This document shows positions 1 through 64,000 of a stretch of DNA of 64,000 nt, piece after piece (the first letter of the stretch is position 1; every line of letters starts with the position of its first letter). Both the position numbers and the translations under genes were made by a program. The notes beneath the pieces are model-generated. The model saw only the letters and a program-made list of their open reading frames with translations, ran no database searches and had not been told where the DNA came from. The stretch is from Pseudomonas sp. BGr12 (lineage in GTDB: Bacteria; Pseudomonadota; Gammaproteobacteria; Pseudomonadales; Pseudomonadaceae): contig NZ_JALRNF010000024.1 of NCBI RefSeq assembly GCF_030272895.1, forward strand, positions 28,057 to 92,056, given 5' to 3'.

Positions 1-629
1 GCATACTCGGAAATCGCTGTGCGTGCCGGAATACCCTGCGCCTTGCAGGCGGCATAGAGGTCGGCGAGGAACGGCTCGATCTGTTCCAGTTCCCGCAGGC
101 CATACACCTGGGTGCCGCGAGGGCGGCCGCCGTCGCTGTCCAGCGCCGGTTGTGGCCGGCCCTGCGCATCGCGTTTCTGATCGAGCAGGTAGAACTCCAG
201 CTCGCAGGCCATCACCGGGTGGTAACCATCGGCCTTGAGCGCATCGATGACCTTGACCAGCAGGTGGCGTGGGTCGGCGATGCTCGCCGGCATGCCCTCG
301 GTCGGGTGCATGCTGACCTGCACCGCAGCGGTGGGAATCTGCCGCCAGGGCAGGCGCACCAGGCTGTTCTCCAGGGGGTAGGCGCGGCAGTCGATATCGC
401 CGACGTCCCACACCAGTCCGGAGTTCTCCACATCGTCGCCATTGAGGGTCAGGCCCAGGATGGTGCTGGGCAGCGGCCGTCCGCTTTCATACACCGCCAG
501 CAGCTCTTCGCGGTGCAGCAGCTTGCCGCGTGGCACGCCGTTGGCGTCGAGGATGAACAGTTCGATCATCTCGATATCGGGGTTGGCGGCCAGGAAGGTT
601 CGGGCCTGCTCGATGGGGGCAAATTGCAT
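1..629 (-). CDS. glutamine synthetase family protein (gamma-glutamylpolyamine synthetase type), partial
   Basis: The reading frame starts at an ATG at 627-629 and runs off the left edge, so only about 209 N-terminal residues are visible. It begins MQFAPIEQAR and contains the beta-grasp part of glutamine synthetases (LFILDANGVPRGK, then an acidic segment with ACELEFYLLD, the first metal-binding Glu region of the catalytic domain). Pseudomonas carry many such paralogues, mostly gamma-glutamylputrescine or other polyamine ligases (PuuA/SpuI type) that use ATP to join glutamate to an amine. The exact substrate cannot be told from this fragment. A possible small gene on the same strand lies 97 bp upstream. 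The family call is firm; the substrate is inference. Confidence 0.85.
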   Translation of the reverse strand, partial: MQFAPIEQARTFLAANPDIEMIELFILDANGVPRGKLLHREELLAVYESGRPLPSTILGLTLNGDDVENSGLVWDVGDIDCRAYPLENSLVRLPWRQIPTAAVQVSMHPTEGMPASIADPRHLLVKVIDALKADGYHPVMACELEFYLLDQKRDAQGRPQPALDSDGGRPRGTQVYGLRELEQIEPFLADLYAACKAQGIPARTAISEY

Positions 630-726
630 GGGGCTCTCGCTCGCGCCGTCAGGCGCACAGGACTGTCTTCACCAGTATGGCGGCAGTCATCGACAAGGAA
701 AGTCGGCCAGACGCTGGCCGCACGGT

Positions 727-891
727 TCAGTGCGAAGCGAGGAGGGCGTCCGGTGGGCGGGCATGGCGGCAGTGCCACAAGGCCCAGAAGGCGAGAATGA
801 TGTGCACCAGCGGGTTTTCGCCAGAGCGCGCCCGCACCTTCGGGAACGAAGGGCGCAACAACGGGCGGGGCAAACGCAGGGGCGAAGTCAT
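727..891 (-). CDS. possible small protein of 54 residues with one hydrophobic segment
   Basis: An ATG at 889-891 opens a 55-codon frame ending in TGA at 727-729. A GGGAG lies about 9 nt before the start, a plausible ribosome binding site. The protein starts MTSPLRLPRP, is Arg/Pro-rich, and has one hydrophobic stretch (HIILAFWALWHC, residues about 30-41) followed by a basic tail, like a small membrane-associated protein. It lies on the same strand as, and 97 bp upstream of, the glutamine-synthetase-family gene. A longer frame in another register (905-566) uses the same upstream region but has no protein-like character. I do not recognise a family and give no function. A codon-conservation test in relatives would decide whether it is real. 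Confidence 0.4.
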   Translation of the reverse strand: MTSPLRLPRPLLRPSFPKVRARSGENPLVHIILAFWALWHCRHARPPDALLASH

Positions 892-1078
892 GCCTCGATA
901 CTCCCATGCCGGTGAAGGTTCATTAAATCAGCCTTTGTATACCTTCAGATCAATCCTGGCTAAACAAAGAACGCCTTTGCCACGACCGTGCCGAGGCCGG
1001 GCAAATCTGCGACAATCCCAGCCCTTCCTATGCCGATCATGTAAAAGCAGGCTCACCTGCACGACTAAAAAGCGCCCC

Positions 1079-4000
1079 ATGACTGACCACGCCATCGATC
1101 AACTGCTGAAAAACCTCGACCACGCCATGATTGCCGAGCGCCATCGCCTGCGCCGGCAACTGCACGAACTGCGCAAGCGCCCGGACGAGGCCAAGCTTGC
1201 GCAGTGGGTCGACAAGGTCCAGGCATCCTGCGCCCAGGTCACTGCGCGCAAGGCCAGCGTGCCGAGCATCCGTTACGACGACAGCCTGCCGATTGCGGCC
1301 AAGCGTGACGAGATCAAGAAGGTGCTGGCCGAGCATCAGGTGCTGATCATCGCCGGTGAAACCGGCTCGGGCAAAACCACCCAGTTGCCGAAGATCTGCC
1401 TGGAGCTGGGGCGTGGCCAGCACGGCCTGATCGCCCATACCCAGCCCCGGCGGATCGCGGCGCGTAGCGTCGCCACCCGGGTCGCCGAAGAGCTGGGTAC
1501 ACCATTGGGCGCGCTGGTCGGCTACCAGGTGCGCTTCGAAGACCAGAGCGACGCCAACACCCTGGTCAAGCTGATGACCGACGGCATCCTGCTGGCCGAA
1601 ACCCAGCACGACCGCTTTCTCGAACGCTACGACACCATCATCGTCGACGAAGCCCACGAACGCAGCCTGAACATCGACTTCCTGCTCGGCTACCTCAAGA
1701 CCCTGCTGCCTCGTCGCCCGGACCTGAAGGTGATCATCACCTCGGCGACCATCGACCTTGAGCGCTTCTCCAAGCACTTCGACGATGCGCCGATCATCGA
1801 AGTGTCCGGCCGCACCTACCCGGTGGAAACCTGGTACCGGCCGTTGACCAGCGAGCAGGACGAGGAGGGCAACCGGGTCGAAGACGACCTGACCGTGGAC
1901 CAGGCGATTCTCGCCACCCTCGACGAAATCGCCGCCCATGAGCGCGGCCAGGGCAAGGGCCCGGGTGATGTGCTGGTGTTCCTGCCCGGCGAGCGCGAGA
2001 TTCGCGACGCCGCCGAGATGCTGCGCAAGGCCCAGTTGCGCCACACCGAGATCCTGCCGCTGTACGCGCGCCTGTCGCCGGCCGAGCAGCAGAAGATTTT
2101 CCAGTCCCATCCGGGGCGGCGCGTGGTGCTGGCGACCAACGTCGCCGAAACCTCGCTGACGGTGCCGGGCATTCGTTATGTGATCGACAGCGGCACCGCG
2201 CGGATCAGCCGCTACAGCTACCGCGCCAAGGTCCAGCGCCTGCCCATCGAGGCGGTGTCCCAGGCCAGTGCCAACCAGCGTAAAGGCCGTTGCGGGCGGG
2301 TCGAACCGGGCATCTGCGTGCGCCTGTACAGCGAAGAGGATTTCAACGCACGGCCGGCGTTCACCGATCCGGAGATCCTGCGTACCAACCTCGCGGCGGT
2401 GATCCTGCAGATGCTCCATCTGCGCCTGGGTGAAATCGACGCCTTTCCCTTTATCGAGCCGCCGGATGGCAAAGCCATCAGCGACGGCTTCAACCTGTTG
2501 CAGGAGCTCTCGGCGGTCAACCGCGAGAACCAGCTGACACCACTGGGCCGGCAACTGGCGCGCCTGCCGGTCGACCCACGCCTGGGGCGCATGCTGCTCG
2601 AAGGTGCCAAGCAGGGCAGCCTCAATGAAGTGTTGATCGTCGCCAGCGCCCTGTCGGTGCAGGACCCGCGCGAGCGTCCGCCGGAGCGCCAGCAGGCCGC
2701 CGACCAGGCGCATGCGCAGTGGAAGGATGCCGATTCCGACTTCGCCGCCCTGGTCAACCTGTGGCGCGGCTTCGAAGAACAACGCCTGGCCCTGACCGCC
2801 AGCCCGCTGCGCAACTGGTGCCGGAAGAATTTCCTCAACTACCTGCGCCTGCGCGAATGGCGCGATGCGCACCGCCAGTTGAGCCTGATCTGTCGCGATC
2901 TGCAGTTGAGCATCAACAAGGACCCGGCCGATTTCCCGAAACTGCACAAGGCGATCCTCTCCGGCCTGCTCAGCCAGATCGGCCAGAAGACCGAAGACGG
3001 CGACTACCTCGGTGCCCGTCAGCGACGCTTCTGGGTGCATCCGTCCTCGGGCCTGGGCAAGAAGCGGCCACAGTGGATCATGACCGCCGAACTGGTCGAA
3101 ACCACCAAGCTCTACGCGCGCATGGTGGCCAAGATCGAGCCGGACTGGATCGAGCCGTTGGCCACCCACCTGGTCAAGAAGAACCACTTCGAGCCGCACT
3201 GGGAGAAGAAGCGCGGCCAGGTGGTGGCCTATGAACAGGTCACCCTTTATGGCCTGATCGTGGTCGGCCGTCGCCCGGTGCATTTCGGGCCGATCGACCC
3301 GGTGATGTCCCGCGAGCTGTTTATCCGCGAGGCGCTGGTGGGCGGTGAAATCCAGTCCCGGGCCAAGTGCCTGAGCGCCAATCGCAACCTGCTCGAACAA
3401 CTCGACGAACTGGAAGCCAAGGCCCGGCGTCGCGACATCCTCGCCGACGACGAAACCCTTTACGGCTTCTACGAGGCGCGCTTGCCGGCCGAGATCCACC
3501 AGACCGCGACCTTCGACAGTTGGTACCGGGTCAACAGCCAGAAAGATCCGCAGCTGCTGATCATGCGCGAGGAAGACGTGCTGGCCCGCGAGGCCAGCGA
3601 GGTCACGGCGGCGCAGTACCCCGACACCTTGCGCCTGGGCGACTTGAGCCTGGCCCTGAGTTATCACTTCGAACCCAATCATCCGCGCGACGGTGTCACG
3701 GTGCGGGTACCGGCGCCATTGTTGCCGAGCCTGCCGGGCGAACGCCTGGAGTGGCTGGTGCCGGGCCTGCTCGAAGCCAAGTGCATCGCCCTGGTGCGCA
3801 ACCTGCCCAAGGCCCTGCGCAAGAACTTCGTGCCGGTACCGGACTTCGTCAAGGCCGCCCTGCAACGCATGACCTTTGCCGAAGGCTCCTTGCCCCAGGC
3901 CCTGGGCCGCGAACTGCTGCGCATGACCGGGGCACGAGTCAGCGATGAGGCCTGGGCCGAAGCCGCAGGACAAGTCGATAACCACCTGAAGATGAACCTG

Positions 4001-4984
4001 GAAGTGGTCGACGGGCGCGGCAAGTTCCTTGGCGAAGGCCGCGACCTGGCGGAACTGACCGCGCGCTTTGCCGCCGCCAGCCAGGCCGCACTGGCCGTGC
4101 CGCAGACCGAAAAGAGCCAGCAGCCGGTGCAGGCCAAGGCCTTCGCCCAGGTGGCCGAGACCGCCCAGCAGAAGATCGCCGGGCTGTCGATGACGGTCTA
4201 TCCGGCCTTGGTGGAGGAAAATGGCACGGTCAAGGAAGGGCGTTTCTCGACCCAGGCCGAAGCCGAGTTCCAGCACCGGCGCGCCTTGCAGCGCCTGCTG
4301 CTGCAGCAACTGGCCGAGCCGGCCAAGTTCCTGCGCGGCAAGTTGCCCGGCCTTACCGAGCTTGGCCTGCTGTACCGCGAACTGGGGCGTATCGAGGCGT
4401 TGGTCGAGGATATCCTTTTGGCCAGCCTCGACAGCTGCATCCTCGACGGTGAAAGCAACCTGCCACGCGATGGTGCCGGCCTGGCCTCGCTGGCCGAGCG
4501 CAAGCGCGGCAGCTGGACCGAGCACGCCGAACGCCTGGCGCGCCTGACCCTGGAGATCCTCAAGCTCTGGCATGGGTTGCAGAAGCGCTTCAAGGGCAAG
4601 ATCGACCTGGCCCAGGCCGTGGCGCTCAACGACATCAAGCAGCAACTGGGCAACCTGGTGTACCCGGGCTTTGTCCGTGAAACTCCGATGCTGTGGCTCA
4701 AGGAGATGCCGCGCTACCTCAAGGCCGTCGAACTGCGCCTGGAGAAACTGGGCAGCCAGGTCCAGAAGGACCGGGTCTGGAGCGGCGAGCTGGGTAATCT
4801 CTGGACGCAGTACAAGACCCGCGCCGACAAGCACGCCCAGGAAGGCAAGCGCGATGCACATCTGACGCTGTACCGCTGGTGGCTGGAGGAGTATCGGGTG
4901 TCCTTGTTCGCCCAGCAGCTGGGCACCAAGGTGCCGGTTTCCGACAAGCGACTGAACAAGCAGTGGAGTCAGGTAGAAGCCTAG
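1079..4984 (+). CDS. hrpA: ATP-dependent RNA helicase HrpA (DEAH box)
   Basis: A 1301-residue protein, essentially the length of E. coli HrpA. The chosen start (MTDHAIDQLL) is the ATG at 1079; the same frame stays open upstream to about 677 but that part does not look like protein. Walker A is GETGSGKTT near residue 93, the DEAH box (DEAHERS) is near residue 190, and the SAT motif follows. The C-terminal RecA motifs are TNVAETSLTVPG and QRKGRCGR. Beyond lie the HA2 and OB-fold regions and a long DUF3418-like C-terminus that sets HrpA apart from HrpB. HrpA-type helicases rescue stalled ribosomes and act in mRNA processing. The gene reads alone on the plus strand; a GC hairpin with a short T run follows the stop. 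Confidence 0.96.
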   Translation: MTDHAIDQLLKNLDHAMIAERHRLRRQLHELRKRPDEAKLAQWVDKVQASCAQVTARKASVPSIRYDDSLPIAAKRDEIKKVLAEHQVLIIAGETGSGKTTQLPKICLELGRGQHGLIAHTQPRRIAARSVATRVAEELGTPLGALVGYQVRFEDQSDANTLVKLMTDGILLAETQHDRFLERYDTIIVDEAHERSLNIDFLLGYLKTLLPRRPDLKVIITSATIDLERFSKHFDDAPIIEVSGRTYPVETWYRPLTSEQDEEGNRVEDDLTVDQAILATLDEIAAHERGQGKGPGDVLVFLPGEREIRDAAEMLRKAQLRHTEILPLYARLSPAEQQKIFQSHPGRRVVLATNVAETSLTVPGIRYVIDSGTARISRYSYRAKVQRLPIEAVSQASANQRKGRCGRVEPGICVRLYSEEDFNARPAFTDPEILRTNLAAVILQMLHLRLGEIDAFPFIEPPDGKAISDGFNLLQELSAVNRENQLTPLGRQLARLPVDPRLGRMLLEGAKQGSLNEVLIVASALSVQDPRERPPERQQAADQAHAQWKDADSDFAALVNLWRGFEEQRLALTASPLRNWCRKNFLNYLRLREWRDAHRQLSLICRDLQLSINKDPADFPKLHKAILSGLLSQIGQKTEDGDYLGARQRRFWVHPSSGLGKKRPQWIMTAELVETTKLYARMVAKIEPDWIEPLATHLVKKNHFEPHWEKKRGQVVAYEQVTLYGLIVVGRRPVHFGPIDPVMSRELFIREALVGGEIQSRAKCLSANRNLLEQLDELEAKARRRDILADDETLYGFYEARLPAEIHQTATFDSWYRVNSQKDPQLLIMREEDVLAREASEVTAAQYPDTLRLGDLSLALSYHFEPNHPRDGVTVRVPAPLLPSLPGERLEWLVPGLLEAKCIALVRNLPKALRKNFVPVPDFVKAALQRMTFAEGSLPQALGRELLRMTGARVSDEAWAEAAGQVDNHLKMNLEVVDGRGKFLGEGRDLAELTARFAAASQAALAVPQTEKSQQPVQAKAFAQVAETAQQKIAGLSMTVYPALVEENGTVKEGRFSTQAEAEFQHRRALQRLLLQQLAEPAKFLRGKLPGLTELGLLYRELGRIEALVEDILLASLDSCILDGESNLPRDGAGLASLAERKRGSWTEHAERLARLTLEILKLWHGLQKRFKGKIDLAQAVALNDIKQQLGNLVYPGFVRETPMLWLKEMPRYLKAVELRLEKLGSQVQKDRVWSGELGNLWTQYKTRADKHAQEGKRDAHLTLYRWWLEEYRVSLFAQQLGTKVPVSDKRLNKQWSQVEA

Positions 4985-5020
4985 AGACCTTTATTTGTGG
5001 CACACTTGGCCGATATATGA

Positions 5021-5046
5021 CCGCTGCCTGCCCGGCAGCGGTGTTT
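5021..5046 (+). terminator. weak hairpin downstream of hrpA
   Basis: Arms CCGCTGCC (5021-5028) and GGCAGCGG (5034-5041) enclose a 5-nt loop, followed only by TGTTT. The stem is perfect but the T tract is poor, so termination is uncertain. Confidence 0.4.
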
Positions 5047-5100
5047 AACCAATGAGAGGCCCCGCGGCGATCCCGCACGGGGGTTATTGCCTGCACAAAT

Positions 5101-5116
5101 TGGTACGTTCGTACCA
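5101..5116. promoter_or_regulatory. perfect operator-like palindrome upstream of the FabH-like gene
   Basis: TGGTACG, two bases, CGTACCA forms a perfect 16-bp inverted repeat, 60 bp before the GTG start at 5176. Its size and symmetry fit a homodimeric regulator of the TetR or GntR type. I cannot name the regulator; the motif is not the PsrA site as I know it. Confidence 0.5.
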
Positions 5117-5175
5117 TTTTCGAATCGAACAGGCCGCTGCCCGACCGGCATCGGCCCCTGAACAGAGGAACGACC

Positions 5176-6297
5176 GTGCATAACGTCGTCATCAGCGGCA
5201 CCGGCCTGTACACCCCGGCCAACAGCATCTCCAACGAGGAGCTGGTGGATTCCTTCAATGCCTATGTGCAGCAGTTCAACGCTGACAACGCCCAGGCCAT
5301 CGAGCGTGGCGAAGTCCAGGCCCTGGCTGAGTCCAGCGCCGCCTTCATCGAAAAGGCCTCGGGGATCAAGAGCCGCTTCGTCATGGACAAGGACGGCATC
5401 CTCGACCCGCAGCGCATGAAGCCACGCTTGCCGGAGCGTTCCAACGACGAGCCGTCGATCCTCTGCCAGATGGCCGTGGCGGCTGCCGAGCAGGCCCTGC
5501 AACGGGCCGGGCGCACGGCGGCCGACGTCGATGCGGTGATCGTCGCCTGTTCCAACCTGCAGCGCCCGTACCCGGCCATTGCCATCGAAGTGCAGCAGGC
5601 CCTGGGCATCAACGGCTTCGGCTTCGACATGAACGTCGCCTGCTCTTCGGCCACCTTCGGCATCCAGACCGCCTGCAACAGCGTGCAACTGGGCCAGGCC
5701 CGCGCCGTACTGGTGATCAGCCCGGAAATCTGCACCGGCCACCTGAATTTCCGCGACCGCGACAGCCACTTCATCTTCGGTGACGCGGCGACTGCCGTGC
5801 TGGTCGAGCGGGCTGACCTGGCGACCTCCGCCCATCAGTTCGACATCGTCAGCACCAAGCTGCTGACCCAGTTCTCCAACAACATCCGCAACAACTTCGG
5901 CTTCCTCAACCGCGCCGCCGAAGAGGGCATCGGTGCTCCGGACAAGCTCTTCGTCCAGGAAGGTCGCAAGGTGTTCCGCGAAGTCTGCCCGATGGTCGCC
6001 GAGCTGATCGGCCAGCACCTGGCCGAGAACAACCTCAACGTCAGTGACGTCAAGCGCTTCTGGCTGCACCAGGCCAACTTGAGCATGAACCACCTGATCG
6101 TCAAGAAGCTGCTGGGCCGCGATGCGCTGGAAGAAGAGGCACCGGTGATCCTCGACAGCTACGCCAACACCAGCTCGGCCGGCTCGGTGATCGCCCTGCA
6201 CAAGCACCAGGACGACCTGGCCAAGGGCGCGCTGGGTGTGCTCAGTTCGTTCGGCGCCGGTTATTCCATCGGTAGCGTGATCCTGCGCAAGCGCTGA
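5176..6297 (+). CDS. beta-ketoacyl-ACP synthase III family protein (PA3286-like FabH paralogue)
   Basis: A 373-residue thiolase-fold condensing enzyme starting at GTG 5176, with AGAGGAA just upstream. The catalytic triad of the KAS III family is visible: Cys156 in NVACSSATFG, His298 in WLHQAN and Asn331 in YANTSSAGS. It is longer than classical FabH (about 317) because of an insert near residues 30-80. The next two genes, an ECF sigma factor and its zinc-finger partner, match the PA3286-PA3285-PA3284 order of P. aeruginosa. There PA3286 is known to condense octanoyl-CoA with malonyl-ACP, feeding beta-oxidation intermediates into fatty acid (and hence rhamnolipid) synthesis. The same role here is inferred from similarity and context. 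A palindromic operator-like site precedes the gene. Confidence 0.88.
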   Translation: MHNVVISGTGLYTPANSISNEELVDSFNAYVQQFNADNAQAIERGEVQALAESSAAFIEKASGIKSRFVMDKDGILDPQRMKPRLPERSNDEPSILCQMAVAAAEQALQRAGRTAADVDAVIVACSNLQRPYPAIAIEVQQALGINGFGFDMNVACSSATFGIQTACNSVQLGQARAVLVISPEICTGHLNFRDRDSHFIFGDAATAVLVERADLATSAHQFDIVSTKLLTQFSNNIRNNFGFLNRAAEEGIGAPDKLFVQEGRKVFREVCPMVAELIGQHLAENNLNVSDVKRFWLHQANLSMNHLIVKKLLGRDALEEEAPVILDSYANTSSAGSVIALHKHQDDLAKGALGVLSSFGAGYSIGSVILRKR

Positions 6298-6343
6298 TCG
6301 ACCTGCGAACCGTCACACAACGCTGAGGCGGTTCTATCCAATG

Positions 6344-6380
6344 GCAAAGGGAATCGTTCCCCCGTGAATGTTCCCTTTGC
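6344..6380 (+). terminator. hairpin between the FabH-like gene and the sigma factor gene
   Basis: Ten-base arms GCAAAGGGAA (6344-6353) and TTCCCTTTGC (6371-6380) around a 17-nt loop. There is no T tract, so it may be a Rho-dependent or mRNA-end structure rather than a true intrinsic terminator. Confidence 0.35.
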
Positions 6381-6393
6381 TGATCGCCAAGCC

Positions 6394-6421
6394 TGTAACA
6401 AACTCCTCTAATCAGACTCTA
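6394..6421 (+). promoter_or_regulatory. candidate ECF-type (autoregulatory) promoter of the sigma factor gene
   Basis: TGTAAC (6394-6399), 16 bp, then ACTCTA (6416-6421). The AAC in the -35 element and the CTA in the -10 resemble ECF promoters of the TGAAAC / CGTCTA kind. It is 20 bp before the first possible start codon, giving a very short leader. ECF factors commonly transcribe their own gene; the match is by eye only. Confidence 0.4.
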
Positions 6422-6440
6422 CCGGCACAACGACGGATGG

Positions 6441-7058
6441 ATGGCGATGACAGGTGAAGAACAAGGCCGCTTGCTCGAGCGGCTGCTCAAGGGCGAGCAA
6501 CAGGCTTTCAAGGAACTGGTCGATACCTATCAAGGAGCGATGCGCGCCGTGGCCTATGCCATTGTCGGCAGCCGCAACGCCGATGAGGTGGTGCAGGATG
6601 CCTGGTTGGCGGTGGTGCGCAACCTGGGCGGATTCCAGCAGCGTTCCAGCCTCAAGACCTGGCTGCTGACCATTACCGCCAACGCGGCCAAGACCCGTTA
6701 CAAACACAACCGCCGGGAAGTGCTGCTCGACGACCTGCCCGCGCCCCATGGCAGCATCGGCGACGAGCGTTTTGCCAGCGACGGCCACTGGTTGCTGGCG
6801 CCTTCAGCCTGGCACGAAGACAGCCCTGAAGCCTTGCTCAGCCAGGACGAGCTGCGTAAGTGCCTGGAGCACACCTTGCTCAGCCTGTCGGAGCTGCAAA
6901 GCAGCGTCCTGGTGTTGCGCGAACGCCAGGGGCTGGAACTGGAACAGATCTGTAATCTTCTCGATATCTCGCTCTCCAATGTCCGCGTGCTGCTGCACCG
7001 GGCACGGCTGAAGGTCTTCGCGACCCTGGAACACTTCGAGGAAACCGGCCAATGCTGA
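6441..7058 (+). CDS. RNA polymerase sigma factor, ECF subfamily (PA3285-like)
   Basis: A 205-residue sigma-70-family protein with regions 2 and 4 only, as in ECF factors. Region 2 covers roughly residues 10-85 (YQGAMRAVAYAIVGSRNADEVVQDAW, then SSLKTWLLTITANAAKTRYK). Region 4 is near 135-195 (LSLSELQSSVLVLRERQGLELEQICNLLDIS with a helix-turn-helix, then NVRVLLHRARLKV). Starts at 6441 and 6447 are both possible. The last codons overlap the next gene by 7 bp, so the two are translationally coupled. That gene encodes a small zinc-finger protein, the usual anti-sigma partner. The target regulon cannot be deduced from this window. Confidence 0.92.
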   Translation: MAMTGEEQGRLLERLLKGEQQAFKELVDTYQGAMRAVAYAIVGSRNADEVVQDAWLAVVRNLGGFQQRSSLKTWLLTITANAAKTRYKHNRREVLLDDLPAPHGSIGDERFASDGHWLLAPSAWHEDSPEALLSQDELRKCLEHTLLSLSELQSSVLVLRERQGLELEQICNLLDISLSNVRVLLHRARLKVFATLEHFEETGQC

Positions 7059-7291
7059 CCTGCAAGGAACTAGTCGCCCGCTCCAGCGACTTCGTCGATG
7101 AACAACTGAACCTGGGCGAGCGCCTGATGGTGCGTCAGCACCTGCTGTTCTGCCGAAACTGCCGGCGCTTCATCAAGCAGCTGCAACTGGCCCAGGCCAC
7201 CGTGCGGGCCATGCCGCCAGCACCGGAGCCCGGTAGCGCGGCGCTGGCCGAGCGTCTGTCGCGCGAGCAGCGGGGCGCGAACAAGCCCTGA
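7052..7291 (+). CDS. small zinc-finger (ZAS-type) anti-sigma factor candidate (PA3284-like)
   Basis: A 79-residue soluble protein. It begins MLTCKELVARSSDFVDEQL, typical of the N-terminal helix of zinc-binding anti-sigma domains, and has the core HLLFCRNCRRF with the HxxxCxxC zinc ligands. It has no membrane segment, so any signal sensed would be cytoplasmic, unlike membrane-bound ZAS proteins. The ATG overlaps the stop of the sigma gene. Anti-sigma function is inferred from the motif and this coupling. The C-terminal third is Pro/Ala-rich and probably disordered. Confidence 0.8.
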   Translation: MLTCKELVARSSDFVDEQLNLGERLMVRQHLLFCRNCRRFIKQLQLAQATVRAMPPAPEPGSAALAERLSREQRGANKP

Positions 7292-7357
7292 ACGACGACT
7301 GGAAGGCGCTGCAATGGCGTTTTCCGGCTTATTTCGTTTGGAAGTAAAAAAGTTCCG

Positions 7358-7375
7358 TTGTCATAAAACATTTAT
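7358..7375 (+). promoter_or_regulatory. Pho box upstream of the porin gene
   Basis: TTGTCAT, AAAA, CATTTAT: two 7-bp half-sites separated by 4 bp, the PhoB layout. The first half matches the CTGTCAT consensus at six of seven positions; the second is weaker. It lies 115 bp before the start codon. Together with an OprP/OprO-type porin downstream, PhoB control is likely. Confidence 0.6.
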
Positions 7376-7489
7376 ATAAAAGCCACTGATCTGACATAAC
7401 CCCCCGCCAAGATTCCTCCCCAGCACAAGTGGCCCTGGCCGCGTGTTTTTCCAACACTTTCAAGACCATACAGTAGGGGAGCTACTTCG

Positions 7490-8803
7490 ATGATCCGTAA
7501 GCACTTCGCAGGTTTCGCAGCCAGCGCCTTGGCCATGGCCGTAACCGCCCAGGCTTTCGCGGGTACCGTAACCACCGACGGCGCCGATATCGTAGTCAAG
7601 ACCAAAGGTGGCCTCGAGGTCGCTACTACCGACAAGGAATTCAGCTTCAAGCTGGGCGGTCGTGTCCAGGCCGACTACAGCCGCTTCGACGGTTTCTACA
7701 CCAACAACGGCAACACTGCCGACGCCGGTTACTTCCGCCGTGCCTACCTGGAGCTGGGTGGTGTGATGTACACCGACTGGGCCTACCAGATCGCCTACGA
7801 CTTCTCGCACAACTCCGGCGGTGACAACCGCAGCGAAGACGGTTACTTCGACGAAGCCTCGCTGGCCTACAACGGCTTCAAGCCGGTGCAGATCAAGGTC
7901 GGTCGTTTCGACCCTGAGTTCGGTCTGGAAAAGGCCACCAGCTCCAAGTGGGTCACCGCCCAGGAGCGTACCGCCGCCTACGACCTGGTGGACTGGACCA
8001 ACGCCCACAACGGCGGCATGGGCCTGCAGGTATCGGGTAACGCCGGTGAGTCGCTGTACGGTTCGGTCGGTGTGTTCGCCAAGGACGCCACCAACCAGGA
8101 CAAGGATGGCGACAGCACCAAGCAGTTCAACCTGCGCGGCGTATTCGCCCCGATGCACGAAACCGGCAATGTCCTGCACTTCGGTATCAACTACGCCCAG
8201 CGCGATCTGTCCGACACCGCATTCGACGGCCGTATCCGCAGCCGCCTGGGCATGCGTGGCGTGAGCACCGACGGTGGCCAGGATGCCGGCAGCAACGGCA
8301 ACCGCCTGCTGCTCGGCGGCCAGAACAACACCCCGGTCGGTGCCTACGACACCGACATGGCCTGGAACCTGGAAGCCGCCTGGGCCATGGGGCCATTCTC
8401 GGTACAGGGCGAATACATCAAACGTGACACCGAGGCTGACAGCGCTGCCTTCTCCGACATCAAGTCCGAAGGCTACTACGGTCAACTGGCCTACACCCTC
8501 ACCGGTGAAGCCCGTGGCTACAAACTCGGCAAGTTCGACAGCATCAAGCCGTCGAACAAGCAGATCGGCGCCTGGGAAGTGTTCTACCGCTACGATCACC
8601 TGAGCACCGACGATGACAACGGCGCGTTCGCCAACATCGACGATGTCGAAGGCAAGGTGCACAACGTCGGTCTGAACTGGTACGCCAACGAGTCGATCAA
8701 ACTCAGCGGCGTGTACGTCAAGTCCAAGGTCGACAACGCCGAAAACGCTGCCGGCGACGACAGCGGCGATGGTTTCGTCATGCGCGCGCAATACGTGTTC
8801 TAA
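7490..8803 (+). CDS. phosphate/pyrophosphate-selective porin, OprP/OprO family
   Basis: A 437-residue outer-membrane porin. A signal peptide is clear ([24 protein letters not shown], cleaved near residue 25). The mature part alternates in beta-barrel fashion and ends in a terminal Phe (RAQYVF), the BamA sorting signal. The sequence fits the Phosphate_porin family, with the typical [11 protein letters not shown] opening and [18 protein letters not shown]. Trimers of OprP and OprO carry phosphate or polyphosphate across the outer membrane and are induced by phosphate starvation. AGGGGAG before the ATG is a strong ribosome binding site, and a Pho box is present upstream. Which of OprP or OprO it corresponds to cannot be settled by eye. 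Confidence 0.93.
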
Positions 8804-8817
8804 GCAACACCGCTGCT

Positions 8818-8888
8818 GTGGGAGCGAGCTTGCCTCGCGATTGCGATTTGCCCGACAAAACGCAATCGCGGGGCAAGCCCGCTCCCAC
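8818..8888. repeat. inverted pair of REP sequences (REPIN-like)
   Basis: GTGGGAGCGAGCTTGCC and its inverse partner GGGGCAAGCCCGCTCCCAC flank a short spacer just after the porin stop. A T7 run follows at 8894-8900, so the folded pair may also stop transcription from the porin gene. Confidence 0.85.
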
Positions 8889-8928
8889 TGGGCTTTTTTT
8901 CGCGCGCCTGACGAGGCAGACTGCGCCA

Positions 8929-10053
8929 ATGCCTACCCTGACCTTGTCTCACCTCGCCGATCTTGCCCCACAGCACTGGGATGCCCTGGTGCCGGGGGAG
9001 CAACCCTTTTTGCGCCATGCCTTCCTGAGCAGCCTGGAAGACAGTGGCAGCGTTTCTTCGCGCACAGGCTGGACTCCGGCCCATCGGTTGTTGACCGATA
9101 CCGCGGGTCAGTTACTGGCCGCGTTGCCGGCCTATGTGAAGAGCCATTCCTATGGCGAGTATGTCTTCGACCATGGCTGGGCTGATGCCTGCGAGCGGGC
9201 GGGAATTGCGTACTACCCGAAACTGCTTTGCGCCGTGCCGTTTTCCCCGGTGACCGGTGCGCGGCTGCTGGGTAATCCCGAGGCGGCCGCCGAGCTGGTC
9301 GACCAGCTGACTGCAGAATTGTTCGAGCAGGGGCTGTCAGGCGCTCACATCAATTTCACCGATGAGCACGGCGATGCCGTGATGCGGGGGCGTGAGGGCT
9401 GGATGGAGCGCCTTGGCTGTCAGTTTCACTGGCGCAACCAGGGCTACCGGGACTTCCAGGACTTCCTCGACAGCCTCAGCTCGCGCAAGCGCAAGCAGAT
9501 GCGCAAGGAGCGTGAGCAGGTGGCGGGGCAGGGAATCGAATTTCGCTGGTACCGCGGCGATGAGCTGAGCGAGGCACAGTGGGACTTCGTCTTTGCCTGC
9601 TATGCCAATACCTACGCCGTGCGCCGTCGTGCGCCGTACCTGACGCGCTCGTTCTTCAGCCTGCTGGCCGAGCGCATGCCTCAAGCGATCCGGGTGGTCA
9701 TGGCGCGCCAGGCCGGACGCGACGTGGCCATGGCCTTCAGCCTGGTGGGCGGCGACAGCCTGTATGGCCGCTACTGGGGCTGTGTGGATGAATTCGACCG
9801 GCTGCATTTCGAAACCTGCTTCTACCAGGGCATGGACTTCGCCATCGCCGAAGGCCTGCAGCGCTTCGATGCCGGGGCGCAGGGCGAGCACAAGCTGATC
9901 CGGGGCTTTGAGCCGGTGATTACCCGCTCCTGGCATTACCTGCTGCACCCGGGCTTGCGCCGGGCGGTGGTGGAGTTCCTTGAACAGGAGCGGGCGGGGG
10001 TGATGGCGTATGCCGAGGAGGCCAGGGCGGCGTTGCCGTACCGCCAGGCTTGA
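8929..10053 (+). CDS. GNAT family N-acetyltransferase (COG3146 / DUF482)
   Basis: A 374-residue protein. The frame is open further upstream, but that part is REP-derived sequence, so the ATG at 8929 (MPTLTLSHLADL) is chosen. The sequence matches the widespread COG3146 family, sometimes named peptidogalycan biosynthesis protein, with features such as LRHAFLSSLEDSGSV near the start, the basic helix SSRKRKQMRKERE in the middle and GDSLYGRYWGC later. These proteins have a double GNAT fold related to FemABX aminoacyltransferases; their substrate is unknown. The gene stands alone between two REP pairs. Confidence 0.85.
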   Translation: MPTLTLSHLADLAPQHWDALVPGEQPFLRHAFLSSLEDSGSVSSRTGWTPAHRLLTDTAGQLLAALPAYVKSHSYGEYVFDHGWADACERAGIAYYPKLLCAVPFSPVTGARLLGNPEAAAELVDQLTAELFEQGLSGAHINFTDEHGDAVMRGREGWMERLGCQFHWRNQGYRDFQDFLDSLSSRKRKQMRKEREQVAGQGIEFRWYRGDELSEAQWDFVFACYANTYAVRRRAPYLTRSFFSLLAERMPQAIRVVMARQAGRDVAMAFSLVGGDSLYGRYWGCVDEFDRLHFETCFYQGMDFAIAEGLQRFDAGAQGEHKLIRGFEPVITRSWHYLLHPGLRRAVVEFLEQERAGVMAYAEEARAALPYRQA

Positions 10054-10059
10054 TGACCC

Positions 10060-10137
10060 TGTGGGAGTGGCGGTGCGACGATTCGACTTGCCCCGCGATG
10101 TGGTGTGACGCAATCGCGGGGCAAGCCCGCTCCCACA
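10060..10137. repeat. REP pair between convergent genes
   Basis: Two inverted REP copies, the left one partly degenerate (GTGGGAGTGGCGG) and the right one canonical (GGGGCAAGCCCGCTCCCAC). They lie between the acetyltransferase gene and the convergent ABC transporter gene and probably serve as a bidirectional 3'-end structure. Confidence 0.8.
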
Positions 10138-10156
10138 GTTCGCTCCTACAGGTGCT

Positions 10157-11989
10157 TCAATCGATACCGACAAACCCGCCAGTCTGGTGATGCCACAATC
10201 GGGCATACAGCCCCTGGTGAGCGAGCAGCTCGGCATGGCTGCCCATCTCGACGATCCGCCCCTTTTCCAGCACCACCAGGCGATCCATGCGGGCAATGGT
10301 CGACAGGCGGTGGGCGATGGCTATCACGGTCTTGCCCTTCATCAGGGTTTCCAGGCTTTCCTGGATCGCCGCCTCGACTTCCGAATCCAGCGCCGAGGTC
10401 GCCTCGTCCATGATCAGGATCGGCGCGTTTTTCAGCAGTACCCGGGCAATGGCGATGCGCTGGCGCTGGCCGCCGGACAGCTTGACCCCGCGCTCACCGA
10501 CATGGGCATCGAAGCCGGTGCGGCCCTGGGCGTCGGACAATTGCGGAATGAACTCGTCGGCCCGCGCCCGGCGTACTGCTTCCCACAACGCGGCTTCGCT
10601 GGCATCCGGGCGTCCGTACAACAGGTTGTCGCGGATCGAGCGGTGCAGCAGCGAGGTGTCCTGGGTGATCATGCCGATCTGCGCACGCAGGCTGGCCTGG
10701 GTCACCCGGGCGATGTCCTGGCCATCGATCAGGATGCGCCCGCTTTCCAGGTCGTACAGGCGCAGCAGCAGATTGACCAGGGTCGATTTACCAGCACCTG
10801 ACGGGCCGATCAGGCCGATTTTTTCGCCGGGGCGAATGTCCAGGTTCAGGCCGTCGATGACCCGGCTTCCCTTGCCGTAGTGAAAGCCCACGTTCTCGAA
10901 CTTGACCGCACCGCGTTCGACCTTGAGCGCCGGGGCGTTCGGCACATCGGTGACGGTGACCGGCTGGGCGATGGTCTGCAGGCCATCCTGGACCATACCG
11001 ATGTTTTCGAAGATGCCATTGACCACCCACATGATCCAGCCGGACATGTTGACGATGCGGATCACCAGGCCGGTGGCCAGGGCAATGGCACCGACCGTGA
11101 TCAGCGACTGGGTCCACAGCCACAGGGCCAGGCCCGTGGTGGTGACGATCAGCAGGCCGTTGAGGCTGGTGATGACCACGTCCATGCTGGTGACCACCCG
11201 GGCGGCGAGCTGGGTCTTCTCGGTCTGCTCGCTGATGGCATCGCGGGCGTACTGTTGTTCGTGTTCGGTATGGGCGAACAGCTTGAGGGTAGCGATGTTG
11301 GTGTAGCCGTCGACGATCCGCCCCATGAGCTTGGAGCGGGCGTCCGAGGAGATCACCGAGCGTTCCTTGACCCGTGGCACGAAGTAGTAGAGCGCGCCGA
11401 TGTAGCTGGCGATCCAGGCGAGCAGCGGCAGCATCAGGCGCCAGTCGGCTTCGAAGAACAGCACCAGCGAGCTGATGGCATAGATCAGCACATGCCAGAG
11501 GGCATCCACGGCCTGGACCGCCGAGTCGCGCAGCGAGTTGCCGGTCTGCATGATGCGCTGGGCGATACGTCCGGCAAAGTCGCTCTGGAAGAAGTTCAGG
11601 CTCTGCTTGAGCACGAAGGTGTGGTTCTGCCAGCGGATCATGCTGGTCATGCCCGGGCTGATGGTCTGGTGCACCAGCAGGTCATGCAGGGCGAGAAACA
11701 CCGGGCGCAGGATCAGCGCCACGACCAGCATCCACAGCAGCTCGCCGGCGTGGTCGCTGAAAAAGTTGCTGGAAGGGGTGCCCTGGGCCAGGTCGATGAT
11801 CCGGCTCAGGTAACTGAACAGCGCCACTTCGATCAGCGCGCCGATAAAACCGATCACCAGTAGCGCGGCAAAGCTGGGCCAGACCTGGCGCAGGTAGTAC
11901 AGGTAAAACGGCCAGACCGTGCTGGGCGGCGCCGCCGTGGGCGCCTCACGGAAGATATCGATCAACTTTTCGAAACGGCGGAACAGCAT
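10157..11989 (-). CDS. ABC transporter, fused permease and ATP-binding protein (PA3228-like)
   Basis: A 610-residue half-transporter of the exporter (MsbA/lipid A exporter-like) type. The N-terminal membrane domain (residues about 30-330) has six predicted helices. The nucleotide-binding domain has Walker A GPSGAGKST near residue 395, signature LSGGQRQR near 503 and Walker B ILIMDEATSALD near 525. It is the last gene of a minus-strand run: LysR regulator, alpha/beta hydrolase, ppiA, then this gene. P. aeruginosa has the same order (PA3225-PA3228). The PA3228 region has been linked to antibiotic tolerance and quorum-sensing signals, but the substrate is not evident here. It probably works as a homodimer in the inner membrane. 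Confidence 0.92.
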   Translation of the reverse strand: MLFRRFEKLIDIFREAPTAAPPSTVWPFYLYYLRQVWPSFAALLVIGFIGALIEVALFSYLSRIIDLAQGTPSSNFFSDHAGELLWMLVVALILRPVFLALHDLLVHQTISPGMTSMIRWQNHTFVLKQSLNFFQSDFAGRIAQRIMQTGNSLRDSAVQAVDALWHVLIYAISSLVLFFEADWRLMLPLLAWIASYIGALYYFVPRVKERSVISSDARSKLMGRIVDGYTNIATLKLFAHTEHEQQYARDAISEQTEKTQLAARVVTSMDVVITSLNGLLIVTTTGLALWLWTQSLITVGAIALATGLVIRIVNMSGWIMWVVNGIFENIGMVQDGLQTIAQPVTVTDVPNAPALKVERGAVKFENVGFHYGKGSRVIDGLNLDIRPGEKIGLIGPSGAGKSTLVNLLLRLYDLESGRILIDGQDIARVTQASLRAQIGMITQDTSLLHRSIRDNLLYGRPDASEAALWEAVRRARADEFIPQLSDAQGRTGFDAHVGERGVKLSGGQRQRIAIARVLLKNAPILIMDEATSALDSEVEAAIQESLETLMKGKTVIAIAHRLSTIARMDRLVVLEKGRIVEMGSHAELLAHQGLYARLWHHQTGGFVGID

Positions 11990-12057
11990 GGAAAGGGTAA
12001 CTCCTGTCTGGTTCGACCTTAAGGCCTGGGGTCACGTCCCTGTGAGCCCCCGGTGTT

Positions 12058-12615
12058 TCAGTCGATGCGTTTGGCCGACTTGATGTAGACCGGATCGGCC
12101 GGTACGTCGCGCATGCCTCTCTTTACGGTGGTCGGCGAGTTGACGATCTGGTCGACCACCTCCATGCCTTTGGTCACCTTGCCGAACACGGCATAGCCGC
12201 GGTCGCGGCCCGGGTTGAGGAAATCGTTATCGGCAACGTTGATGAAGAACTGGCTGGTAGCCGAGTTGGGGTCGGAGGTGCGTGCCATGGCCAGCGTGCC
12301 ACGGACGTTGTGCAGGCCATTGCTGGCTTCGTTCGTGATCGGCGCCTTGGTTTCCTTCTGCGACATCTGATCAGTAAAGCCGCCACCCTGGACCATGAAG
12401 CCCGGGATCACCCGATGGAAAATGGTGTTGTTGTAGAAGCCGCTGTCCACGTATTCGAGGAAGTTCTTGCTGCTGATCGGCGCCTTGACCGGGTCCAGTT
12501 CCACTTCGATCGGGCCGAAGCTGGTGTCCAGCAGGACATGGGGCGCTTTGTCGGCCGCCATCAGGCTGGTGGCGAAGACGACCGAGCAGGTGGCGAGCAT
12601 GAGTTTTTTCAGCAT
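12058..12615 (-). CDS. ppiA: periplasmic peptidyl-prolyl cis-trans isomerase A (cyclophilin)
   Basis: 185 residues with an N-terminal signal peptide ([20 protein letters not shown]), so exported. The cyclophilin core is clear: [14 protein letters not shown] (catalytic Arg), then LAMART and [14 protein letters not shown], and [15 protein letters not shown]. Cyclophilins catalyse isomerisation of X-Pro bonds during protein folding. The ATG at 12615 overlaps the end of the upstream hydrolase gene by 7 bp, so the two are translationally coupled. The frame continues upstream as a shadow inside the hydrolase gene and was trimmed. Confidence 0.95.
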
Positions 12616-13421
12616 GGGCTCAATGTTCCTTGAGAAGTGGTGGACGCTGACAGGAAGTGCAGCAGCGTCTGGTTGAAAACCTGAGGTTGGTCCAGGGGTG
12701 TAGCGTGCCGCGAATCCTCGATCACCGCCAGTCGCGCCTGGGGAATCAGGCGGACATAGCGTTCCTTGAGTTGTATCGGGGTGTAATCCTGGTCGGCGGT
12801 GATCACCAGGGTAGGACAGCTGATCTGCGCCAGGCGTTCGCTGACGCCCCAGCCGACGATGGCATCGAAACTGGCAAGGTAGGCGCGCTTGTCGTTCTGG
12901 GCCCAGCGCTGGGCCATCTTGCGCCGCAGTTCGGCCTGTTCGGGCTTGGGGAACAGGCGCGCGGCCAGGCCCTTGCCGATGGCTTCCAGGCTCAGCAGGC
13001 GGGCCATGGCCCAACGCTTGGCCCACCAGATCCAGTCGCTGCGGGTGCGGCGCTTGACCTCCGGGGCACTGTTGACGATGCACAGGCTGCGCAGCCATTC
13101 GGGATGATCGACGGCGAACTGAAAGCCCACCATGCCGCCCATGGACAGGCCGACCAGGTGCACGGGGCCGGTCTGCAACTGTTCGAGCAACGCCAGCAGG
13201 TCGGCGCTGAACGAGGCGATGCTGTAGCGCTCGCGGGGTTTGTCGGAGCGGCCGTGGCCGCGGATGTCCATCAGAATCACCCGGTAATGCCGAGCCAGGT
13301 CCGGCACCTGCATTTCCCAGTCCCGGGTGCTGGATCCCAGGCCGTGCAGCAGCACCAGCGGCTCGCCCTGGCCGTATTCCTCGTAGTGCAGCGAACAACC
13401 TTCATGTTCGAAATAGGCCAT
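12609..13421 (-). CDS. alpha/beta fold hydrolase (PA3226-like)
   Basis: A 270-residue single-domain alpha/beta hydrolase. The oxyanion motif LLHGLGSS is near residue 25, the nucleophile elbow GLSMGG (Ser) near residue 94, the acid is probably the Asp in [10 protein letters not shown], and the catalytic His lies in [12 protein letters not shown]. The family includes esterases, lactonases and C-C bond hydrolases, so the substrate is open. It is the second gene of a probable operon, 14 bp after the LysR-type regulator and overlapping ppiA. Confidence 0.9.
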
Positions 13422-13435
13422 GGGCGTGATTCCTG

Positions 13436-14359
13436 TCAGGCTTGGGCGGGGGCGGCGAAGGGGACGTCCAGCGGCGCGGTGTCGAAGTTGCGCAGCAACT
13501 CGATGAGAATCTGCGTGGCCGGACCCAGGGGTTTGTCCTTGTTCGAATAAAGGTAGAACAGTGGATGGCGACTGCCACCCTGATCCAGCGGCAGGGGCTT
13601 GAGCAGGCCTTCGCGCAGTTCCCGTTCGATCAGGTGGCGCGGCAGCCAGGCAAAGCCCAGGCCGCTGCTGACGAAGGTTGCAGCGGTGGCCAGGCTGCCC
13701 ACGGTCCAGCGTTGTTCGGCGCCCAGCCAGCCAACGTCGCGGGGTTGCGCACGGCCCGAGTCGCGGATCACCACCTGCAGTTGGCTTTCCAGGTCCTGGA
13801 AGCTCAGCTCGCGGCCCAGGCGGTGCAGGCTGTGTTCCGGGTGGGCGACGGCGACGAACTCGACCGAACTGAGTTCGGTGCCCAGGTAGCCGGAAATATT
13901 GAAGCCGCTGATGGCAAGATCGGCGATGCCTTCATGCAGCACCTCCTCGACCCCGGACAGCACCTCTTCGCGCAGGCGTACCCGGCAGCCACGGCTTTGC
14001 GGCATGAAGGCGCTCAGGGCGCGGACCAGGCGGGCGTTGGGGTAGGCAGCATCGACCACCAGGCGCACCTCGGCTTCCCAGCCCTGTTCCATGTGGTGGG
14101 CCAGGTCTTCCAGCTGGCTGGCCTGTTTGACCAGTTGCCGCGAGCGGCGCAGCAGCACGTTGCCGGCTTCGGTCAGCACCGCTTTGCGTCCGTCGATGCG
14201 CAGCAGTGGCACTCCCAGCTGGTCCTGCATGCGCGCCACGGTATAGCTGACCGAGGATTGCGAGCGGTGTAGCGCTTCTGCCGCCTGGGCGAAACCACCG
14301 TGGTCGACCACTGCCTGGAGGGTCCGCCACTGATCCAGGGTAACGCGCGGCGCTTTCAT
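13436..14359 (-). CDS. LysR-type transcriptional regulator (PA3225-like)
   Basis: 307 residues. The N-terminal winged helix-turn-helix is at about residues 8-66 (QAVVDHGGFAQAAEALHRSQSSVSYTVARMQDQLG), followed by a periplasmic-binding-protein-like effector domain. It heads the minus-strand hydrolase-ppiA-ABC operon and is divergent, by 49 bp, from a small secreted protein gene. The nearby azoreductase gene has an LTTR-like palindrome in its promoter, so it may be a target. PA3225 of P. aeruginosa is known as a repressor affecting efflux and resistance; similar action here is inference. Confidence 0.92.
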   Translation of the reverse strand: MKAPRVTLDQWRTLQAVVDHGGFAQAAEALHRSQSSVSYTVARMQDQLGVPLLRIDGRKAVLTEAGNVLLRRSRQLVKQASQLEDLAHHMEQGWEAEVRLVVDAAYPNARLVRALSAFMPQSRGCRVRLREEVLSGVEEVLHEGIADLAISGFNISGYLGTELSSVEFVAVAHPEHSLHRLGRELSFQDLESQLQVVIRDSGRAQPRDVGWLGAEQRWTVGSLATAATFVSSGLGFAWLPRHLIERELREGLLKPLPLDQGGSRHPLFYLYSNKDKPLGPATQILIELLRNFDTAPLDVPFAAPAQA

Positions 14360-14408
14360 CTTCGGCTCCTGTTGTCCTAAGCTGGCGCTCTTTCATGGAG
14401 AGCGTCGA

Positions 14409-14723
14409 ATGAAGAAATGTTTTGCAGTACTGCTGGCCCTGCTTCCGCTCACCGCGCTGGCGTACCCCATCGATGTGGAAAAGACCATCGAAGGCGTCAA
14501 GATCGACTACGTCACCTACGACACCGACCGCGACATCGGCTCGATCACCGTGAACAACTATGGTGACGTCGCCGCCCAGTGCAAGGTGACCTTCCGCAAC
14601 GGGCCGGAAGCCCCGCGGGTGCGTCGTGTGCAGGTACCGGCGAAGAAAAGCGTCGATGCCACCGCCAAGTTCAACCGCGAAATCATCAAGCTGCGCATCG
14701 CCCTGAGCTGCAAACCGCAGTAG
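14409..14723 (+). CDS. small exported protein of unknown function (PA3224-like)
   Basis: 104 residues with a signal peptide (MKKCFAVLLALLPLTALA) and a mature part of mixed beta character containing two cysteines (AQCKVTF and ALSCKPQ) that could form a disulfide in the periplasm. The family is conserved in Pseudomonas between the LysR gene and the azoreductase gene. I recall that some database entries call such proteins 3-phosphoglycerate kinase; nothing in the sequence supports that. A TGGAG lies before the ATG. Function unknown. Confidence 0.82.
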   Translation: MKKCFAVLLALLPLTALAYPIDVEKTIEGVKIDYVTYDTDRDIGSITVNNYGDVAAQCKVTFRNGPEAPRVRRVQVPAKKSVDATAKFNREIIKLRIALSCKPQ

Positions 14724-14808
14724 CCAGGGGTACGACTTGCCGTTGAGGGTAGAGCATCGAGCAAATAAAACAAATTAACTGATAGATTGCACCCAGATTT
14801 TACGCTTT

Positions 14809-14831
14809 TTAATCGATCGGTCACTGATTAA
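14809..14831. promoter_or_regulatory. LysR-type binding site upstream of azoR
   Basis: Arms TTAATC and GATTAA separated by 11 bp form the T-N11-A layout of LysR-type regulator sites, 44 bp before the azoreductase start. The LysR gene at 13436-14359 is the obvious candidate regulator. Confidence 0.5.
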
Positions 14832-14874
14832 TCTTCCCTCCATCGACTGACCACATTCGCCGATGGAGGCAACC

Positions 14875-15474
14875 ATGTCCCGTGTACTCGTTATCGAAAG
14901 CAGCGCCCGCCAGCAGGATTCGATCTCCCGGCAACTGACCCGTGATTTCGTCAGCCAGTGGCAGACCGCACACCCGGCCGACGTCATCACCCAGCGTGAC
15001 CTGGCCGTCAACCCGGTCCCGCACCTGGACGCCAACCTGCTCGGTGGCTGGATGAAGCCTGCAGAGCAGCGCAGTGACGAAGAGCTCAAGGCCCTGGCCC
15101 GTTCCAACGAACTGACCGATGAAGTGCTGGCCGCCGATGTGCTGGTACTGGCCGCGCCGATGTACAACTTCACCATCCCCAGCACCCTGAAAGCCTGGCT
15201 GGACCATGTGCTGCGCGCCGGTGTCACCTTCAAGTACACCGAAACCGGTCCACAAGGCCTGCTGACCGGCAAGCGTGCCTACATCCTCACCGCGCGTGGC
15301 GGCATCCATGCTGGTGCGACCAGCGACCATCAGGAACCCTACCTGCGCCAGGTGATGGCCTTCATCGGTATCCATGACGTGACCTTCATCCATGCCGAAG
15401 GCCTGAACATGGGCGGCGACTTCCACGAGAAAGGCTTGAACCAGGCCAAGGCCCAGCTGGCTGCGGTGGCTTGA
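14875..15474 (+). CDS. azoR: FMN-dependent NADH:quinone oxidoreductase / azoreductase
   Basis: 199 residues from the ATG at 14875, preceded by GGAGG; an in-frame ATG at 14863 is too close to that site to be used. The flavodoxin-like fold is recognisable by MSRVLVIESSARQQDS at the start (phosphate loop), the FMN-binding APMYNFTIPSTLKAWLD near residue 95 and TARGGIHAG near 140. AzoR enzymes reduce quinones and azo dyes with NADH and help resist thiol or quinone stress. The position next to the PA3224-like gene fits P. aeruginosa AzoR3 (PA3223). An intrinsic terminator follows. Confidence 0.93.
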   Translation: MSRVLVIESSARQQDSISRQLTRDFVSQWQTAHPADVITQRDLAVNPVPHLDANLLGGWMKPAEQRSDEELKALARSNELTDEVLAADVLVLAAPMYNFTIPSTLKAWLDHVLRAGVTFKYTETGPQGLLTGKRAYILTARGGIHAGATSDHQEPYLRQVMAFIGIHDVTFIHAEGLNMGGDFHEKGLNQAKAQLAAVA

Positions 15475-15524
15475 GTCGCACCTGATCTTTCCCGCCTGAC
15501 ACCTGTTGCTCCTTAGGTGTACCT

Positions 15525-15549
15525 GCCCGGTCATTGACCGGGCTTTTTT
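15525..15549 (+). terminator. intrinsic terminator after azoR
   Basis: GCCCGG, a 7-nt loop, CCGGGC and a run of six T. Confidence 0.85.
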
Positions 15550-15567
15550 GTGGGCGTGAAGAAAACC

Positions 15568-15592
15568 TGTAGGAGCGGGCTTGCCCCGCGAT
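15568..15592. repeat. single REP sequence
   Basis: TGTAGGAGCGGGCTTGCCC followed by CGCGAT: one canonical REP unit between the azoR terminator and the next gene. Confidence 0.8.
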
Positions 15593-15653
15593 CACCAGTT
15601 GCCCCCACCCCCACGAAAAGCTAAGGTCGCCGCCTCCACAGCAAGGGGCAACC

Positions 15654-16532
15654 ATGGGCTATTTATTGATCGTCGCGCTGATCCAGGCGTTTTCTTTCAG
15701 CCTGATCGGCGAGTACCTGGCCGGGCAGGTCGACAGCTATTTCGCCGTGCTGGCGCGGGTGCTACTGGCGGGGCTGGTGTTCCTGCCGCTGACCCGCTGG
15801 CGCCAGGTCGAGCCTCGCTTCATGCGCTCGATGCTGCTGATCGGCGCCCTGCAATACGGCATCACCTATGTTTGCCTGTACCTGAGCTTCAGGGTGCTGA
15901 CGGTGCCGGAAGTGCTGTTGTTCACCATCCTCACCCCCTTGCATGTGACCCTGATCGAGGACGCCCTGAACCGGCGCTTCAACCCCTGGGCGTTGCTGGC
16001 TGCACTAGTGGCGGTGGCGGGGGCGGCGGTGATCCGTTTCGACAGCATCAGCCCGGACTTCTTCATGGGCTTTTTGCTGCTGCAGCTGGCCAACTTCACC
16101 TACGCCGCCGGGCAGGTGCTGTACCGCCACCTGATCGCGCGCAACCCCAGCGACTTGCCGCACTACCGACGCTTCGGCTACTTCTACCTGGGTGCCTTGC
16201 TGGTGGTGCTGCCGGCCTTCCTGGCCTTCGGCAACCGCCAGCACCTGCCCAGCACCGACGTGCAGTGGCTGGTGCTGTTGTTCCTCGGCCTGTGCCCGAC
16301 GGCGCTGGGGCTGTACTGGTGGAACAAGGGCGCTTGCCTGGTCAATGGCGCTACCCTGGCGGTGATGAACAACCTGCATGTGCCGGTGGGGCTGTTGCTC
16401 AACCTGCTGATCTGGAACCAGCACGAGCCCCTGGGCAGGCTGTTCATCGGTGGCGCGGTGATCCTCGCTTCGCTATGGCTCGGCCGTCTCGGCACTGAGC
16501 GTGCGGTGCTGGCCGGGCAGGGTCGCGGGTAG
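15654..16532 (+). CDS. EamA/DMT family transporter (carboxylate/amino acid/amine exporter type)
   Basis: 292 residues with about ten hydrophobic segments arranged as two EamA repeats, typical of the drug/metabolite transporter superfamily. The N-terminus has no leader (MGYLLIVALIQAFSFSLIGEYLAG). It resembles the subgroup annotated as carboxylate/amino acid/amine transporter; substrate unknown. The last 60 bp overlap the 3' end of the convergent mechanosensitive channel gene, so the two transcripts are complementary there. It may occupy the PA3222 position next to azoR. Confidence 0.88.
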   Translation: MGYLLIVALIQAFSFSLIGEYLAGQVDSYFAVLARVLLAGLVFLPLTRWRQVEPRFMRSMLLIGALQYGITYVCLYLSFRVLTVPEVLLFTILTPLHVTLIEDALNRRFNPWALLAALVAVAGAAVIRFDSISPDFFMGFLLLQLANFTYAAGQVLYRHLIARNPSDLPHYRRFGYFYLGALLVVLPAFLAFGNRQHLPSTDVQWLVLLFLGLCPTALGLYWWNKGACLVNGATLAVMNNLHVPVGLLLNLLIWNQHEPLGRLFIGGAVILASLWLGRLGTERAVLAGQGRG

Positions 16533-17774
16533 CAGGCCGGCGCGCAGGTCGTTGCCGCTGGGTTGCTGGTACAGGCTCAGGCCGAACTCCGGCATCACCG
16601 CCAGCAGGTAGTCGAAGATGTCGCCCTGGATGCGTTCGTAGTCAGCCCACACGGTGGTGCGGGTGAAGCAGTAGATCTCCAGCGGCACGCCTTGGGCGGT
16701 GGTCTGCATCTGGCGGACCATGCAGGTCATATTCGGCTGGATGTCCGGGTGGCTCTTAAGATAAGCCAGGGCATAGGCGCGGAAGGTGCCGATGTTGGTC
16801 ATCCGTCGGCGGTTGGCGGACAGCTCGGCGACGTTGCCCTGGGCCTCGTTCCAGCTCTTGAGCTCGTTGCGCTTGCGGGCGATGTAGTCGCTCAGCAGAC
16901 GCACTTCACCCAGGCGCTGCTCCTCGTCGGGGCGCAGGAAGCGCACGCCGCCGGCGTCGATGAACAGGCTGCGCTTGATTCGCCGCCCACCGGCCTGCTG
17001 CATGCCGCGCCAGTTCTTGAACGACTCGGACATCAGCCGCCAGGTGGGGATGGAGACGATGGTCTTGTCGAAGTTCTGCACCTTGACCGTGTGCAGGGTG
17101 ATATCCACCACATCGCCGTCGGCGCCGACCTGGGGCATCTCGATCCAGTCGCCGACCCGCAGCATGTCGTTGCTGGTCAGCTGCACGCTGGCCACGAACG
17201 ACAGCAGGGTGTCCTTGTACACCAGCAAAATGACCGCCGACATGGCACCCAGGCCCGACAGCAGCAACAGCGGCGAGCGGTCGATCAGGGTGGCGACGAT
17301 GACGATCGCGGCGAACACGAACAGCACCATCTTGGCCAGTTGCACATAACCCTTGATCGAGCGGGTGCGCGCGTGTTCGGTGCGGGCGTAGATGTCCAGC
17401 AGGGCGTCGAGCAGGGCCGAGAGGGCCAGGGTCAGGAACAGGATGGTGAACGCCAGGGCCACATTGCCGAGGAAATGCTGGCTGGTGGCGTTCAGCTCCG
17501 GCACCAGTTTCAGGCCGAACTGCACCAGCAGCGACGGGGTGGTCTGGGCCAGGCGATGGAAGACCTTGTTCTGGCGCAGGTCATTGAGCCAGTGCAGGGC
17601 CGGCTGGCGCCCCAGCAGGCGGGCGGCGTGCAGGATCAGGAAGCGCGCCACCCGGCCCAGCACCAGGGCGATCACCAGCAGTACCGTCAGGCCCAGGCCG
17701 GCGTGCAACACCGGGTGTTGGTCGAGCGTGCCCCAGAGGTCCAGGGTGTTTTGCCACATCTGTTGAATGTCCAT
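16473..17774 (-). CDS. mechanosensitive ion channel family protein (MscS/YbdG type)
   Basis: 433 residues. Several membrane segments occupy residues about 20-190. Then comes the MscS core, with the pore-lining helix and the beta domain (VGDWIEMPQVGADGDVVDITLHTVKVQNFDKTIVSIP). The long C-terminal part (FKNWRGMQQAGGRRIKRSLFID and onward) is the pattern of E. coli YbdG, a miniconductance channel subunit opened by membrane tension at mild hypo-osmotic shock. It is divergent from the DEAD-box helicase gene and overlaps the convergent EamA gene by 60 bp. Confidence 0.9.
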   Translation of the reverse strand: MDIQQMWQNTLDLWGTLDQHPVLHAGLGLTVLLVIALVLGRVARFLILHAARLLGRQPALHWLNDLRQNKVFHRLAQTTPSLLVQFGLKLVPELNATSQHFLGNVALAFTILFLTLALSALLDALLDIYARTEHARTRSIKGYVQLAKMVLFVFAAIVIVATLIDRSPLLLLSGLGAMSAVILLVYKDTLLSFVASVQLTSNDMLRVGDWIEMPQVGADGDVVDITLHTVKVQNFDKTIVSIPTWRLMSESFKNWRGMQQAGGRRIKRSLFIDAGGVRFLRPDEEQRLGEVRLLSDYIARKRNELKSWNEAQGNVAELSANRRRMTNIGTFRAYALAYLKSHPDIQPNMTCMVRQMQTTAQGVPLEIYCFTRTTVWADYERIQGDIFDYLLAVMPEFGLSLYQQPSGNDLRAGLLPATLPGQHRTLSAETAEP

Positions 17775-17919
17775 AACGCGTTGAGGAGTGTCCGTATTTC
17801 GAAAAACAGGGGGTATTAGAGCGCGGATCGACGGGCGGGGGGCAAAAGAAATTCGGCGTCGACGCCGGAAAACGTTACCCTATGCAACTGAATTTTTTGC
17901 CCATGCCCGAGGTACACCC

Positions 17920-19251
17920 GTGTTTTCCCAATTCGCCCTGCACGAACGCCTGCTCAAAGCCGTGGCCGAGCTGAACTTTGTCGAGCCGACGCCGGTGCAG
18001 GCAGCGGCCATTCCCCTGGCGTTGCAAGGGCGGGACCTGCGGGTGACGGCGCAAACCGGTAGCGGCAAGACCGCAGCCTTCGTCCTGCCGCTGCTCAATC
18101 GCCTGGTCGACCTGCAGCAGAAGCGCGTCGAGATCCGCGCCCTGGTGCTGCTGCCGACCCGTGAGTTGGCGCAACAGACGCTCAAGGAAGTCCAGCGCTT
18201 CTCCCAGTTCACCTTCATCAAGGCGGGCCTGGTGACCGGTGGCGAAGACTTCAAGGAACAGGCTGCCATGCTGCGCAAGGTGCCGGATGTGCTGATCGGC
18301 ACCCCGGGCCGCCTGCTCGAGCAACTCAATGCCGGTAACCTGAAGCTGGAGCATGTCCAGGTCATCGTTCTGGACGAAGCCGACCGCATGCTCGACATGG
18401 GCTTTGCCGAAGACGTCGAGCGCCTGTGCAACGAGTGCCCGAACCGCGAACAGACCATGCTGTTCTCCGCCACCACGGGCGGTGCCAGCCTGCGCGAGAT
18501 GATCGGCAAAGTGCTCAAAGACCCTGAGCACCTGATGCTCAACAGCGTCAGCCAGCTGGCCGAGGGCACTCGCCAGCAGATCATCACCGCCGACCATAAC
18601 CAGCACAAGGAACAGATCGTCCAGTGGCTGCTGGCGAACGAGACCTACGACAAGGCAATCATCTTCACCAACACCCGGGTCATGGCCGACCGCATCTACG
18701 GTCACCTGGTGGCCAAGGACTACAAGGCCTTCGTCCTGCACGGTGACAAGGACCAGAAGGACCGCAAGCTGGCTATCGAGCGCCTGAAGCAGGGCGGGGC
18801 GAAGATCCTGGTCGCCACCGATGTCGCCGCCCGCGGCCTGGACGTCGACGGCCTGGACCTGGTGATCAACTTCGACATGCCGCGCAGTGGCGACGAATAC
18901 GTGCACCGTATCGGTCGCACCGGCCGTGCCGGTAACGAAGGCCTGGCAGTGTCGCTGATCTGCCACAACGACTGGAACCTGATGTCGAGCATCGAGCGCT
19001 ACCTCAAGCAGAGCTTCGAGCGCCGGGTCATCAAGGAGGTCAAGGGCACCTACGGCGGGCCGAAGAAGGTCAAGGCCTCGGGCAAGGCGGCCGGGGTGAA
19101 GAAGAAAAAGACCGACAAGAAGGGCGACAAGAAGACCACGGCAGCGGCCAAACGCAAGCCGACCGCCAAGCCCAAGCGCAATGCACCGCTGGCCAGCGCC
19201 GACGGCCTGGCGCCGCTCAAGCGTCGCAAGCCTGAGGCGGCTGCCGAGTAA
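17920..19251 (+). CDS. DEAD-box ATP-dependent RNA helicase (PA3950-like)
   Basis: 443 residues starting at the GTG at 17920 (read as MFSQFALHERLLKAV), the usual start in this family; the upstream open frame is basic and not protein-like. The Q motif FVEPTPVQ, Walker A AQTGSGKT (about residue 45), DEAD box LDEADRMLDMGF (DEAD at 152-155), SAT, and the C-terminal motifs VATDVAARGLDVDG and HRIGRTGRAG are all present. The last 80 residues form a Lys-rich tail (KKKKTDKKGDKKTTA) likely to bind rRNA. It belongs to the SrmB/RhlE-like group active in ribosome assembly and cold adaptation; which one is not certain. An inverted REP pair follows. Confidence 0.92.
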   Translation: MFSQFALHERLLKAVAELNFVEPTPVQAAAIPLALQGRDLRVTAQTGSGKTAAFVLPLLNRLVDLQQKRVEIRALVLLPTRELAQQTLKEVQRFSQFTFIKAGLVTGGEDFKEQAAMLRKVPDVLIGTPGRLLEQLNAGNLKLEHVQVIVLDEADRMLDMGFAEDVERLCNECPNREQTMLFSATTGGASLREMIGKVLKDPEHLMLNSVSQLAEGTRQQIITADHNQHKEQIVQWLLANETYDKAIIFTNTRVMADRIYGHLVAKDYKAFVLHGDKDQKDRKLAIERLKQGGAKILVATDVAARGLDVDGLDLVINFDMPRSGDEYVHRIGRTGRAGNEGLAVSLICHNDWNLMSSIERYLKQSFERRVIKEVKGTYGGPKKVKASGKAAGVKKKKTDKKGDKKTTAAAKRKPTAKPKRNAPLASADGLAPLKRRKPEAAAE

Positions 19252-19265
19252 AGCCATTCAGGCCT

Positions 19266-19326
19266 CATCGCGGGGCAAGCCCGCTCCTACAGATAGCTGT
19301 GTAGGAGCGGGCTGGCCCCGCGATGG
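19266..19326. repeat. REP pair between convergent genes
   Basis: Two canonical REP units in inverted orientation (CGGGGCAAGCCCGCTCCTAC and GTAGGAGCGGGCTGGCCCCG) joined by a short AT-rich spacer, between the helicase gene and the small periplasmic protein gene. Confidence 0.88.
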
Positions 19327-19328
19327 CT

Positions 19329-19598
19329 TCAAACCTGCTTCTCTGCCGTGCGCAATTCCTGCAAGCGCCGATCGATCAGCTGACACTTGTCAGGCAGATC
19401 CCGGCTGGCACTGTCCAGCTTCATCCCTTTCAATTCTTCGTTGATTTCCTTGGCCTTCTGCGGATTCTGCTCCGTCAGTCGAGAAACCTCCTTGGCCAGT
19501 TCCTCGCGTTTTTCCGTGGCTTCCTCCAGCGTGCAGGCCCAGCTGGGCAAGGCCAACAGCAAACTGGCGGCGGCAGTGATGTTCAACAAGGTCTTCAT
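19329..19598 (-). CDS. small exported helical protein of unknown function
   Basis: 89 residues from the ATG at 19598, preceded by GGGAG. A signal peptide (MKTLLNITAAASLLLALPSWA) is followed by a charged helical, probably coiled-coil, segment (EEATEKREELAKEVSRLTEQNPQKAKEINEELKGM) with two cysteines (ACTLEE and DKCQLID) that could pair. P. aeruginosa has a comparable small gene beside PA3950. The frame continues upstream to 20045 but that part is antisense to the next gene and was excluded. Likely periplasmic; function unknown. Confidence 0.82.
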   Translation of the reverse strand: MKTLLNITAAASLLLALPSWACTLEEATEKREELAKEVSRLTEQNPQKAKEINEELKGMKLDSASRDLPDKCQLIDRRLQELRTAEKQV

Positions 19599-19782
19599 GG
19601 CGCAACTCCCTGACATGGTTATGCGGTTGAACGCACCCGGGCGCGCAAAGTTCAGTCGAGCCCCCAGTAGGTGTTCGACGAATCCAAGGCTGGCAATACA
19701 GGCCTGCAGCCCCCGATAATCGGCACTGGATCCACAGTTGCCGAGAATCTGCCATGCCATACGTGACAACCGGGTGCCTGCA

Positions 19783-20709
19783 ATGAGCGCCACCCGCCGC
19801 AATACCGATGCCTTTGCCCTGCAAGTCATGCTGGTGCTGTGCCTGATCTGGGGTATCCAGCAGGTGATGATCAAATGGGCCGCGCCAGACATCGCCCCGG
19901 TGATGCAGCAGGCCCTGCGCTCAGGCATGGCGGCGGTGCTGGTGGGGTTGCTGATGTGCTGGCGTGGCGGCTGGGACCAGGTGGCGCACACCTGGCGCGG
20001 CGGGGTGCTGGCCGGCGCCTTGTTCGGCCTGGAGTTCCTGTTCATCGCCGAAGGGCTGAAATTGACGTCGGCAGCACATATGTCGGTGTTCCTCTATACC
20101 GCACCGGTATTCACGGCCCTGGGCCTGCACTGGCTGCTGCCCAGCGAGCGCCTGCGACCGCTGCAATGGCTGGGCATCCTGCTGTCGTTCGGCGGTATTG
20201 CCTTTGCCTTCGCCGGCGGGATGTCGCTGGAGCAGATGGACAGCCGCATGTTGTTGGGCGATGCCTTCGGTGTACTGGCCGGCCTGGCCTGGGGCGCCAC
20301 CACGGTGGTGGTGCGCGGCTCACGGCTGTCGGAGGCCCCGGCGACCCTGACACTGTTCTACCAACTGGCGGTCGGTTTCGTCGGGCTGCTGCTGATCGCG
20401 GCCGTCAGCGGCCAGGTCAGCCACGTCAGCTTTACCCCCGTCTCCATCGGCAGCCTGCTGTTCCAGGGGCTGATCGTGTCATTCTTCAGCTACCTTGCCT
20501 GGTTCTGGCTGCTGCGCCGCTACCTGGCTTCGAACCTGGCGGTGTTCTCCTTCATCACCCCGCTGTTCGGGGTGACCTTCGGTGTGCTGTTGCTCGGTGA
20601 GCCGCTGAGCATGAACTTCGTGCTCGGGGCCATCATGGTCCTGCTCGGCGTTACCCTGGTCAGTGCCGAGCAATGGATACGCCGACGCTTGCGCAGTCTG
20701 CTCGGCTGA
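19783..20709 (+). CDS. EamA/DMT family transporter
   Basis: 308 residues from the ATG at 19783 (MSATRRNTDAFALQV). About ten transmembrane helices in two EamA repeats are visible, with a conserved CLIWGIQQVMIKWA in helix 1 and SFFSYLAWFWLLRRYLASNLAVFSFITPLFGV in the second repeat. Members export amino acids, metabolites or drugs; the substrate is unknown. The stop codon lies 50 bp inside the 3' end of the convergent MFS gene. Confidence 0.88.
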   Translation: MSATRRNTDAFALQVMLVLCLIWGIQQVMIKWAAPDIAPVMQQALRSGMAAVLVGLLMCWRGGWDQVAHTWRGGVLAGALFGLEFLFIAEGLKLTSAAHMSVFLYTAPVFTALGLHWLLPSERLRPLQWLGILLSFGGIAFAFAGGMSLEQMDSRMLLGDAFGVLAGLAWGATTVVVRGSRLSEAPATLTLFYQLAVGFVGLLLIAAVSGQVSHVSFTPVSIGSLLFQGLIVSFFSYLAWFWLLRRYLASNLAVFSFITPLFGVTFGVLLLGEPLSMNFVLGAIMVLLGVTLVSAEQWIRRRLRSLLG

Positions 20710-21844
20710 CCTGCGGGCGCCAGAGCAGTGCACCGGCCAGCAGCAGGCCGCTACCGGCGACGATCAGCGCCGGTTGCAGGCTGCCTGCGAACTGATTGCT
20801 CAGGGCGGCCAGCAACGGGCCGCTGAGCTGGCCGACGGCGAAGCAGGCGGTGAGCAGGCCGGCATTGCGCTGGGTGGCCTGGGGCGCCAGCTCCCGCGAG
20901 CGTTGCATCACCAGTTGCATGCAGGCCAGGAACGGTCCGCCGCAGAGGATCACCCCCAGGGCCAGCCCCGGACCATTGTCCAGCAGGCAGGCGAACACGC
21001 CGACGGCCTGCAGCCACAAGGTGATCATCAACCAGCGCGAGGTGCTGCCGGTGGCCGGGCGACGCAGGCTGGCCACCCCTACACCGATGGCGGCCGCCAG
21101 GCCGAAACCCGGCCAGAACAGATCGGCCAGCCAGTGTCCCTGGAAGCGCGCACTGGCCATCTGCGACATGAAGGTGGCCGGGATGATGTAGCCGATCCCG
21201 TACAGCCCATAGACCAGGCAGAGGCGGGCAATCCCCCGAGTGGGCGCTGGCATCGTCACTGTGGTGGCAGCCGGCGCCGAAGCTGGCTGCGGGCGTGGCA
21301 GGAACGGCAGCACCGCCAGCAACATCGCCAGCGCCGCACCGGCATAGATCAGCCACAGCGGCGCCGAGCCCAGGCCGTACAGGTTGGAGACCAGCGCCAG
21401 TAACCCTGTCAGCATGATGCCAACCCCGGGGCCGGCGAAAACCAGTGCGCCCGTGCGCGGTCGGTTGCTGGCTGCGGCGAGCTGCTGGGTGAGGCTGGTG
21501 AGCATCACCAGCACCCAGGCGCTGGCCACGCCGGTACCGAAACGCAGCAGCAAATGACTCCAGAAGCCGCTGGCCCAGAACGACGCCAGGGTGAGCAGCG
21601 CGCATAGCCACAGGCCGCCGTGCAGGCGTGCGCTGACCTGGCCCGGCCGGCGGGCGAACATGGCGTCCAGCGCACCGAGCAAATAGCCCAGGTAGTTGGC
21701 CGCGGCGATCAGGCCCGCGGCGGTGAGGCTGACCTGACCTTCGCCGATCAGGTGCGGCAGTTGCGGGGTGAGGGCGAAGCGACCGATGCCCATGGCCATC
21801 ATCAGGGCGATGGCGCTGGCGAACAGGCTAATGAAAGGAGACAT
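20660..21844 (-). CDS. MFS transporter, YbfB/YjiJ family
   Basis: 394 residues with about twelve hydrophobic segments. The opening MSPFISLFASAIALMMAMGIGRFALTPQLPHL, with the G-I-G-R-F-A motif in helix 1, is characteristic of the YbfB/YjiJ subgroup of the major facilitator superfamily. The substrate is not known. It is divergent from a LysR-type regulator whose promoter region holds a T-N11-A palindrome, so this transporter is probably its target. AGGAAC precedes the start. Confidence 0.88.
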   Translation of the reverse strand: MSPFISLFASAIALMMAMGIGRFALTPQLPHLIGEGQVSLTAAGLIAAANYLGYLLGALDAMFARRPGQVSARLHGGLWLCALLTLASFWASGFWSHLLLRFGTGVASAWVLVMLTSLTQQLAAASNRPRTGALVFAGPGVGIMLTGLLALVSNLYGLGSAPLWLIYAGAALAMLLAVLPFLPRPQPASAPAATTVTMPAPTRGIARLCLVYGLYGIGYIIPATFMSQMASARFQGHWLADLFWPGFGLAAAIGVGVASLRRPATGSTSRWLMITLWLQAVGVFACLLDNGPGLALGVILCGGPFLACMQLVMQRSRELAPQATQRNAGLLTACFAVGQLSGPLLAALSNQFAGSLQPALIVAGSGLLLAGALLWRPQVSRADCASVGVSIARH

Positions 21845-21896
21845 GTCCAGGTTCCTGAAGCGATGGCGATGACCGTCAGGCTACTGTCGATTGACT

Positions 21897-21911
21897 TTCA
21901 GTAAAATTGAA
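21897..21911. promoter_or_regulatory. LysR-type site between the MFS gene and its divergent regulator
   Basis: TTCA, 7 bp, TGAA: a 15-bp interrupted palindrome of T-N11-A form in the 105-bp divergent promoter region. Confidence 0.4.
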
Positions 21912-21949
21912 TAATGATGAGAAACTTGTTCTGTTATGGAGAAGATCTC

Positions 21950-22843
21950 GTGGAGCTCAGCCAGCTACGGATTTTTCAGGCGGTCGCCGAGGAAGGTTCG
22001 GTAACCCGGGCCGCCGAACGCCTGCACCGGGTGCCGTCGAACCTGTCCACCCGGCTGCGCCAGCTGGAAGAACAACTGGGTGTCGAGTTGTTTCGCCGTG
22101 AGCGCCAGCGCCTGCAGTTGTCGCCGGCGGGCAAGGTCTTGCTCGATTACGCCGCACGCCTGCAGGCGCTGCACGATGAAGCCGTGGCGGCGGTGCAGGG
22201 CGGGCAGCCGGCGGGGGATTTCGCCCTGGGCACCATGTACAGCACGGCGGCGATTCATCTGCCGGCCCTGCTGGCGCGTTATCACAAAGCCTACCCGGCG
22301 GTGAACCTGCAGGTGCAGGCGGCGCCCAGTGGCGAGTTGTTCGAAGGCCTGCTCAACGGTCGCCTGGATGCCGCCCTGGTGGACGGACCATTGGCCCTGG
22401 CCGGGCTCGACGGCGTGCCGCTATGCGATGAAACCCTGGTGCTGATCACCGAGCCGGACCATCTGCCGGTGCGCAGTGCCCGGGATGTGGCCGGGCGGGC
22501 GGTGTTCACCTTTCGCCAGGGCTGTTCCTACCGCATGCGCCTGGAAGCCTGGTATGCCCACGATCATGCGGCCATGGGCCGGGTCATGGAAATCGAGTCC
22601 TATCCGAGCATGCTGGCCTGTGTGATTGCGGGCGCGGGTGTGGCGCTGATGGCCGAGTCGATGCTCGCCAGCCTGCCGGGTCGCGAGCGGGTGGCGGCGC
22701 ATCGGCTGCAGGCGCCGTTCGACCAGGCCACCACCTGGCTGATGTGGCGCAAGGGCATGCGTGGCGCGAACTTGAGTGCCTGGATCGATCTGCAACAAGG
22801 GGAAACAGTTATGCAGGGGGTGGAAGTGGCGGTGGGGGCTTGA
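21950..22843 (+). CDS. LysR-type transcriptional regulator
   Basis: 297 residues from the GTG at 21950 (VELSQLRIFQAVAEEG), which follows a GGAGA ribosome binding site by 8 nt and aligns with usual LysR starts; an ATG at 21914 would add 12 atypical residues. The winged helix is SVTRAAERLHRVPSNLSTRLRQLEEQLG. The effector domain resembles regulators such as PtxR/CysB-type proteins but gives no ligand. It is divergent from the MFS gene, its probable target. The stop codon (22841-22843) lies inside an Anr box serving the next gene. Confidence 0.9.
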   Translation: MELSQLRIFQAVAEEGSVTRAAERLHRVPSNLSTRLRQLEEQLGVELFRRERQRLQLSPAGKVLLDYAARLQALHDEAVAAVQGGQPAGDFALGTMYSTAAIHLPALLARYHKAYPAVNLQVQAAPSGELFEGLLNGRLDAALVDGPLALAGLDGVPLCDETLVLITEPDHLPVRSARDVAGRAVFTFRQGCSYRMRLEAWYAHDHAAMGRVMEIESYPSMLACVIAGAGVALMAESMLASLPGRERVAAHRLQAPFDQATTWLMWRKGMRGANLSAWIDLQQGETVMQGVEVAVGA

Positions 22844-22853
22844 TCGAAATCAA
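22840..22853. promoter_or_regulatory. Anr/FNR box controlling the sicX-like locus
   Basis: TTGAT CGAA ATCAA is a perfect match to the Anr/FNR consensus TTGAT-N4-ATCAA. Its centre (22846.5) would place a class II start site near 22888, about 80 nt before the small ORF. The box contains the stop codon of the upstream LysR gene. Confidence 0.85.
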
Positions 22854-22967
22854 ACTTGTCCCCAACTCATGTAGCTAGACCATGCGCGATGTCAGACATA
22901 GGACTATGATCTGTATGAAGCATCGCAGGATTGAATCACCGTGCAGGCTGACCCGTAAGGGGGAGTT

Positions 22968-23093
22968 ATGAGAAATAATCTGTTCAACTGGCTTCATGAC
23001 CTGGCTGCGGCCCTGGGCTTGATTCCACCGCCATTGCAGCCGGTGCCGATTCCCACCGATGAGGAGCAGCGCAAGCGCCAGCCTCGGCGCTAG
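22968..23093 (+). CDS. small 41-residue protein, PA1414-like
   Basis: ATG at 22968, stop TAG at 23091-23093. A very strong ribosome binding site (GGGGGAG) lies 5-7 nt upstream, so translation is likely. The protein starts MRNNLFNWLHDLAAALGLIP, an amphipathic helix, and ends in a Pro-rich and then Arg-rich tail (EEQRKRQPRR). It is too short for usual ORF cut-offs. It sits inside the transcript proposed as the SicX-like RNA, which may therefore be dual-function. No enzymatic motif is present and the function is unknown. Confidence 0.72.
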   Translation: MRNNLFNWLHDLAAALGLIPPPLQPVPIPTDEEQRKRQPRR

Positions 23094-23105
23094 CGCTTGG
23101 CTCGG

Positions 23106-23133
23106 GCCGCCGCATCAGGGCTGATGCGACGGC
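23106..23133 (+). terminator. stable hairpin at the end of the sicX-like locus
   Basis: Arms GCCGCCGCATCA and TGATGCGACGGC pair with a single mismatch around a GGGC-type loop. There is no T run directly after (TATCGTTTG follows), so it may be a processing or Rho-associated 3' end. The symporter gene converges on it from the other side. Confidence 0.5.
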
Positions 23134-23148
23134 TATCGTTTGCCTGTA

Positions 23149-24528
23149 TCAGGCCAGGTTTACCGCACCCGCCGGACGACGGGACATCAGGCTCACCAGC
23201 ACAAAGCTGACCAGACCGATCGCCAGGCTGTAGTAGATCGGCGTGTTGGCATCCATACCATCCTTGAGCATGAACACCAGGGCGGTGACGAAGCCCAGGG
23301 ACATACTGGTGATTGCCGCCGCAGTGGTGGCGCGCTTCCAGTAGATCGCACCGATCAGCGGCACCAGCATGCCACCTACCAGCAGGTTGTAGGCCAGGGT
23401 CAGGGCGCTGATCACGTCTTCGACCACCAGGGCGATACCCAGTACGGCAATACCGGTCAGCAGAGTGAACAGGCGGTTGACCGCCAGGCTCGACTGCTTG
23501 CCGCCGCGCAGCTTGGGCAGCAGGTCTTCGGTGAGCACGGTCGAAGCTGCCAGCAGGCCGGCACTGGCCGTGGACATCATCGCCGCCAGCGCAGCAGCGA
23601 TCACCAGGCCGCGGATGCCGTCAGGCAGGGCGGATTTGACGATGGCGGCAAAGGCGTTGTTGGCATTGTCCAGATCCGGCAGCAGCACGTGGGCCGCCAT
23701 ACCGATCACCGCACACACCAGACCGTAGATCACGCAGTAGATACCGGCGGTGGTACCGGCACGTTTTGCGACTTTTTCGTCACGGGCAGTGAACACGCGC
23801 TGCCAGATGTCCTGACCGATCAGGATGCCGAAGAAGTAGATCAGGAAGTAGGTGATGATGGTGTCCCAACCGATGGTGGTCAGGTTGAAGCTGGCTTCCG
23901 GCAGCTTGGCCACCAGTTGATCCCAGCCACCGACGCGGTACAGGCAGATTGGCAGCAGGATGAACATCAGGCCGACGGTCTTGATCACAAACTGGACGAT
24001 GTCGGTCAGGGTCAGCGACCACATGCCGCCGATGGTCGAGTACACCACCACCACGCCACCACCGAGCAAGATCGACGCCCAGAACGGCAGATCGAACAGC
24101 ACCTGCAGCACAGTACCGATGGCCAGGGTCGAGGTCACGCCGATCATCAGGGCGTAGGCCAGCATGATCACCGCACTGGCCTGGCGGGCCATCGGGTTAT
24201 AGCGACGCTCCAGGACCTGGGTCACGGTGAAGATTTTCAGGCGCAGCAGCGGTTTGGCGAGGAACAGGTTCAGGGCGATGATGCCCAGGCCCAGTGCCGC
24301 GCACAGCCAGAAGCCGGAAATACCGTGCACATAGCCCAGCTTCACGGTGCCGACGGTGGACGCGCCGCCCAGGACCGTGGCGGCCATGGTGCCCATGTAC
24401 AGGCTGGGGCCCAGGTTACGCCCGGCGACCAGATAGTCTTCGTGGGTTTTTGCCCGGCGCATGCCGTACCAGCCCAATGCGAGCATGCCGGCGGCATAGA
24501 TCAATACAACAAGTATGTCCAAGGCCAT
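23149..24528 (-). CDS. sodium:solute symporter (PA1418-like)
   Basis: 459 residues with about thirteen hydrophobic segments, matching the SSSF family (PutP/PanF relatives). It opens MALDILVVLIYAAGMLALGWYGMRRAKTHEDYLVAGR, the typical first two helices with the YLVAGRNLG signature. It has the core helix GGASTVGTVKLGY and a conserved TASAGLLAASTVLTEDL. It lies downstream of, and on the same strand as, the guanidinobutyrase gene (141 bp gap). It is therefore a reasonable candidate for uptake of guanidinobutyrate or a related compound; that substrate is inference from position. Confidence 0.9.
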   Translation of the reverse strand: MALDILVVLIYAAGMLALGWYGMRRAKTHEDYLVAGRNLGPSLYMGTMAATVLGGASTVGTVKLGYVHGISGFWLCAALGLGIIALNLFLAKPLLRLKIFTVTQVLERRYNPMARQASAVIMLAYALMIGVTSTLAIGTVLQVLFDLPFWASILLGGGVVVVYSTIGGMWSLTLTDIVQFVIKTVGLMFILLPICLYRVGGWDQLVAKLPEASFNLTTIGWDTIITYFLIYFFGILIGQDIWQRVFTARDEKVAKRAGTTAGIYCVIYGLVCAVIGMAAHVLLPDLDNANNAFAAIVKSALPDGIRGLVIAAALAAMMSTASAGLLAASTVLTEDLLPKLRGGKQSSLAVNRLFTLLTGIAVLGIALVVEDVISALTLAYNLLVGGMLVPLIGAIYWKRATTAAAITSMSLGFVTALVFMLKDGMDANTPIYYSLAIGLVSFVLVSLMSRRPAGAVNLA

Positions 24529-24669
24529 GGGTGTCTCCGATTATCTTTTTTATGTGAGATCGTGCCTGCGCACGGATTACCTGCGCAGGTCATTTCTTCG
24601 TAGTGCGGCCCGTCTTGTGCGGACCGCCGTCATGGCTCCTGCCGGGGTGAAGCTCCTTGCCGGTGACTG

Positions 24670-25620
24670 TTAGCGATGTGCTACGCCGGGCAGAACACAG
24701 AGCATTTCGTACAGCAGGTTGGCGCCGAGCAACGAGGTGTTGCCGGTGGTGTCGTAAGGCGGCGAGACTTCGACCAGGTCGCAGCCGATCAGGTCCAGGC
24801 CCTGGCAGCCACGGATGATTTCCATCGCCTGGATGGTGGTCAGACCACCGATTTCCGGGGTGCCGGTGCCTGGGGCCCAGGCCGGGTCGATGCCGTCGAT
24901 GTCGAAGCTCAGGTAAACCGGGCCGCCGCCGACTTTCTCGCGCACTTCGGCCATCAGCGGTGCCAGGGACTTGTGCCAGCACTCTTCGGCCTGGACCACA
25001 CGGAAGCCCTGCTTGCGGCTCCAGTTGAAGTCTTCGGCGGTATAGCCCTGGGCGCGCAGGCCGATCTGCACCACGCGGTCGCAATCCAGCAGGCCTTCTT
25101 CCACGGCGCGGCGGAAGGTGGTGCCGTGGGCGATTTTCTCGCCGAACATGTGATCGTTGACGTCGGCGTGGGCATCGATGTGCACCAGGCCTACCTTGCC
25201 GTGCTTCTTGTGGATCGCCCGCAGGATCGGCAGGGTGATGGTGTGGTCGCCACCCATGGTCAGGGGGATGATGTTGTGTTCGAGGATCTCGTCGTAGGCT
25301 TCTTCGATGATGCGCACGGCTTCAAGCAGGTTGAAGGTGTTGATCGCCACGTCGCCGATATCGGCGACCGACAGCGAATCGAAGGGCGCGGCGCCGGTGG
25401 CCATGTTGTAGGGACGGATCATCACCGACTCGGCACGGATCTGCCGTGGGCCGAAGCGGGTGCCCGAGCGCAGCGAGGTACCGATATCCAGGGGGATACC
25501 GATGAAAGCCGCATCCAGGCCTTCGGCGCTCGGCAGATGAGGAAGGCGGAGCATGGTGGCGATACCGCCGAAACGCGGCATTTCATTGCCGCCCAGTGGT
25601 TGGTGAAGAATCTTGTCCAC
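24670..25620 (-). CDS. gbuA: guanidinobutyrase (ureohydrolase family)
   Basis: 316 residues starting at GTG 25620. The dinuclear manganese site of ureohydrolases is complete: GGDHT near residue 124, the DAHAD motif near 149, and SFDIDGIDPAWAPGTGTPE near 238. The enzyme hydrolyses a guanidino group to urea and an amine. Agmatinase (SpeB) is the close alternative. The divergent LysR gene and the downstream symporter reproduce the gbuA-gbuR (PA1421-PA1422) neighbourhood of P. aeruginosa, which favours 4-guanidinobutyrate, an arginine-catabolism intermediate giving 4-aminobutyrate and urea. Confidence 0.9.
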   Translation of the reverse strand: MDKILHQPLGGNEMPRFGGIATMLRLPHLPSAEGLDAAFIGIPLDIGTSLRSGTRFGPRQIRAESVMIRPYNMATGAAPFDSLSVADIGDVAINTFNLLEAVRIIEEAYDEILEHNIIPLTMGGDHTITLPILRAIHKKHGKVGLVHIDAHADVNDHMFGEKIAHGTTFRRAVEEGLLDCDRVVQIGLRAQGYTAEDFNWSRKQGFRVVQAEECWHKSLAPLMAEVREKVGGGPVYLSFDIDGIDPAWAPGTGTPEIGGLTTIQAMEIIRGCQGLDLIGCDLVEVSPPYDTTGNTSLLGANLLYEMLCVLPGVAHR

Positions 25621-25764
25621 GGTCGGGCCTCATCGATTCGATTGTTCTAGTTGTTGGAACCTGTCTCGCGGGCCTGGGTAGATCCCGTTTACGCCGGTGA
25701 GCAGGTGCATTGCAGCAAAGTCTGCAAAAGGTAGTGGCCGAAGAGAATCGCTACAGGCAAATAC

Positions 25765-25788
25765 TTAGTTCAGGTTTTCCTAAACTAA
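25765..25788. promoter_or_regulatory. candidate GbuR operator between gbuA and gbuR
   Basis: A 24-bp near-perfect inverted repeat: arms TTAGTTCAGG and CCTAAACTAA around TTTT, with one mismatch per ten positions. It lies in the divergent region, 57 bp before the gbuR start. Confidence 0.5.
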
Positions 25789-25844
25789 TCGCGAAAAGCC
25801 GGTTAGACTTTCTGCATTGCCGTCTATTCTGGACTCCGATTTCC

Positions 25845-26738
25845 ATGGCCTCCGCACTGCCTGACCTGAAACTCCTGCGCATTTTCGTCAGCGTCGTGCG
25901 CCACCAGGGCTTCGCCAACGCCCAGCGCGAACTCAACCTGTCGACCTCGGCCATCAGCACCTACATGAGCCAGCTGGAAGCGGCCCTGGGCATCGTGCTC
26001 TGTCACCGTGGCCGTGGCGGTTTCAGCCTGACCAGCAAGGGCGAGCTGTTCCATCAGGAGACCCTGCGCCTGCTGGCGGAGATGGACGGCTTCGAGCAGT
26101 ACGCCGCCGCCCTCAAGGGCGAGCTGCGCGGTACGCTGAACCTGGGAGTGATCGACTCGACCGTCGGCGACCGCGCCTTGCCCCTGGCCGAAGCCATCGG
26201 CGCCTACAGCCAGGAGCACCCGGCGGTACACCTGCACCTGTCGGTCTCCAGCCCCTACGAGTTGCAGCTGGGCGTGCAGGACAACCGCCTGGACCTGGCC
26301 ATCGGTGCCTTCTCCACGCGCATGAGCGGGCTGGTGTACCAGCCGCTGTACCGCGAGCAGCACTGGCTGTACTGCAGCAACCGCCATCCGCTGTTCCATG
26401 AGCGGCGCATTCCCGAGCAGGTCATCACCCAGCAGCGCATGGTCGGGCGTGGCTACTGGAGCCAGGCAGAACTGGCCCGCCATGGCTTCAAGCACAGCGC
26501 GGCAACGGTGGAAAGCATGGAGGCGCAGCTGATTCTGGTGCTCTCCGGCGCCTATATCGGCTACCTGCCGGAACACTATGCCCAGGCCTGGGCCGACAAG
26601 GGCGATTTGCGGGTATTGTCGCCGGCCACGTTCGGCTACCAGGCGCCGTTTTCCATGATCATTCGCCGGGGACGCAGCCGTGAACCGCTGATCCAGACCT
26701 TCCGCGATTTGCTCAAGGCGCAGCTCACGCCCGCTTGA
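25845..26738 (+). CDS. gbuR: LysR-type regulator of guanidinobutyrate catabolism
   Basis: 297 residues from the ATG at 25845 (MASALPDLKLLRIFVSVV). The open frame extends upstream to 25710 but crosses the operator-like palindrome, so the internal start is preferred. The helix-turn-helix (GFANAQRELNLSTSAISTYMSQLEAALG) and a standard LysR effector domain are present. It is divergent from gbuA and matches the position of P. aeruginosa GbuR, an activator that responds to 4-guanidinobutyrate. Confidence 0.87.
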   Translation: MASALPDLKLLRIFVSVVRHQGFANAQRELNLSTSAISTYMSQLEAALGIVLCHRGRGGFSLTSKGELFHQETLRLLAEMDGFEQYAAALKGELRGTLNLGVIDSTVGDRALPLAEAIGAYSQEHPAVHLHLSVSSPYELQLGVQDNRLDLAIGAFSTRMSGLVYQPLYREQHWLYCSNRHPLFHERRIPEQVITQQRMVGRGYWSQAELARHGFKHSAATVESMEAQLILVLSGAYIGYLPEHYAQAWADKGDLRVLSPATFGYQAPFSMIIRRGRSREPLIQTFRDLLKAQLTPA

Positions 26739-26874
26739 CCGAAATGTCGTCTTGAAAAATCAAATAAACCTGGTGATTTCCTCGGTTATTAACGATTTCT
26801 CAACAATTCTTTTGCTAAATATTTCCTTGCTTTGACGTGTTTCCCCCTAAAATTCCAAGCAAGGAATTGCCTAG

Positions 26875-28440
26875 ATGCGCATGAATTTGCCCGTCACTGA
26901 GCATGAAAGAACCTTCCCCCACGACCAGCGCCTGATCTCCACCACCGACCTCAACAGCCGCATCACCTATTGCAACGATGCCTTCGTCGCCATCAGCGGC
27001 TTTACCTACGAAGAACTCCTTGGACAGCCACACAACCTGGTGCGCCATCCTGATATGCCGCCGGCGGTATTCGGCCATATGTGGGAGACCATCAAACAGG
27101 GCAAGCCGTGGATGGGCGTGGTCAAGAACCGCGCCAAGAACGGCGATTACTACTGGGTCAGCGCCTACGTAACGGCCATCTATGAAAACGGCCGGGTCAG
27201 CGGCTACGAATCGGTGCGTTCGGTACCGAGCCGCGACCAGATCCGCCGGGCCACGGCGCTTTATGCGCGGTTGCGCCAGGGCCGTGCGGCGGTGCCCTGG
27301 ACGGCGCGCGCCGGCGCTGCGCTGGAACACGGCTGGCCATTGATCGGCGCCGGAGTGCTGTCGGCCTCTGCCTACCTGTGGCTGCCGCAATACGCGGCGC
27401 TCGGCGTGCTGATGGCCAGCCTGCTCAGCGCCTGGTACCTGACCGAGGCGCGCCAGCAGCGGGTGATCAGGCGGACCCTGGGCGAGCACCCCAAGGCCTT
27501 CACCAGCCCGCTGGTGGCGCTGACCTACAGCGACAACAAGGGCCTGCAAGGGCAGCTGGACCTGGCGATCCTCAGTGAAGAAGCCCGTTTGCAGACGGCC
27601 CTGACCCGATTGGTAGATGCCGGAGTAGGGGTGAAGTCACGGGCTGCACAGTCCTCCGACCTGTCCGGTGCCCAGGCCCAGATGCTCGACCGCCAGCGCA
27701 GTGAAACCGACCAGTCGGCCACCGCCATCGCGCAGATGGCGGCGACCATCCAGGAAGTCACCCACAACGTACAGAGCACCGCCACGGCCGCCGCCGATGC
27801 CGATCAACTGGCCCAGCAGGGCAGCGACCTGGCCCGCCAGAGCCTGCAGGCCATGAGCAGCATGAACGAGGCGGTCAATGACATTGGCCAGGCGGTCAAT
27901 GCCCTGGCCGAGCAGACCCAGTCGATCGGCAGCGTGGTGGATGTGATCACCTCGATCGCCGAACAGACCAATCTGCTGGCGCTCAATGCCGCGATCGAGG
28001 CGGCGCGGGCTGGCGAGCAGGGCCGTGGTTTTGCCGTGGTGGCCGACGAAGTGCGTTCGCTGGCCCAGCGCACCCGGACTTCCACCGAAGAGATTCACCA
28101 GATCATCGCCTCCCTGCGCGACGGGGCACAGCGGGCGGTGTCGACGGCGAGCAAGGGCGAGCAGATTTCCCGCGACAGCGTGCAGCGCGTGGAAGCGGTG
28201 CAATCGGCGTTGGTGGGGATCACCCAAGCCGTCAGTCGCATTACCGGCATGAGCCAACAGATGGCCACGGCCTCCGAACAGCAGAGCCATGTGGCCGAGG
28301 ACATCAACCAGCAGATCACCCGCATCGCCCAGCTCTGCGATCACAGTGCCGGACAAGCCAAGCAAGGTGCTGAGATCAGCCAGGAGCTGGAGCGCATGGC
28401 CGACTCCCTGTACGGCCTGGCTGAACGCTTCAACCGTTGA
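26875..28440 (+). CDS. PAS-domain methyl-accepting chemotaxis protein, Aer (aerotaxis) type
   Basis: 521 residues, the length of Pseudomonas Aer. The N-terminal PAS domain (residues about 10-115; [33 protein letters not shown]) is of the FAD-binding Aer kind. Hydrophobic segments around residues 155-195 form the membrane anchor, with no periplasmic ligand domain. The C-terminal MCP domain has the hairpin tip [32 protein letters not shown]. Such receptors sense cellular redox state and signal to CheA. AAGGAA lies before the ATG. It is not the soluble two-PAS receptor BdlA, although bdlA follows gbuR in PAO1 (PA1423). An intrinsic terminator follows at once. Confidence 0.92.
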
Positions 28441-28452
28441 CCTGTTTGTCTC

Positions 28453-28476
28453 GCCCACAGGGAAGTGGGCTTTTTT
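28453..28476 (+). terminator. intrinsic terminator of the Aer-type receptor gene
   Basis: GCCCAC, AGGGAA loop, GTGGGC, then six T. A copy of the long structured repeat begins 14 bp later. Confidence 0.88.
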
Positions 28477-28489
28477 CGGCTTTTCACGA

Positions 28490-28785
28490 GATCCTTGGGC
28501 TTGGGCTTGGGTGTCGAGTCTGCGGGCTTATCCATTCGATGTGGCGACGCTGCCGGCCCCTTCCGCCTTTACGGCGGCCTACTTTTCTCTTGGGAAAAGT
28601 AGGCAAAACCGCTTGCTCCTGCATACGGCCCTCCGCTGCGCTTCGGGTCCCCTCGCTCCGGCGCCCTCCGGGGCCACGCGGCCTACGACTTGCTTCGCCA
28701 AGTCTACGGCTCGCGTTCTTCGGCTGACGCCGAAGGTGCTGCGCACGGCCCCTCCAGACACCTCCACTCGGCCTCCTGAAGTCGC
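28490..28785 (+). repeat. long structured intergenic repeat, copy 1
   Basis: About 296 bp, without a convincing gene. It starts with a TTGGGC-type tandem motif, then GGCTTATCCATTC and the run CTGCCGGCCCCTTCCGCC. Conserved hairpins are visible at 28579-28602 (arms CTACTTTTC and GAAAAGTAG, loop TCTTGG), 28687-28704 (GACTTG / CAAGTC, loop CTTCGC) and 28718-28735 (CTTCGGC / GCCGAAG). It ends GGCCTCCTGAAGTCGC. Copy 2 is in the opposite orientation 138 bp away and copy 3 is at the right end of the window. I cannot assign it to a named family. Confidence 0.85.
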
Positions 28786-28830
28786 ATTCTGCGGCGCCCG
28801 AAATGACGCGCATGAAGATCAAGAGCAACC

Positions 28831-28856
28831 GTAGGAGCGGGCTTGCCCCGCGATGG
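28831..28856. repeat. single REP sequence between the two long repeat copies
   Basis: GTAGGAGCGGGCTTGCCCCG followed by CGATGG: a canonical REP in the spacer between the inverted long repeats. The remaining spacer (28786-28922) shows no gene. Confidence 0.85.
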
Positions 28857-28922
28857 CGTCAACCAGGCTTCGCCAACCTCTGATTTCGAAGATGCGTCCG
28901 CGCAGGCGCCACCCGTAACTTC

Positions 28923-29221
28923 GCGACTTCAGGAGGCCGAGCGTAGGTGTCTGTAGGGGGCAGGTGCGTAGCACCCTTCGGCGTAGCCGAAGAACGCGAG
29001 CCGTAGACTTGGCGAAGCAAGTCGTAGGCCGCGCAGCCCCTGGAAGACACCGTAGCGAGGGAACCCGGAGCGCAGCGGAGGGCCGGATGCAGGAGCGAGC
29101 GGTTTTGGTTCCTTTTGCCAAGACAAAAGGGACCCGCCGTAAGGGCGGAAGGGGCCGGCAGCATCGCTGCATGGAATGGATAAGCTCGCAGCCTCAGCAC
29201 CCAAACCCAAACCCAAGGATC
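28923..29221 (-). repeat. long structured intergenic repeat, copy 2 (inverted relative to copy 1)
   Basis: About 299 bp, reading on the minus strand, aligned end to end with copy 1. It differs at scattered positions, including paired changes in the stem at 29109-29132 (arms on the minus strand TCCCTTTTG and CAAAAGGAA, same loop TCTTGG). The GACTTG / CAAGTC hairpin (29006-29023) is unchanged. Short frames inside it are not believable proteins. It ends 74 bp before the tapT start. Confidence 0.85.
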
Positions 29222-29295
29222 GTAGTCCCCAGAATCCCGTGAAGAACCTTCTTTCGGTACTGCTGTGGCACAATTTGTCGCCCCAGGAGAGCCCG

Positions 29296-29922
29296 ATGTC
29301 CAGAATCCAGTGTGAACGCTGCCTGCGTCCACAAACCCATTGCCTTTGCCCGCTGATCCCGTCGCTGGACAGTCGCACCCGCGTGTTGCTGCTGCAGCAC
29401 CCCAGCGAAGTGCGCCATGCACTCAACACTGCCAAACTGGCCGCCCTGGGCCTGCGCAATGCCGAGCTGGTGGTAGGGGAGGTGTTCGACGACCTGGCCG
29501 GGTTGATCGCCGTACCGGGGTACCGCAGTGCACTGCTGTTTCCCGGCGAGGATGCGCAACCACTGAGCGGTTACGCAACCGACGCCGATGAGCGTCCCTG
29601 GCTGCTGGTCGTGCCCGACGGCACCTGGCGCAAGGCGAGCAAGCTGCTGCACCTGAACCCGCTGCTGGCGGCCTTGCCGCGGGTAACCCTGGCCCAGGTA
29701 CTGCCCTCGCGCTATCGCCTGCGCAAGGCACCCGCACCGGGGGCACTGTCGACCCTGGAGGCGGTGGTGCAGGCACTGAATGTGCTGGAGGCGCCGAACT
29801 GTTTCGACGCGTTGCTCAAACCGTTCGACGCCTTGATCGAAGGGCAGATCAAGGCGATGGGACGCGAGACGTTCGAGCGCAATCACCTTGTGGGAGCGGG
29901 CTTGCCCCGCGATGCAATGTGA
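29296..29922 (+). CDS. tapT: DTW domain protein, probable tRNA-uridine aminocarboxypropyltransferase
   Basis: 208 residues from the ATG at 29296, preceded by AGGAGA. The DTW family signature PDGTWRKASKL is at about residues 107-117 (Asp108, Thr110, Trp111). The N-terminus has a Cys/His cluster (CERCLRPQTHCLCP) likely to bind zinc. TapT enzymes transfer the 3-amino-3-carboxypropyl group of S-adenosylmethionine to uridine 47 of tRNA, giving acp3U. The last eleven codons (LVGAGLPRDAM) are encoded by a REP sequence that has moved into the 3' end, so this tail is probably not functional. An extended start upstream would lie within the long repeat and was rejected. Confidence 0.88.
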   Translation: MSRIQCERCLRPQTHCLCPLIPSLDSRTRVLLLQHPSEVRHALNTAKLAALGLRNAELVVGEVFDDLAGLIAVPGYRSALLFPGEDAQPLSGYATDADERPWLLVVPDGTWRKASKLLHLNPLLAALPRVTLAQVLPSRYRLRKAPAPGALSTLEAVVQALNVLEAPNCFDALLKPFDALIEGQIKAMGRETFERNHLVGAGLPRDAM

Positions 29923-29959
29923 CAGACAGAACGCCATCGCGGGGCAAGCCCGCTCCCAC
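29890..29959. repeat. REP pair overlapping the end of tapT
   Basis: GTGGGAGCGGGCTTGCCCCG and the inverse copy CGGGGCAAGCCCGCTCCCAC around a 30-bp spacer. The left unit encodes the C-terminus of the DTW protein and the right unit ends 2 bp before the stop codon of the convergent membrane fusion protein gene. Confidence 0.9.
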
Positions 29960-29961
29960 GG

Positions 29962-31317
29962 TCAGCGTTCGCGCATGGCCTCGGTGCGGGCCTTGAGCAC
30001 CGGCTTGAGCAGGTAGTCGAGCACGCTCTTTTGCCCGGTGATGATGTCCACCGTCGCGGTCATGCCAGGGATGATCAGCAAGGGCTTGTTGTCGCCGCCC
30101 AGGTGATTCTTGTCGGTACGCACCTGGATCAGGTAGAAGGAATTGCCCTTGTCATCGGTCACGGTGTCGGCGCTGATCAGCTCCAGCTTCGCCTTCAGGC
30201 CTCCGTAGATGGTGTAGTCATAGGCGCTGAACTTGACCATCGCCGACTGCCCGGGGTGCAGGAACGCCACGTCCTGCGGGCGCACCTTGGCTTCGATCAG
30301 CAGGTTGTCTTCCAGCGGCACGATCTCCACCAGGTCGCTGCCCGGCTGGACCACGCCGCCAATGGTGTTGACCTTGAGCAGCTTGATGATGCCGCGCACC
30401 GGCGAGACCACCGTGGTGCGGGTGACGCGGTCATCGATGGCGATGCTGGACGCGGTGATCTTCGACAGGTCGGTGCGCTTCTCGTTGAGTTCCTTGGCTG
30501 CCTCCGAGCGAAAACCGGCATCGGCCTCTTCGATCTTGCTCTTGATTTCCGCAACCGCCGCTTCAGCCCGGGGGATCGCCAGGGTGGTGGCGTTCAGCGA
30601 ACCACGGGCTTCCACGGTGCTGCGTTTGAGGCGCAGGATCTCCACCGGTGAAATCGCCCCGGTGCCCACCAGCGGCGTAGACATGTTCAGTTCCTGTTGC
30701 AGCAGGGCCAGGGCCGAACGGTACTGTTCGGCCTTGGAGCGGAACTCGGCCAGCTCCTGGGTCTTCTGCCGCAGTTGTTCGTTGAGAGTCTGTTTCTCGC
30801 TGGTCAGGCGACGCTGCCGGGACTGGTACAGCGACAGCTCGTCCTCGGCCACTTGCGGCGCCTTGGCGCGTATTTCATCGGAGACCTGGAAGGGGCGGCC
30901 TTCGGCTTCGGCCGACAGGCGCTCGACCTGGGCGCTGAGGGCATAGCGGTCTGCCTCGCTCTCGCCCTTGTTGGACAGAAAACGCGTGTCATCCAGGCGC
31001 AGCAAAGTATCGCCCTTGTTCACCATCTGCCCTTCGCGGACGAAGATCTCGGTGACGATGCCGCCCTCCAGGTTCTGGATGACCTGCACCTTGCTCGACG
31101 GTATCGCCTTGCCTTCGCCCATGGTGACTTCATCGAGCACCGCGAACCAGGCCCAGACCAGGGCGACCAGCAGCAGGGCGGCGGCCAGCCACACGGTGAT
31201 GCGCGACAGGCGCGGCGAATCCTGCAGGGTGGCGCCGGCCACGTCGGGCATGTAGTCGCGTTCGGCGGTCTTGCCGAAACTCTGGAAGTAGCTGCGCAGG
31301 CCTTGACTGATGGACAT
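29962..31317 (-). CDS. type I secretion membrane fusion protein, HlyD family (LapC-like)
   Basis: 451 residues. A short cytoplasmic N-terminus is followed by one membrane helix (residues about 38-60; VWLAAALLLVALVWAWFAV). A lipoyl-type half (GEGKAIPSSKVQVIQNLEGGIVTEIFVREGQMV) comes next, then a long alpha-helical hairpin (about 140-290) and a beta-barrel part that ends in the HlyD C-terminal motif (GMTATVDIITGQKSVLDYLLKP). It links the ABC transporter to the outer membrane channel across the periplasm. It is the last gene of the operon, 11 bp after the transporter gene, and serves the adhesin encoded divergently. Confidence 0.92.
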   Translation of the reverse strand: MSISQGLRSYFQSFGKTAERDYMPDVAGATLQDSPRLSRITVWLAAALLLVALVWAWFAVLDEVTMGEGKAIPSSKVQVIQNLEGGIVTEIFVREGQMVNKGDTLLRLDDTRFLSNKGESEADRYALSAQVERLSAEAEGRPFQVSDEIRAKAPQVAEDELSLYQSRQRRLTSEKQTLNEQLRQKTQELAEFRSKAEQYRSALALLQQELNMSTPLVGTGAISPVEILRLKRSTVEARGSLNATTLAIPRAEAAVAEIKSKIEEADAGFRSEAAKELNEKRTDLSKITASSIAIDDRVTRTTVVSPVRGIIKLLKVNTIGGVVQPGSDLVEIVPLEDNLLIEAKVRPQDVAFLHPGQSAMVKFSAYDYTIYGGLKAKLELISADTVTDDKGNSFYLIQVRTDKNHLGGDNKPLLIIPGMTATVDIITGQKSVLDYLLKPVLKARTEAMRER

Positions 31318-31328
31318 GACTGGACCCC

Positions 31329-33485
31329 CTAGATGGCCGTACCGACCCGGCCTTTGCGCAGTGCGTCGATGACCGCGTCCTTCGGCCCGTCGGCCACCAC
31401 CTTGCCGTTGTCGAGCACCAGCAGGCGGTCGACCAGGCTGAGCATCGAGGTACGGTGGGTGACCAGCAGCAGGGTCTTGCCCTGCACCCAGCCGTGCAGG
31501 CGCTGGCGCAGCTGGTCTTCGCTGGCGTTGTCCATGTGGCTGGTGGGTTCGTCGAGGATCATGATCGGCGGTTCCAGCAGCATCGCCCGGGCCAGCAGCA
31601 CCGACTGGCGCTGGCCGCCGGAGAGCAGCTGGCCACGTTCGCCCACTGGGCGGTCGAAGCCTTGCGGGTGCTGGCGGGCCAGTTCGCTGACGCCAGTCAG
31701 CTCGGCCACTTCCAGCATGCGCGCGTCGCTCACGTAGCGGGCGCCGAGGGTGAGGTTGTCGCGCAGGCTGCCGGCCAGCAGCGGCAGGTCATGGGCGACG
31801 TAGCCGATCTGATGGCGCAGGTCGGCGATGTCGAGCTGGCGCAGGTCGAGGTTGTCGAGCAGGATCTGTCCTTCGTCCGGGGCGTAGAAGCCCATCATCA
31901 GCCGGGCCAGGGTGCTTTTGCCCGAGCCGCTGCGGCCGATGATGCCGATGCGCTCGCCGGGTTTGACACTGAAGCTGACGCCATTGAGGGCCGCAGCATT
32001 TTGCCCGGCATAGCGGAAGGTGACGTGGCTGACCTCAAGCCCGCCGTGCAGTTGCGTGCGTTCCAGCGGTTGCTGGCCCACCTGGCGTTCCTGGGGCAGG
32101 GCCATCAGGGCGTCGGTACTGCGCATGGTCAACTGTGCTTGCTGGTAGCGGGTGATCAGCCCGGCGATCTGCCCCAGGGGCGCCAGGACCCGGCTGCCGA
32201 GCATGTAGCTGGCCACCAGGGCGCCGACGCTGAGGTTGCCGGCGATGATGCTGTAGACCCCGGCGACGATGGTCGCCATGCCGCAGAACTGCTGGATGAA
32301 CAACGTGCCGTTGGTGGCCAGGGCCGACAGGTTGCGGGCATGGGCGTCGAGGCGGGTCAGGGCGCCGTGGGTGCTTTCCCACTGGTACTGGCGTTCACTT
32401 TCGGCGCTGCAGGCCTTGAGGGTTTCCAGGCCGCCGAGGGTCTCGATCAACAGCGCCTGGCGCACCGCGCCCAGGGCCAGGCTCTTCTGCACCGTGTCGC
32501 GCAGGCGCACCTGGATGAACAGGGCAAAGATGATGGTCAGCGGGAAGGCGATCAGCGGGATCACCACCAGCCAGCCGCCGAGCAGGCCGATCACCAGCAG
32601 CATCAGCACCACGAAGGGCAGGTCGATGACGCTGGTCAGGGTCACGGCGGTGAGAAACTCGCGCAGCCCCTGGAAGTCGTGGATGCTCTGGGCAAAGCCG
32701 CCGACCGTGGCCGGGCGGGCTTTCATCGACATGCCGGTGATGCGCTCGAACAGGGTCGCCGAGAGAATCAGGTCGGTTTTCTTGCCGGCCTGATCGAGCA
32801 AGTGGGCGCGTACTACGCGCAGGATCAATTCGAACAGGGTACCGATCAACAGGCCGACGGCCAGCACCCACAGGGTGGAAATCGCCTGGTTGGGTACGAC
32901 CCGGTCGTAGGTCTGCATGACGAACAGCGGCACCATCAGGCCCAGCAGGTTGATCAGCAGGCTGGCCAGCACGGCATCGCTGTAGAGCCAGCGGGACAGT
33001 TTGAGGGTATCGCGGAACCAGGCGTTGACCCGTGGCATCAGGGGCGCGCGCAGGTCTTCGAGTTCGTGCCGGGGGCGGGCGAACAGGGCTTCGCCGGCGT
33101 AGGCCTGCTCCAGTTCCTCGTGGCTGACCCACTGCTCGCCGCCTTCGGCCTCGCAGGGCAGGATCAGCGCCCGGCCATCGTCGCCCCAGCGCCGCAGCAC
33201 GGCGCAGCGGCCTTCCTTGAACAGCAGCAGCACCGGCAGGTTCAGCGCTGAAATGGCGCCAAGCTCGCGGCGCAGCACCCGGGCCTGCAACCCTGCGCGG
33301 GCGGCGGCCCGGGGCAGCAGGTCAAGGCTCAGGCGTTGCTGCGCCAGCGGCAGGCCGGCACTGAGGCCCGCGCGACTGACGGTACAACCATGCAACTTGC
33401 AGAGAATCAGCAATCCATCGAGTAGCGGGTCATCGAAACTCTGGCGCGGATCCGCCGCCGAGCTCGCAGGTTGCATGCTGGTCAC
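31329..33485 (-). CDS. type I secretion ABC transporter (LapB-like), permease plus ATPase
   Basis: 718 residues from the GTG at 33485, with AGGAG upstream. The first 140 residues form a C39-peptidase-like domain (LLDGLLILCKLHGC) that appears degenerate, as in LapB/HlyB-type transporters that do not cleave their substrate. The membrane domain (about 155-430) has six helices. The ATPase has Walker A GRSGSGKST near residue 515, signature LLSGGQRQS near 620 and Walker B MILDEPTSHMD near 647. The domain order and gene neighbours fit transporters of large RTX adhesins. Confidence 0.92.
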   Translation of the reverse strand: MTSMQPASSAADPRQSFDDPLLDGLLILCKLHGCTVSRAGLSAGLPLAQQRLSLDLLPRAAARAGLQARVLRRELGAISALNLPVLLLFKEGRCAVLRRWGDDGRALILPCEAEGGEQWVSHEELEQAYAGEALFARPRHELEDLRAPLMPRVNAWFRDTLKLSRWLYSDAVLASLLINLLGLMVPLFVMQTYDRVVPNQAISTLWVLAVGLLIGTLFELILRVVRAHLLDQAGKKTDLILSATLFERITGMSMKARPATVGGFAQSIHDFQGLREFLTAVTLTSVIDLPFVVLMLLVIGLLGGWLVVIPLIAFPLTIIFALFIQVRLRDTVQKSLALGAVRQALLIETLGGLETLKACSAESERQYQWESTHGALTRLDAHARNLSALATNGTLFIQQFCGMATIVAGVYSIIAGNLSVGALVASYMLGSRVLAPLGQIAGLITRYQQAQLTMRSTDALMALPQERQVGQQPLERTQLHGGLEVSHVTFRYAGQNAAALNGVSFSVKPGERIGIIGRSGSGKSTLARLMMGFYAPDEGQILLDNLDLRQLDIADLRHQIGYVAHDLPLLAGSLRDNLTLGARYVSDARMLEVAELTGVSELARQHPQGFDRPVGERGQLLSGGQRQSVLLARAMLLEPPIMILDEPTSHMDNASEDQLRQRLHGWVQGKTLLLVTHRTSMLSLVDRLLVLDNGKVVADGPKDAVIDALRKGRVGTAI

Positions 33486-33514
33486 AATGGCCTACTCCTG
33501 CAGCGTGTCGGTGA

Positions 33515-34888
33515 TTAACGCATGTCGGGCAACCGGGCTTCGTTCCTCACTTCACTCTTGGCAATGGCTTCGGGCGGCAACGAGATGCGCTGCTTGCTCA
33601 GCAGTTCACCCATGTTGGCCAGCACCCGGTACATGGAGAACTCCTCGGTGTAGCGCACTTCGGTGTAGCGGCGGTTGGCGTTGTACAGCTCGTTTTCGCT
33701 GTCGAGCAGGTCGAGCAGGGTGCGTTGGCCGAGGCCGAACTGATCCTGGTAGGCCGCGCGCACCCGCGTGGAGGTGTCGGCGTATTCACGGGCGGTCGGG
33801 GTTTGCAGGCGAGCGTTGGTCATGGCGTTCCAGGCCAGCGCCAGGTTCTCGTTGAGGGTGCGCAGGGCGTTGTTGCGGATGTCCATGGCCTGGTTGATCT
33901 TGTGCGCATCCGACTGCAGGCGGGCCTTGTCGCTGCCGCCGCGGAACAGGTTGTAGCTCATCTCGACGCCGGCTTGCCAGTCGTTGTTGTCGTGACCGAC
34001 CTGGCCTGCGGTGTTGTTGTTCGCCCCGGTGGCCAGCACGGCATCCAGGCGCGGGTAGAACGGCGACTTGGCCACTTCGTACTGCTGCTCGGCGGCTTGC
34101 ACATCGGCTTGCGCCGATTTGAGGTAGGGGTTGTGTTCCAGCATGCCCTGGCGTGCGTCCAGAAGGCTGGCGGGCATTTCACCCTTGATGGTGACCGGGG
34201 TTTCCAGCTCGTCGGCTGGACGCCCGACCACACTGAAGAAGTTGGCTTCGGCGTCGGCCAGGTCGACTTCGGCGGTGTACAGGTTGTTTTCCGCCAGGGC
34301 GCGACGGGCAGTGGACTGGTCGCGGTCGGCGTTGCTGCCGACACCACGCTCGCTGCGCAGGCCGATCTGGTCATCGACCCGCAGGTGCGCCTGCAGGTTG
34401 TTCTTGGCCAGGGTTACCAGCTCGCGGCGCTTGAGCACTTCCAGGTACACCTCGATGGCGCGCAGGGCGACGGTCTCGGCGGTGGCCTGGGTGAAGTAGG
34501 CGCGGGAGTTGACCACCGCTTCCGTGCGTCCGACTTCGTTCGGCGTGTTGAAACCGTCGAACAGCATTTGCCGCAGGCGCAGGTCCGACTGGGTGTAGTT
34601 CAGGGTTTCGGTGTTGTGGTTGCGGGTGCCGTCGGGATTGGTAGTGCGGGTATTGGTGTTGTCCGATTTTTGCCGGCCGTAACCGGCGATCAGGTCGACG
34701 CGGGGAAAGTAACCACCTTTGGCCACTTTCACGTCTTCATCGGCAGACAGTCGACTGTTGCGGCTGGCGCCGATCTCCGGATGTTGGTCCACGGCGCTTT
34801 GCACAGCTTCCGTAATCGACATCGCCTGAGCATTGGCGCATGCCATGGCCAACAGTATTGCACTGGTGATGGGGGTCAAAACGCGCAT
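33515..34888 (-). CDS. TolC family outer membrane protein of the type I secretion system (LapE/AggA-like)
   Basis: 457 residues with a signal peptide (MRVLTPITSAILLAMACANAQA) and the repeated OEP domains of TolC-type channels, including GYGRQKSDNTNT near the first strand region and LGQRTLLDLLDSENELYNANRRY in the second half. It forms the outer membrane exit duct. It is the first gene of the operon, followed by the transporter (29 bp gap) and the fusion protein. GGGAGAAG lies before the start. The promoter is in the 517-bp region shared with the adhesin gene. Confidence 0.92.
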   Translation of the reverse strand: MRVLTPITSAILLAMACANAQAMSITEAVQSAVDQHPEIGASRNSRLSADEDVKVAKGGYFPRVDLIAGYGRQKSDNTNTRTTNPDGTRNHNTETLNYTQSDLRLRQMLFDGFNTPNEVGRTEAVVNSRAYFTQATAETVALRAIEVYLEVLKRRELVTLAKNNLQAHLRVDDQIGLRSERGVGSNADRDQSTARRALAENNLYTAEVDLADAEANFFSVVGRPADELETPVTIKGEMPASLLDARQGMLEHNPYLKSAQADVQAAEQQYEVAKSPFYPRLDAVLATGANNNTAGQVGHDNNDWQAGVEMSYNLFRGGSDKARLQSDAHKINQAMDIRNNALRTLNENLALAWNAMTNARLQTPTAREYADTSTRVRAAYQDQFGLGQRTLLDLLDSENELYNANRRYTEVRYTEEFSMYRVLANMGELLSKQRISLPPEAIAKSEVRNEARLPDMR

Positions 34889-35405
34889 GGGGTACTTCTC
34901 CCTGATTTCCTAATGAGGTATTGCTGTCGCCATATTTTTGACGGTTTTATGGTGTTAACCGTTTCTGGCTTGTAACAACAGAGCTAAGAACATTTATAAG
35001 GAGAACTTAGAAGATTTTTTCATAAAGGTTATGCGAAAAAAAACTTATGCGGTCTAAGCAAACCAAGACATTGTTCATATCAGGCGACCCGTCGATGCTG
35101 CGCTAGCTGGCATTTTTCGGGCGTCAGAAAAAGTTCAATTATTTTTTGCGGCAAAGGGCACGGATGTAGCGGAGGGGATGGAGGAAGAGCAGACGAGGCG
35201 ACAAATTTTTGGCAGATGCCAAGTGGCCATGTCGTTTTTCCACGTTCACGAAGTGTCTGTCAGACGAAGGTGTTGATTCCATTGAAATCCACCTGCGTTT
35301 TCAGCACTTTCTGGGTATCGGCCCAAGACTGGCGTGGTGGGTCGACCCCGCGAGAATCAGAGCGCTTTTCTGCGAAAAACCGTTCCGCAGCGGAGGAGAG
35401 CGCCC
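34889..35405. promoter_or_regulatory. 517-bp divergent control region between the secretion operon and the adhesin gene
   Basis: No gene is visible. The left half is AT-rich compared with the rest of the window. It contains a direct repeat TTATGCG at 35029-35035 and 35045-35051 (16 bp period) and an A8 run between them. No confident -35/-10 pair or FleQ-type box was found by eye. The adhesin ribosome binding site (GGAGGAG) is at the right end. Its length suggests both divergent units are regulated here. Confidence 0.5.
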
Positions 35406-38400
35406 ATGGCCAAGTTAATCGGGATTGTCAGCAAGGTAGTCGGTGAGGTCTTCGCAGTGGCCAACGACGGCACTCGTCGGGCACTGCTTGAAGGTGACCG
35501 GCTGTTTGCTGGCGAACAACTGGAGACCGGGGCTGCTGGCGCGGTAGCCGTTCGTCTGCAAAACGGCGGCGAACTCACCCTGGGGCGGGGCAGTAGCCTG
35601 GAGCTGACGCCGCAATTGCTGGCCGGTCAGGCGTCCCAGGTGGATTCGCCGGATGCCCTGACGCCAAGCCAGGCCCAGCTCACCGATGTGGAGAAACTCC
35701 AGCAAGCCATCGCTGCCGGTGCCGACCCCAGCCAGGAAGCCGATCCCACCGCCGCAGGCCCCGGCAGCGGCGGCGCAGCGGGTGCCCTGGGCGGTGGTCA
35801 CTCGTTCGTGATCCTCGATGAAGTGGCCGCTCGGGTCGATCCGGTCATCGGTTTCCCTACCGCCGGCTTCAATGGTTTTCCGGAAATCGCCGATCTGGAG
35901 GTCGGCGACTTCAACAACAATGACGCCCCCCCGCTGCTGCCGGTGGTGAACAATCCGGTCAGCCTCGTGGGGCTTGCCGTCGACGGTGGCGAGTTGTCCT
36001 TGAACGAGGCCAGCCTGGCACAGGGCTCGGCCAGCGATCCGGCGGCGCTGACCCGGGTGGGCAGCTTCACCGTGGTGGCGGCAGACGGCGTGTTCAATCT
36101 CAACGTCGGCGGCATCAATGTGGTGACCGGCGGGGTCGTGACCGGTGTCGGCCAGTCGATCACCACCGGGCTGGGCAATACCCTGACCATTACCGGCTAC
36201 GATGCGGCCACCGGCGTGGTCAGCTACAGCTACACCCTCACCGGCGCCGAGAGCCATCCTGCCGGCAACGGCAGCAACGGCCTGGGCGAGAGCATCACGG
36301 TGCTGGTCAGCGACAGCGATGGCGATGCCGCCAGCGGTTCGCTGGACATTGTCGTGATCGACGATGTCCCCCGTGCGGTAGACGATGGCCATGCGCTGAC
36401 GGCGTCGGAAAACCAGCTGGTGCTGACCGGCAATGTGCTGAGCAACGATGTGCAGGGTGCCGACCGTGTGCCTACCGGCCCCATCACTCCCGGCACCTTC
36501 GTCGGTACCTACGGCACCCTGGTGCTGGCGGCCGACGGTTCCTACACCTACACCTTGAACACCAGCGACCCGGACTTCATCAACCTCAAGGGCGGTGGCA
36601 ACGGGATCGAGACCTTCACCTACACCCTCACCGATGCCGACGGCGATAGCAGTAGCGCCAACCTGGTGCTCAATGTCAGCAACCTCAATGACCCGGTCGA
36701 ACTCAACGGGTTGAGCCTCAGCGGCGGCGAGCTGGTGCTGTTCGAGAAGAACCTGGACACCGGCAGCAGCCCCGATGCGGCGGCGCTGACCCGCAGTGGC
36801 ACCTTCACGGTGACGGCGGCCGATGGCTTGCAAACCCTGACTGTCGGGGGCATCACGGTCATCAGTGGCGGGGTGGTCAATGCCTTCCCGCAGTCGATCA
36901 CCACGGGCCTGGGCAGCACACTGAGCATCACCGGCTATAACCCGGCCACGGGTGAAGTGACCTACAGCTACACCCTGCAGGGCAATGGCGCCCAGGCAAG
37001 CCCCAGTGGCAGCGAAAGCTTCACCGTGGTGGCTACCGACACCGATGGCAGTAGCGCCAGCCTGAATATCGACGTCACCATTTTCGACGATGTGCCGACG
37101 GCGGCGGATGACAGCAACGCCGTCACCGCCACCGAGAACCAGCTGACCCTGACCGGCAACGTGCTCGGCAATGACGTGCAAGGTGCCGACCGTGTGCCCA
37201 CCGGCCCGGTCACGCCGCAGACCATCACCGGTACCTACGGCACCCTGGTGCTGGCGGCCGACGGTTCCTACACCTACACCTTGAACACCAGCGACCCGGA
37301 CTTCATCAACCTGAAGGGTGGTGGTAACGGGAGCGAGACCTTTACCTACACCATCACCGACTCCGATGGCGACAGCAGCACCGCCAAGCTGGTGCTCAAT
37401 GTCAGCAACCTCAACGATCCCGTGACCCTCACCGGCCTGAACGTCGAGGGCGGTGAGCTGACGGTCTACGAGAAAAATCTCGGCGACGGCAGTGCGCCCA
37501 ACAATGCCGCCCTGACCCAGGCCGGCAGCTTCACCGTGGGGGCGCCGGATGGCCTGCAGACCCTGACCGTCGGCGGCATCACCGTGGTCAGTGGCGGGGT
37601 GGCGGTGGGCTTTCCGCAATCGGCCACCACTCCATTGGGTAATACCCTGACCATCACCGGCTACAATGCCGCCACCGGTGTTGTCAGCTACACCTACACG
37701 CTGCTGGACAACGAGGCCCACGCCACTGGCAACGACGCCAACGGCCTGAGTGAAAGCTTCGTGGTCACCGCCACCGATACCGATGGCAGCAGTGCCAGTG
37801 GCAACATCGATGTGAATATCATCGATGACCTGCCGACCGCGGTTAACGACAGCAATGCCGTGACGGCCAGCGAGACCCAGCAAATCCTGACCGGCAACGT
37901 ACTGAGCAACGATGTCCAGGGCGCGGACCGCGTGACCACAGGGCCAATCGTCCCGCAAACCATCACCGGTACCTACGGCACCCTGGTGCTGGCGGCGGAT
38001 GGCACCTACACCTACACCCTGAACACCAGTGATCCGGACTTCATCAACCTAAAAGGCGGCGGTACCGGCTTCGAGACCTTCACCTACACCCTCAAGGATG
38101 CCGACGGCGACACCTCGACGGCCACTTTGAAACTCGATGTCAGCAACCTGAATGACCCGGTGACGCTCACGGGCCTGGATATCCACTGTGGCGAACTGAC
38201 GGTCTACGAAAAGCACCTCAGCGACGGTAGCAGCCCGGACGCTGGCGCCCTGACCCAGTCCGGCAGCTTCACCATCAGCGCCCCGGATGGCCTGCAGACC
38301 CTGGTCGTCGCCGGCGTCACCGTGATCAGCAACGGCGTCGGCAGCTTTCCGCAGTCCGGCACCACGCCGCTGGGCAATACCCTGACAATCACCGGTTACA

Positions 38401-41400
38401 ACCCTGCCACGGGCGTGGTGACCTACACCTACACCCTGGTGGACAACGAAGCGCACACCACCGGCAATGGCACCTTCCTGACCGAAGGCTTTGTGATCGT
38501 CGCCACCGATACCGATGGCAGTACCGCTCGCGGCACACTCGATGTGAACATCGTCGACGATGCCCCCAAGGCATACGACGACAGCAACGCCGTGACGGCC
38601 AGCGAGGCCCAGCTGACCCTGAGCGGCAACGTGCTGAGCAATGATGTCCAGGGCGCCGACCGCATTGCGAGCGGTCCGATCACCCCGCAAACCATCACCG
38701 GCACCTACGGCACCCTGGTATTGGCCGCCGACGGTTCCTACACCTATACGCTCGACACCAGCGATCCGGACTTCATCGCCCATGGCGCCGGCAATGGCAT
38801 CGAGACCTTCACCTACACCCTCAGGGACGCCGACGGCGACACCTCGACGGCCACCCTGAGACTCAATGTCAGCAACCTGAACGATCCGGTGACGATCAAG
38901 GGCCTGGATATCGAGTGTGGCGAACTGACGGTCTACGAAAAAAACCTCAGTGACGGCAGCAGCCCGAACGGGGCCGCCCTGACCCAGTCCGGCAGTTTCA
39001 CCATCACCGCTCCGGATGGCCTGCAGACCCTGGTCGTGGCGGGCGTCACGGTGATCAGCAACGGTGTCGGCGGCTTCCCGCAGTCGGGCACCACGCCGCT
39101 GGGCAACACCCTGACCATCACCGGTTATGACCCCGCCACGGGCGTGGTGACCTACACCTACACCCTGGTGGACAACGAAGCGCACACCACCGGCAATGGC
39201 ACCTTCCTGACCGAAGGCTTCGTGATCGTCGCCACCGACAAGGATGGCAGCAGCGCCCGCGGCACACTCGATGTGAATATCGTCGACGATGCGCCCAAGG
39301 CATACGACGACGTCAACACCACCACGGCCACGGAAACCCAGCTGATCCTGACCGGCAACGTGCTGAGCAACGATGTCCAGGGCGCCGACCGCATTACCAG
39401 CGGGCCAATCACCCCGCAATCCATCACGGGCAAATACGGCACCCTGGTGCTGGCGGCCGACGGCACCTACACCTACACGTTGAACACCAGTGATCCGGAT
39501 TTCATCAGCCTCAAGGGTGGCGCAACCGGTACCGAGACCTTTACCTACACCCTCAAGGATGCGGACGGTGACACCAGCACCGCGACCCTGAAACTCAACG
39601 TCAGCAACCTGGACAACCCGGTCACCATCGATGGCCTGAACGTCAACGGCGGCGAACAGACGGTCTACGAGAAGAACCTCGGTGACGGCACCAGCCCGGA
39701 CACCGCGGCCCTGACCCGCACCGGCAGCTTTACGGTGACCGCGCCGGACGGCCTGCAGACCCTGACCGTCGGTGGCATCAACGTGGTCAGTGGCGGGGTG
39801 GTCGCAGGTTTCCCGCAAACCGGCACCACGCCGCTGGGCAACTCGCTGACCATCACCGGCTACAACCCGGCGACCGGCGTGGTCAGCTACACCTACACCT
39901 TGCTCGATAGCGAAAACCACCCGGATGCCAACGGCATCAATGACCTCAACGAGGCCATCCCTGTCACGGCGGTCGATCGTGATGGCAGCACCGCCAATGC
40001 GACCCTGGATGTGACCATCGTCGACGACCTGGGATCGGTAGTGGGGGCGGAGCGTTCGGTGACGCCGGGGCAGGTCGATTCCAACCTGCTGCTGACCATC
40101 GACGTCTCCGGCAGCATGAGCAACTACTCCGGGGTGTCTGGCAAGACCCGTCTGGAACTGGCCAAGGAAGCCATCAATGCCTTGCTCGACAAGTACGACG
40201 AGATGGGCGACGTCAAGGTCCAGATCGTCACCTTCAGCAGCGGCGCCACGGTCCTGTCGACGTCGTGGGTGACGGTGGCCGAGGCCAAGGCCCTGGTCAG
40301 CGGCCTCAATTCCGGTGGCGGCACCAACTACGACGCGGCGGTGGCCGCGGCGCAGTCGGCCTTCAGCACGGCAGGCAAACTGACCGGCGCGCAGAACATC
40401 GGTTACTTCTTCTCCGACGGCAACCCCACCAACGGACAGGCGATCGGCACCGCTGACGAGGCCGCCTGGAAGACCTTCCTCGACAACAACGGGATCAAGT
40501 CCTATGCCATTGGCCTGGGCACCGGTGTCAACGACAGCAACCTCAACCCCCTGGCCTACGACGGTAGTTCGCATACCGACACCAACGCCGTGGTGGTCAC
40601 CGATCTCAATGCCCTGAACCAGGTGCTGTCGGGCACCGTGCAGGGCGCGCCGATCACCGGCAGCCTGATGAGCGGTGGCACCTTCGGCGCCGATGGCGGC
40701 TTCATCAAGGCGCTGCTGGTCGACGGCACGACCTACACCTACGATCCCAAGGCCAATGGCGGGCAGGGCAGCTACACCGCCACCGGCACCGATCGTGGCA
40801 GCTTCGACACGGCCACCAACACCTTCAACATCAAGACCGTGCTCGGCGGCACCCTGCTGGTCGACATGGACACCGGCGAGTTCACCTACACGCCACCGAA
40901 GGACAGCGGCAGTGCGGTGACCGAGAACATCGGCTTCACGGCCAGTGACAACGATGGCGACCTCAGCAGCGCCAACCTGGTGGTCAATGTCTACTCCAAC
41001 GCAGCACCCGTGGCCGGGGCCGACCATATCATCACCAACATCCTCTCCAGCAGCCTTACCGTGCCGGGCGAGGCATTGCTGGCCAACGACAGCGACGCCA
41101 ACGGCGATCCGCTCAACGCATCGCCGATCACCTTCAACACCAACTGGGCCAAGGGGGCGGGCTTCTCGGTGGGCAGTGGCACGCCGTCGCTGAACTTCTC
41201 GAGCAACACCAACAACCTGAGCAACCAGTTCAAGGCCCTGGAGCGCAGTGCGTTCCGCGGTGCCGCGAATGCCACCACCGCAGCGCTGATCGTCAATGGC
41301 TACCTGGGTTCGCTGTCGAGCGGCGCCAACGCCGAAGATGTGCTGACCATCAGCTTGAAAAAAGGCGAATCGCTCAAGCTCGATCACGATCGGCCGGCCG

Positions 41401-42494
41401 GCAATATCCTGATGGAGTGGAAGGATGAGAACGGCGTCTATCAGACCATCGCCGACGGTTCCAGCTTCACCGCCAGTCATGACGGTGTCTACAGCATCCA
41501 TGTGGTCAACCAGTCCAACCCCAGCGGCAGCAACCCCACCGCGCAGGAGAACTACGCACTGACCATGACGGTCGACTACGCCAATACCCAGCCCGACACC
41601 TACTACGGCACCTATACGGTCAGTGACGGACACGGTGGCACTGGCACGGGCAACGTGGATATTTCCTACCAGGCAGGCGCTACCCTGACTGGCACCGGGG
41701 GTGATGACATCCTGCTGGCCGGGTCGGGCGATGACACCCTCAATGCCGGTGCCGGCAATGACGTACTGATCGGCGGTGCCGGCAACGACACCCTCAATGG
41801 CGGCGATGGCAACGACCTGCTGATCGGTGGCGACGGCAATGACCTGCTGATCGGCGGCGACGGTATCGACACGGCCAGCTATGCCGGTGCCGGCGGGCCG
41901 GTGACCGTCAGCCTGGCGACCACTTCGGCACAGAATACGTTCGGGGCAGGAACGGACACCCTGAGCGGGATCGAGAACCTGATCGGTTCGGACTACAACG
42001 ACAACCTCACCGGCGACGGCAATGCCAACCTGCTCAGCGGCGGGTTGGGCAACGACACGCTCAATGGCGGCGGGGGCAACGATGTGCTGATCGGCGGGCC
42101 GGGGAACAACACCCTGAGCGGGGGCGCCGGCAGCGATACTTTCCTCTGGCAGCAAGGCAACAGCGGTCACGATGTGGTGAGCGACTTCACTCCGGGCACC
42201 GACCGGCTCGACCTGTCGCAACTGCTCCAGGGCGAGAACGCCACTTCGGCGTCACTGGATGATTACCTGCACTTCAAGGTCACCGGCAGCGGCGCCGGCG
42301 TGGTGTCGACCATCGAGGTGAGTGTGGTGGCGGGGGCGGCACCGACCCAGACCATCGATCTTGCCGGGGTCAACCTGGCCCAGCATTACGGGGTGACGGC
42401 GGGGGCCGGCGGGGTGATTGCGGCGGGGCAGGACACGGCGACCATCATCAACGGCATGCTCAACGATCATTCGTTGAAGGTGGATACCGTGTAA
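35406..42494 (+). CDS. large RTX adhesin with LapA-type retention module, secreted by type I secretion
   Basis: 2362 residues from the ATG at 35406 (MAKLIGIVSKVVGEVFAV). Residues 1-180 form a retention module with the LapG-type site TAAG at residues 115-118. In LapA-family adhesins this module plugs the outer membrane channel and holds the protein on the surface until the periplasmic protease LapG cuts it. Residues about 182-1540 are 5.5 tandem units, each an Ig-like/T1SS-143 part plus a VCBS part. A VWA domain follows (MIDAS DVSGSMS at 1566-1572), then further Ig-like parts, RTX nonapeptides (about 2096-2230) and a C-terminal secretion signal. There is no N-terminal signal peptide, as expected. 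Only two cysteines are seen (928 and 1171). The dedicated exporter is divergent. It is shorter than LapA (over 5000) and may be nearer MapA-like adhesins. Role: attachment and biofilm formation. Confidence 0.93.
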   Translation: MAKLIGIVSKVVGEVFAVANDGTRRALLEGDRLFAGEQLETGAAGAVAVRLQNGGELTLGRGSSLELTPQLLAGQASQVDSPDALTPSQAQLTDVEKLQQAIAAGADPSQEADPTAAGPGSGGAAGALGGGHSFVILDEVAARVDPVIGFPTAGFNGFPEIADLEVGDFNNNDAPPLLPVVNNPVSLVGLAVDGGELSLNEASLAQGSASDPAALTRVGSFTVVAADGVFNLNVGGINVVTGGVVTGVGQSITTGLGNTLTITGYDAATGVVSYSYTLTGAESHPAGNGSNGLGESITVLVSDSDGDAASGSLDIVVIDDVPRAVDDGHALTASENQLVLTGNVLSNDVQGADRVPTGPITPGTFVGTYGTLVLAADGSYTYTLNTSDPDFINLKGGGNGIETFTYTLTDADGDSSSANLVLNVSNLNDPVELNGLSLSGGELVLFEKNLDTGSSPDAAALTRSGTFTVTAADGLQTLTVGGITVISGGVVNAFPQSITTGLGSTLSITGYNPATGEVTYSYTLQGNGAQASPSGSESFTVVATDTDGSSASLNIDVTIFDDVPTAADDSNAVTATENQLTLTGNVLGNDVQGADRVPTGPVTPQTITGTYGTLVLAADGSYTYTLNTSDPDFINLKGGGNGSETFTYTITDSDGDSSTAKLVLNVSNLNDPVTLTGLNVEGGELTVYEKNLGDGSAPNNAALTQAGSFTVGAPDGLQTLTVGGITVVSGGVAVGFPQSATTPLGNTLTITGYNAATGVVSYTYTLLDNEAHATGNDANGLSESFVVTATDTDGSSASGNIDVNIIDDLPTAVNDSNAVTASETQQILTGNVLSNDVQGADRVTTGPIVPQTITGTYGTLVLAADGTYTYTLNTSDPDFINLKGGGTGFETFTYTLKDADGDTSTATLKLDVSNLNDPVTLTGLDIHCGELTVYEKHLSDGSSPDAGALTQSGSFTISAPDGLQTLVVAGVTVISNGVGSFPQSGTTPLGNTLTITGYNPATGVVTYTYTLVDNEAHTTGNGTFLTEGFVIVATDTDGSTARGTLDVNIVDDAPKAYDDSNAVTASEAQLTLSGNVLSNDVQGADRIASGPITPQTITGTYGTLVLAADGSYTYTLDTSDPDFIAHGAGNGIETFTYTLRDADGDTSTATLRLNVSNLNDPVTIKGLDIECGELTVYEKNLSDGSSPNGAALTQSGSFTITAPDGLQTLVVAGVTVISNGVGGFPQSGTTPLGNTLTITGYDPATGVVTYTYTLVDNEAHTTGNGTFLTEGFVIVATDKDGSSARGTLDVNIVDDAPKAYDDVNTTTATETQLILTGNVLSNDVQGADRITSGPITPQSITGKYGTLVLAADGTYTYTLNTSDPDFISLKGGATGTETFTYTLKDADGDTSTATLKLNVSNLDNPVTIDGLNVNGGEQTVYEKNLGDGTSPDTAALTRTGSFTVTAPDGLQTLTVGGINVVSGGVVAGFPQTGTTPLGNSLTITGYNPATGVVSYTYTLLDSENHPDANGINDLNEAIPVTAVDRDGSTANATLDVTIVDDLGSVVGAERSVTPGQVDSNLLLTIDVSGSMSNYSGVSGKTRLELAKEAINALLDKYDEMGDVKVQIVTFSSGATVLSTSWVTVAEAKALVSGLNSGGGTNYDAAVAAAQSAFSTAGKLTGAQNIGYFFSDGNPTNGQAIGTADEAAWKTFLDNNGIKSYAIGLGTGVNDSNLNPLAYDGSSHTDTNAVVVTDLNALNQVLSGTVQGAPITGSLMSGGTFGADGGFIKALLVDGTTYTYDPKANGGQGSYTATGTDRGSFDTATNTFNIKTVLGGTLLVDMDTGEFTYTPPKDSGSAVTENIGFTASDNDGDLSSANLVVNVYSNAAPVAGADHIITNILSSSLTVPGEALLANDSDANGDPLNASPITFNTNWAKGAGFSVGSGTPSLNFSSNTNNLSNQFKALERSAFRGAANATTAALIVNGYLGSLSSGANAEDVLTISLKKGESLKLDHDRPAGNILMEWKDENGVYQTIADGSSFTASHDGVYSIHVVNQSNPSGSNPTAQENYALTMTVDYANTQPDTYYGTYTVSDGHGGTGTGNVDISYQAGATLTGTGGDDILLAGSGDDTLNAGAGNDVLIGGAGNDTLNGGDGNDLLIGGDGNDLLIGGDGIDTASYAGAGGPVTVSLATTSAQNTFGAGTDTLSGIENLIGSDYNDNLTGDGNANLLSGGLGNDTLNGGGGNDVLIGGPGNNTLSGGAGSDTFLWQQGNSGHDVVSDFTPGTDRLDLSQLLQGENATSASLDDYLHFKVTGSGAGVVSTIEVSVVAGAAPTQTIDLAGVNLAQHYGVTAGAGGVIAAGQDTATIINGMLNDHSLKVDTV
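35948..40025 (+). repeat. tandem 725-739 bp repeats inside the adhesin gene (5 full units plus a half)
   Basis: Unit starts at about 35948, 36687, 37412, 38151, 38880 and 39611. Each codes for N-D/N-P-V start, GELxVYEKNL, a GLQTLTVGGI strand, ITGYNPATG and the VCBS signature GTYGTLVLAADG with YTYTLNTSDPDF. Some stretches are nearly identical between units at the DNA level, which favours recombination and makes assembly errors possible. Confidence 0.88.
41693..42140 (+). repeat. RTX nonapeptide repeat array (calcium-binding)
   Basis: About seven consecutive GGxGxDxLx-type units (for example GGAGNDTLN and GGDGNDLLI), an interruption, then about four more before the C-terminal secretion signal. 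These fold as a calcium-dependent beta roll outside the cell and aid directional export. Confidence 0.88.
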
Positions 42495-42503
42495 CCGGCA
42501 TGC

Positions 42504-42562
42504 AATCGCGGGGCCATCCCGCTCCAACCGACGGTTTTTGGAGCGGGCTTTCCCCCCGATGG
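42504..42562. repeat. degenerate REP pair after the adhesin gene
   Basis: AATCGCGGGGCCATCCCGCT and its inverted partner TTGGAGCGGGCTTTCCCC, both with changes from the canonical REP. The inner arms can pair (CCCGCTCCAA / TTGGAGCGGG). It probably marks the 3' end of the adhesin transcript. Confidence 0.7.
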
Positions 42563-42596
42563 GGTGTGAGCGCCTACAGGGATTTGCAGAGGTGTT

Positions 42597-42962
42597 TCAT
42601 GAAGGCCGTCGCAGGGTCGTCTGGCGCAGGATGTAGATGCTGACCAGCACCGCGCTGGTCAGCATGAAGGCGCGCGCCCAGGGCAGTGGCACCAGGTAGC
42701 AGGACAGGCCGATGCTCAACCACATCAGGCCGATCGCATAGACCTTGCCCTTGAGCGGGATGCCTTCACCACTGAGGTAGTCACGGATCCACGGCCCGAG
42801 CTGCGGGTGATTGATCAGCCAATGGTGAAAGCGCGGCGAGCTGCGGGCGAAGCAGGCCGCAGCCAGGAGCAGGAAAGGGGTGGTCGGCAACACCGGCAGG
42901 AAGATCCCGATCACCCCCAGCGCAACGCTGAGCCAGCCGGTGGCCAGCAGCAGGTAGCGCAT
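42597..42962 (-). CDS. YbaN family (DUF454) small inner membrane protein
   Basis: 121 residues from the ATG at 42962; a TTG three codons upstream is an alternative. It has three to four hydrophobic segments and the family signature GIFLPVLPTTPFLLLAAACFARSSPRFHHWLINH, which is highly conserved in DUF454. The function of the family is unknown. It starts 10 bp after the stop of the upstream YecA-like gene, so the two are likely co-transcribed. Confidence 0.9.
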   Translation of the reverse strand: MRYLLLATGWLSVALGVIGIFLPVLPTTPFLLLAAACFARSSPRFHHWLINHPQLGPWIRDYLSGEGIPLKGKVYAIGLMWLSIGLSCYLVPLPWARAFMLTSAVLVSIYILRQTTLRRPS

Positions 42963-42972
42963 TGACGCCAAC

Positions 42973-43566
42973 TCAGTGGTGGCGTGGCTTGAGCAGCGCG
43001 GGTGCTGGTTTTTCGTCCGGCGCGTGCTGCAGCAGGTACAGCGCGGTCAGGGCCTCTGGAATCTGGACGATCATGTCGTCCTGCAGGTTGGCATCCTTGG
43101 CGATGTCTTCGAATTCAGGCTGCTCGTCGAACAGGCCCGAACCGACCATGATCGGCAGGAGCATTTCGCTGACTTCTTCCTCGGCGGTCTCGAACCAGGC
43201 TTCTTCACGCATGAATACGCCTTCCATGAAGCCGATGCACCAGCCGCGCAGGTCGGAATCGTCCGGCTCCTCGCCCAGGTCGAGGTCGCAAGGCAGTTCG
43301 AACTCCTCGTCGCTGGCCAGCTGGCGAGCGATATGGGCCTTGAGCTGGATCAGCGTGGCTTCGATCTCTTCGCGCTGGGCGTCGTCCTTGTAGTGCGGCT
43401 CTTCGGCGAACAAGGCTTCGATCCATTCACGCTCGGGAACGACCTCGGTACCGATCGACAGCGCGGTCAGGTAGCCGTGGGCGGCAACGTAGTCCAGCGC
43501 CTCCTCGTGCAGCTCGTCGGCGTCGAGGAAGGCTTGCAGGCGGGTCAATTGCTCGGCGAAGGACAT
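42973..43566 (-). CDS. YecA/YgfB (UPF0149) family protein
   Basis: 197 acidic, all-helical residues (MSFAEQLTRLQAFLDADEL) with the UPF0149 core around LRGWCIGFMEGVFMREEAW. It lacks the C-terminal SEC-C zinc motif found in some YecA proteins. The family has no settled biochemical role. It is divergent from recQ, with a 246-bp region between them, and is followed closely by the YbaN-like gene. Confidence 0.87.
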   Translation of the reverse strand: MSFAEQLTRLQAFLDADELHEEALDYVAAHGYLTALSIGTEVVPEREWIEALFAEEPHYKDDAQREEIEATLIQLKAHIARQLASDEEFELPCDLDLGEEPDDSDLRGWCIGFMEGVFMREEAWFETAEEEVSEMLLPIMVGSGLFDEQPEFEDIAKDANLQDDMIVQIPEALTALYLLQHAPDEKPAPALLKPRHH

Positions 43567-43676
43567 TACGGGGCTACCTTGGGAATAAACGATGACTGAA
43601 TTCTAGCACCTTGCAGCGCAGACAAGGCAAAGGAAGACGTCTATCGCAGAGCATCCTGTGAAGGCGGACGCTCGGG

Positions 43677-43731
43677 TATAATGCCCGGCTTTTGCCCCGG
43701 GCCGCCCGTATCACGTGGCCGGGGTAAAAGC
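43677..43731 (+). promoter_or_regulatory. recQ promoter -10 and structured leader hairpin
   Basis: TATAAT at 43677-43682 has no good -35 partner. It is followed within 6 bp by a long imperfect hairpin: GCTTTTGCCCCGGGCC (43688-43703) against GGCCGGGGTAAAAGC (43717-43731), with one G-U pair and one bulge. If transcription starts just after the -10, the hairpin would be at the very 5' end of the recQ mRNA, about 80 nt before the start codon. Confidence 0.45.
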
Positions 43732-43812
43732 TGCTTACGCATTTTTGGGTGTGGCAAGCGCGTTTTTCATCCAGCCTGTGCCCAGGATGGTTCTGCGATT
43801 TTTGGAGTTTTT

Positions 43813-45948
<2,136 letters not shown>

Positions 45949-46023
45949 GGCTGTTTTGTCATCATTTATAACGATTGTTAGCCCGATAGATCCTTGCCTG
46001 TTGTGCAGGGACATGGTTAGCTG

Positions 46024-46036
46024 ACTAATAATTAGT
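46024..46036. promoter_or_regulatory. MarR-type operator upstream of the MarR gene
   Basis: ACTAAT A ATTAGT is a perfect 13-bp palindrome, 18 bp before the start codon. Autorepression by the MarR protein is the likely use. Confidence 0.5.
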
Positions 46037-46054
46037 TCTGATGATGAGTTTTCT

Positions 46055-46489
46055 ATGCCGTTGACCGACCACCACCGCTTCGGAATGCAGCTGGCCCAGA
46101 TGTCCCGGGGTTGGCGCGCCGAGCTGGATCGCCGCCTGGCCGGCCTGAACCTGTCCCAGGCGCGCTGGCTGGTGCTGCTGCACCTGGCCCGTTTCGATGA
46201 AGCCCCCACCCAGCGCGAACTGGCGCAGAGCGTCGGCGTCGAGGGCCCGACCCTGGCACGCCTGCTCGACAGCCTGGAATCCCAGGGGCTGGTACGCCGT
46301 CAGGCGGTGCTCGAAGACCGGCGGGCCAAGAAAATCCTCCTGTGCCCTCCGGCCAAGCCGTTGATCGAGCAGATCGAAACCATCGCCAATGCCTTGCGCG
46401 TCGAGCTGTTCACCGGCATCGATGAAGAAGAGCTGGACCTGTGCATGCGGGTGCATGCACGGATTCTGGCCAATCTGGAAAAGAACTGA
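46055..46489 (+). CDS. MarR family transcriptional regulator (PA3341-like)
   Basis: 144 residues. The winged helix is at about residues 50-100 (PTQRELAQSVGVEGPTLARLLDSLESQGLVRR, then EDRRAKKILL), with dimerisation helices at both ends, as in SlyA/MarR proteins. The start at 46055 is 18 bp after an operator-like palindrome. It lies between recQ and the convergent plpD gene, as in P. aeruginosa (PA3341). MarR proteins bind small phenolic or oxidant ligands; its targets beyond its own gene are not known. Confidence 0.92.
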   Translation: MPLTDHHRFGMQLAQMSRGWRAELDRRLAGLNLSQARWLVLLHLARFDEAPTQRELAQSVGVEGPTLARLLDSLESQGLVRRQAVLEDRRAKKILLCPPAKPLIEQIETIANALRVELFTGIDEEELDLCMRVHARILANLEKN

Positions 46490-46496
46490 CCCCGAC

Positions 46497-48686
46497 TCAG
46501 AAGGTGTGGCCCAGGTTCAGGTACAACGCCTTCTGATTCTCGCTGTTGGCCCCATAGCTGAAGTTCAGCGGCCCCAGGGGTGTCTCGAAGCCGATGAAGA
46601 CGCTGGCTGCATTGATGTAGCCACTGTCGAAGTCGTTGTCATTGTTCCAGGCCCGGCCACGCTCCAGCGAGCCGCCCAGGTACAGCGGGAAGTCCAGCGG
46701 CAGGTAGGCCCGTGGCGTCAGCCGGCGGTAGTAGACCATGCGCATCAGGCTCATGTTCTGTCCGGACACCGAGTCCTGGCGAAAGCCCGACAACTGCCGG
46801 GCGCCGCCCAGGACGAAGCTTGAAGTCACCACCTCGGCATCATCCAGGGTCCGTCCGTACTGGCCCCCCAGTACCCAGGTATTGGCGCCGCTGCTCAGGG
46901 CCTTGTCCAGCTTGAACTGCCACTGCCGGTAACGCTGGTCCGAGCCCAGGTCCGGTTCGTACTGGCGCAGGTCCAGGCTGATGTCTTCGCCGGTGTGGGG
47001 GAAGTAGACGTTGTCCAGGCTATCGAAGGAGTACTTGAGCTCGTAGAAGCCTTCGCTGAAGCTGAACCGAGGCAGGTCCTGGTCGCCGATGCGCACCTCG
47101 GCGTTGCCCCAGGCCTGGCCGACGCCGAAGCGCACCTCGCCGCTGTTGCCGATCTGGCGCCCCAGGTTCAGGCCGAAGCCGTAGCGTTCCAGACGGTATT
47201 CGGCGATCGGGTCGTCCTCCAGGGTCGCCTCGATGTTCTGCGAGCCGAGGGCCAGGTAAGGTGCGACGAAGTAGCGTGAGCCGGCATCCAGCGGCTGGTA
47301 GAACTCGCTGTACAGCTCTTGCTGGTCGCCGATCTGCGCCCGGGTCAGCCACTCGGCGCCCAGTTGGTTGATGCCGTTGATGCGGTAGCTGGCGCCAATG
47401 TTGAAGGCGCTGTCGCCCTGCAGGTCATCGGACAGGTTCAGGCCCAGGCGCAGGTAGTCGGTGCCGCCGCGACGGCCCAGGGCGTTGATCACCAGGGTGT
47501 TGTCCTTGCCCTTGTGCACCACCCGGTACTGCACCCGGTCGAAGTAGTCGAGGCCGTACAAGGTGCCCATGTCGGTCTGCAGGCGGCCCAGCTCCAGGGG
47601 TTCGCCGATGGGTTGGCGAATGTAGAAACGGATCACGTCGTCGCTGACCTTCGAGTCGTTTTCGATGCGGATGGCGGTGATCACCGGCGTACGCTGGCTC
47701 GGCGAGCGCGCCGCATTGAGTTCTTCGTCGCTGTCGTCGGGACGCTTGAGCACCGCCAGGCGCGAGTCCAGGGCGCGGGCGGCGCGGTAGCCGGCATCGA
47801 TCATTTCCTGGGCGCGGCCGAAGTCGGTGACGCCATAGCTGGCCAGTGGCGGCTGGATCAGGATGTCGTCGTGGTGCAGGGCGGCCAGTTGTTCTTCGGA
47901 GTTGCGCCGGGTCATCAGGGTGATCGACTGGTTGAGCACATCGACCACGGAGGTCAGCTGGTCACGACTGCGCAACGGCGTACCGATATCGACGACGATG
48001 GCCACGTCCACACCCATCTCGCGCGCCACATCCAGGGGGATGTTGTCGACCATGCCGCCATCGACCAGCAACCGGCCGTCCAGCTCGACCGGGGCGAACA
48101 CTGCCGGTATCGACATGCTGGCGCGTATCACCCGGGGCAGGTGGCCGCGGCTGAACACCACTTTTTCGCCGCTGGCGATGTCGGTGGCTACGGCACGGAA
48201 GGGGATCGGCAGCTTGTCGAAGTCGCGGGTGTCGCTGACATGGGCGAGCATGCTTTCCAGCATCAACGCCAGGTTCTGCCCCTGGATCACCCCCAGGGGC
48301 AGGCCGAGGCTGCCGTCGTCACGAAAGCTGAGCTTCTGCTTGACCAGGAAGTCGCGGTCATCCTGCTTGCGCCGGAACGGTACGTCCTTGCGCGGTGGCG
48401 CGTCGGACAAGGCTTGTTTCCAGTCGATGCCCAGGGCCAGTTTTTCCAGCTCATCGATCTTGTAGCCGGAGGCATACAGGCCACCGACCACCGCCCCCAT
48501 GCTGGTGCCGGCGATGGCGTCGATCTTGATGCCTTGTTCTTCCAGGGCCTTGAGCACGCCGATGTGAGCCAGGCCACGGGCGGCGCCACCGGACAGCACC
48601 AGGCCGACTTTAGGTCGGGGCGGCTCGGCGGCCAGCAGCGGGAAGGAAACGACGAGCAGCAACAGACTCAACAGCAGGCGGTGCAT
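46497..48686 (-). CDS. plpD: patatin-like type Vd autotransporter phospholipase (PlpD)
   Basis: 729 residues with a signal peptide (MHRLLLSLLLLVVSFPLLAA). The patatin domain (about 25-320) has the oxyanion GGAARG at 33-38, the nucleophile Ser62 in GTSMG and the Asp209-Gly-Gly dyad motif. A POTRA-like domain (about 330-415) and a 16-strand Omp85-type barrel ending in Phe (LNLGHTF) follow. In P. aeruginosa PlpD (PA3339, 728 residues) this class Vd protein secretes its own lipase domain, a phospholipase A1. The gene converges on the MarR gene with 7 bp between them. Confidence 0.94.
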   Translation of the reverse strand: MHRLLLSLLLLVVSFPLLAAEPPRPKVGLVLSGGAARGLAHIGVLKALEEQGIKIDAIAGTSMGAVVGGLYASGYKIDELEKLALGIDWKQALSDAPPRKDVPFRRKQDDRDFLVKQKLSFRDDGSLGLPLGVIQGQNLALMLESMLAHVSDTRDFDKLPIPFRAVATDIASGEKVVFSRGHLPRVIRASMSIPAVFAPVELDGRLLVDGGMVDNIPLDVAREMGVDVAIVVDIGTPLRSRDQLTSVVDVLNQSITLMTRRNSEEQLAALHHDDILIQPPLASYGVTDFGRAQEMIDAGYRAARALDSRLAVLKRPDDSDEELNAARSPSQRTPVITAIRIENDSKVSDDVIRFYIRQPIGEPLELGRLQTDMGTLYGLDYFDRVQYRVVHKGKDNTLVINALGRRGGTDYLRLGLNLSDDLQGDSAFNIGASYRINGINQLGAEWLTRAQIGDQQELYSEFYQPLDAGSRYFVAPYLALGSQNIEATLEDDPIAEYRLERYGFGLNLGRQIGNSGEVRFGVGQAWGNAEVRIGDQDLPRFSFSEGFYELKYSFDSLDNVYFPHTGEDISLDLRQYEPDLGSDQRYRQWQFKLDKALSSGANTWVLGGQYGRTLDDAEVVTSSFVLGGARQLSGFRQDSVSGQNMSLMRMVYYRRLTPRAYLPLDFPLYLGGSLERGRAWNNDNDFDSGYINAASVFIGFETPLGPLNFSYGANSENQKALYLNLGHTF

Positions 48687-48756
48687 CGGGACTCTCGGAG
48701 CAAAGGCTAAAGACCGCTAGTATATGCACGACCGCCTGTCAGGAAGCTGTTAGCCC

Positions 48757-49041
48757 ATGAATACGCCCAAAGCCGAAATCGTCATTACCTATTGCACCCA
48801 GTGCCAGTGGTTGCTGCGCGCTGCCTGGCTGGCCCAGGAACTGCTCAGCACTTTCAGCGACGACCTGGCCCGGGTGGCCCTGGAGCCGGGCACCGGTGGC
48901 GTCTTCCGCATTACCTGTGACGGCGTGCAGATCTGGGAGCGCAAGGCCGATGGCGGCTTCCCGGAAGCCAAGGTGCTCAAGCAGCGGGTTCGCGACCAGA
49001 TCGACCCGCAGCGCGACCTGGGGCACAGCGACCGTCCCTGA
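48757..49041 (+). CDS. SelT/SelW/SelH (Rdx) family selenoprotein-like protein
   Basis: 94 residues with a thioredoxin-like fold and a CxxC motif near the N-terminus (ITYCTQCQWLLRAAW; cysteines replace the Cys-selenocysteine pair of the animal proteins), then GTGGVFRI and the FPEAKVLKQRVRD C-terminal motif of the Rdx family. A redox role is likely but unproven. It lies alone between plpD (divergent) and the EamA gene (convergent, 3 bp apart). Confidence 0.9.
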   Translation: MNTPKAEIVITYCTQCQWLLRAAWLAQELLSTFSDDLARVALEPGTGGVFRITCDGVQIWERKADGGFPEAKVLKQRVRDQIDPQRDLGHSDRP

Positions 49042-49044
49042 CTT

Positions 49045-49926
49045 TCAGCCGGTGGCGGCGACGCGCTTGTCGGCATTGCCGGCCGCCAGGCGGCTGGAGA
49101 TGACGATGGCGAAGATGATCAGCACGCCACCCAGCAACATGCGCGGGGTGGGCGTCTCGGCAAAGATCAGCCAGGCCATGGCGATGCCGTAGACCGGCTC
49201 CAGGGCGAATACCACCGCGGCGGTGCGCGCCTTGATCACCGCCAGGCTGGCGACGAACAGGCTGTGGGCCACGCCCGTGCAGAACACCCCCAGCAGGCCG
49301 ATCCACAACCAGTCCATGGGCGCCACCTCACCCAGCACCGGCGCTGCGGCCGGCAACAGGCACAGGGCGACCACCGCGTTCTGGCACAGGGCGGCCTGCA
49401 CCGCGGGTATGCGCCCGGACGAGACCCGGTTGGTCAGCGACAGCAGCGAGAACAGCAGGCCCGACAACAGGGACCAGAGCAGGCCGCCGGTAGCCTGGCT
49501 GGCGAGGTCGAAGTCCGGGGTGACCAGCACCAGGCCGATACTCACCAGCAGCACCAGAATGATCTCGTTGCTACGGATGCGCTCGCGAAACAGCAGGCCT
49601 TCGAGGATCACGGTAAACGCCGGGAAGCTGGCAAAGCCCAGGGTGGCGATCGCCACGCCGGCGACTTTGACCGCAATGAAAAAACTCACCCAGTGCCCGG
49701 CCAGCAGCACGCCGCCCAGCAGCAGACGACGCCAGTCCCGGCCTTGCAGTGCCTGCCAGCCTTTGCCGGCGCAGCGGGCGAAAATGCCCAGGGCCAGCAC
49801 GGCAAAGGCGGCGCGACCGAAGACGATGAGCGACGGCGTGGCCTGGGCCAGTTTGCCGAAGACCCCGGTGAGGCCGAAGAACAGCGCGCCGATGTGCAGG
49901 GCGCCGAGTGCGGTACGGTGGTTCAT
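49045..49926 (-). CDS. EamA/DMT family transporter
   Basis: 293 residues from the ATG at 49926 (MNHRTALGALHIGALFFGLTG) with about ten membrane helices in two EamA repeats (the first ends near residue 140, the second has FALEPVYGIAMAWLIFAETP). The upstream frame is a shadow of the AraC gene and was dropped. The AraC-type regulator gene lies 77 bp upstream on the same strand and is a plausible regulator. Substrate unknown. Confidence 0.9.
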   Translation of the reverse strand: MNHRTALGALHIGALFFGLTGVFGKLAQATPSLIVFGRAAFAVLALGIFARCAGKGWQALQGRDWRRLLLGGVLLAGHWVSFFIAVKVAGVAIATLGFASFPAFTVILEGLLFRERIRSNEIILVLLVSIGLVLVTPDFDLASQATGGLLWSLLSGLLFSLLSLTNRVSSGRIPAVQAALCQNAVVALCLLPAAAPVLGEVAPMDWLWIGLLGVFCTGVAHSLFVASLAVIKARTAAVVFALEPVYGIAMAWLIFAETPTPRMLLGGVLIIFAIVISSRLAAGNADKRVAATG

Positions 49927-50003
49927 GATGATCCTTGAAAGAGGCAGGACAGCCCGGCCAGTGTACGAAGCCGTGGCCGCGGCTGTCTGTCGCGTTCCTC
50001 GCG

Positions 50004-50768
50004 TCAGTTGTCGCCGGACTCGCGCCTTAACGCCCGGGGCGAACAGCCGAAGGCCTTGAGCATGGCGGCGGAAAAGGCACTCTGGGAGCTGTAGCCGACC
50101 CGGCTGGCGATCTCGCCGATGGCCAGGTCGCTTTCCACCAGCAGCCTGCGCCCCTGCAGCAGGCGCCGCTGGCGGACGTAGTCCATGGGCGTCATGCCGG
50201 CTTCGCTGACGAAGCGCGTATGCAGGCGGGCGCTGGACAGGCCGGCCAGGCGCGCCAGGTCCGCCACTTGCAAGGGGTAGGCGGCATACTGGTCGATATG
50301 TGCGTCGAAGGCCGCATAGGGCAGCAACTTGTGCACCACCGCGGCCGGGCTTGCCTGGCTCAGGCTGGCAAGCAGCAGCACGGCGCCTTGCTGGGCGATC
50401 AACGGGTCGGCCACCGGGCTTGCTGCCAGCCAGTCGACCAGTTGCTGCTGGCGGTTGTCCAGGTTCAGCGGTCCGGGCTGGTCGAGCAGGCGCTGGCTGG
50501 CCAGGGCATGGCTGCCCAGGCTGTGGGCCAGCCAGGTGTCGTCTGGCACATCGAGCACCAGGCAATGGCTGCCGCCGGGGCTGCCGCAGCTATGGTGGGC
50601 GCCGGCCGGTATCACCATCAGGCCCTGGCGATCGACCCGGCCGCTGCGACCTTCGACCTCGAACTCCAGTTGCCCACGCAGGCCGAACACCAACTGTGGG
50701 TGCTGGTGGCTGTGGGCAATCAGGTCGTGACGGTAGTGGCGCAGGGAAAGTATCGAGGCGCTGCTCAT
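50004..50768 (-). CDS. AraC family transcriptional regulator with cupin sensor domain
   Basis: 254 residues. The N-terminal cupin-like sensor (HSHQHPQLVFGLRGQLEFEVEG) is followed by a C-terminal AraC DNA-binding domain with two helix-turn-helix motifs (LARLAGLSSARLHTRFVSEAGMTPMDYVRQRRL and EIASRVGYSSQSAFSAAMLKAFGCSPRALRR). The gene precedes the EamA transporter on the same strand, so it probably controls efflux of the molecule it senses. The ligand is unknown. Confidence 0.92.
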   Translation of the reverse strand: MSSASILSLRHYRHDLIAHSHQHPQLVFGLRGQLEFEVEGRSGRVDRQGLMVIPAGAHHSCGSPGGSHCLVLDVPDDTWLAHSLGSHALASQRLLDQPGPLNLDNRQQQLVDWLAASPVADPLIAQQGAVLLLASLSQASPAAVVHKLLPYAAFDAHIDQYAAYPLQVADLARLAGLSSARLHTRFVSEAGMTPMDYVRQRRLLQGRRLLVESDLAIGEIASRVGYSSQSAFSAAMLKAFGCSPRALRRESGDN

Positions 50769-50783
50769 TGCTGAGCCCTCCTG

Positions 50784-50904
50784 GTAGGAGCGGGCTTGCC
50801 CCGCGATTGTGTACTGTCAGCCAGATTGTATCGCGGGGCAAGCCCGCGCCTACCCGCCAGATTGTAGTGCGGGCAAGTCGAGTCTTCGCACCGCCGCTCC
50901 CACA
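50784..50904. repeat. REP cluster (one good pair plus degenerate halves)
   Basis: A canonical unit GTAGGAGCGGGCTTGCCCCG and its inverse (ending at 50853) are followed by a decayed unit (GTGCGGGCAAGTCGAG and CCGCCGCTCCCACAG). The cluster fills the 143-bp gap between the AraC and HD-domain genes. Confidence 0.82.
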
Positions 50905-50911
50905 GCTGCAG

Positions 50912-51505
50912 TCAGGCGTTTTCAGCCATCGATTGCAGGGCGGCCTTGTAGATCGACTGGCGCGGTTGGGCGAACAGGCGCTTGAGCATCGGCTCGAACA
51001 AGCTCAGGGGCAGGTTGTCGTAGGCCGGATCGAACGCGGCGGCATCGTAGCGGGCGCAGAACTCGATGGTCTGCTGGTACTGCGGATGATCCTGGAACTG
51101 CTCGCGCAGGTGCCGATCCATGCCCAGGTGGTGGAAGAAGTAATAGCCCTGGAAGATCCCGTGCTTTTCCACCATCCACAGGTTTTCCGGGCTGACGAAG
51201 GGCTTGAGGATGGCGGCGGCGATGTCCGGGTGGTTGTAGCTGCCCAAGGTGTCGCCGATATCGTGCAGCAGCGCGCAGATCACGTATTCCTCGTCGCGCC
51301 CGTCGCGAAAGGCGCGAGTGGCGGTTTGCAGCGAGTGGCTCAGGCGGTCGATGGGAAAACCGCCGAAATCGCCGTCGAGCAGGCGCAGGTGTGCCAGGAT
51401 GCGCTCGGCCAGCTGGCTGGCATAGGCCCTGAAATCACTGGCGATGATCGCCCAGTCCTGCTGGGTGCCATCTTGCATGTGGGTGAAACGAGCCTGCTGG
51501 TTCAT
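50912..51505 (-). CDS. HD domain-containing protein
   Basis: 197 residues. The HD motif lies in YVICALLHDIGDTLG with further histidines at SYNHPD and in FFHHLGMD, enough for a one- or two-metal site. The overall pattern, with an early His in DRLSHSLQTATRA, resembles small HD proteins including phosphonate-cleaving oxygenases of the PhnZ type and plain phosphohydrolases. I cannot choose between these. The gene is followed on the same strand by the DUF962 gene upstream of it at 51914 (97 bp apart), so they may be co-transcribed. Confidence 0.85.
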   Translation of the reverse strand: MNQQARFTHMQDGTQQDWAIIASDFRAYASQLAERILAHLRLLDGDFGGFPIDRLSHSLQTATRAFRDGRDEEYVICALLHDIGDTLGSYNHPDIAAAILKPFVSPENLWMVEKHGIFQGYYFFHHLGMDRHLREQFQDHPQYQQTIEFCARYDAAAFDPAYDNLPLSLFEPMLKRLFAQPRQSIYKAALQSMAENA

Positions 51506-51602
51506 CGGCGCTCCAGGGTTGCGATGGGCAAAACCACTGTAGCCTGACCGCCTGTCGGAACAGTGGCCGCTGAAGACGGCTTGCTGACCTTGTGGGCCGA
51601 AA

Positions 51603-51914
51603 TCAGAAGGACACCTTGCCGCGCAGCATGTCGCGGTACATGGCGAAGTCGCCGATCAGGCTGTAGAGCGGATGCTTGAAGGTGGCCGGGCGGTTCTTCT
51701 CGAAAAAGAAGTGGCCGACCCAGGCAAAGCCGTAGCCGGCGAACGGCACCGCCAGCAGCAGGGCCCACTGGCCACTGCCCAGGGTGTAGGCGAGCAGGGC
51801 GATGACCAGGCTGGTGCCGACGAAGTGCAGGCGACGGCAGGTGGGGTGGCGGTGTTCTTCCAGGTAGAAGGGATAGAACTCGGCAAAACTGCGAAATTGC
51901 TGAGGACTGTTCAC
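51603..51914 (-). CDS. DUF962/Mpo1-like membrane protein
   Basis: 103 residues from the GTG at 51914, which follows AGGAG; an upstream ATG frame lacks family similarity. The conserved opening FYPFYLEEHRHPTCRRLHFVGT, two membrane segments, and VGHFFFEKNRPATFKHPLYSLIGD are the hallmarks of the Mpo1/YGL010w family. The yeast member is an iron-dependent dioxygenase that shortens 2-hydroxy fatty acids; the conserved histidines are present here, so similar chemistry is possible but inferred. Confidence 0.87.
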   Translation of the reverse strand: MNSPQQFRSFAEFYPFYLEEHRHPTCRRLHFVGTSLVIALLAYTLGSGQWALLLAVPFAGYGFAWVGHFFFEKNRPATFKHPLYSLIGDFAMYRDMLRGKVSF

Positions 51915-52074
51915 GACGCTGCTCCTGTGTCTGTCGGTGCTGACGAAGATACACGGCGTGGAGCCTGATCCGAGTCTAGAGTGACCGACACTGCAGGGCA
52001 GTGACAATAGGCGCCAATTGACTATCCTTTGAGTTCGCCGCAGGAGCGGACAGTTCGACTATAAGAAGCCAGCC

Positions 52075-53130
52075 ATGAGCGAAAGAACCACGTCAGCAAG
52101 CTGGGCATCAGGGATCGTCAAGGCACTCGAGCTGGAAGGGCTGGATTGCCGTGCCATGTTCAAGCAGCTCGGCCTGGATTTCGCCGCGCTGGACGACCCT
52201 GATGCCCGCTTTACCCAGGATTCCATGACCCGCCTGTGGCAACTGGCGGTCGACCTGTCGGGCAACCAGGCCATCGGCCTGAACATGGCGCGGGTGGTGC
52301 GCCCGGCGTCCTTCCATGTGGTCGGCTATGCCTTGATGTCGAGCCGCACCCTGGCCGACGGTTTCGAGCGGTTGGTGCGCTACCAGCGCATCATCGCCGA
52401 AAGCTCGGACTTGAGTTTCCGTCTGGAACCGGACGGTTATGCCTTGATCCTGACGGTTCATGGCGACCACCTGCCACCGACCCGGCACAGCGCCGAAGCT
52501 TCGCTGGCCTGCGCCTTGTCGCTGTGCAGCTGGCTCAGCGGACGGGTGATCCAGCCCCGGCGGGTGTTGATCCAGGGGCCGCAACCGGCGGACATTACGC
52601 CCTACAAGACGGCTTTTCATGCACCGCTGGTGTTCGCTGCCCCCTATGATGCGCTGGTGTTCGAGCGTGCCGACATGGAGGCGCCGTTGCCCACGGCCAA
52701 CGAGGCCATGGCCACCTTGCACGATCGCTTTGCCGGTGAGTACCTGGCGCGGTTTTCCGAAAGCCGGGTGACCCACCGTGCCCGCCAGGTGTTGTGCCGG
52801 ATGTTGCCCCAGGGCGAACCCAAGCGCGAGACCGTGGCCCAGGCCCTGCACCTGTCCCAGCGCACCTTGCAGCGACGCCTGCAGGAAGAAGGCACCAGTT
52901 TCCAGACCCTGCTCGACGACACCCGTCGAGAACTGGCCGAGCAGTACCTGGCGCAACCGAACATGACCTTGCTGGAAACCGCCTACCTGCTGGGGTTTGC
53001 CGACCCGAGCAACTTCTTCCGGGCGTTTCGCCGCTGGTTCGACGTCACCCCCGGCGAGTACCGTTTGCGCCTGGGCGGGGGCGCTGTGGCCCCGGCGCCG
53101 GAGCGGCAAGGAATGACGGCCGGTCAGTGA
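52075..53130 (+). CDS. AraC family transcriptional regulator (arabinose-binding-domain type)
   Basis: 351 residues. The long N-terminal domain (about 1-225) fits the Arabinose_bd family (QDSMTRLWQLAVDLSGNQAIGLNMARVVRPASFHVVGYALMSS), as in OruR/ArgR-like Pseudomonas regulators. The C-terminal AraC domain has VAQALHLSQRTLQRRLQEEGTSFQTLLDDTRRELA and LLETAYLLGFADPSNFFRAFRRWFDVTP. Its 3' end overlaps trkH by 7 bp on the other strand. The signal and the targets are not evident. Confidence 0.9.
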   Translation: MSERTTSASWASGIVKALELEGLDCRAMFKQLGLDFAALDDPDARFTQDSMTRLWQLAVDLSGNQAIGLNMARVVRPASFHVVGYALMSSRTLADGFERLVRYQRIIAESSDLSFRLEPDGYALILTVHGDHLPPTRHSAEASLACALSLCSWLSGRVIQPRRVLIQGPQPADITPYKTAFHAPLVFAAPYDALVFERADMEAPLPTANEAMATLHDRFAGEYLARFSESRVTHRARQVLCRMLPQGEPKRETVAQALHLSQRTLQRRLQEEGTSFQTLLDDTRRELAEQYLAQPNMTLLETAYLLGFADPSNFFRAFRRWFDVTPGEYRLRLGGGAVAPAPERQGMTAGQ

Positions 53131-54578
53131 CGCCAGAACGCCGGCATGAACAGTACCAGCACGGTAATGATCTCCAGGCGGCCGAGCAGCATGCCGGCGG
53201 ACAGGATCCACTTGGCCGCATCCGGCAGGCTGGCGAAGTTGCCGGCCGGGCCAATGGTTTCGCCCAGGCCCGGGCCGACGCCTGAAACGGTGCTGGCGGC
53301 GCCGGTCAGGGCAGTCATCCAGTCGACCCCGAGCAAGGACAGCAGCAGGGCGATCACGCAGATGGTGATGGCGAAGAAGAACGAAAAGGTCAGGATCGAG
53401 CGGACGATCTCTTCGTCCAGGCGGTGGCCGTTGTACTTCTGCTTGATCACCGCACGCGGGTGGATCAGCTGATTGAGGTTGGCCTTGAGCAGGATGTAGG
53501 CAACCTGGAAGCGGAAGGTCTTGATGCCGCCTGCGGTCGAGCCGGAGCAGCCGCCGACGAAGCCCAGGTAGAAGAACAGCATCAGCGAGAAGTTGCCCCA
53601 CAGGCTGTAGTCGCCCAGGGCGAAGCCCGTGGTGGTGACCACCGAGGTCACGTTCAGCGCCACGTGGCGCAAGGCCTCCAGCCAGTGCAGATCGGTGGTG
53701 GCCCAGTACCAGGTGCCCAGCACCACCCAAGTCACCAGCAGCATCGCCAGCAGGCCCTGGACCTGCTGGTCCTTGATCAGCGCCTTGCGGTTGCCGCGCA
53801 GGGTGGAGACGTAGAGGGCGAAGGGCAGGCTGCCGAGGATCATCACCACAATCGCCACCCAGTGCACCGCTGGCTGCGGCCAGTGGGCCAGGGACTGGTC
53901 GGAGGTGGAGAAACCGCCGGTGGAAATTGCCGACATGGCGTGGTTGATGGCATCGAAGGTGCTCATGCCCGCCAGCCAGAAGGCCAGGCTGCCAATAGCT
54001 GTGATGCCGATGTACACCGCCACGATCGACTTGGCGACCATGTGCGAGCGGGGCATGACCTTCTCGGAGCGGTCCGAGGACTCGGTCTGGAACAGGCGCA
54101 TGCCACCGATGCGCAGCAATGGCAGGATCGCCACGGCCATGGCGATAAAGCCGATACCGCCGAGCCAGTGCAGCAACGAGCGCCACATCAGGATGCCCGG
54201 CGACATGCTGTCCAGGCCGCTGAGCACCGTGGCGCCGGTGGCGGTGATGCCGGACATGCTTTCGAAGAAGGCGTCGGTGTAGCTGATGTGCTGGGTCAGC
54301 AGGAAGGGCAGGGCGGCGAAGACGCCCACCACCAGCCAGCTGCTGACCGTCAGCAGGTACATGTCACGCGGGCGCAAGTGCACGTGCTCGGGCTTGCCCT
54401 GGAGCACCAGGGCCAGGCCGGCGATGAAGGTGATCATGCTCGACCAGAGGAACGACGGCAGGTCGCCGGTGCGCTCGAAGATCACCAGGGTGGCCATGGG
54501 CACGACCATGCTGATCGCCAGGGTGATCAGGAAGATGCCGATGATGAAACCAATAGTCCTTAAAGTCGGCAACGCCAT
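53124..54578 (-). CDS. trkH: potassium uptake protein TrkH
   Basis: 484 residues with many membrane helices and the four pseudo-repeated pore loops of the Trk/Ktr family: SGITATGATVL, STGGFSTSDQS, VTTTGFALGDY and SGVGPGLGETIGP. TrkH forms the ion-conducting dimer of the Trk potassium uptake system and is gated by TrkA, which is not in this window. It corresponds to PA3210. The gene converges on the AraC gene and is divergent from the nitroreductase gene. Confidence 0.95.
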   Translation of the reverse strand: MALPTLRTIGFIIGIFLITLAISMVVPMATLVIFERTGDLPSFLWSSMITFIAGLALVLQGKPEHVHLRPRDMYLLTVSSWLVVGVFAALPFLLTQHISYTDAFFESMSGITATGATVLSGLDSMSPGILMWRSLLHWLGGIGFIAMAVAILPLLRIGGMRLFQTESSDRSEKVMPRSHMVAKSIVAVYIGITAIGSLAFWLAGMSTFDAINHAMSAISTGGFSTSDQSLAHWPQPAVHWVAIVVMILGSLPFALYVSTLRGNRKALIKDQQVQGLLAMLLVTWVVLGTWYWATTDLHWLEALRHVALNVTSVVTTTGFALGDYSLWGNFSLMLFFYLGFVGGCSGSTAGGIKTFRFQVAYILLKANLNQLIHPRAVIKQKYNGHRLDEEIVRSILTFSFFFAITICVIALLLSLLGVDWMTALTGAASTVSGVGPGLGETIGPAGNFASLPDAAKWILSAGMLLGRLEIITVLVLFMPAFWRH

Positions 54579-54678
54579 GTGATCTGCTCTGACTCGGTGC
54601 GGAAGGGCGCCATTCTACCTATGGACCTTTTTAAGTAAACGCTAGAATAGCTGCACATTTCTATTCAGGGGGTAGCCG

Positions 54679-55236
54679 ATGGAGGCTCTCGACGCATTGC
54701 TCAACCGTGTTTCCGTACCACGCCTGGTGGAGCCAGCGCCCAATGCCGCGCAGCGCGAGGCTTTGTTCCAGGCCGCCTTGCGCGCCCCGGACCATGGCCA
54801 GTTGCGGCCCTGGCGGTTCCTGACCATCGAAGGTGCGGCACGGGAAAAACTCGGAGAACTGTTCGCCGAGGCGGTGCAGGCCAAAGGTGATGCCAACCAG
54901 GCAGCGCTGGACAAGGCCCGGGCCATGCCGTTGCGCGCGCCCTTGCTGGTGGTGGCGATCGCCCGTTTGCAGAATCACTTCAAGATTCCCCAGTCGGAGC
55001 AGCGTCTGTCGGCGGCCTGTGCGGCTCATGGCATTCTGTTGGCGGCCCATGCCCAGGGCGTGGGGGCGATGTGGCGTACCGGTGATCTTGCCTACGACAA
55101 CCATGTGGCCAAGGGGCTGGAGCTGGCCGAGGGCGAGGAGATCATTGGCTTCCTCTACCTGGGTACCCCGCTCAGCGAGCCGCGCACCGCACCGGTGCTG
55201 GCGACCGCCGATTTTGTCAGGGCCTGGGGCGAGTAA
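54679..55236 (+). CDS. nitroreductase family protein (YdjA-like)
   Basis: 185 residues, near the length of YdjA (183), the smallest class of FMN-dependent nitroreductases. Motifs: VSVPRLVEPAP at the N-terminus, RAPDHGQLRPWRFL (FMN phosphate contacts), and AHAQGVGAMWRTGDLAYD with EIIGFLYLGTP. Such enzymes reduce nitro compounds or quinones with NAD(P)H. It corresponds in position to PA3208. A REP-like pair of another sequence class follows the stop. Confidence 0.92.
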   Translation: MEALDALLNRVSVPRLVEPAPNAAQREALFQAALRAPDHGQLRPWRFLTIEGAAREKLGELFAEAVQAKGDANQAALDKARAMPLRAPLLVVAIARLQNHFKIPQSEQRLSAACAAHGILLAAHAQGVGAMWRTGDLAYDNHVAKGLELAEGEEIIGFLYLGTPLSEPRTAPVLATADFVRAWGE

Positions 55237-55260
55237 GGTTTTGTAGCGGCTGTGCCGGCC

Positions 55261-55337
55261 TCATCGCCGGCTACGCCGGCTCCCACAGATCGGTGGCCGG
55301 CATTGGCTCTTGTGGGAGCTGGCAAAGCCTGCGATAG
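55261..55337. repeat. REP-like palindrome pair of a second sequence class
   Basis: TCATCGCCGGCTACGCCGGC then TCCCACAG, and the inverted TGTGGGAGCTGGCAAAGCC with GCGATAG. The outer GTGGGAGC part is shared with the other REPs here, but the core (GCCGGC / GGCAAAGCC) differs. Confidence 0.7.
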
Positions 55338-55356
55338 AGGCACCGCCTATCTAACG

Positions 55357-56712
55357 TCAGGCACTGCCCGGCCCGGCCAACGGCAATTCCAGGCGTGCCA
55401 CGAATCCCCCTTCAGGGTGATTGGCCAGGCTCAAATTCCCCCCATGCCGTTCCGCCGCCTTGCGCGCAATCGCCAGGCCCAGGCCATGGCCAGCGGCGCT
55501 CTGGCCGGGGGCGCGGAAGAACGGCTCGCCCAACTGCGCCAGGTGCTCATCGGCCACCCCCGGGCCATGGTCACGGACGCTGAGCACGATTCGCTCGTTG
55601 TCGCGCACCCCGCTGACTTCGATGGGCTGCCCCGGCGGGTTGAAGCGCAGGGCGTTGCGCAGCAGGTTGTCCAGCGCCCGCTCGACCAGCGTCGGCCAGC
55701 CCTGCAGGCTCAGGCCGCTGTCGTGGCGCAACTGGATATCCTGTTCTGGTGCACTCAGTTGGGCATCCTTGTGCACGCTCTGCAGCAGCGCATCCAGGTC
55801 CACCGGTTCAGCCCGCGCCTGCTCGGCATCGACCCGGGCCAGCACCAGGATTTCGCTGATCAGCGCTTCCAGGCGGTCGCACTCACGGGTCAGGCGTGGC
55901 CACAGCGCCTGGCGTTGTTCAGGCCCGGCGCGCTCGGCCAGCGCCAGGGCAATGCGCAGGCGCGCCAGGGGCGAGCGCAATTCATGGGACACGTCGCGCA
56001 ACAGCTGGCGCTGGCTGCCGATCAGGCTCTGCAGGCGAGCGCCCATGCGGTTGAAGTCATTGGCCAGCACGCCAAACTCATCGCGGCGAGCGGCCAGGCG
56101 CGCCAGGCTGTTCTGCTGGTAGGTGGTCTGGCCCAGGTCGTGTACCGCGCCACGCAAGCGGCTCAGTGGGCGGGTGATGGACAGGGTCACCAGCAGGCTG
56201 AACAGGGTCAGCACCACCAGGGCAATGCCTAAGGCACTCAGCGGCCAGAGCAGGCTGTCGCGGTGCCAGGCGTCCAGTTCCGGGTGTGGGATACGGTAGA
56301 TCAGCAGGTAGGTTTCACCGCTCTCGGGGCTGGTGTATTCCTCGGTCAGCCGGCGCCACGGCAGGCGGCGGTCGTCGTTGTTGCGCCGCGCCTCGAATGC
56401 CGCCGCACGACGCGGAAAGGTGCCGGGCACCACGGCGTCGCCGCTGTCGTTGAGCACCTGCACGTCGATGTTGTAGTGGTGTTTGCGCCGTTCAAGAAAG
56501 TGCTGCGCGGCATCCGGACCTTCCTGTTCGTACCGCTGGGTCCACTTCTGCGCCAGGGTGTTGAGGCCCGGATGGCGGCTGAGGATCCAGGCGTCCTGGT
56601 TGAGCATGTGCGCGAGCAGGATCGACAGGCCGGCGACCAGGGCAATGGCCAGCCAGAAACTGGCCAGGATGCGCCAGAACAATGAACGCAAGGGAGGCTC
56701 CTTCAACGGCAA
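55357..56712 (-). CDS. Cpx-like sensor histidine kinase (PA3206-like)
   Basis: 451 residues. Membrane helices near residues 12-35 and 155-178 bracket a periplasmic sensor domain of about 115 residues. A HAMP linker (ITRPLSRLRGAVHDL), the HisKA box with His243 (DVSHELRSPLARLRIAL) and a HATPase_c domain (LLRNALRFNP, VRDHGPGVA) follow. It resembles CpxA, which senses envelope stress and phosphorylates CpxR. It is the last gene of the minus-strand group; a CpxP-like gene and the response regulator lie upstream, the same order as PA3204-PA3206. Confidence 0.92.
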   Translation of the reverse strand: MPLKEPPLRSLFWRILASFWLAIALVAGLSILLAHMLNQDAWILSRHPGLNTLAQKWTQRYEQEGPDAAQHFLERRKHHYNIDVQVLNDSGDAVVPGTFPRRAAAFEARRNNDDRRLPWRRLTEEYTSPESGETYLLIYRIPHPELDAWHRDSLLWPLSALGIALVVLTLFSLLVTLSITRPLSRLRGAVHDLGQTTYQQNSLARLAARRDEFGVLANDFNRMGARLQSLIGSQRQLLRDVSHELRSPLARLRIALALAERAGPEQRQALWPRLTRECDRLEALISEILVLARVDAEQARAEPVDLDALLQSVHKDAQLSAPEQDIQLRHDSGLSLQGWPTLVERALDNLLRNALRFNPPGQPIEVSGVRDNERIVLSVRDHGPGVADEHLAQLGEPFFRAPGQSAAGHGLGLAIARKAAERHGGNLSLANHPEGGFVARLELPLAGPGSA

Positions 56713-56756
56713 AAGCCCGGCCTGCCGGGAGGCAGGTCGGGCGGGTGGCTGACAGC

Positions 56757-57170
56757 TTACTGGGCCTTGGTGGCTTTTTCAGCCTTCCAGGCCTTGAACT
56801 CGTTCCATTCGGCGCTGCGTGCATCCTGCTCTTTCTTCAGCTCGTCGAACTTCTTCTGCTGGTCGGGCTTGAGCAGGGCACGGATGTCGGCCTGGGTCTT
56901 GTCCTTCTTGGCCTTCAGCTCGTCCTTCAGGGCCTTCTGGTCGGCTGCCGGGAGTTTTTCCAGGTAGCGCTGGGTGATTTCATGACGGCTCTTCATCTGC
57001 TCGCCCATCAGCGTGCGGATCTGCTGGCGCTGTTCGCGGGTCAGGTCCAGCTGGGCGAAAGGCGCTCCACCGCGGTGGTGATCGCCATGGCGCGAGCCGT
57101 CTTCTGGCATGGCCATGGCGACGGTCGGCAGTGCGGCAGCGAACATCAGGGCGATAAGGGTCTTGCGCAT
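56757..57170 (-). CDS. periplasmic CpxP/Spy family stress protein (PA3205-like)
   Basis: 137 residues with a signal peptide (MRKTLIALMFAAALPTVAMA), a His-rich stretch (DGSRHGDHHRGG) that could bind metal, an LTxxQ motif (LTREQRQQIRTLM) and a second, changed one (LKPDQQKKFDEL). CpxP/Spy proteins are helical periplasmic chaperones or sensors that restrain the kinase. It lies between the response regulator and kinase genes and has its own CpxR-type box upstream, so it can be expressed separately under stress. Confidence 0.9.
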   Translation of the reverse strand: MRKTLIALMFAAALPTVAMAMPEDGSRHGDHHRGGAPFAQLDLTREQRQQIRTLMGEQMKSRHEITQRYLEKLPAADQKALKDELKAKKDKTQADIRALLKPDQQKKFDELKKEQDARSAEWNEFKAWKAEKATKAQ

Positions 57171-57250
57171 GGTGTCTCTCCTTTCAGGGGCCGGTGATTA
57201 CCGGATGTGCCCAGTCTAGGGAGATCAAGGTCAACGGCGGTCAGGCAAGC

Positions 57251-57266
57251 GTAAAGCTTGAGTAAA
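57251..57266. promoter_or_regulatory. CpxR-type box upstream of the CpxP-like gene
   Basis: GTAAA at 57251-57255 and GTAAA at 57262-57266, an 11-bp period as in CpxR sites (GTAAA-N4-8-GTAAA). It is 81 bp before the CpxP-like start, between that gene and the response regulator gene. Confidence 0.55.
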
Positions 57267-57289
57267 GATGCCCGCCCGCATTACTGACA

Positions 57290-57967
57290 TTACCGGCTGT
57301 AGTAATAGCCGCGGCTGCGCAGGGCGACGATGCGCGGACGGCCATCGGGGTGCGGGCCGATCTTCTTGCGCAGGTTGCTGACGTGCATGTCCAGGCTACG
57401 GTCGTACAGGGTCAGCTTGCGGCCCAGGGCGATCTGCGCCAGTTCCTGTTTGTCCAGCGGCTCGCCCGGCTGGCGTAGCAAGGCTTCGAGGATGCGGCTT
57501 TCGGAGAGGGTCAGGGTCAGCTCGTGCTGGTCGATGCTGACCACGCCACGCGCCGGGCTGAAGCACAGGTCGCCGATTTCCAGTTGGCTGGGCGGGGTGC
57601 TGGGGTGGCTGCGGCGCAGCACGGCGCGCAGGCGGGCGGTCAGTTCACGCGGGTCGCAGGGTTTGGCCAGGTAATCGTCGGCGCCCAGTTCCAGGCCGAG
57701 GATGCGGTCCAGCGGCTCGCCACGGGCCGAGAGCATCAGCACCGGCAAGTCGGCATGTTCGCTGCGCAGTTGCTTGAGCAGCTCCAGGCCGCTGCCGTCG
57801 GGCAGCATCACGTCCAGCACCACGGCGGCCGGAGCCTGCGTGGCCAGGGCCTTGCGCGCGCTCTGGCCATCGTGGCAGGCACGCACCACAAAGCCCTCCT
57901 GGGTCAGCCAGCTGCCCAGCAGCTCGCAGAGTTCCTCGTCATCATCAATCAGTAACAGCTCGCTCAT
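57290..57967 (-). CDS. Cpx-like response regulator, OmpR family (PA3204-like)
   Basis: 225 residues. The receiver domain has the acidic pocket LLIDDDEE and the phospho-acceptor Asp52 (VVLDVMLPDG). The C-terminal OmpR-type winged helix ends KIGPHPDGRPRIVALRSRGYYYS. It would be phosphorylated by the kinase two genes downstream and bind the GTAAA repeats just after its own stop codon. It starts 7 bp after the stop of the upstream coiled-coil protein gene. Confidence 0.93.
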   Translation of the reverse strand: MSELLLIDDDEELCELLGSWLTQEGFVVRACHDGQSARKALATQAPAAVVLDVMLPDGSGLELLKQLRSEHADLPVLMLSARGEPLDRILGLELGADDYLAKPCDPRELTARLRAVLRRSHPSTPPSQLEIGDLCFSPARGVVSIDQHELTLTLSESRILEALLRQPGEPLDKQELAQIALGRKLTLYDRSLDMHVSNLRKKIGPHPDGRPRIVALRSRGYYYSR

Positions 57968-57974
57968 GACTCAC

Positions 57975-58376
57975 TCAATTCAACCATTGCCGACGCTTTC
58001 TGTGTCCGCCGCTGGCAAAGATACCGCAGAGTGCGGCCAACAGGGCAACTGCGCCGCCAATCAGGAACCATTGCTGCTGGTCGGTAATCAGTCGGGCCGG
58101 GGCGCTGGCCTGCAGTTCCTTGATGGCCAGCTTCAGGCGCTGGTTCTCCTGGCGCAGGCGGGTCAGTTGGGCGCTTTCGCGTTCGCTGTCGGCGTTGTGC
58201 AATTGCTCGGTCAGCGCTTCGCGCAGGCGCTCGCTTTCCTTCAGGCGCTGCTGCAACTCGGTGATCTGGCTACCGGCACTGAGCGACAGCGGGGTGCTGG
58301 CGGTGGCCTCTTCTGCCAAGGCTTGCGGGCTCAGCAGCAACAGGCACAGCAACAGGGACAACGGACCTAGACGCAT
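57975..58376 (-). CDS. exported coiled-coil protein with C-terminal membrane anchor (PA3203-like)
   Basis: 133 residues: signal peptide (MRLGPLSLLLCLLLLSPQALA), coiled coil (about residues 38-92; QITELQQRLKESERLREALTEQLHN), one membrane helix (about 103-124; QWFLIGGAVALLAALCGIFAS) and a basic C-terminus. The layout is like YgiM/SH3-and-anchor proteins but without the SH3 domain. It is 7 bp upstream of the response regulator gene and probably in the same transcript, which hints at an envelope role. Function unknown. Confidence 0.85.
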   Translation of the reverse strand: MRLGPLSLLLCLLLLSPQALAEEATASTPLSLSAGSQITELQQRLKESERLREALTEQLHNADSERESAQLTRLRQENQRLKLAIKELQASAPARLITDQQQWFLIGGAVALLAALCGIFASGGHRKRRQWLN

Positions 58377-58493
58377 GGGAACTCCTGATTCTTGTCGATT
58401 CAGCAGGTTGTCGGCTGGCAGACGAGAATAATGAGCAATTGCGCAGGTAAAGGGCGGGAACGGTGCGCCCGGCGGCGCACCGTGTGCAGCGGA

Positions 58494-58793
58494 TCAGGGC
58501 AGGACTTGCTTGAACGGCTTGACCACGACCTTGTCGTAGACACCGGCGGCGATGTACGGATCGGCATCGGCCCAGGCCTGGGCCGCGGCCAGGGAGTCGA
58601 ACTCGGCGACGATCAGGCTGCCGCTGAAACCGGCGGCGCCCGGGTCGTTGCTGTCGATGGCCGGATGCGGGCCGGCCAGCACTACGCGACCTTCGGCCTT
58701 GAGTTGTTGCAGGCGTTCGATGTGCGCCGGACGGGCGGCCAGGCGTTTTTCCAGGGAGTCGGCAACGTCGCTGGCGATGATGGCGTAGAGCAT
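58494..58793 (-). CDS. YciI family protein
   Basis: 99 residues of ferredoxin-like fold with the YciI signature: [31 protein letters not shown], then [10 protein letters not shown] and the conserved [22 protein letters not shown]. The conserved His-Asp dyad suggests enzymatic activity, but no substrate is established. It starts 1 bp after the stop of the septation protein gene, an arrangement (yciB-yciI) kept in many gammaproteobacteria. Confidence 0.92.
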
Positions 58794-58794
58794 G

Positions 58795-59403
58795 TCAATC
58801 CTCTTGCTTCGGGGTTGAAGGCGGCGTGGTGGGGTCGCTGTCGTGCAGGTGGCGGGACAGGTAAACGCCCTGGGCCACCAGGAACAATACGGTCATGCCC
58901 AGGCTGCCGAACACCTTGAAGTCGACCCAGATGTCCTGGAAGGTGAAGGCCACGAACAGGTTGGCCGCGCCGCAGAACAGGAAAAAGCCGATCCAGGCCA
59001 GGTTCAGGCGGGTCCAGACGCCGTCCGGCAGGCTGACGGCATGGCCCATGATGCGCTTGATCAACACCCGGTCGCCGACGAAGTGGCTGCCGGCAAAGGC
59101 CAGGGCGAACAGCCAGTTGACCACCGGGGCCTTCCACTTGAGGAAGGTTTCGCTGTGGAAGGTCAGGGTCAGGCCACCGAACACCAGGCAGGCGACCAGG
59201 GTCAGCCATTGGCCTTTCTCCAGCTTGCGCTGGCGGATGAACAGGGCGCCATAGACCACCAGGGAACTGAGGATCAGCATGGCCGTGGCGCTGTAGATAC
59301 CGCCCAGCTCGACGCTGTGGCCGGCGAATTCGACGGCACGCGGGTCAAGCTTGTAGACGATGAAGAACAGGAACAGCGGGATGAAATCGATGAATTGTTT
59401 CAC
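58795..59403 (-). CDS. yciB: inner membrane septation protein A (YciB)
   Basis: 202 residues from the GTG at 59403 (read [21 protein letters not shown]), the conserved family start; an upstream ATG would add 13 atypical residues. Five or six membrane helices and the motifs [25 protein letters not shown] and [20 protein letters not shown] are present. YciB (IspA) affects cell envelope synthesis and septation. It is coupled to yciI and divergent from the PHP-domain gene. Confidence 0.93.
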
Positions 59404-59469
59404 AGTGGCAGCCAGAAGCAGGATGTGACGGCATAATAACAAACATCAAAGACAGCGAAAGCGCCACCT

Positions 59470-60333
59470 ATGAATGTTGATCTGCACTGCCACAGTACCG
59501 CCTCCGACGGCGCCCTGACGCCGACGGTACTGGTCGCCCGGGCCCATGAGCACGGCGTGCGGATGCTCTCCCTGACAGACCACGACACCCTCGACGGCCA
59601 GCTCGAGGCGCGCGCCGCCACCCAGGCCCTGGGCATGCAGTGGGTCAGCGGGGTGGAATTGTCGTGCACCTGGGGCGGCGCGACCATCCATGTCCTGGGC
59701 TACAACTTCGCCCTCGACGCCGCCCCGTTGCTGGAGGCGATCGAGGCGTTGCACCGCGGCCGCTGGCTGCGCGCCGAAGAAATCGACCGACGGTTGGGCC
59801 TCAAGGGCATGCCCGGCGCACTGGATGGCGCACGGGCCATCCAGCAGGAGCTGGGCGACAGCGGCAATGCCCCGGCACGCCCGCATTTTGCCGAGTACCT
59901 GGTACGCGCAGGCCACGTCCGAGACCGCGCCGAGGCATTTCGCAAGTGGTTGGGCGCCGGCAAGCTGGGGGACGTCAAACTGCACTGGCCGAGCCTGGAC
60001 GACACCGTGCAGACCCTGCGCAATGCCGGTGCCTGGGTGAGCCTGGCCCACCCGATGCACTATGAATTAACACGCAGCAAGCGCCGCCGGCTGATTGCCG
60101 ACTATATTCAAGCAGGCGGCCAGGCACTGGAAGTGGTCAATGGGATGATGCCGGCCGAGCAGGTGGGGACTATGTCCATCCTCGCCCGTGAGTTCGGTCT
60201 GCTGGCCAGCGCCGGCAGTGATTTCCATGGCCCAGGCACCTGGGGTGAGATCGGTGCCTACCGGCCATTGCCGGAGGACCTGCCACCGCTGTGGCGTCGA
60301 TTCAAACATGAGCAGCCTATCGCGGCCGTCTGA
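59470..60333 (+). CDS. PHP domain phosphoesterase (YciV/RNase AM-like, PA3200)
   Basis: 287 residues. PHP-domain metal ligands are visible: DLHCHSTASDG at the start, SLTDHDTLDG near residue 37, the Glu in GVELSCTW, and the late SLAHPMHY and GSDFHGPGTWGE. Members such as E. coli YciV hydrolyse 3',5'-nucleoside bisphosphates or trim 5' ends of rRNA. It heads a plus-strand cluster PHP, YciO-like, scpA, scpB with gaps of 13 bp or less. Confidence 0.92.
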   Translation: MNVDLHCHSTASDGALTPTVLVARAHEHGVRMLSLTDHDTLDGQLEARAATQALGMQWVSGVELSCTWGGATIHVLGYNFALDAAPLLEAIEALHRGRWLRAEEIDRRLGLKGMPGALDGARAIQQELGDSGNAPARPHFAEYLVRAGHVRDRAEAFRKWLGAGKLGDVKLHWPSLDDTVQTLRNAGAWVSLAHPMHYELTRSKRRRLIADYIQAGGQALEVVNGMMPAEQVGTMSILAREFGLLASAGSDFHGPGTWGEIGAYRPLPEDLPPLWRRFKHEQPIAAV

Positions 60334-60346
60334 ACAGGAAGATAGT

Positions 60347-60976
60347 GTGAGTCAATTTTTCCAGATTCATGGGGAGAACCCGCAGCCGCGCCTGATCAAA
60401 CAGGCCGTCGACATCATCCGCAAGGGCGGGGTGGTGGTCTATCCCACCGACTCGGCCTACGCCATGGGCTGCCAGATCGGTGACAAGAATGCCGTGGAGC
60501 GGGTTCGCCGCCTGCGCCAGCTGGACAAGACCCACAACTTCACCTTGATGTGCTGCGACATGTCGCAGCTGGGCCTGTTCGCCAAGATCGATACCGGCAT
60601 TTTCCGCATTCTCAAGGCCCATGTACCCGGCCCCTACACCTTCATCCTCAACGGCACCCGCGAAGTACCGCGGCTGCTGCTGCACGAGAAGCGCCGCACC
60701 ATCGGCCTGCGTGTACCGCAGAACCCCATCCTGCTGGCGCTGCTGGAGGAACTGGGCGAACCCTTGATGAGCGTCAGCCTGATCCTGCCGGGCGACGAGG
60801 AGCCGATGACCGATCCCTACGAGATCCGCCAGCGCCTCGAACACCATGTCGACCTGATCATCGATGGTGGGTTTGGCGACCTCAAGGCGTCCACCGTGAT
60901 CGACCTGACCGGCGACGAGCCGGAAGTGATCCGCGTCGGTTGCGGCGACCCGGCACCGTTCATGGTCGAAGCGTGA
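60347..60976 (+). CDS. YciO/Sua5-type protein (L-threonylcarbamoyladenylate synthase family)
   Basis: 209 residues from the GTG at 60347, which follows AGGAAG; the longer frame overlaps the PHP gene. The YrdC/Sua5 nucleotide-binding core is recognisable: IRKGGVVVYPTDSAYAMGCQIGD, then HVPGPYTFILNGTREVP and PTIGLRVP-like RTIGLRVPQNPI. YciO resembles the t6A-tRNA enzyme TsaC but is a distinct branch whose role in t6A is uncertain. The stop overlaps the scpA start (GTGA), so they are translationally coupled. Confidence 0.92.
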   Translation: MSQFFQIHGENPQPRLIKQAVDIIRKGGVVVYPTDSAYAMGCQIGDKNAVERVRRLRQLDKTHNFTLMCCDMSQLGLFAKIDTGIFRILKAHVPGPYTFILNGTREVPRLLLHEKRRTIGLRVPQNPILLALLEELGEPLMSVSLILPGDEEPMTDPYEIRQRLEHHVDLIIDGGFGDLKASTVIDLTGDEPEVIRVGCGDPAPFMVEA

Positions 60977-61803
60977 GCCAGGCACCGACCGCCGAGCCGA
61001 GCATCGACCCGCAAGCAGGCGCCCAGCAGGAGCTGCCGCTGGTGCTGGTCTACGGCCAGGCCCTGACCGAGATGCCGGTGGACCTGTATATCCCGCCGGA
61101 TGCCCTGGAAGTGTTTCTGGAGGCCTTCGAAGGCCCGTTGGACTTGCTGCTGTACCTGATCCGCAAGCAGAACGTCGACATCCTCGATATCCCCGTGGCG
61201 GAAATCACCCGCCAGTACATGGGCTATGTCGAACTGATGAAGACCGTGCGCCTGGAACTGGCCGCCGAGTACCTGGTGATGGCGGCGATGCTGGCCGAGA
61301 TCAAGTCGCGCATGCTCCTGCCGCGTTCGACCGAGGTCGAGGAAGAAGAGGGCGACCCGCGCGCCGAACTGATCCGCCGGCTGCAGGAATACGAGCGCTT
61401 CAAGGCGGCGGCCGAAGGCATCGATGGCTTGAGCCGGGTTGGCCGCGAGGTCGTGGTACCGCGTCTGGATGCGCCCCAGGCCAAGGTGCGCAAGTTGTTG
61501 CCGGAGGTCAGCCTGGAAGAGCTGCTGGTGTCCATGGCTGAGGTGATGCGCCGTGGCGACCTGTTCGAAAGCCACCAGGTCAGCCGCGAGGCGCTGTCGA
61601 CCCGCGAGCGCATGAGCGAAGTGCTCGAACGCCTCAAGGGCGGTGGTTTCGTGCCTTTCGTCGAGCTGTTCAGCGCCGAGGAAGGCAAGCTCGGCGTAGT
61701 GGTGACCTTCATGGCCATTCTCGAACTGGTGAAGGAATCCCTGATCGAACTGGTGCAGAATGAACCCTTTGCGCCGATCCACGTCCGCGCCCGCGTCGAG
61801 TGA
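60973..61803 (+). CDS. scpA: segregation and condensation protein A
   Basis: 276 residues starting at GTG 60973, overlapping the upstream stop by 4 bp. A later start at an internal Met (MPVDLYIPPD) is possible. The kleisin signature is strong: FEGPLDLLLYLIRKQNVDILDIPVAEITRQYM, and AAEYLVMAAMLAEIKSRMLLP, with the C-terminal winged helix near VPFVELFSAEEGKLGVVVTFMAILELVKE. ScpA bridges the two heads of SMC in the condensin that organises and segregates the chromosome. scpB follows after 12 bp. Confidence 0.95.
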   Translation: MSQAPTAEPSIDPQAGAQQELPLVLVYGQALTEMPVDLYIPPDALEVFLEAFEGPLDLLLYLIRKQNVDILDIPVAEITRQYMGYVELMKTVRLELAAEYLVMAAMLAEIKSRMLLPRSTEVEEEEGDPRAELIRRLQEYERFKAAAEGIDGLSRVGREVVVPRLDAPQAKVRKLLPEVSLEELLVSMAEVMRRGDLFESHQVSREALSTRERMSEVLERLKGGGFVPFVELFSAEEGKLGVVVTFMAILELVKESLIELVQNEPFAPIHVRARVE

Positions 61804-61815
61804 CCAAGCAACGCC

Positions 61816-62595
61816 ATGAACCTGACAGACCCGCGCGACCTGGCGCCCCTGCTCGAAGCCTTTCTCCTGGCCTCGGGTAAACCGCAATCGCTGGAACGGC
61901 TCTACGAGCTGTTCGAGGAAGCCGAACGCCCGGAACCTGCGGTGTTCAAGAAAGCCCTGGAAGTGCTGCGCAAGTCTTGCAACGGTCGCGCCTTCGAGCT
62001 CAAGGAGGTGGCGTCCGGCTACCGCTTGCAGATCCGCGAGGACTACGCCCCCTGGGTCGGGCGTTTGTGGGAAGAACGCCCGCAGCGTTACTCCCGTGCC
62101 CTGCTGGAGACCATGGCGCTGATCGCCTACCGTCAGCCCATCACCCGTGGCGAAATCGAAGACGTGCGCGGCGTTGCGGTCAACAGCAACATCATCAAGA
62201 CCCTGCTCGAGCGCGAGTGGATCCGCATCGTCGGCTACCGGGAAGTGCCGGGCAAACCGGCGATGTTCGCCACCACCAAGGCGTTCCTCGACCATTTCAA
62301 CCTGAAGAACCTCGACGAGCTGCCACCGCTGGCCGAGTTGCGCGAAATGGAGCCCGAACCTGCACCTGTGCTGGACCTCGACGACGCGCCGGTGCCCGCC
62401 CACCTGCAGGCCCTGGCCGACGCCAGTGCCGAGCCTGAGCCTGCGCCGGAGGAAACCAGCTTTCGCACCCTGCTGACCGAGCTGGATGCCATGGAAGAAG
62501 GGCTCAAGACCGATTTCGACGACCTGCTCGACGAGTCGTCGGTCGAAGACGCCGCCGAGCCGCTGGAGACCGAACCCGAGACGCCGCGCGAGTAA
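61816..62595 (+). CDS. scpB: segregation and condensation protein B
   Basis: 259 residues. Two winged helices make up the first 180 residues (LLEAFLLASGKPQSLERLYELFEE, then ALLETMALIAYRQPITRGEIEDVRGVAVNSNIIKTLLEREWIRIVGYREVPGKPAMFATT). The last 75 residues are an acidic, Pro/Glu-rich tail, longer than in Gram-positive ScpB. ScpB dimers bind ScpA in the SMC-ScpAB complex. It is the last gene of the cluster before the rluB promoter region. Confidence 0.95.
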   Translation: MNLTDPRDLAPLLEAFLLASGKPQSLERLYELFEEAERPEPAVFKKALEVLRKSCNGRAFELKEVASGYRLQIREDYAPWVGRLWEERPQRYSRALLETMALIAYRQPITRGEIEDVRGVAVNSNIIKTLLEREWIRIVGYREVPGKPAMFATTKAFLDHFNLKNLDELPPLAELREMEPEPAPVLDLDDAPVPAHLQALADASAEPEPAPEETSFRTLLTELDAMEEGLKTDFDDLLDESSVEDAAEPLETEPETPRE

Positions 62596-62691
62596 CGTCG
62601 GCCTTCGGGCGGAAAGTCCCGGCAACTTTGCCGAAATCGACTAGTCTCAGGTGCGCTTCGGTCGCGATCAGCGTATGATTTGCGACCCTTT

Positions 62692-62709
62692 TTGGCGCGA
62701 GTGCGCCAA
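62692..62709 (+). promoter_or_regulatory. rluB leader hairpin
   Basis: TTGGCGC, GAGT loop, GCGCCAA: a perfect 7-bp stem 35 bp before the rluB start. A possible -10 (TATGAT) is at 62674-62679, without a clear -35. The hairpin would lie near the 5' end of the mRNA. Confidence 0.4.
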
Positions 62710-62744
62710 GCCAGTTTTCCATTCCTACACCGGGAGGTGCCCAG

Positions 62745-63836
62745 ATGAGTGATAAAGACCTGCAAGAAACCCAGCCACTGCCGCCATCAGGCGAGAAGCT
62801 GCAAAAAGTGCTCGCGCGTATCGGCGTGGGCTCGCGCCGCGATGTCGAGGCCTGGATCAGCCAGGGCCGGATCAAGGTCAACGGCGTCGATGCCACCCTC
62901 GGCCAGCGTGTCGACCTGCATGACGCGATTTCCGTCGATGGCCGCCTGATCAAGCGTGAAGAGTCTGCCGAGACCGTGCGCCGGGTGATCATGTACAACA
63001 AGCCCGACGGCGAGATCTGCACCCGTGACGACCCTGAAGGCCGTCCGACCGTGTTCGATCGCCTGCCACGGCCGAAAGAAGGCCGCTGGATCAACATCGG
63101 CCGCCTGGACATCAACACCACTGGCCTGCTGATGTTCACCACCGACGGTGAGCTGGCCAACCGCCTGATGCACCCGTCCTACGAGATGGACCGCGAGTAC
63201 GCCGTGCGCGTGCGTGGTGAAGTCGACGAAGACATGATCGCCCGCCTCAAGGCCGGTGTCGTGCTCGAGGACGGCCCTGCGCGCTTTACCGACATCCAGG
63301 AAGCACCAGGCGGTGAAGGCTTCAACCATTGGTACCACTGCGTGGTGATGGAAGGTCGCAACCGTGAAGTACGTCGCCTGTGGGAATCCCAGGGCCTGGT
63401 GGTCAGCCGCCTGAAGCGCGTGCGTTTCGGTCCGGTGTTCCTCAACTCCGACCTGCCGATGGGCCGCTGGCGCGAAATGAGCCAGCAGGAAGTGGACATC
63501 CTGGCGGCCGAAGTGGGCCTGACCCCGGTAGCCATGCCGGTGCTCAACCACAAGTCCAAGGACAAGCTGGAGCGCCTGCAGCGCAAGTCCACTCGTCCGC
63601 TGGGCCGTGGCGAGCGCGTGCGCACGCTGCGTCCGGCCAAGGATGCCGGTGCCGCCGAGGCGCCTGCCCGCCAGCCGCGTGGCGAAGCGCCGCGTAAAGA
63701 CGCAGGGCGTGGCGAGGCACCACGCAAGGACAGTGGGCGGGGTCGTAGCACCGTCGCCGAACGTCCGAGCGAAGTGAACAAGCGTGGTACTCCGGTTGCC
63801 AAGCGACCAGGCAGCTCGCGCAAGCCTCGTCCTTAA
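62745..63836 (+). CDS. rluB: 23S rRNA pseudouridine(2605) synthase
   Basis: 363 residues. An S4 RNA-binding domain (KLQKVLARIGVGSRRDVEAWISQGRIKVNG) is followed by the RsuA-family catalytic domain, with catalytic Asp122 in GRLDINTTGLLMFTTDG and the later EGRNREVRRLWESQG. The enzyme converts U2605 of 23S rRNA to pseudouridine. The E. coli protein has 291 residues; the extra length here is a basic C-terminal tail with a tandem GEAPRKDAGR / GEAPRKDSGR repeat. GGGAGG precedes the ATG and a strong terminator follows. Confidence 0.95.
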   Translation: MSDKDLQETQPLPPSGEKLQKVLARIGVGSRRDVEAWISQGRIKVNGVDATLGQRVDLHDAISVDGRLIKREESAETVRRVIMYNKPDGEICTRDDPEGRPTVFDRLPRPKEGRWINIGRLDINTTGLLMFTTDGELANRLMHPSYEMDREYAVRVRGEVDEDMIARLKAGVVLEDGPARFTDIQEAPGGEGFNHWYHCVVMEGRNREVRRLWESQGLVVSRLKRVRFGPVFLNSDLPMGRWREMSQQEVDILAAEVGLTPVAMPVLNHKSKDKLERLQRKSTRPLGRGERVRTLRPAKDAGAAEAPARQPRGEAPRKDAGRGEAPRKDSGRGRSTVAERPSEVNKRGTPVAKRPGSSRKPRP

Positions 63837-63853
63837 GCGGTCAAGGCAGGAGA

Positions 63854-63884
63854 AAGGCCAACCTTCGGGTTGGCCTTTTTTTTG
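63854..63884 (+). terminator. intrinsic terminator of rluB
   Basis: AAGGCCAACC, TTCG loop, GGTTGGCC and a run of eight T: a textbook terminator. A copy of the long structured repeat starts within about 4 bp of its end. Confidence 0.93.
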
Positions 63885-63887
63885 GGG

Positions 63888-64000
63888 GTGGGTGCCGGGG
63901 CTTTGAGCTTATCCATTCATTGCGGCGACGCTGCCGGCCCCTTCCGCCCTTACGGCGGCCTACTTTTCTCTTGGGAAAAGTAGGCAAAACCGCTCGCTCC
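63888..64000 (+). repeat. long structured intergenic repeat, copy 3 (cut by the window end)
   Basis: From GGTGGGTGCCGG onward it matches copies 1 and 2, including AGCTTATCCATTC, GCCGGCCCCTTCCGCCC and the stem at 63960-63983 (CTACTTTTC / GAAAAGTAG, loop TCTTGG). Only the first 113 bp are in view. Confidence 0.82.

Follow-up and report, generated by a model that had tools for sequence, protein, structure and literature searches.

The closest described system to the locus analysed here is PA1414/sicX of Pseudomonas aeruginosa. According to the sections of the SicX report drawn on here (PMC10247376), PA1414 is an Anr-activated gene of 234 bp whose transcripts are confined to its 5' end, a terminator lying inside the gene. 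In the same sections a truncated 5' allele is sufficient, mutation of the start codon or of the frame has no effect, and synonymous changes in the transcribed part do matter. SicX is presented there as the P. aeruginosa gene with the highest expression in chronic human infections, with ubiUVT, of which UbiU is part, as its target; the SicX-ubiU pairing considered below is taken from these sections. The RNA is also described there as P. aeruginosa-specific, no homologues being found in other species by BLASTN requiring more than 90% identity and coverage (PMC10247376). In the part used of a 2010 paper, PA1414 is listed as P. aeruginosa-only (PMC2864246). A literature search that left subscription journals and preprints mostly uncovered returned no description of a PA1414-family protein or of SicX outside P. 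aeruginosa.

The window, that is the whole 64-kb stretch of Pseudomonas sp. BGr12 DNA that was analysed, carries a LysR-family regulator gene (21914..22843, + strand) orthologous, at 73% identity, to the gene beside sicX in P. aeruginosa PA7. This gene also matches the NCBIfam equivalog NF047711 (PtrR, putrescine utilization regulator) at 463.6 bits, over a cut-off of 400. Downstream lie a convergent sodium:solute symporter gene (23149..24528, - strand; PF00474), a gbuA-like gene for an agmatinase-family enzyme (24670-25620, - strand) and a second LysR gene, gbuR-like. A preliminary description, made from the letters alone, had named these three neighbours, all of which were found, and they are presumably the counterparts of PA1418-PA1422. 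It had also equated the locus with PA1414, an assignment borne out by the syntenic LysR gene, an open reading frame (ORF) of family NF041729 and an Anr box at a conserved position. On this comparative evidence, the window locus is the orthologue of the PA1414/sicX locus. We put at about three in four the probability that it is a PA1414 locus without SicX, in which low oxygen would lead Anr to switch on an mRNA for the small protein.

The individual elements reported earlier, namely an Anr box, a strong ribosome-binding site, a 41-codon ORF and a 3' hairpin, are all present in the sequence. The box, TTGATCGAAATCAA (22840..22853), is a palindrome without assigned strand that overlaps the stop codon of the LysR gene (22841-22843). 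It is the single copy of a perfect TTGAT-N4-ATCAA across the window, and a perfect box occurred in none of 100 dinucleotide shuffles; Anr-type sites with at most one mismatch number two against 0.56 expected. The second, an Anr-like site with one mismatch, TCGATACCTATCAA, lies at 6520-6533 (+ strand). Two possible -10 hexamers follow the box. TAGACC (22876..22881, + strand) is a poor match placed at class II spacing, with a similar spacing seen in other clades, and would set the RNA start at about 22888. The alternative, TATGAT (22905..22910, + strand), would move the start to about 22917 and centre the box near -71; 28 of the 30 window-clade loci retain CTATGAT. The RNA would begin near one or the other position, the choice being uncertain, and a consensus scan of 22700-23300 returned neither a sigma-70 promoter nor a terminator. 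An AAGGGGG ribosome-binding site (22957..22963, + strand), kept in most window-clade loci, precedes the ATG at 22968 of the ORF for the 41-residue protein (22968..23093, + strand). Beyond it, between the convergent genes, stands a hairpin without a T-run (23105..23134, + strand), with a 12-bp stem interrupted by one internal mismatch (-19.7 kcal/mol); all three relatives folded retain the stem.

The Anr box was surveyed across clades, the window clade being represented by the best 30 of 74 matching genomes and the fluorescens-type loci by the best family-profile hits, not by a random draw. Loci L002-L025 were excluded from the counts because they occupy the same places as later loci, and L053, L092 and L100 were tallied separately. 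A box with at most two mismatches was present at -127 to -130 in 28/30 window-clade loci against 23/180 control segments, a control rate exceeding that of the other clades; a stricter form of the box was present in 25/30. The box with at most two mismatches was likewise found in 22 of the 24 PA7-group loci (controls 1/144), in 7 of 13 in g11 (1/78) and in all three of g38 (0/18). The counts were 5/20 for fluorescens-type loci (controls 5/117), 0/5 for g36 (0/30) and 0/10 for the remaining loci (0/60). The window's genome encodes an Anr-like protein of the Crp/Fnr type (L204), with a cluster of cysteines near its N-terminus; we take it to be Anr from its features. With respect to the Anr regulon of Pseudomonas, as given in the part consulted of a published survey (PMC6588701), the box type is alike and the distance to the start codon falls within the 300 bp of that survey. 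Nevertheless, that part does not name the PA1414-family gene as a core target, and the survey kept only intergenic boxes, whereas the window's box overlaps the LysR stop codon.

The small ORF is under very strong selection in the fluorescens-type loci (L050-L070), most of which have an eroded box. Since these relatives have lost the box in all but 5 of 20 cases, Anr control is not needed everywhere. Their related -10 region is kept, which raises the alternative that the window ORF, while translated and conserved, owes its expression to the CTATGAT promoter, whatever the oxygen level, and not to the box. Such is probably the case in the fluorescens-type relatives themselves. For the window clade it is unlikely, as the box is held at a fixed distance in nearly all loci and is perfect in the window, and Anr activation of the small-protein mRNA is retained as the preferred reading.

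The second question is whether the locus makes an RNA of the SicX kind. The name SicX core is coined in this analysis for an invariant stretch placed by position and conservation: GCGGAGAGTGGGACGCCG is identical in the 24 aligned PA7-group leaders and is followed by a hairpin, with an RNAalifold z of -7.7 for these leaders. Its first 17 nt occur as one exact copy per genome, at the sicX locus, in 24/24 PA7-group genomes; the search covered 398 genomes and found this exact 17-mer in none of the remaining 374, the window's own (G000) included. G000 carries the genus label g1 and a same-species label with G056; g1 includes a genome with a PA7-matching locus, and the window locus matches g35 genomes, at no more than 90% DNA identity. 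The g1 label of G000 looks wrong, the SicX core being absent from it and present in the other 24 g1 genomes.

In the window clade, no conserved leader fold was found, RNAalifold giving z values of 0.03 and -1.34, against the -7.7 of the PA7 group, over 28 of the 30 loci from either likely RNA start to the ATG. Nor is the ATG preceded by a hairpin of the kind present in the P. aeruginosa group. A hairpin is possible in the window's own leader; it was discounted, as relatives do not preserve its outer stem. Rfam, at gathering thresholds, gave no match at the PA1414-like locus; elsewhere in the window, at 7062-7261 (+ strand), it matched the Pseudomonas sRNA P17 (RF01670; 50.6 bits, gathering score 45). 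In g11, the leader (L071-L084, L090) forms two conserved hairpins without the SicX core (z -6.4, 9/13 loci folded) and is perhaps a different leader RNA.

The preliminary description had called the locus a sicX-like small RNA gene, and this designation was not supported. In favour of a dual-function locus, with an ORF inside an Anr-controlled base-pairing RNA that resembles SicX, perhaps with a diverged sequence and new targets, stand the orthologous locus, the upstream Anr box and the syntenic LysR gene that the window has in common with sicX. The leader sequence is also well conserved in close relatives, but the conserved block contains the likely -10 region and can therefore be promoter DNA. 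On the other side, the core, a conserved leader fold and the hairpin before the ATG are all lacking. In parallel, no UbiU match was found in the window's genome at E <= 1e-60, its only U32 proteins being of 439 aa and 667 aa. We consider such an RNA quite unlikely. Conservation with PA1414 outside the Anr box, on which the preliminary description had staked its claim, exists for the protein (NF041729) and fails for the RNA, the protein part alone being common to the two loci.

The NCBIfam profile NF041729, 'PA1414 family protein', matches the ORF over 41 residues with 71.2 bits (cut-off 28), and the same name is borne by 13 of 29 database relatives. A Pfam search of the ORF gave no match; PF28105 is the Pfam identifier found as a precomputed label for the PA1414 family protein. 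The NF041729 profile matches 299 of 398 Pseudomonadaceae genomes (295 above cut-off) in 11 of 19 genera, and outside the Pseudomonadaceae a single match, below cut-off, was obtained among 194 genomes of the order. Sequence family, length and position after a LysR gene are alike in the window ORF and the PA1414 family protein, and no feature of the ORF speaks against membership.

Selection was estimated from pairs with dS between 0.05 and 1.5, taken from 29 of the 30 window-clade loci and 19 fluorescens-type loci among others. The median dN/dS was 0.087 in the window clade (28 distinct sequences), 0.024 in the fluorescens-type clade (19 loci), 0.233 in the PA7 group (24 sequences) and 0.231 in g11 (12 distinct of 13). 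The comparison of synonymous with non-synonymous change that had been proposed as a check thus came out in favour of coding selection. The synonymous share of codon differences was 0.69 in the window clade (shuffle mean 0.24, shuffle maximum 0.40) and 0.53-0.75 over the four clades, against means of 0.20-0.24 and a largest value of 0.40 for column-shuffled alignments; in the two other frames it was 0.02-0.13. On these alignments, the ORF is a protein gene under amino-acid-level purifying selection in four clades. The AlphaFold model, a weak one (mean pLDDT 73.6, pTM 0.38), predicts a helix at 2-15 and a short helix at 31-36, and the hydrophobic moment of residues 3-13 is 0.56; as a guess, this may be a peripheral membrane protein. 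A remnant without function, or an ORF serving only as a regulatory leader, might be suspected from the ORF's very small size and from a convergent neighbour starting 55 bp past its stop. Either is highly improbable in view of this selection in four clades and of one protein family spanning 11 of 19 genera while the leaders vary.

The P. aeruginosa DNA among the loci compared is that of PA7 only (L109), where the 234-bp frame runs from a GTG at 2902 to 3135. The first part of this frame holds the SicX core and an 11-bp hairpin, and the conserved protein starts after them, at an internal ATG (3001); by this order SicX is the 5' leader of the small-protein gene. The protein database holds P. aeruginosa forms of both 77 aa and 44 aa. 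A stop codon separates the core from the ATG in 12 of the 24 PA7-group genomes, so that the long form cannot be read there. From the wording 'annotated start codon', the start-codon mutant of the SicX paper would have had a change in the first codon of the long frame, not in the ATG of the conserved protein. Because transcripts in P. aeruginosa are restricted to the 5' end, in the sections used of that paper (PMC10247376), the protein may be made little there.

Pairing with a ubiU leader like that of PA7 does not account for the conservation of the core in the whole group. Among the 24 core-bearing genomes, five (G002, G007, G016, G020, G023) gave no UbiU match at E <= 1e-60. Only one of the remaining 19, all with UbiU, presents an Anr box, a 114-nt gap and CCCACT before ubiU (L174): G012, the genome with a sicX locus matching PA7's. 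CCCACT is the 6-nt complement of a chosen part of the core only. In the other 18, a same-strand ORF ends 18-79 nt before ubiU, and neither box nor CCCACT is present. RNAduplex comparison of SicX with the ubiU upstream region gave, relative to shuffles, a z of -1.18 for the PA7-type G012, 12% of shuffles being as good, and -1.43 to 1.45 for the other 13 genomes, values that do not set pairing apart from chance in either direction. As the core is invariant yet 5/24 genomes are without UbiU and 18/19 without a PA7-like ubiU leader, pairing with this leader cannot explain the group-wide conservation, and the SicX core probably has, judging from these genome comparisons, a role other than pairing with the ubiU leader. 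Across the wider family, at least 145 of the 299 genomes bearing the protein family are without a UbiU match (299 against 154, apparently from the same genome draw).

The preferred reading of the window can then be put as follows. At low oxygen, Anr would bind 22840-22853 and activate a short mRNA, of about 220-250 nt if its end is the 3' hairpin. Its product would be a 41-residue protein in which an amphipathic helix at the N-terminus is followed by a proline-rich linker and an arginine-rich tail; it may act in low-oxygen physiology as an adaptor or as a peripheral membrane protein. Anr activation at this locus, translation and the role of the protein are what we infer from the sequence. For the P. 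aeruginosa group, a promoter of this type would give an RNA with SicX as its 5' leader, ending at the hairpin before the small ORF, and read-through past that hairpin would yield the mRNA. The family, box and core counts indicate that the protein is the most widely kept element and the Anr box the next, with the SicX core in one group alone. The order protein first, SicX later is suggested by presence and absence, read without a tree. A broader account, to which we give even odds, is that the sicX locus is fundamentally a small-protein gene of the whole family, Anr-controlled in several clades. SicX would have arisen in the leader of the P. aeruginosa group, making a dual locus (the RNA, and a 44-aa protein by read-through) in which the group-wide role of SicX is not ubiUVT activation, and the window would be the RNA-less form with a putative low-oxygen microprotein.

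PA1414 is P. aeruginosa-only in print, and by the present comparisons neither the protein nor the SicX core appears so restricted. The results indicate that an entire species group has the core RNA of SicX in common, and that the ubiU leader on which SicX acts is peculiar, among the genomes compared, to the line of PA7. They also indicate that the PA1414/sicX locus encodes, in addition to the RNA, a widely conserved protein that was obscured by the long annotated frame. Genomes with the protein but without SicX, like that of the window, would allow the role of the protein to be tested apart from SicX.
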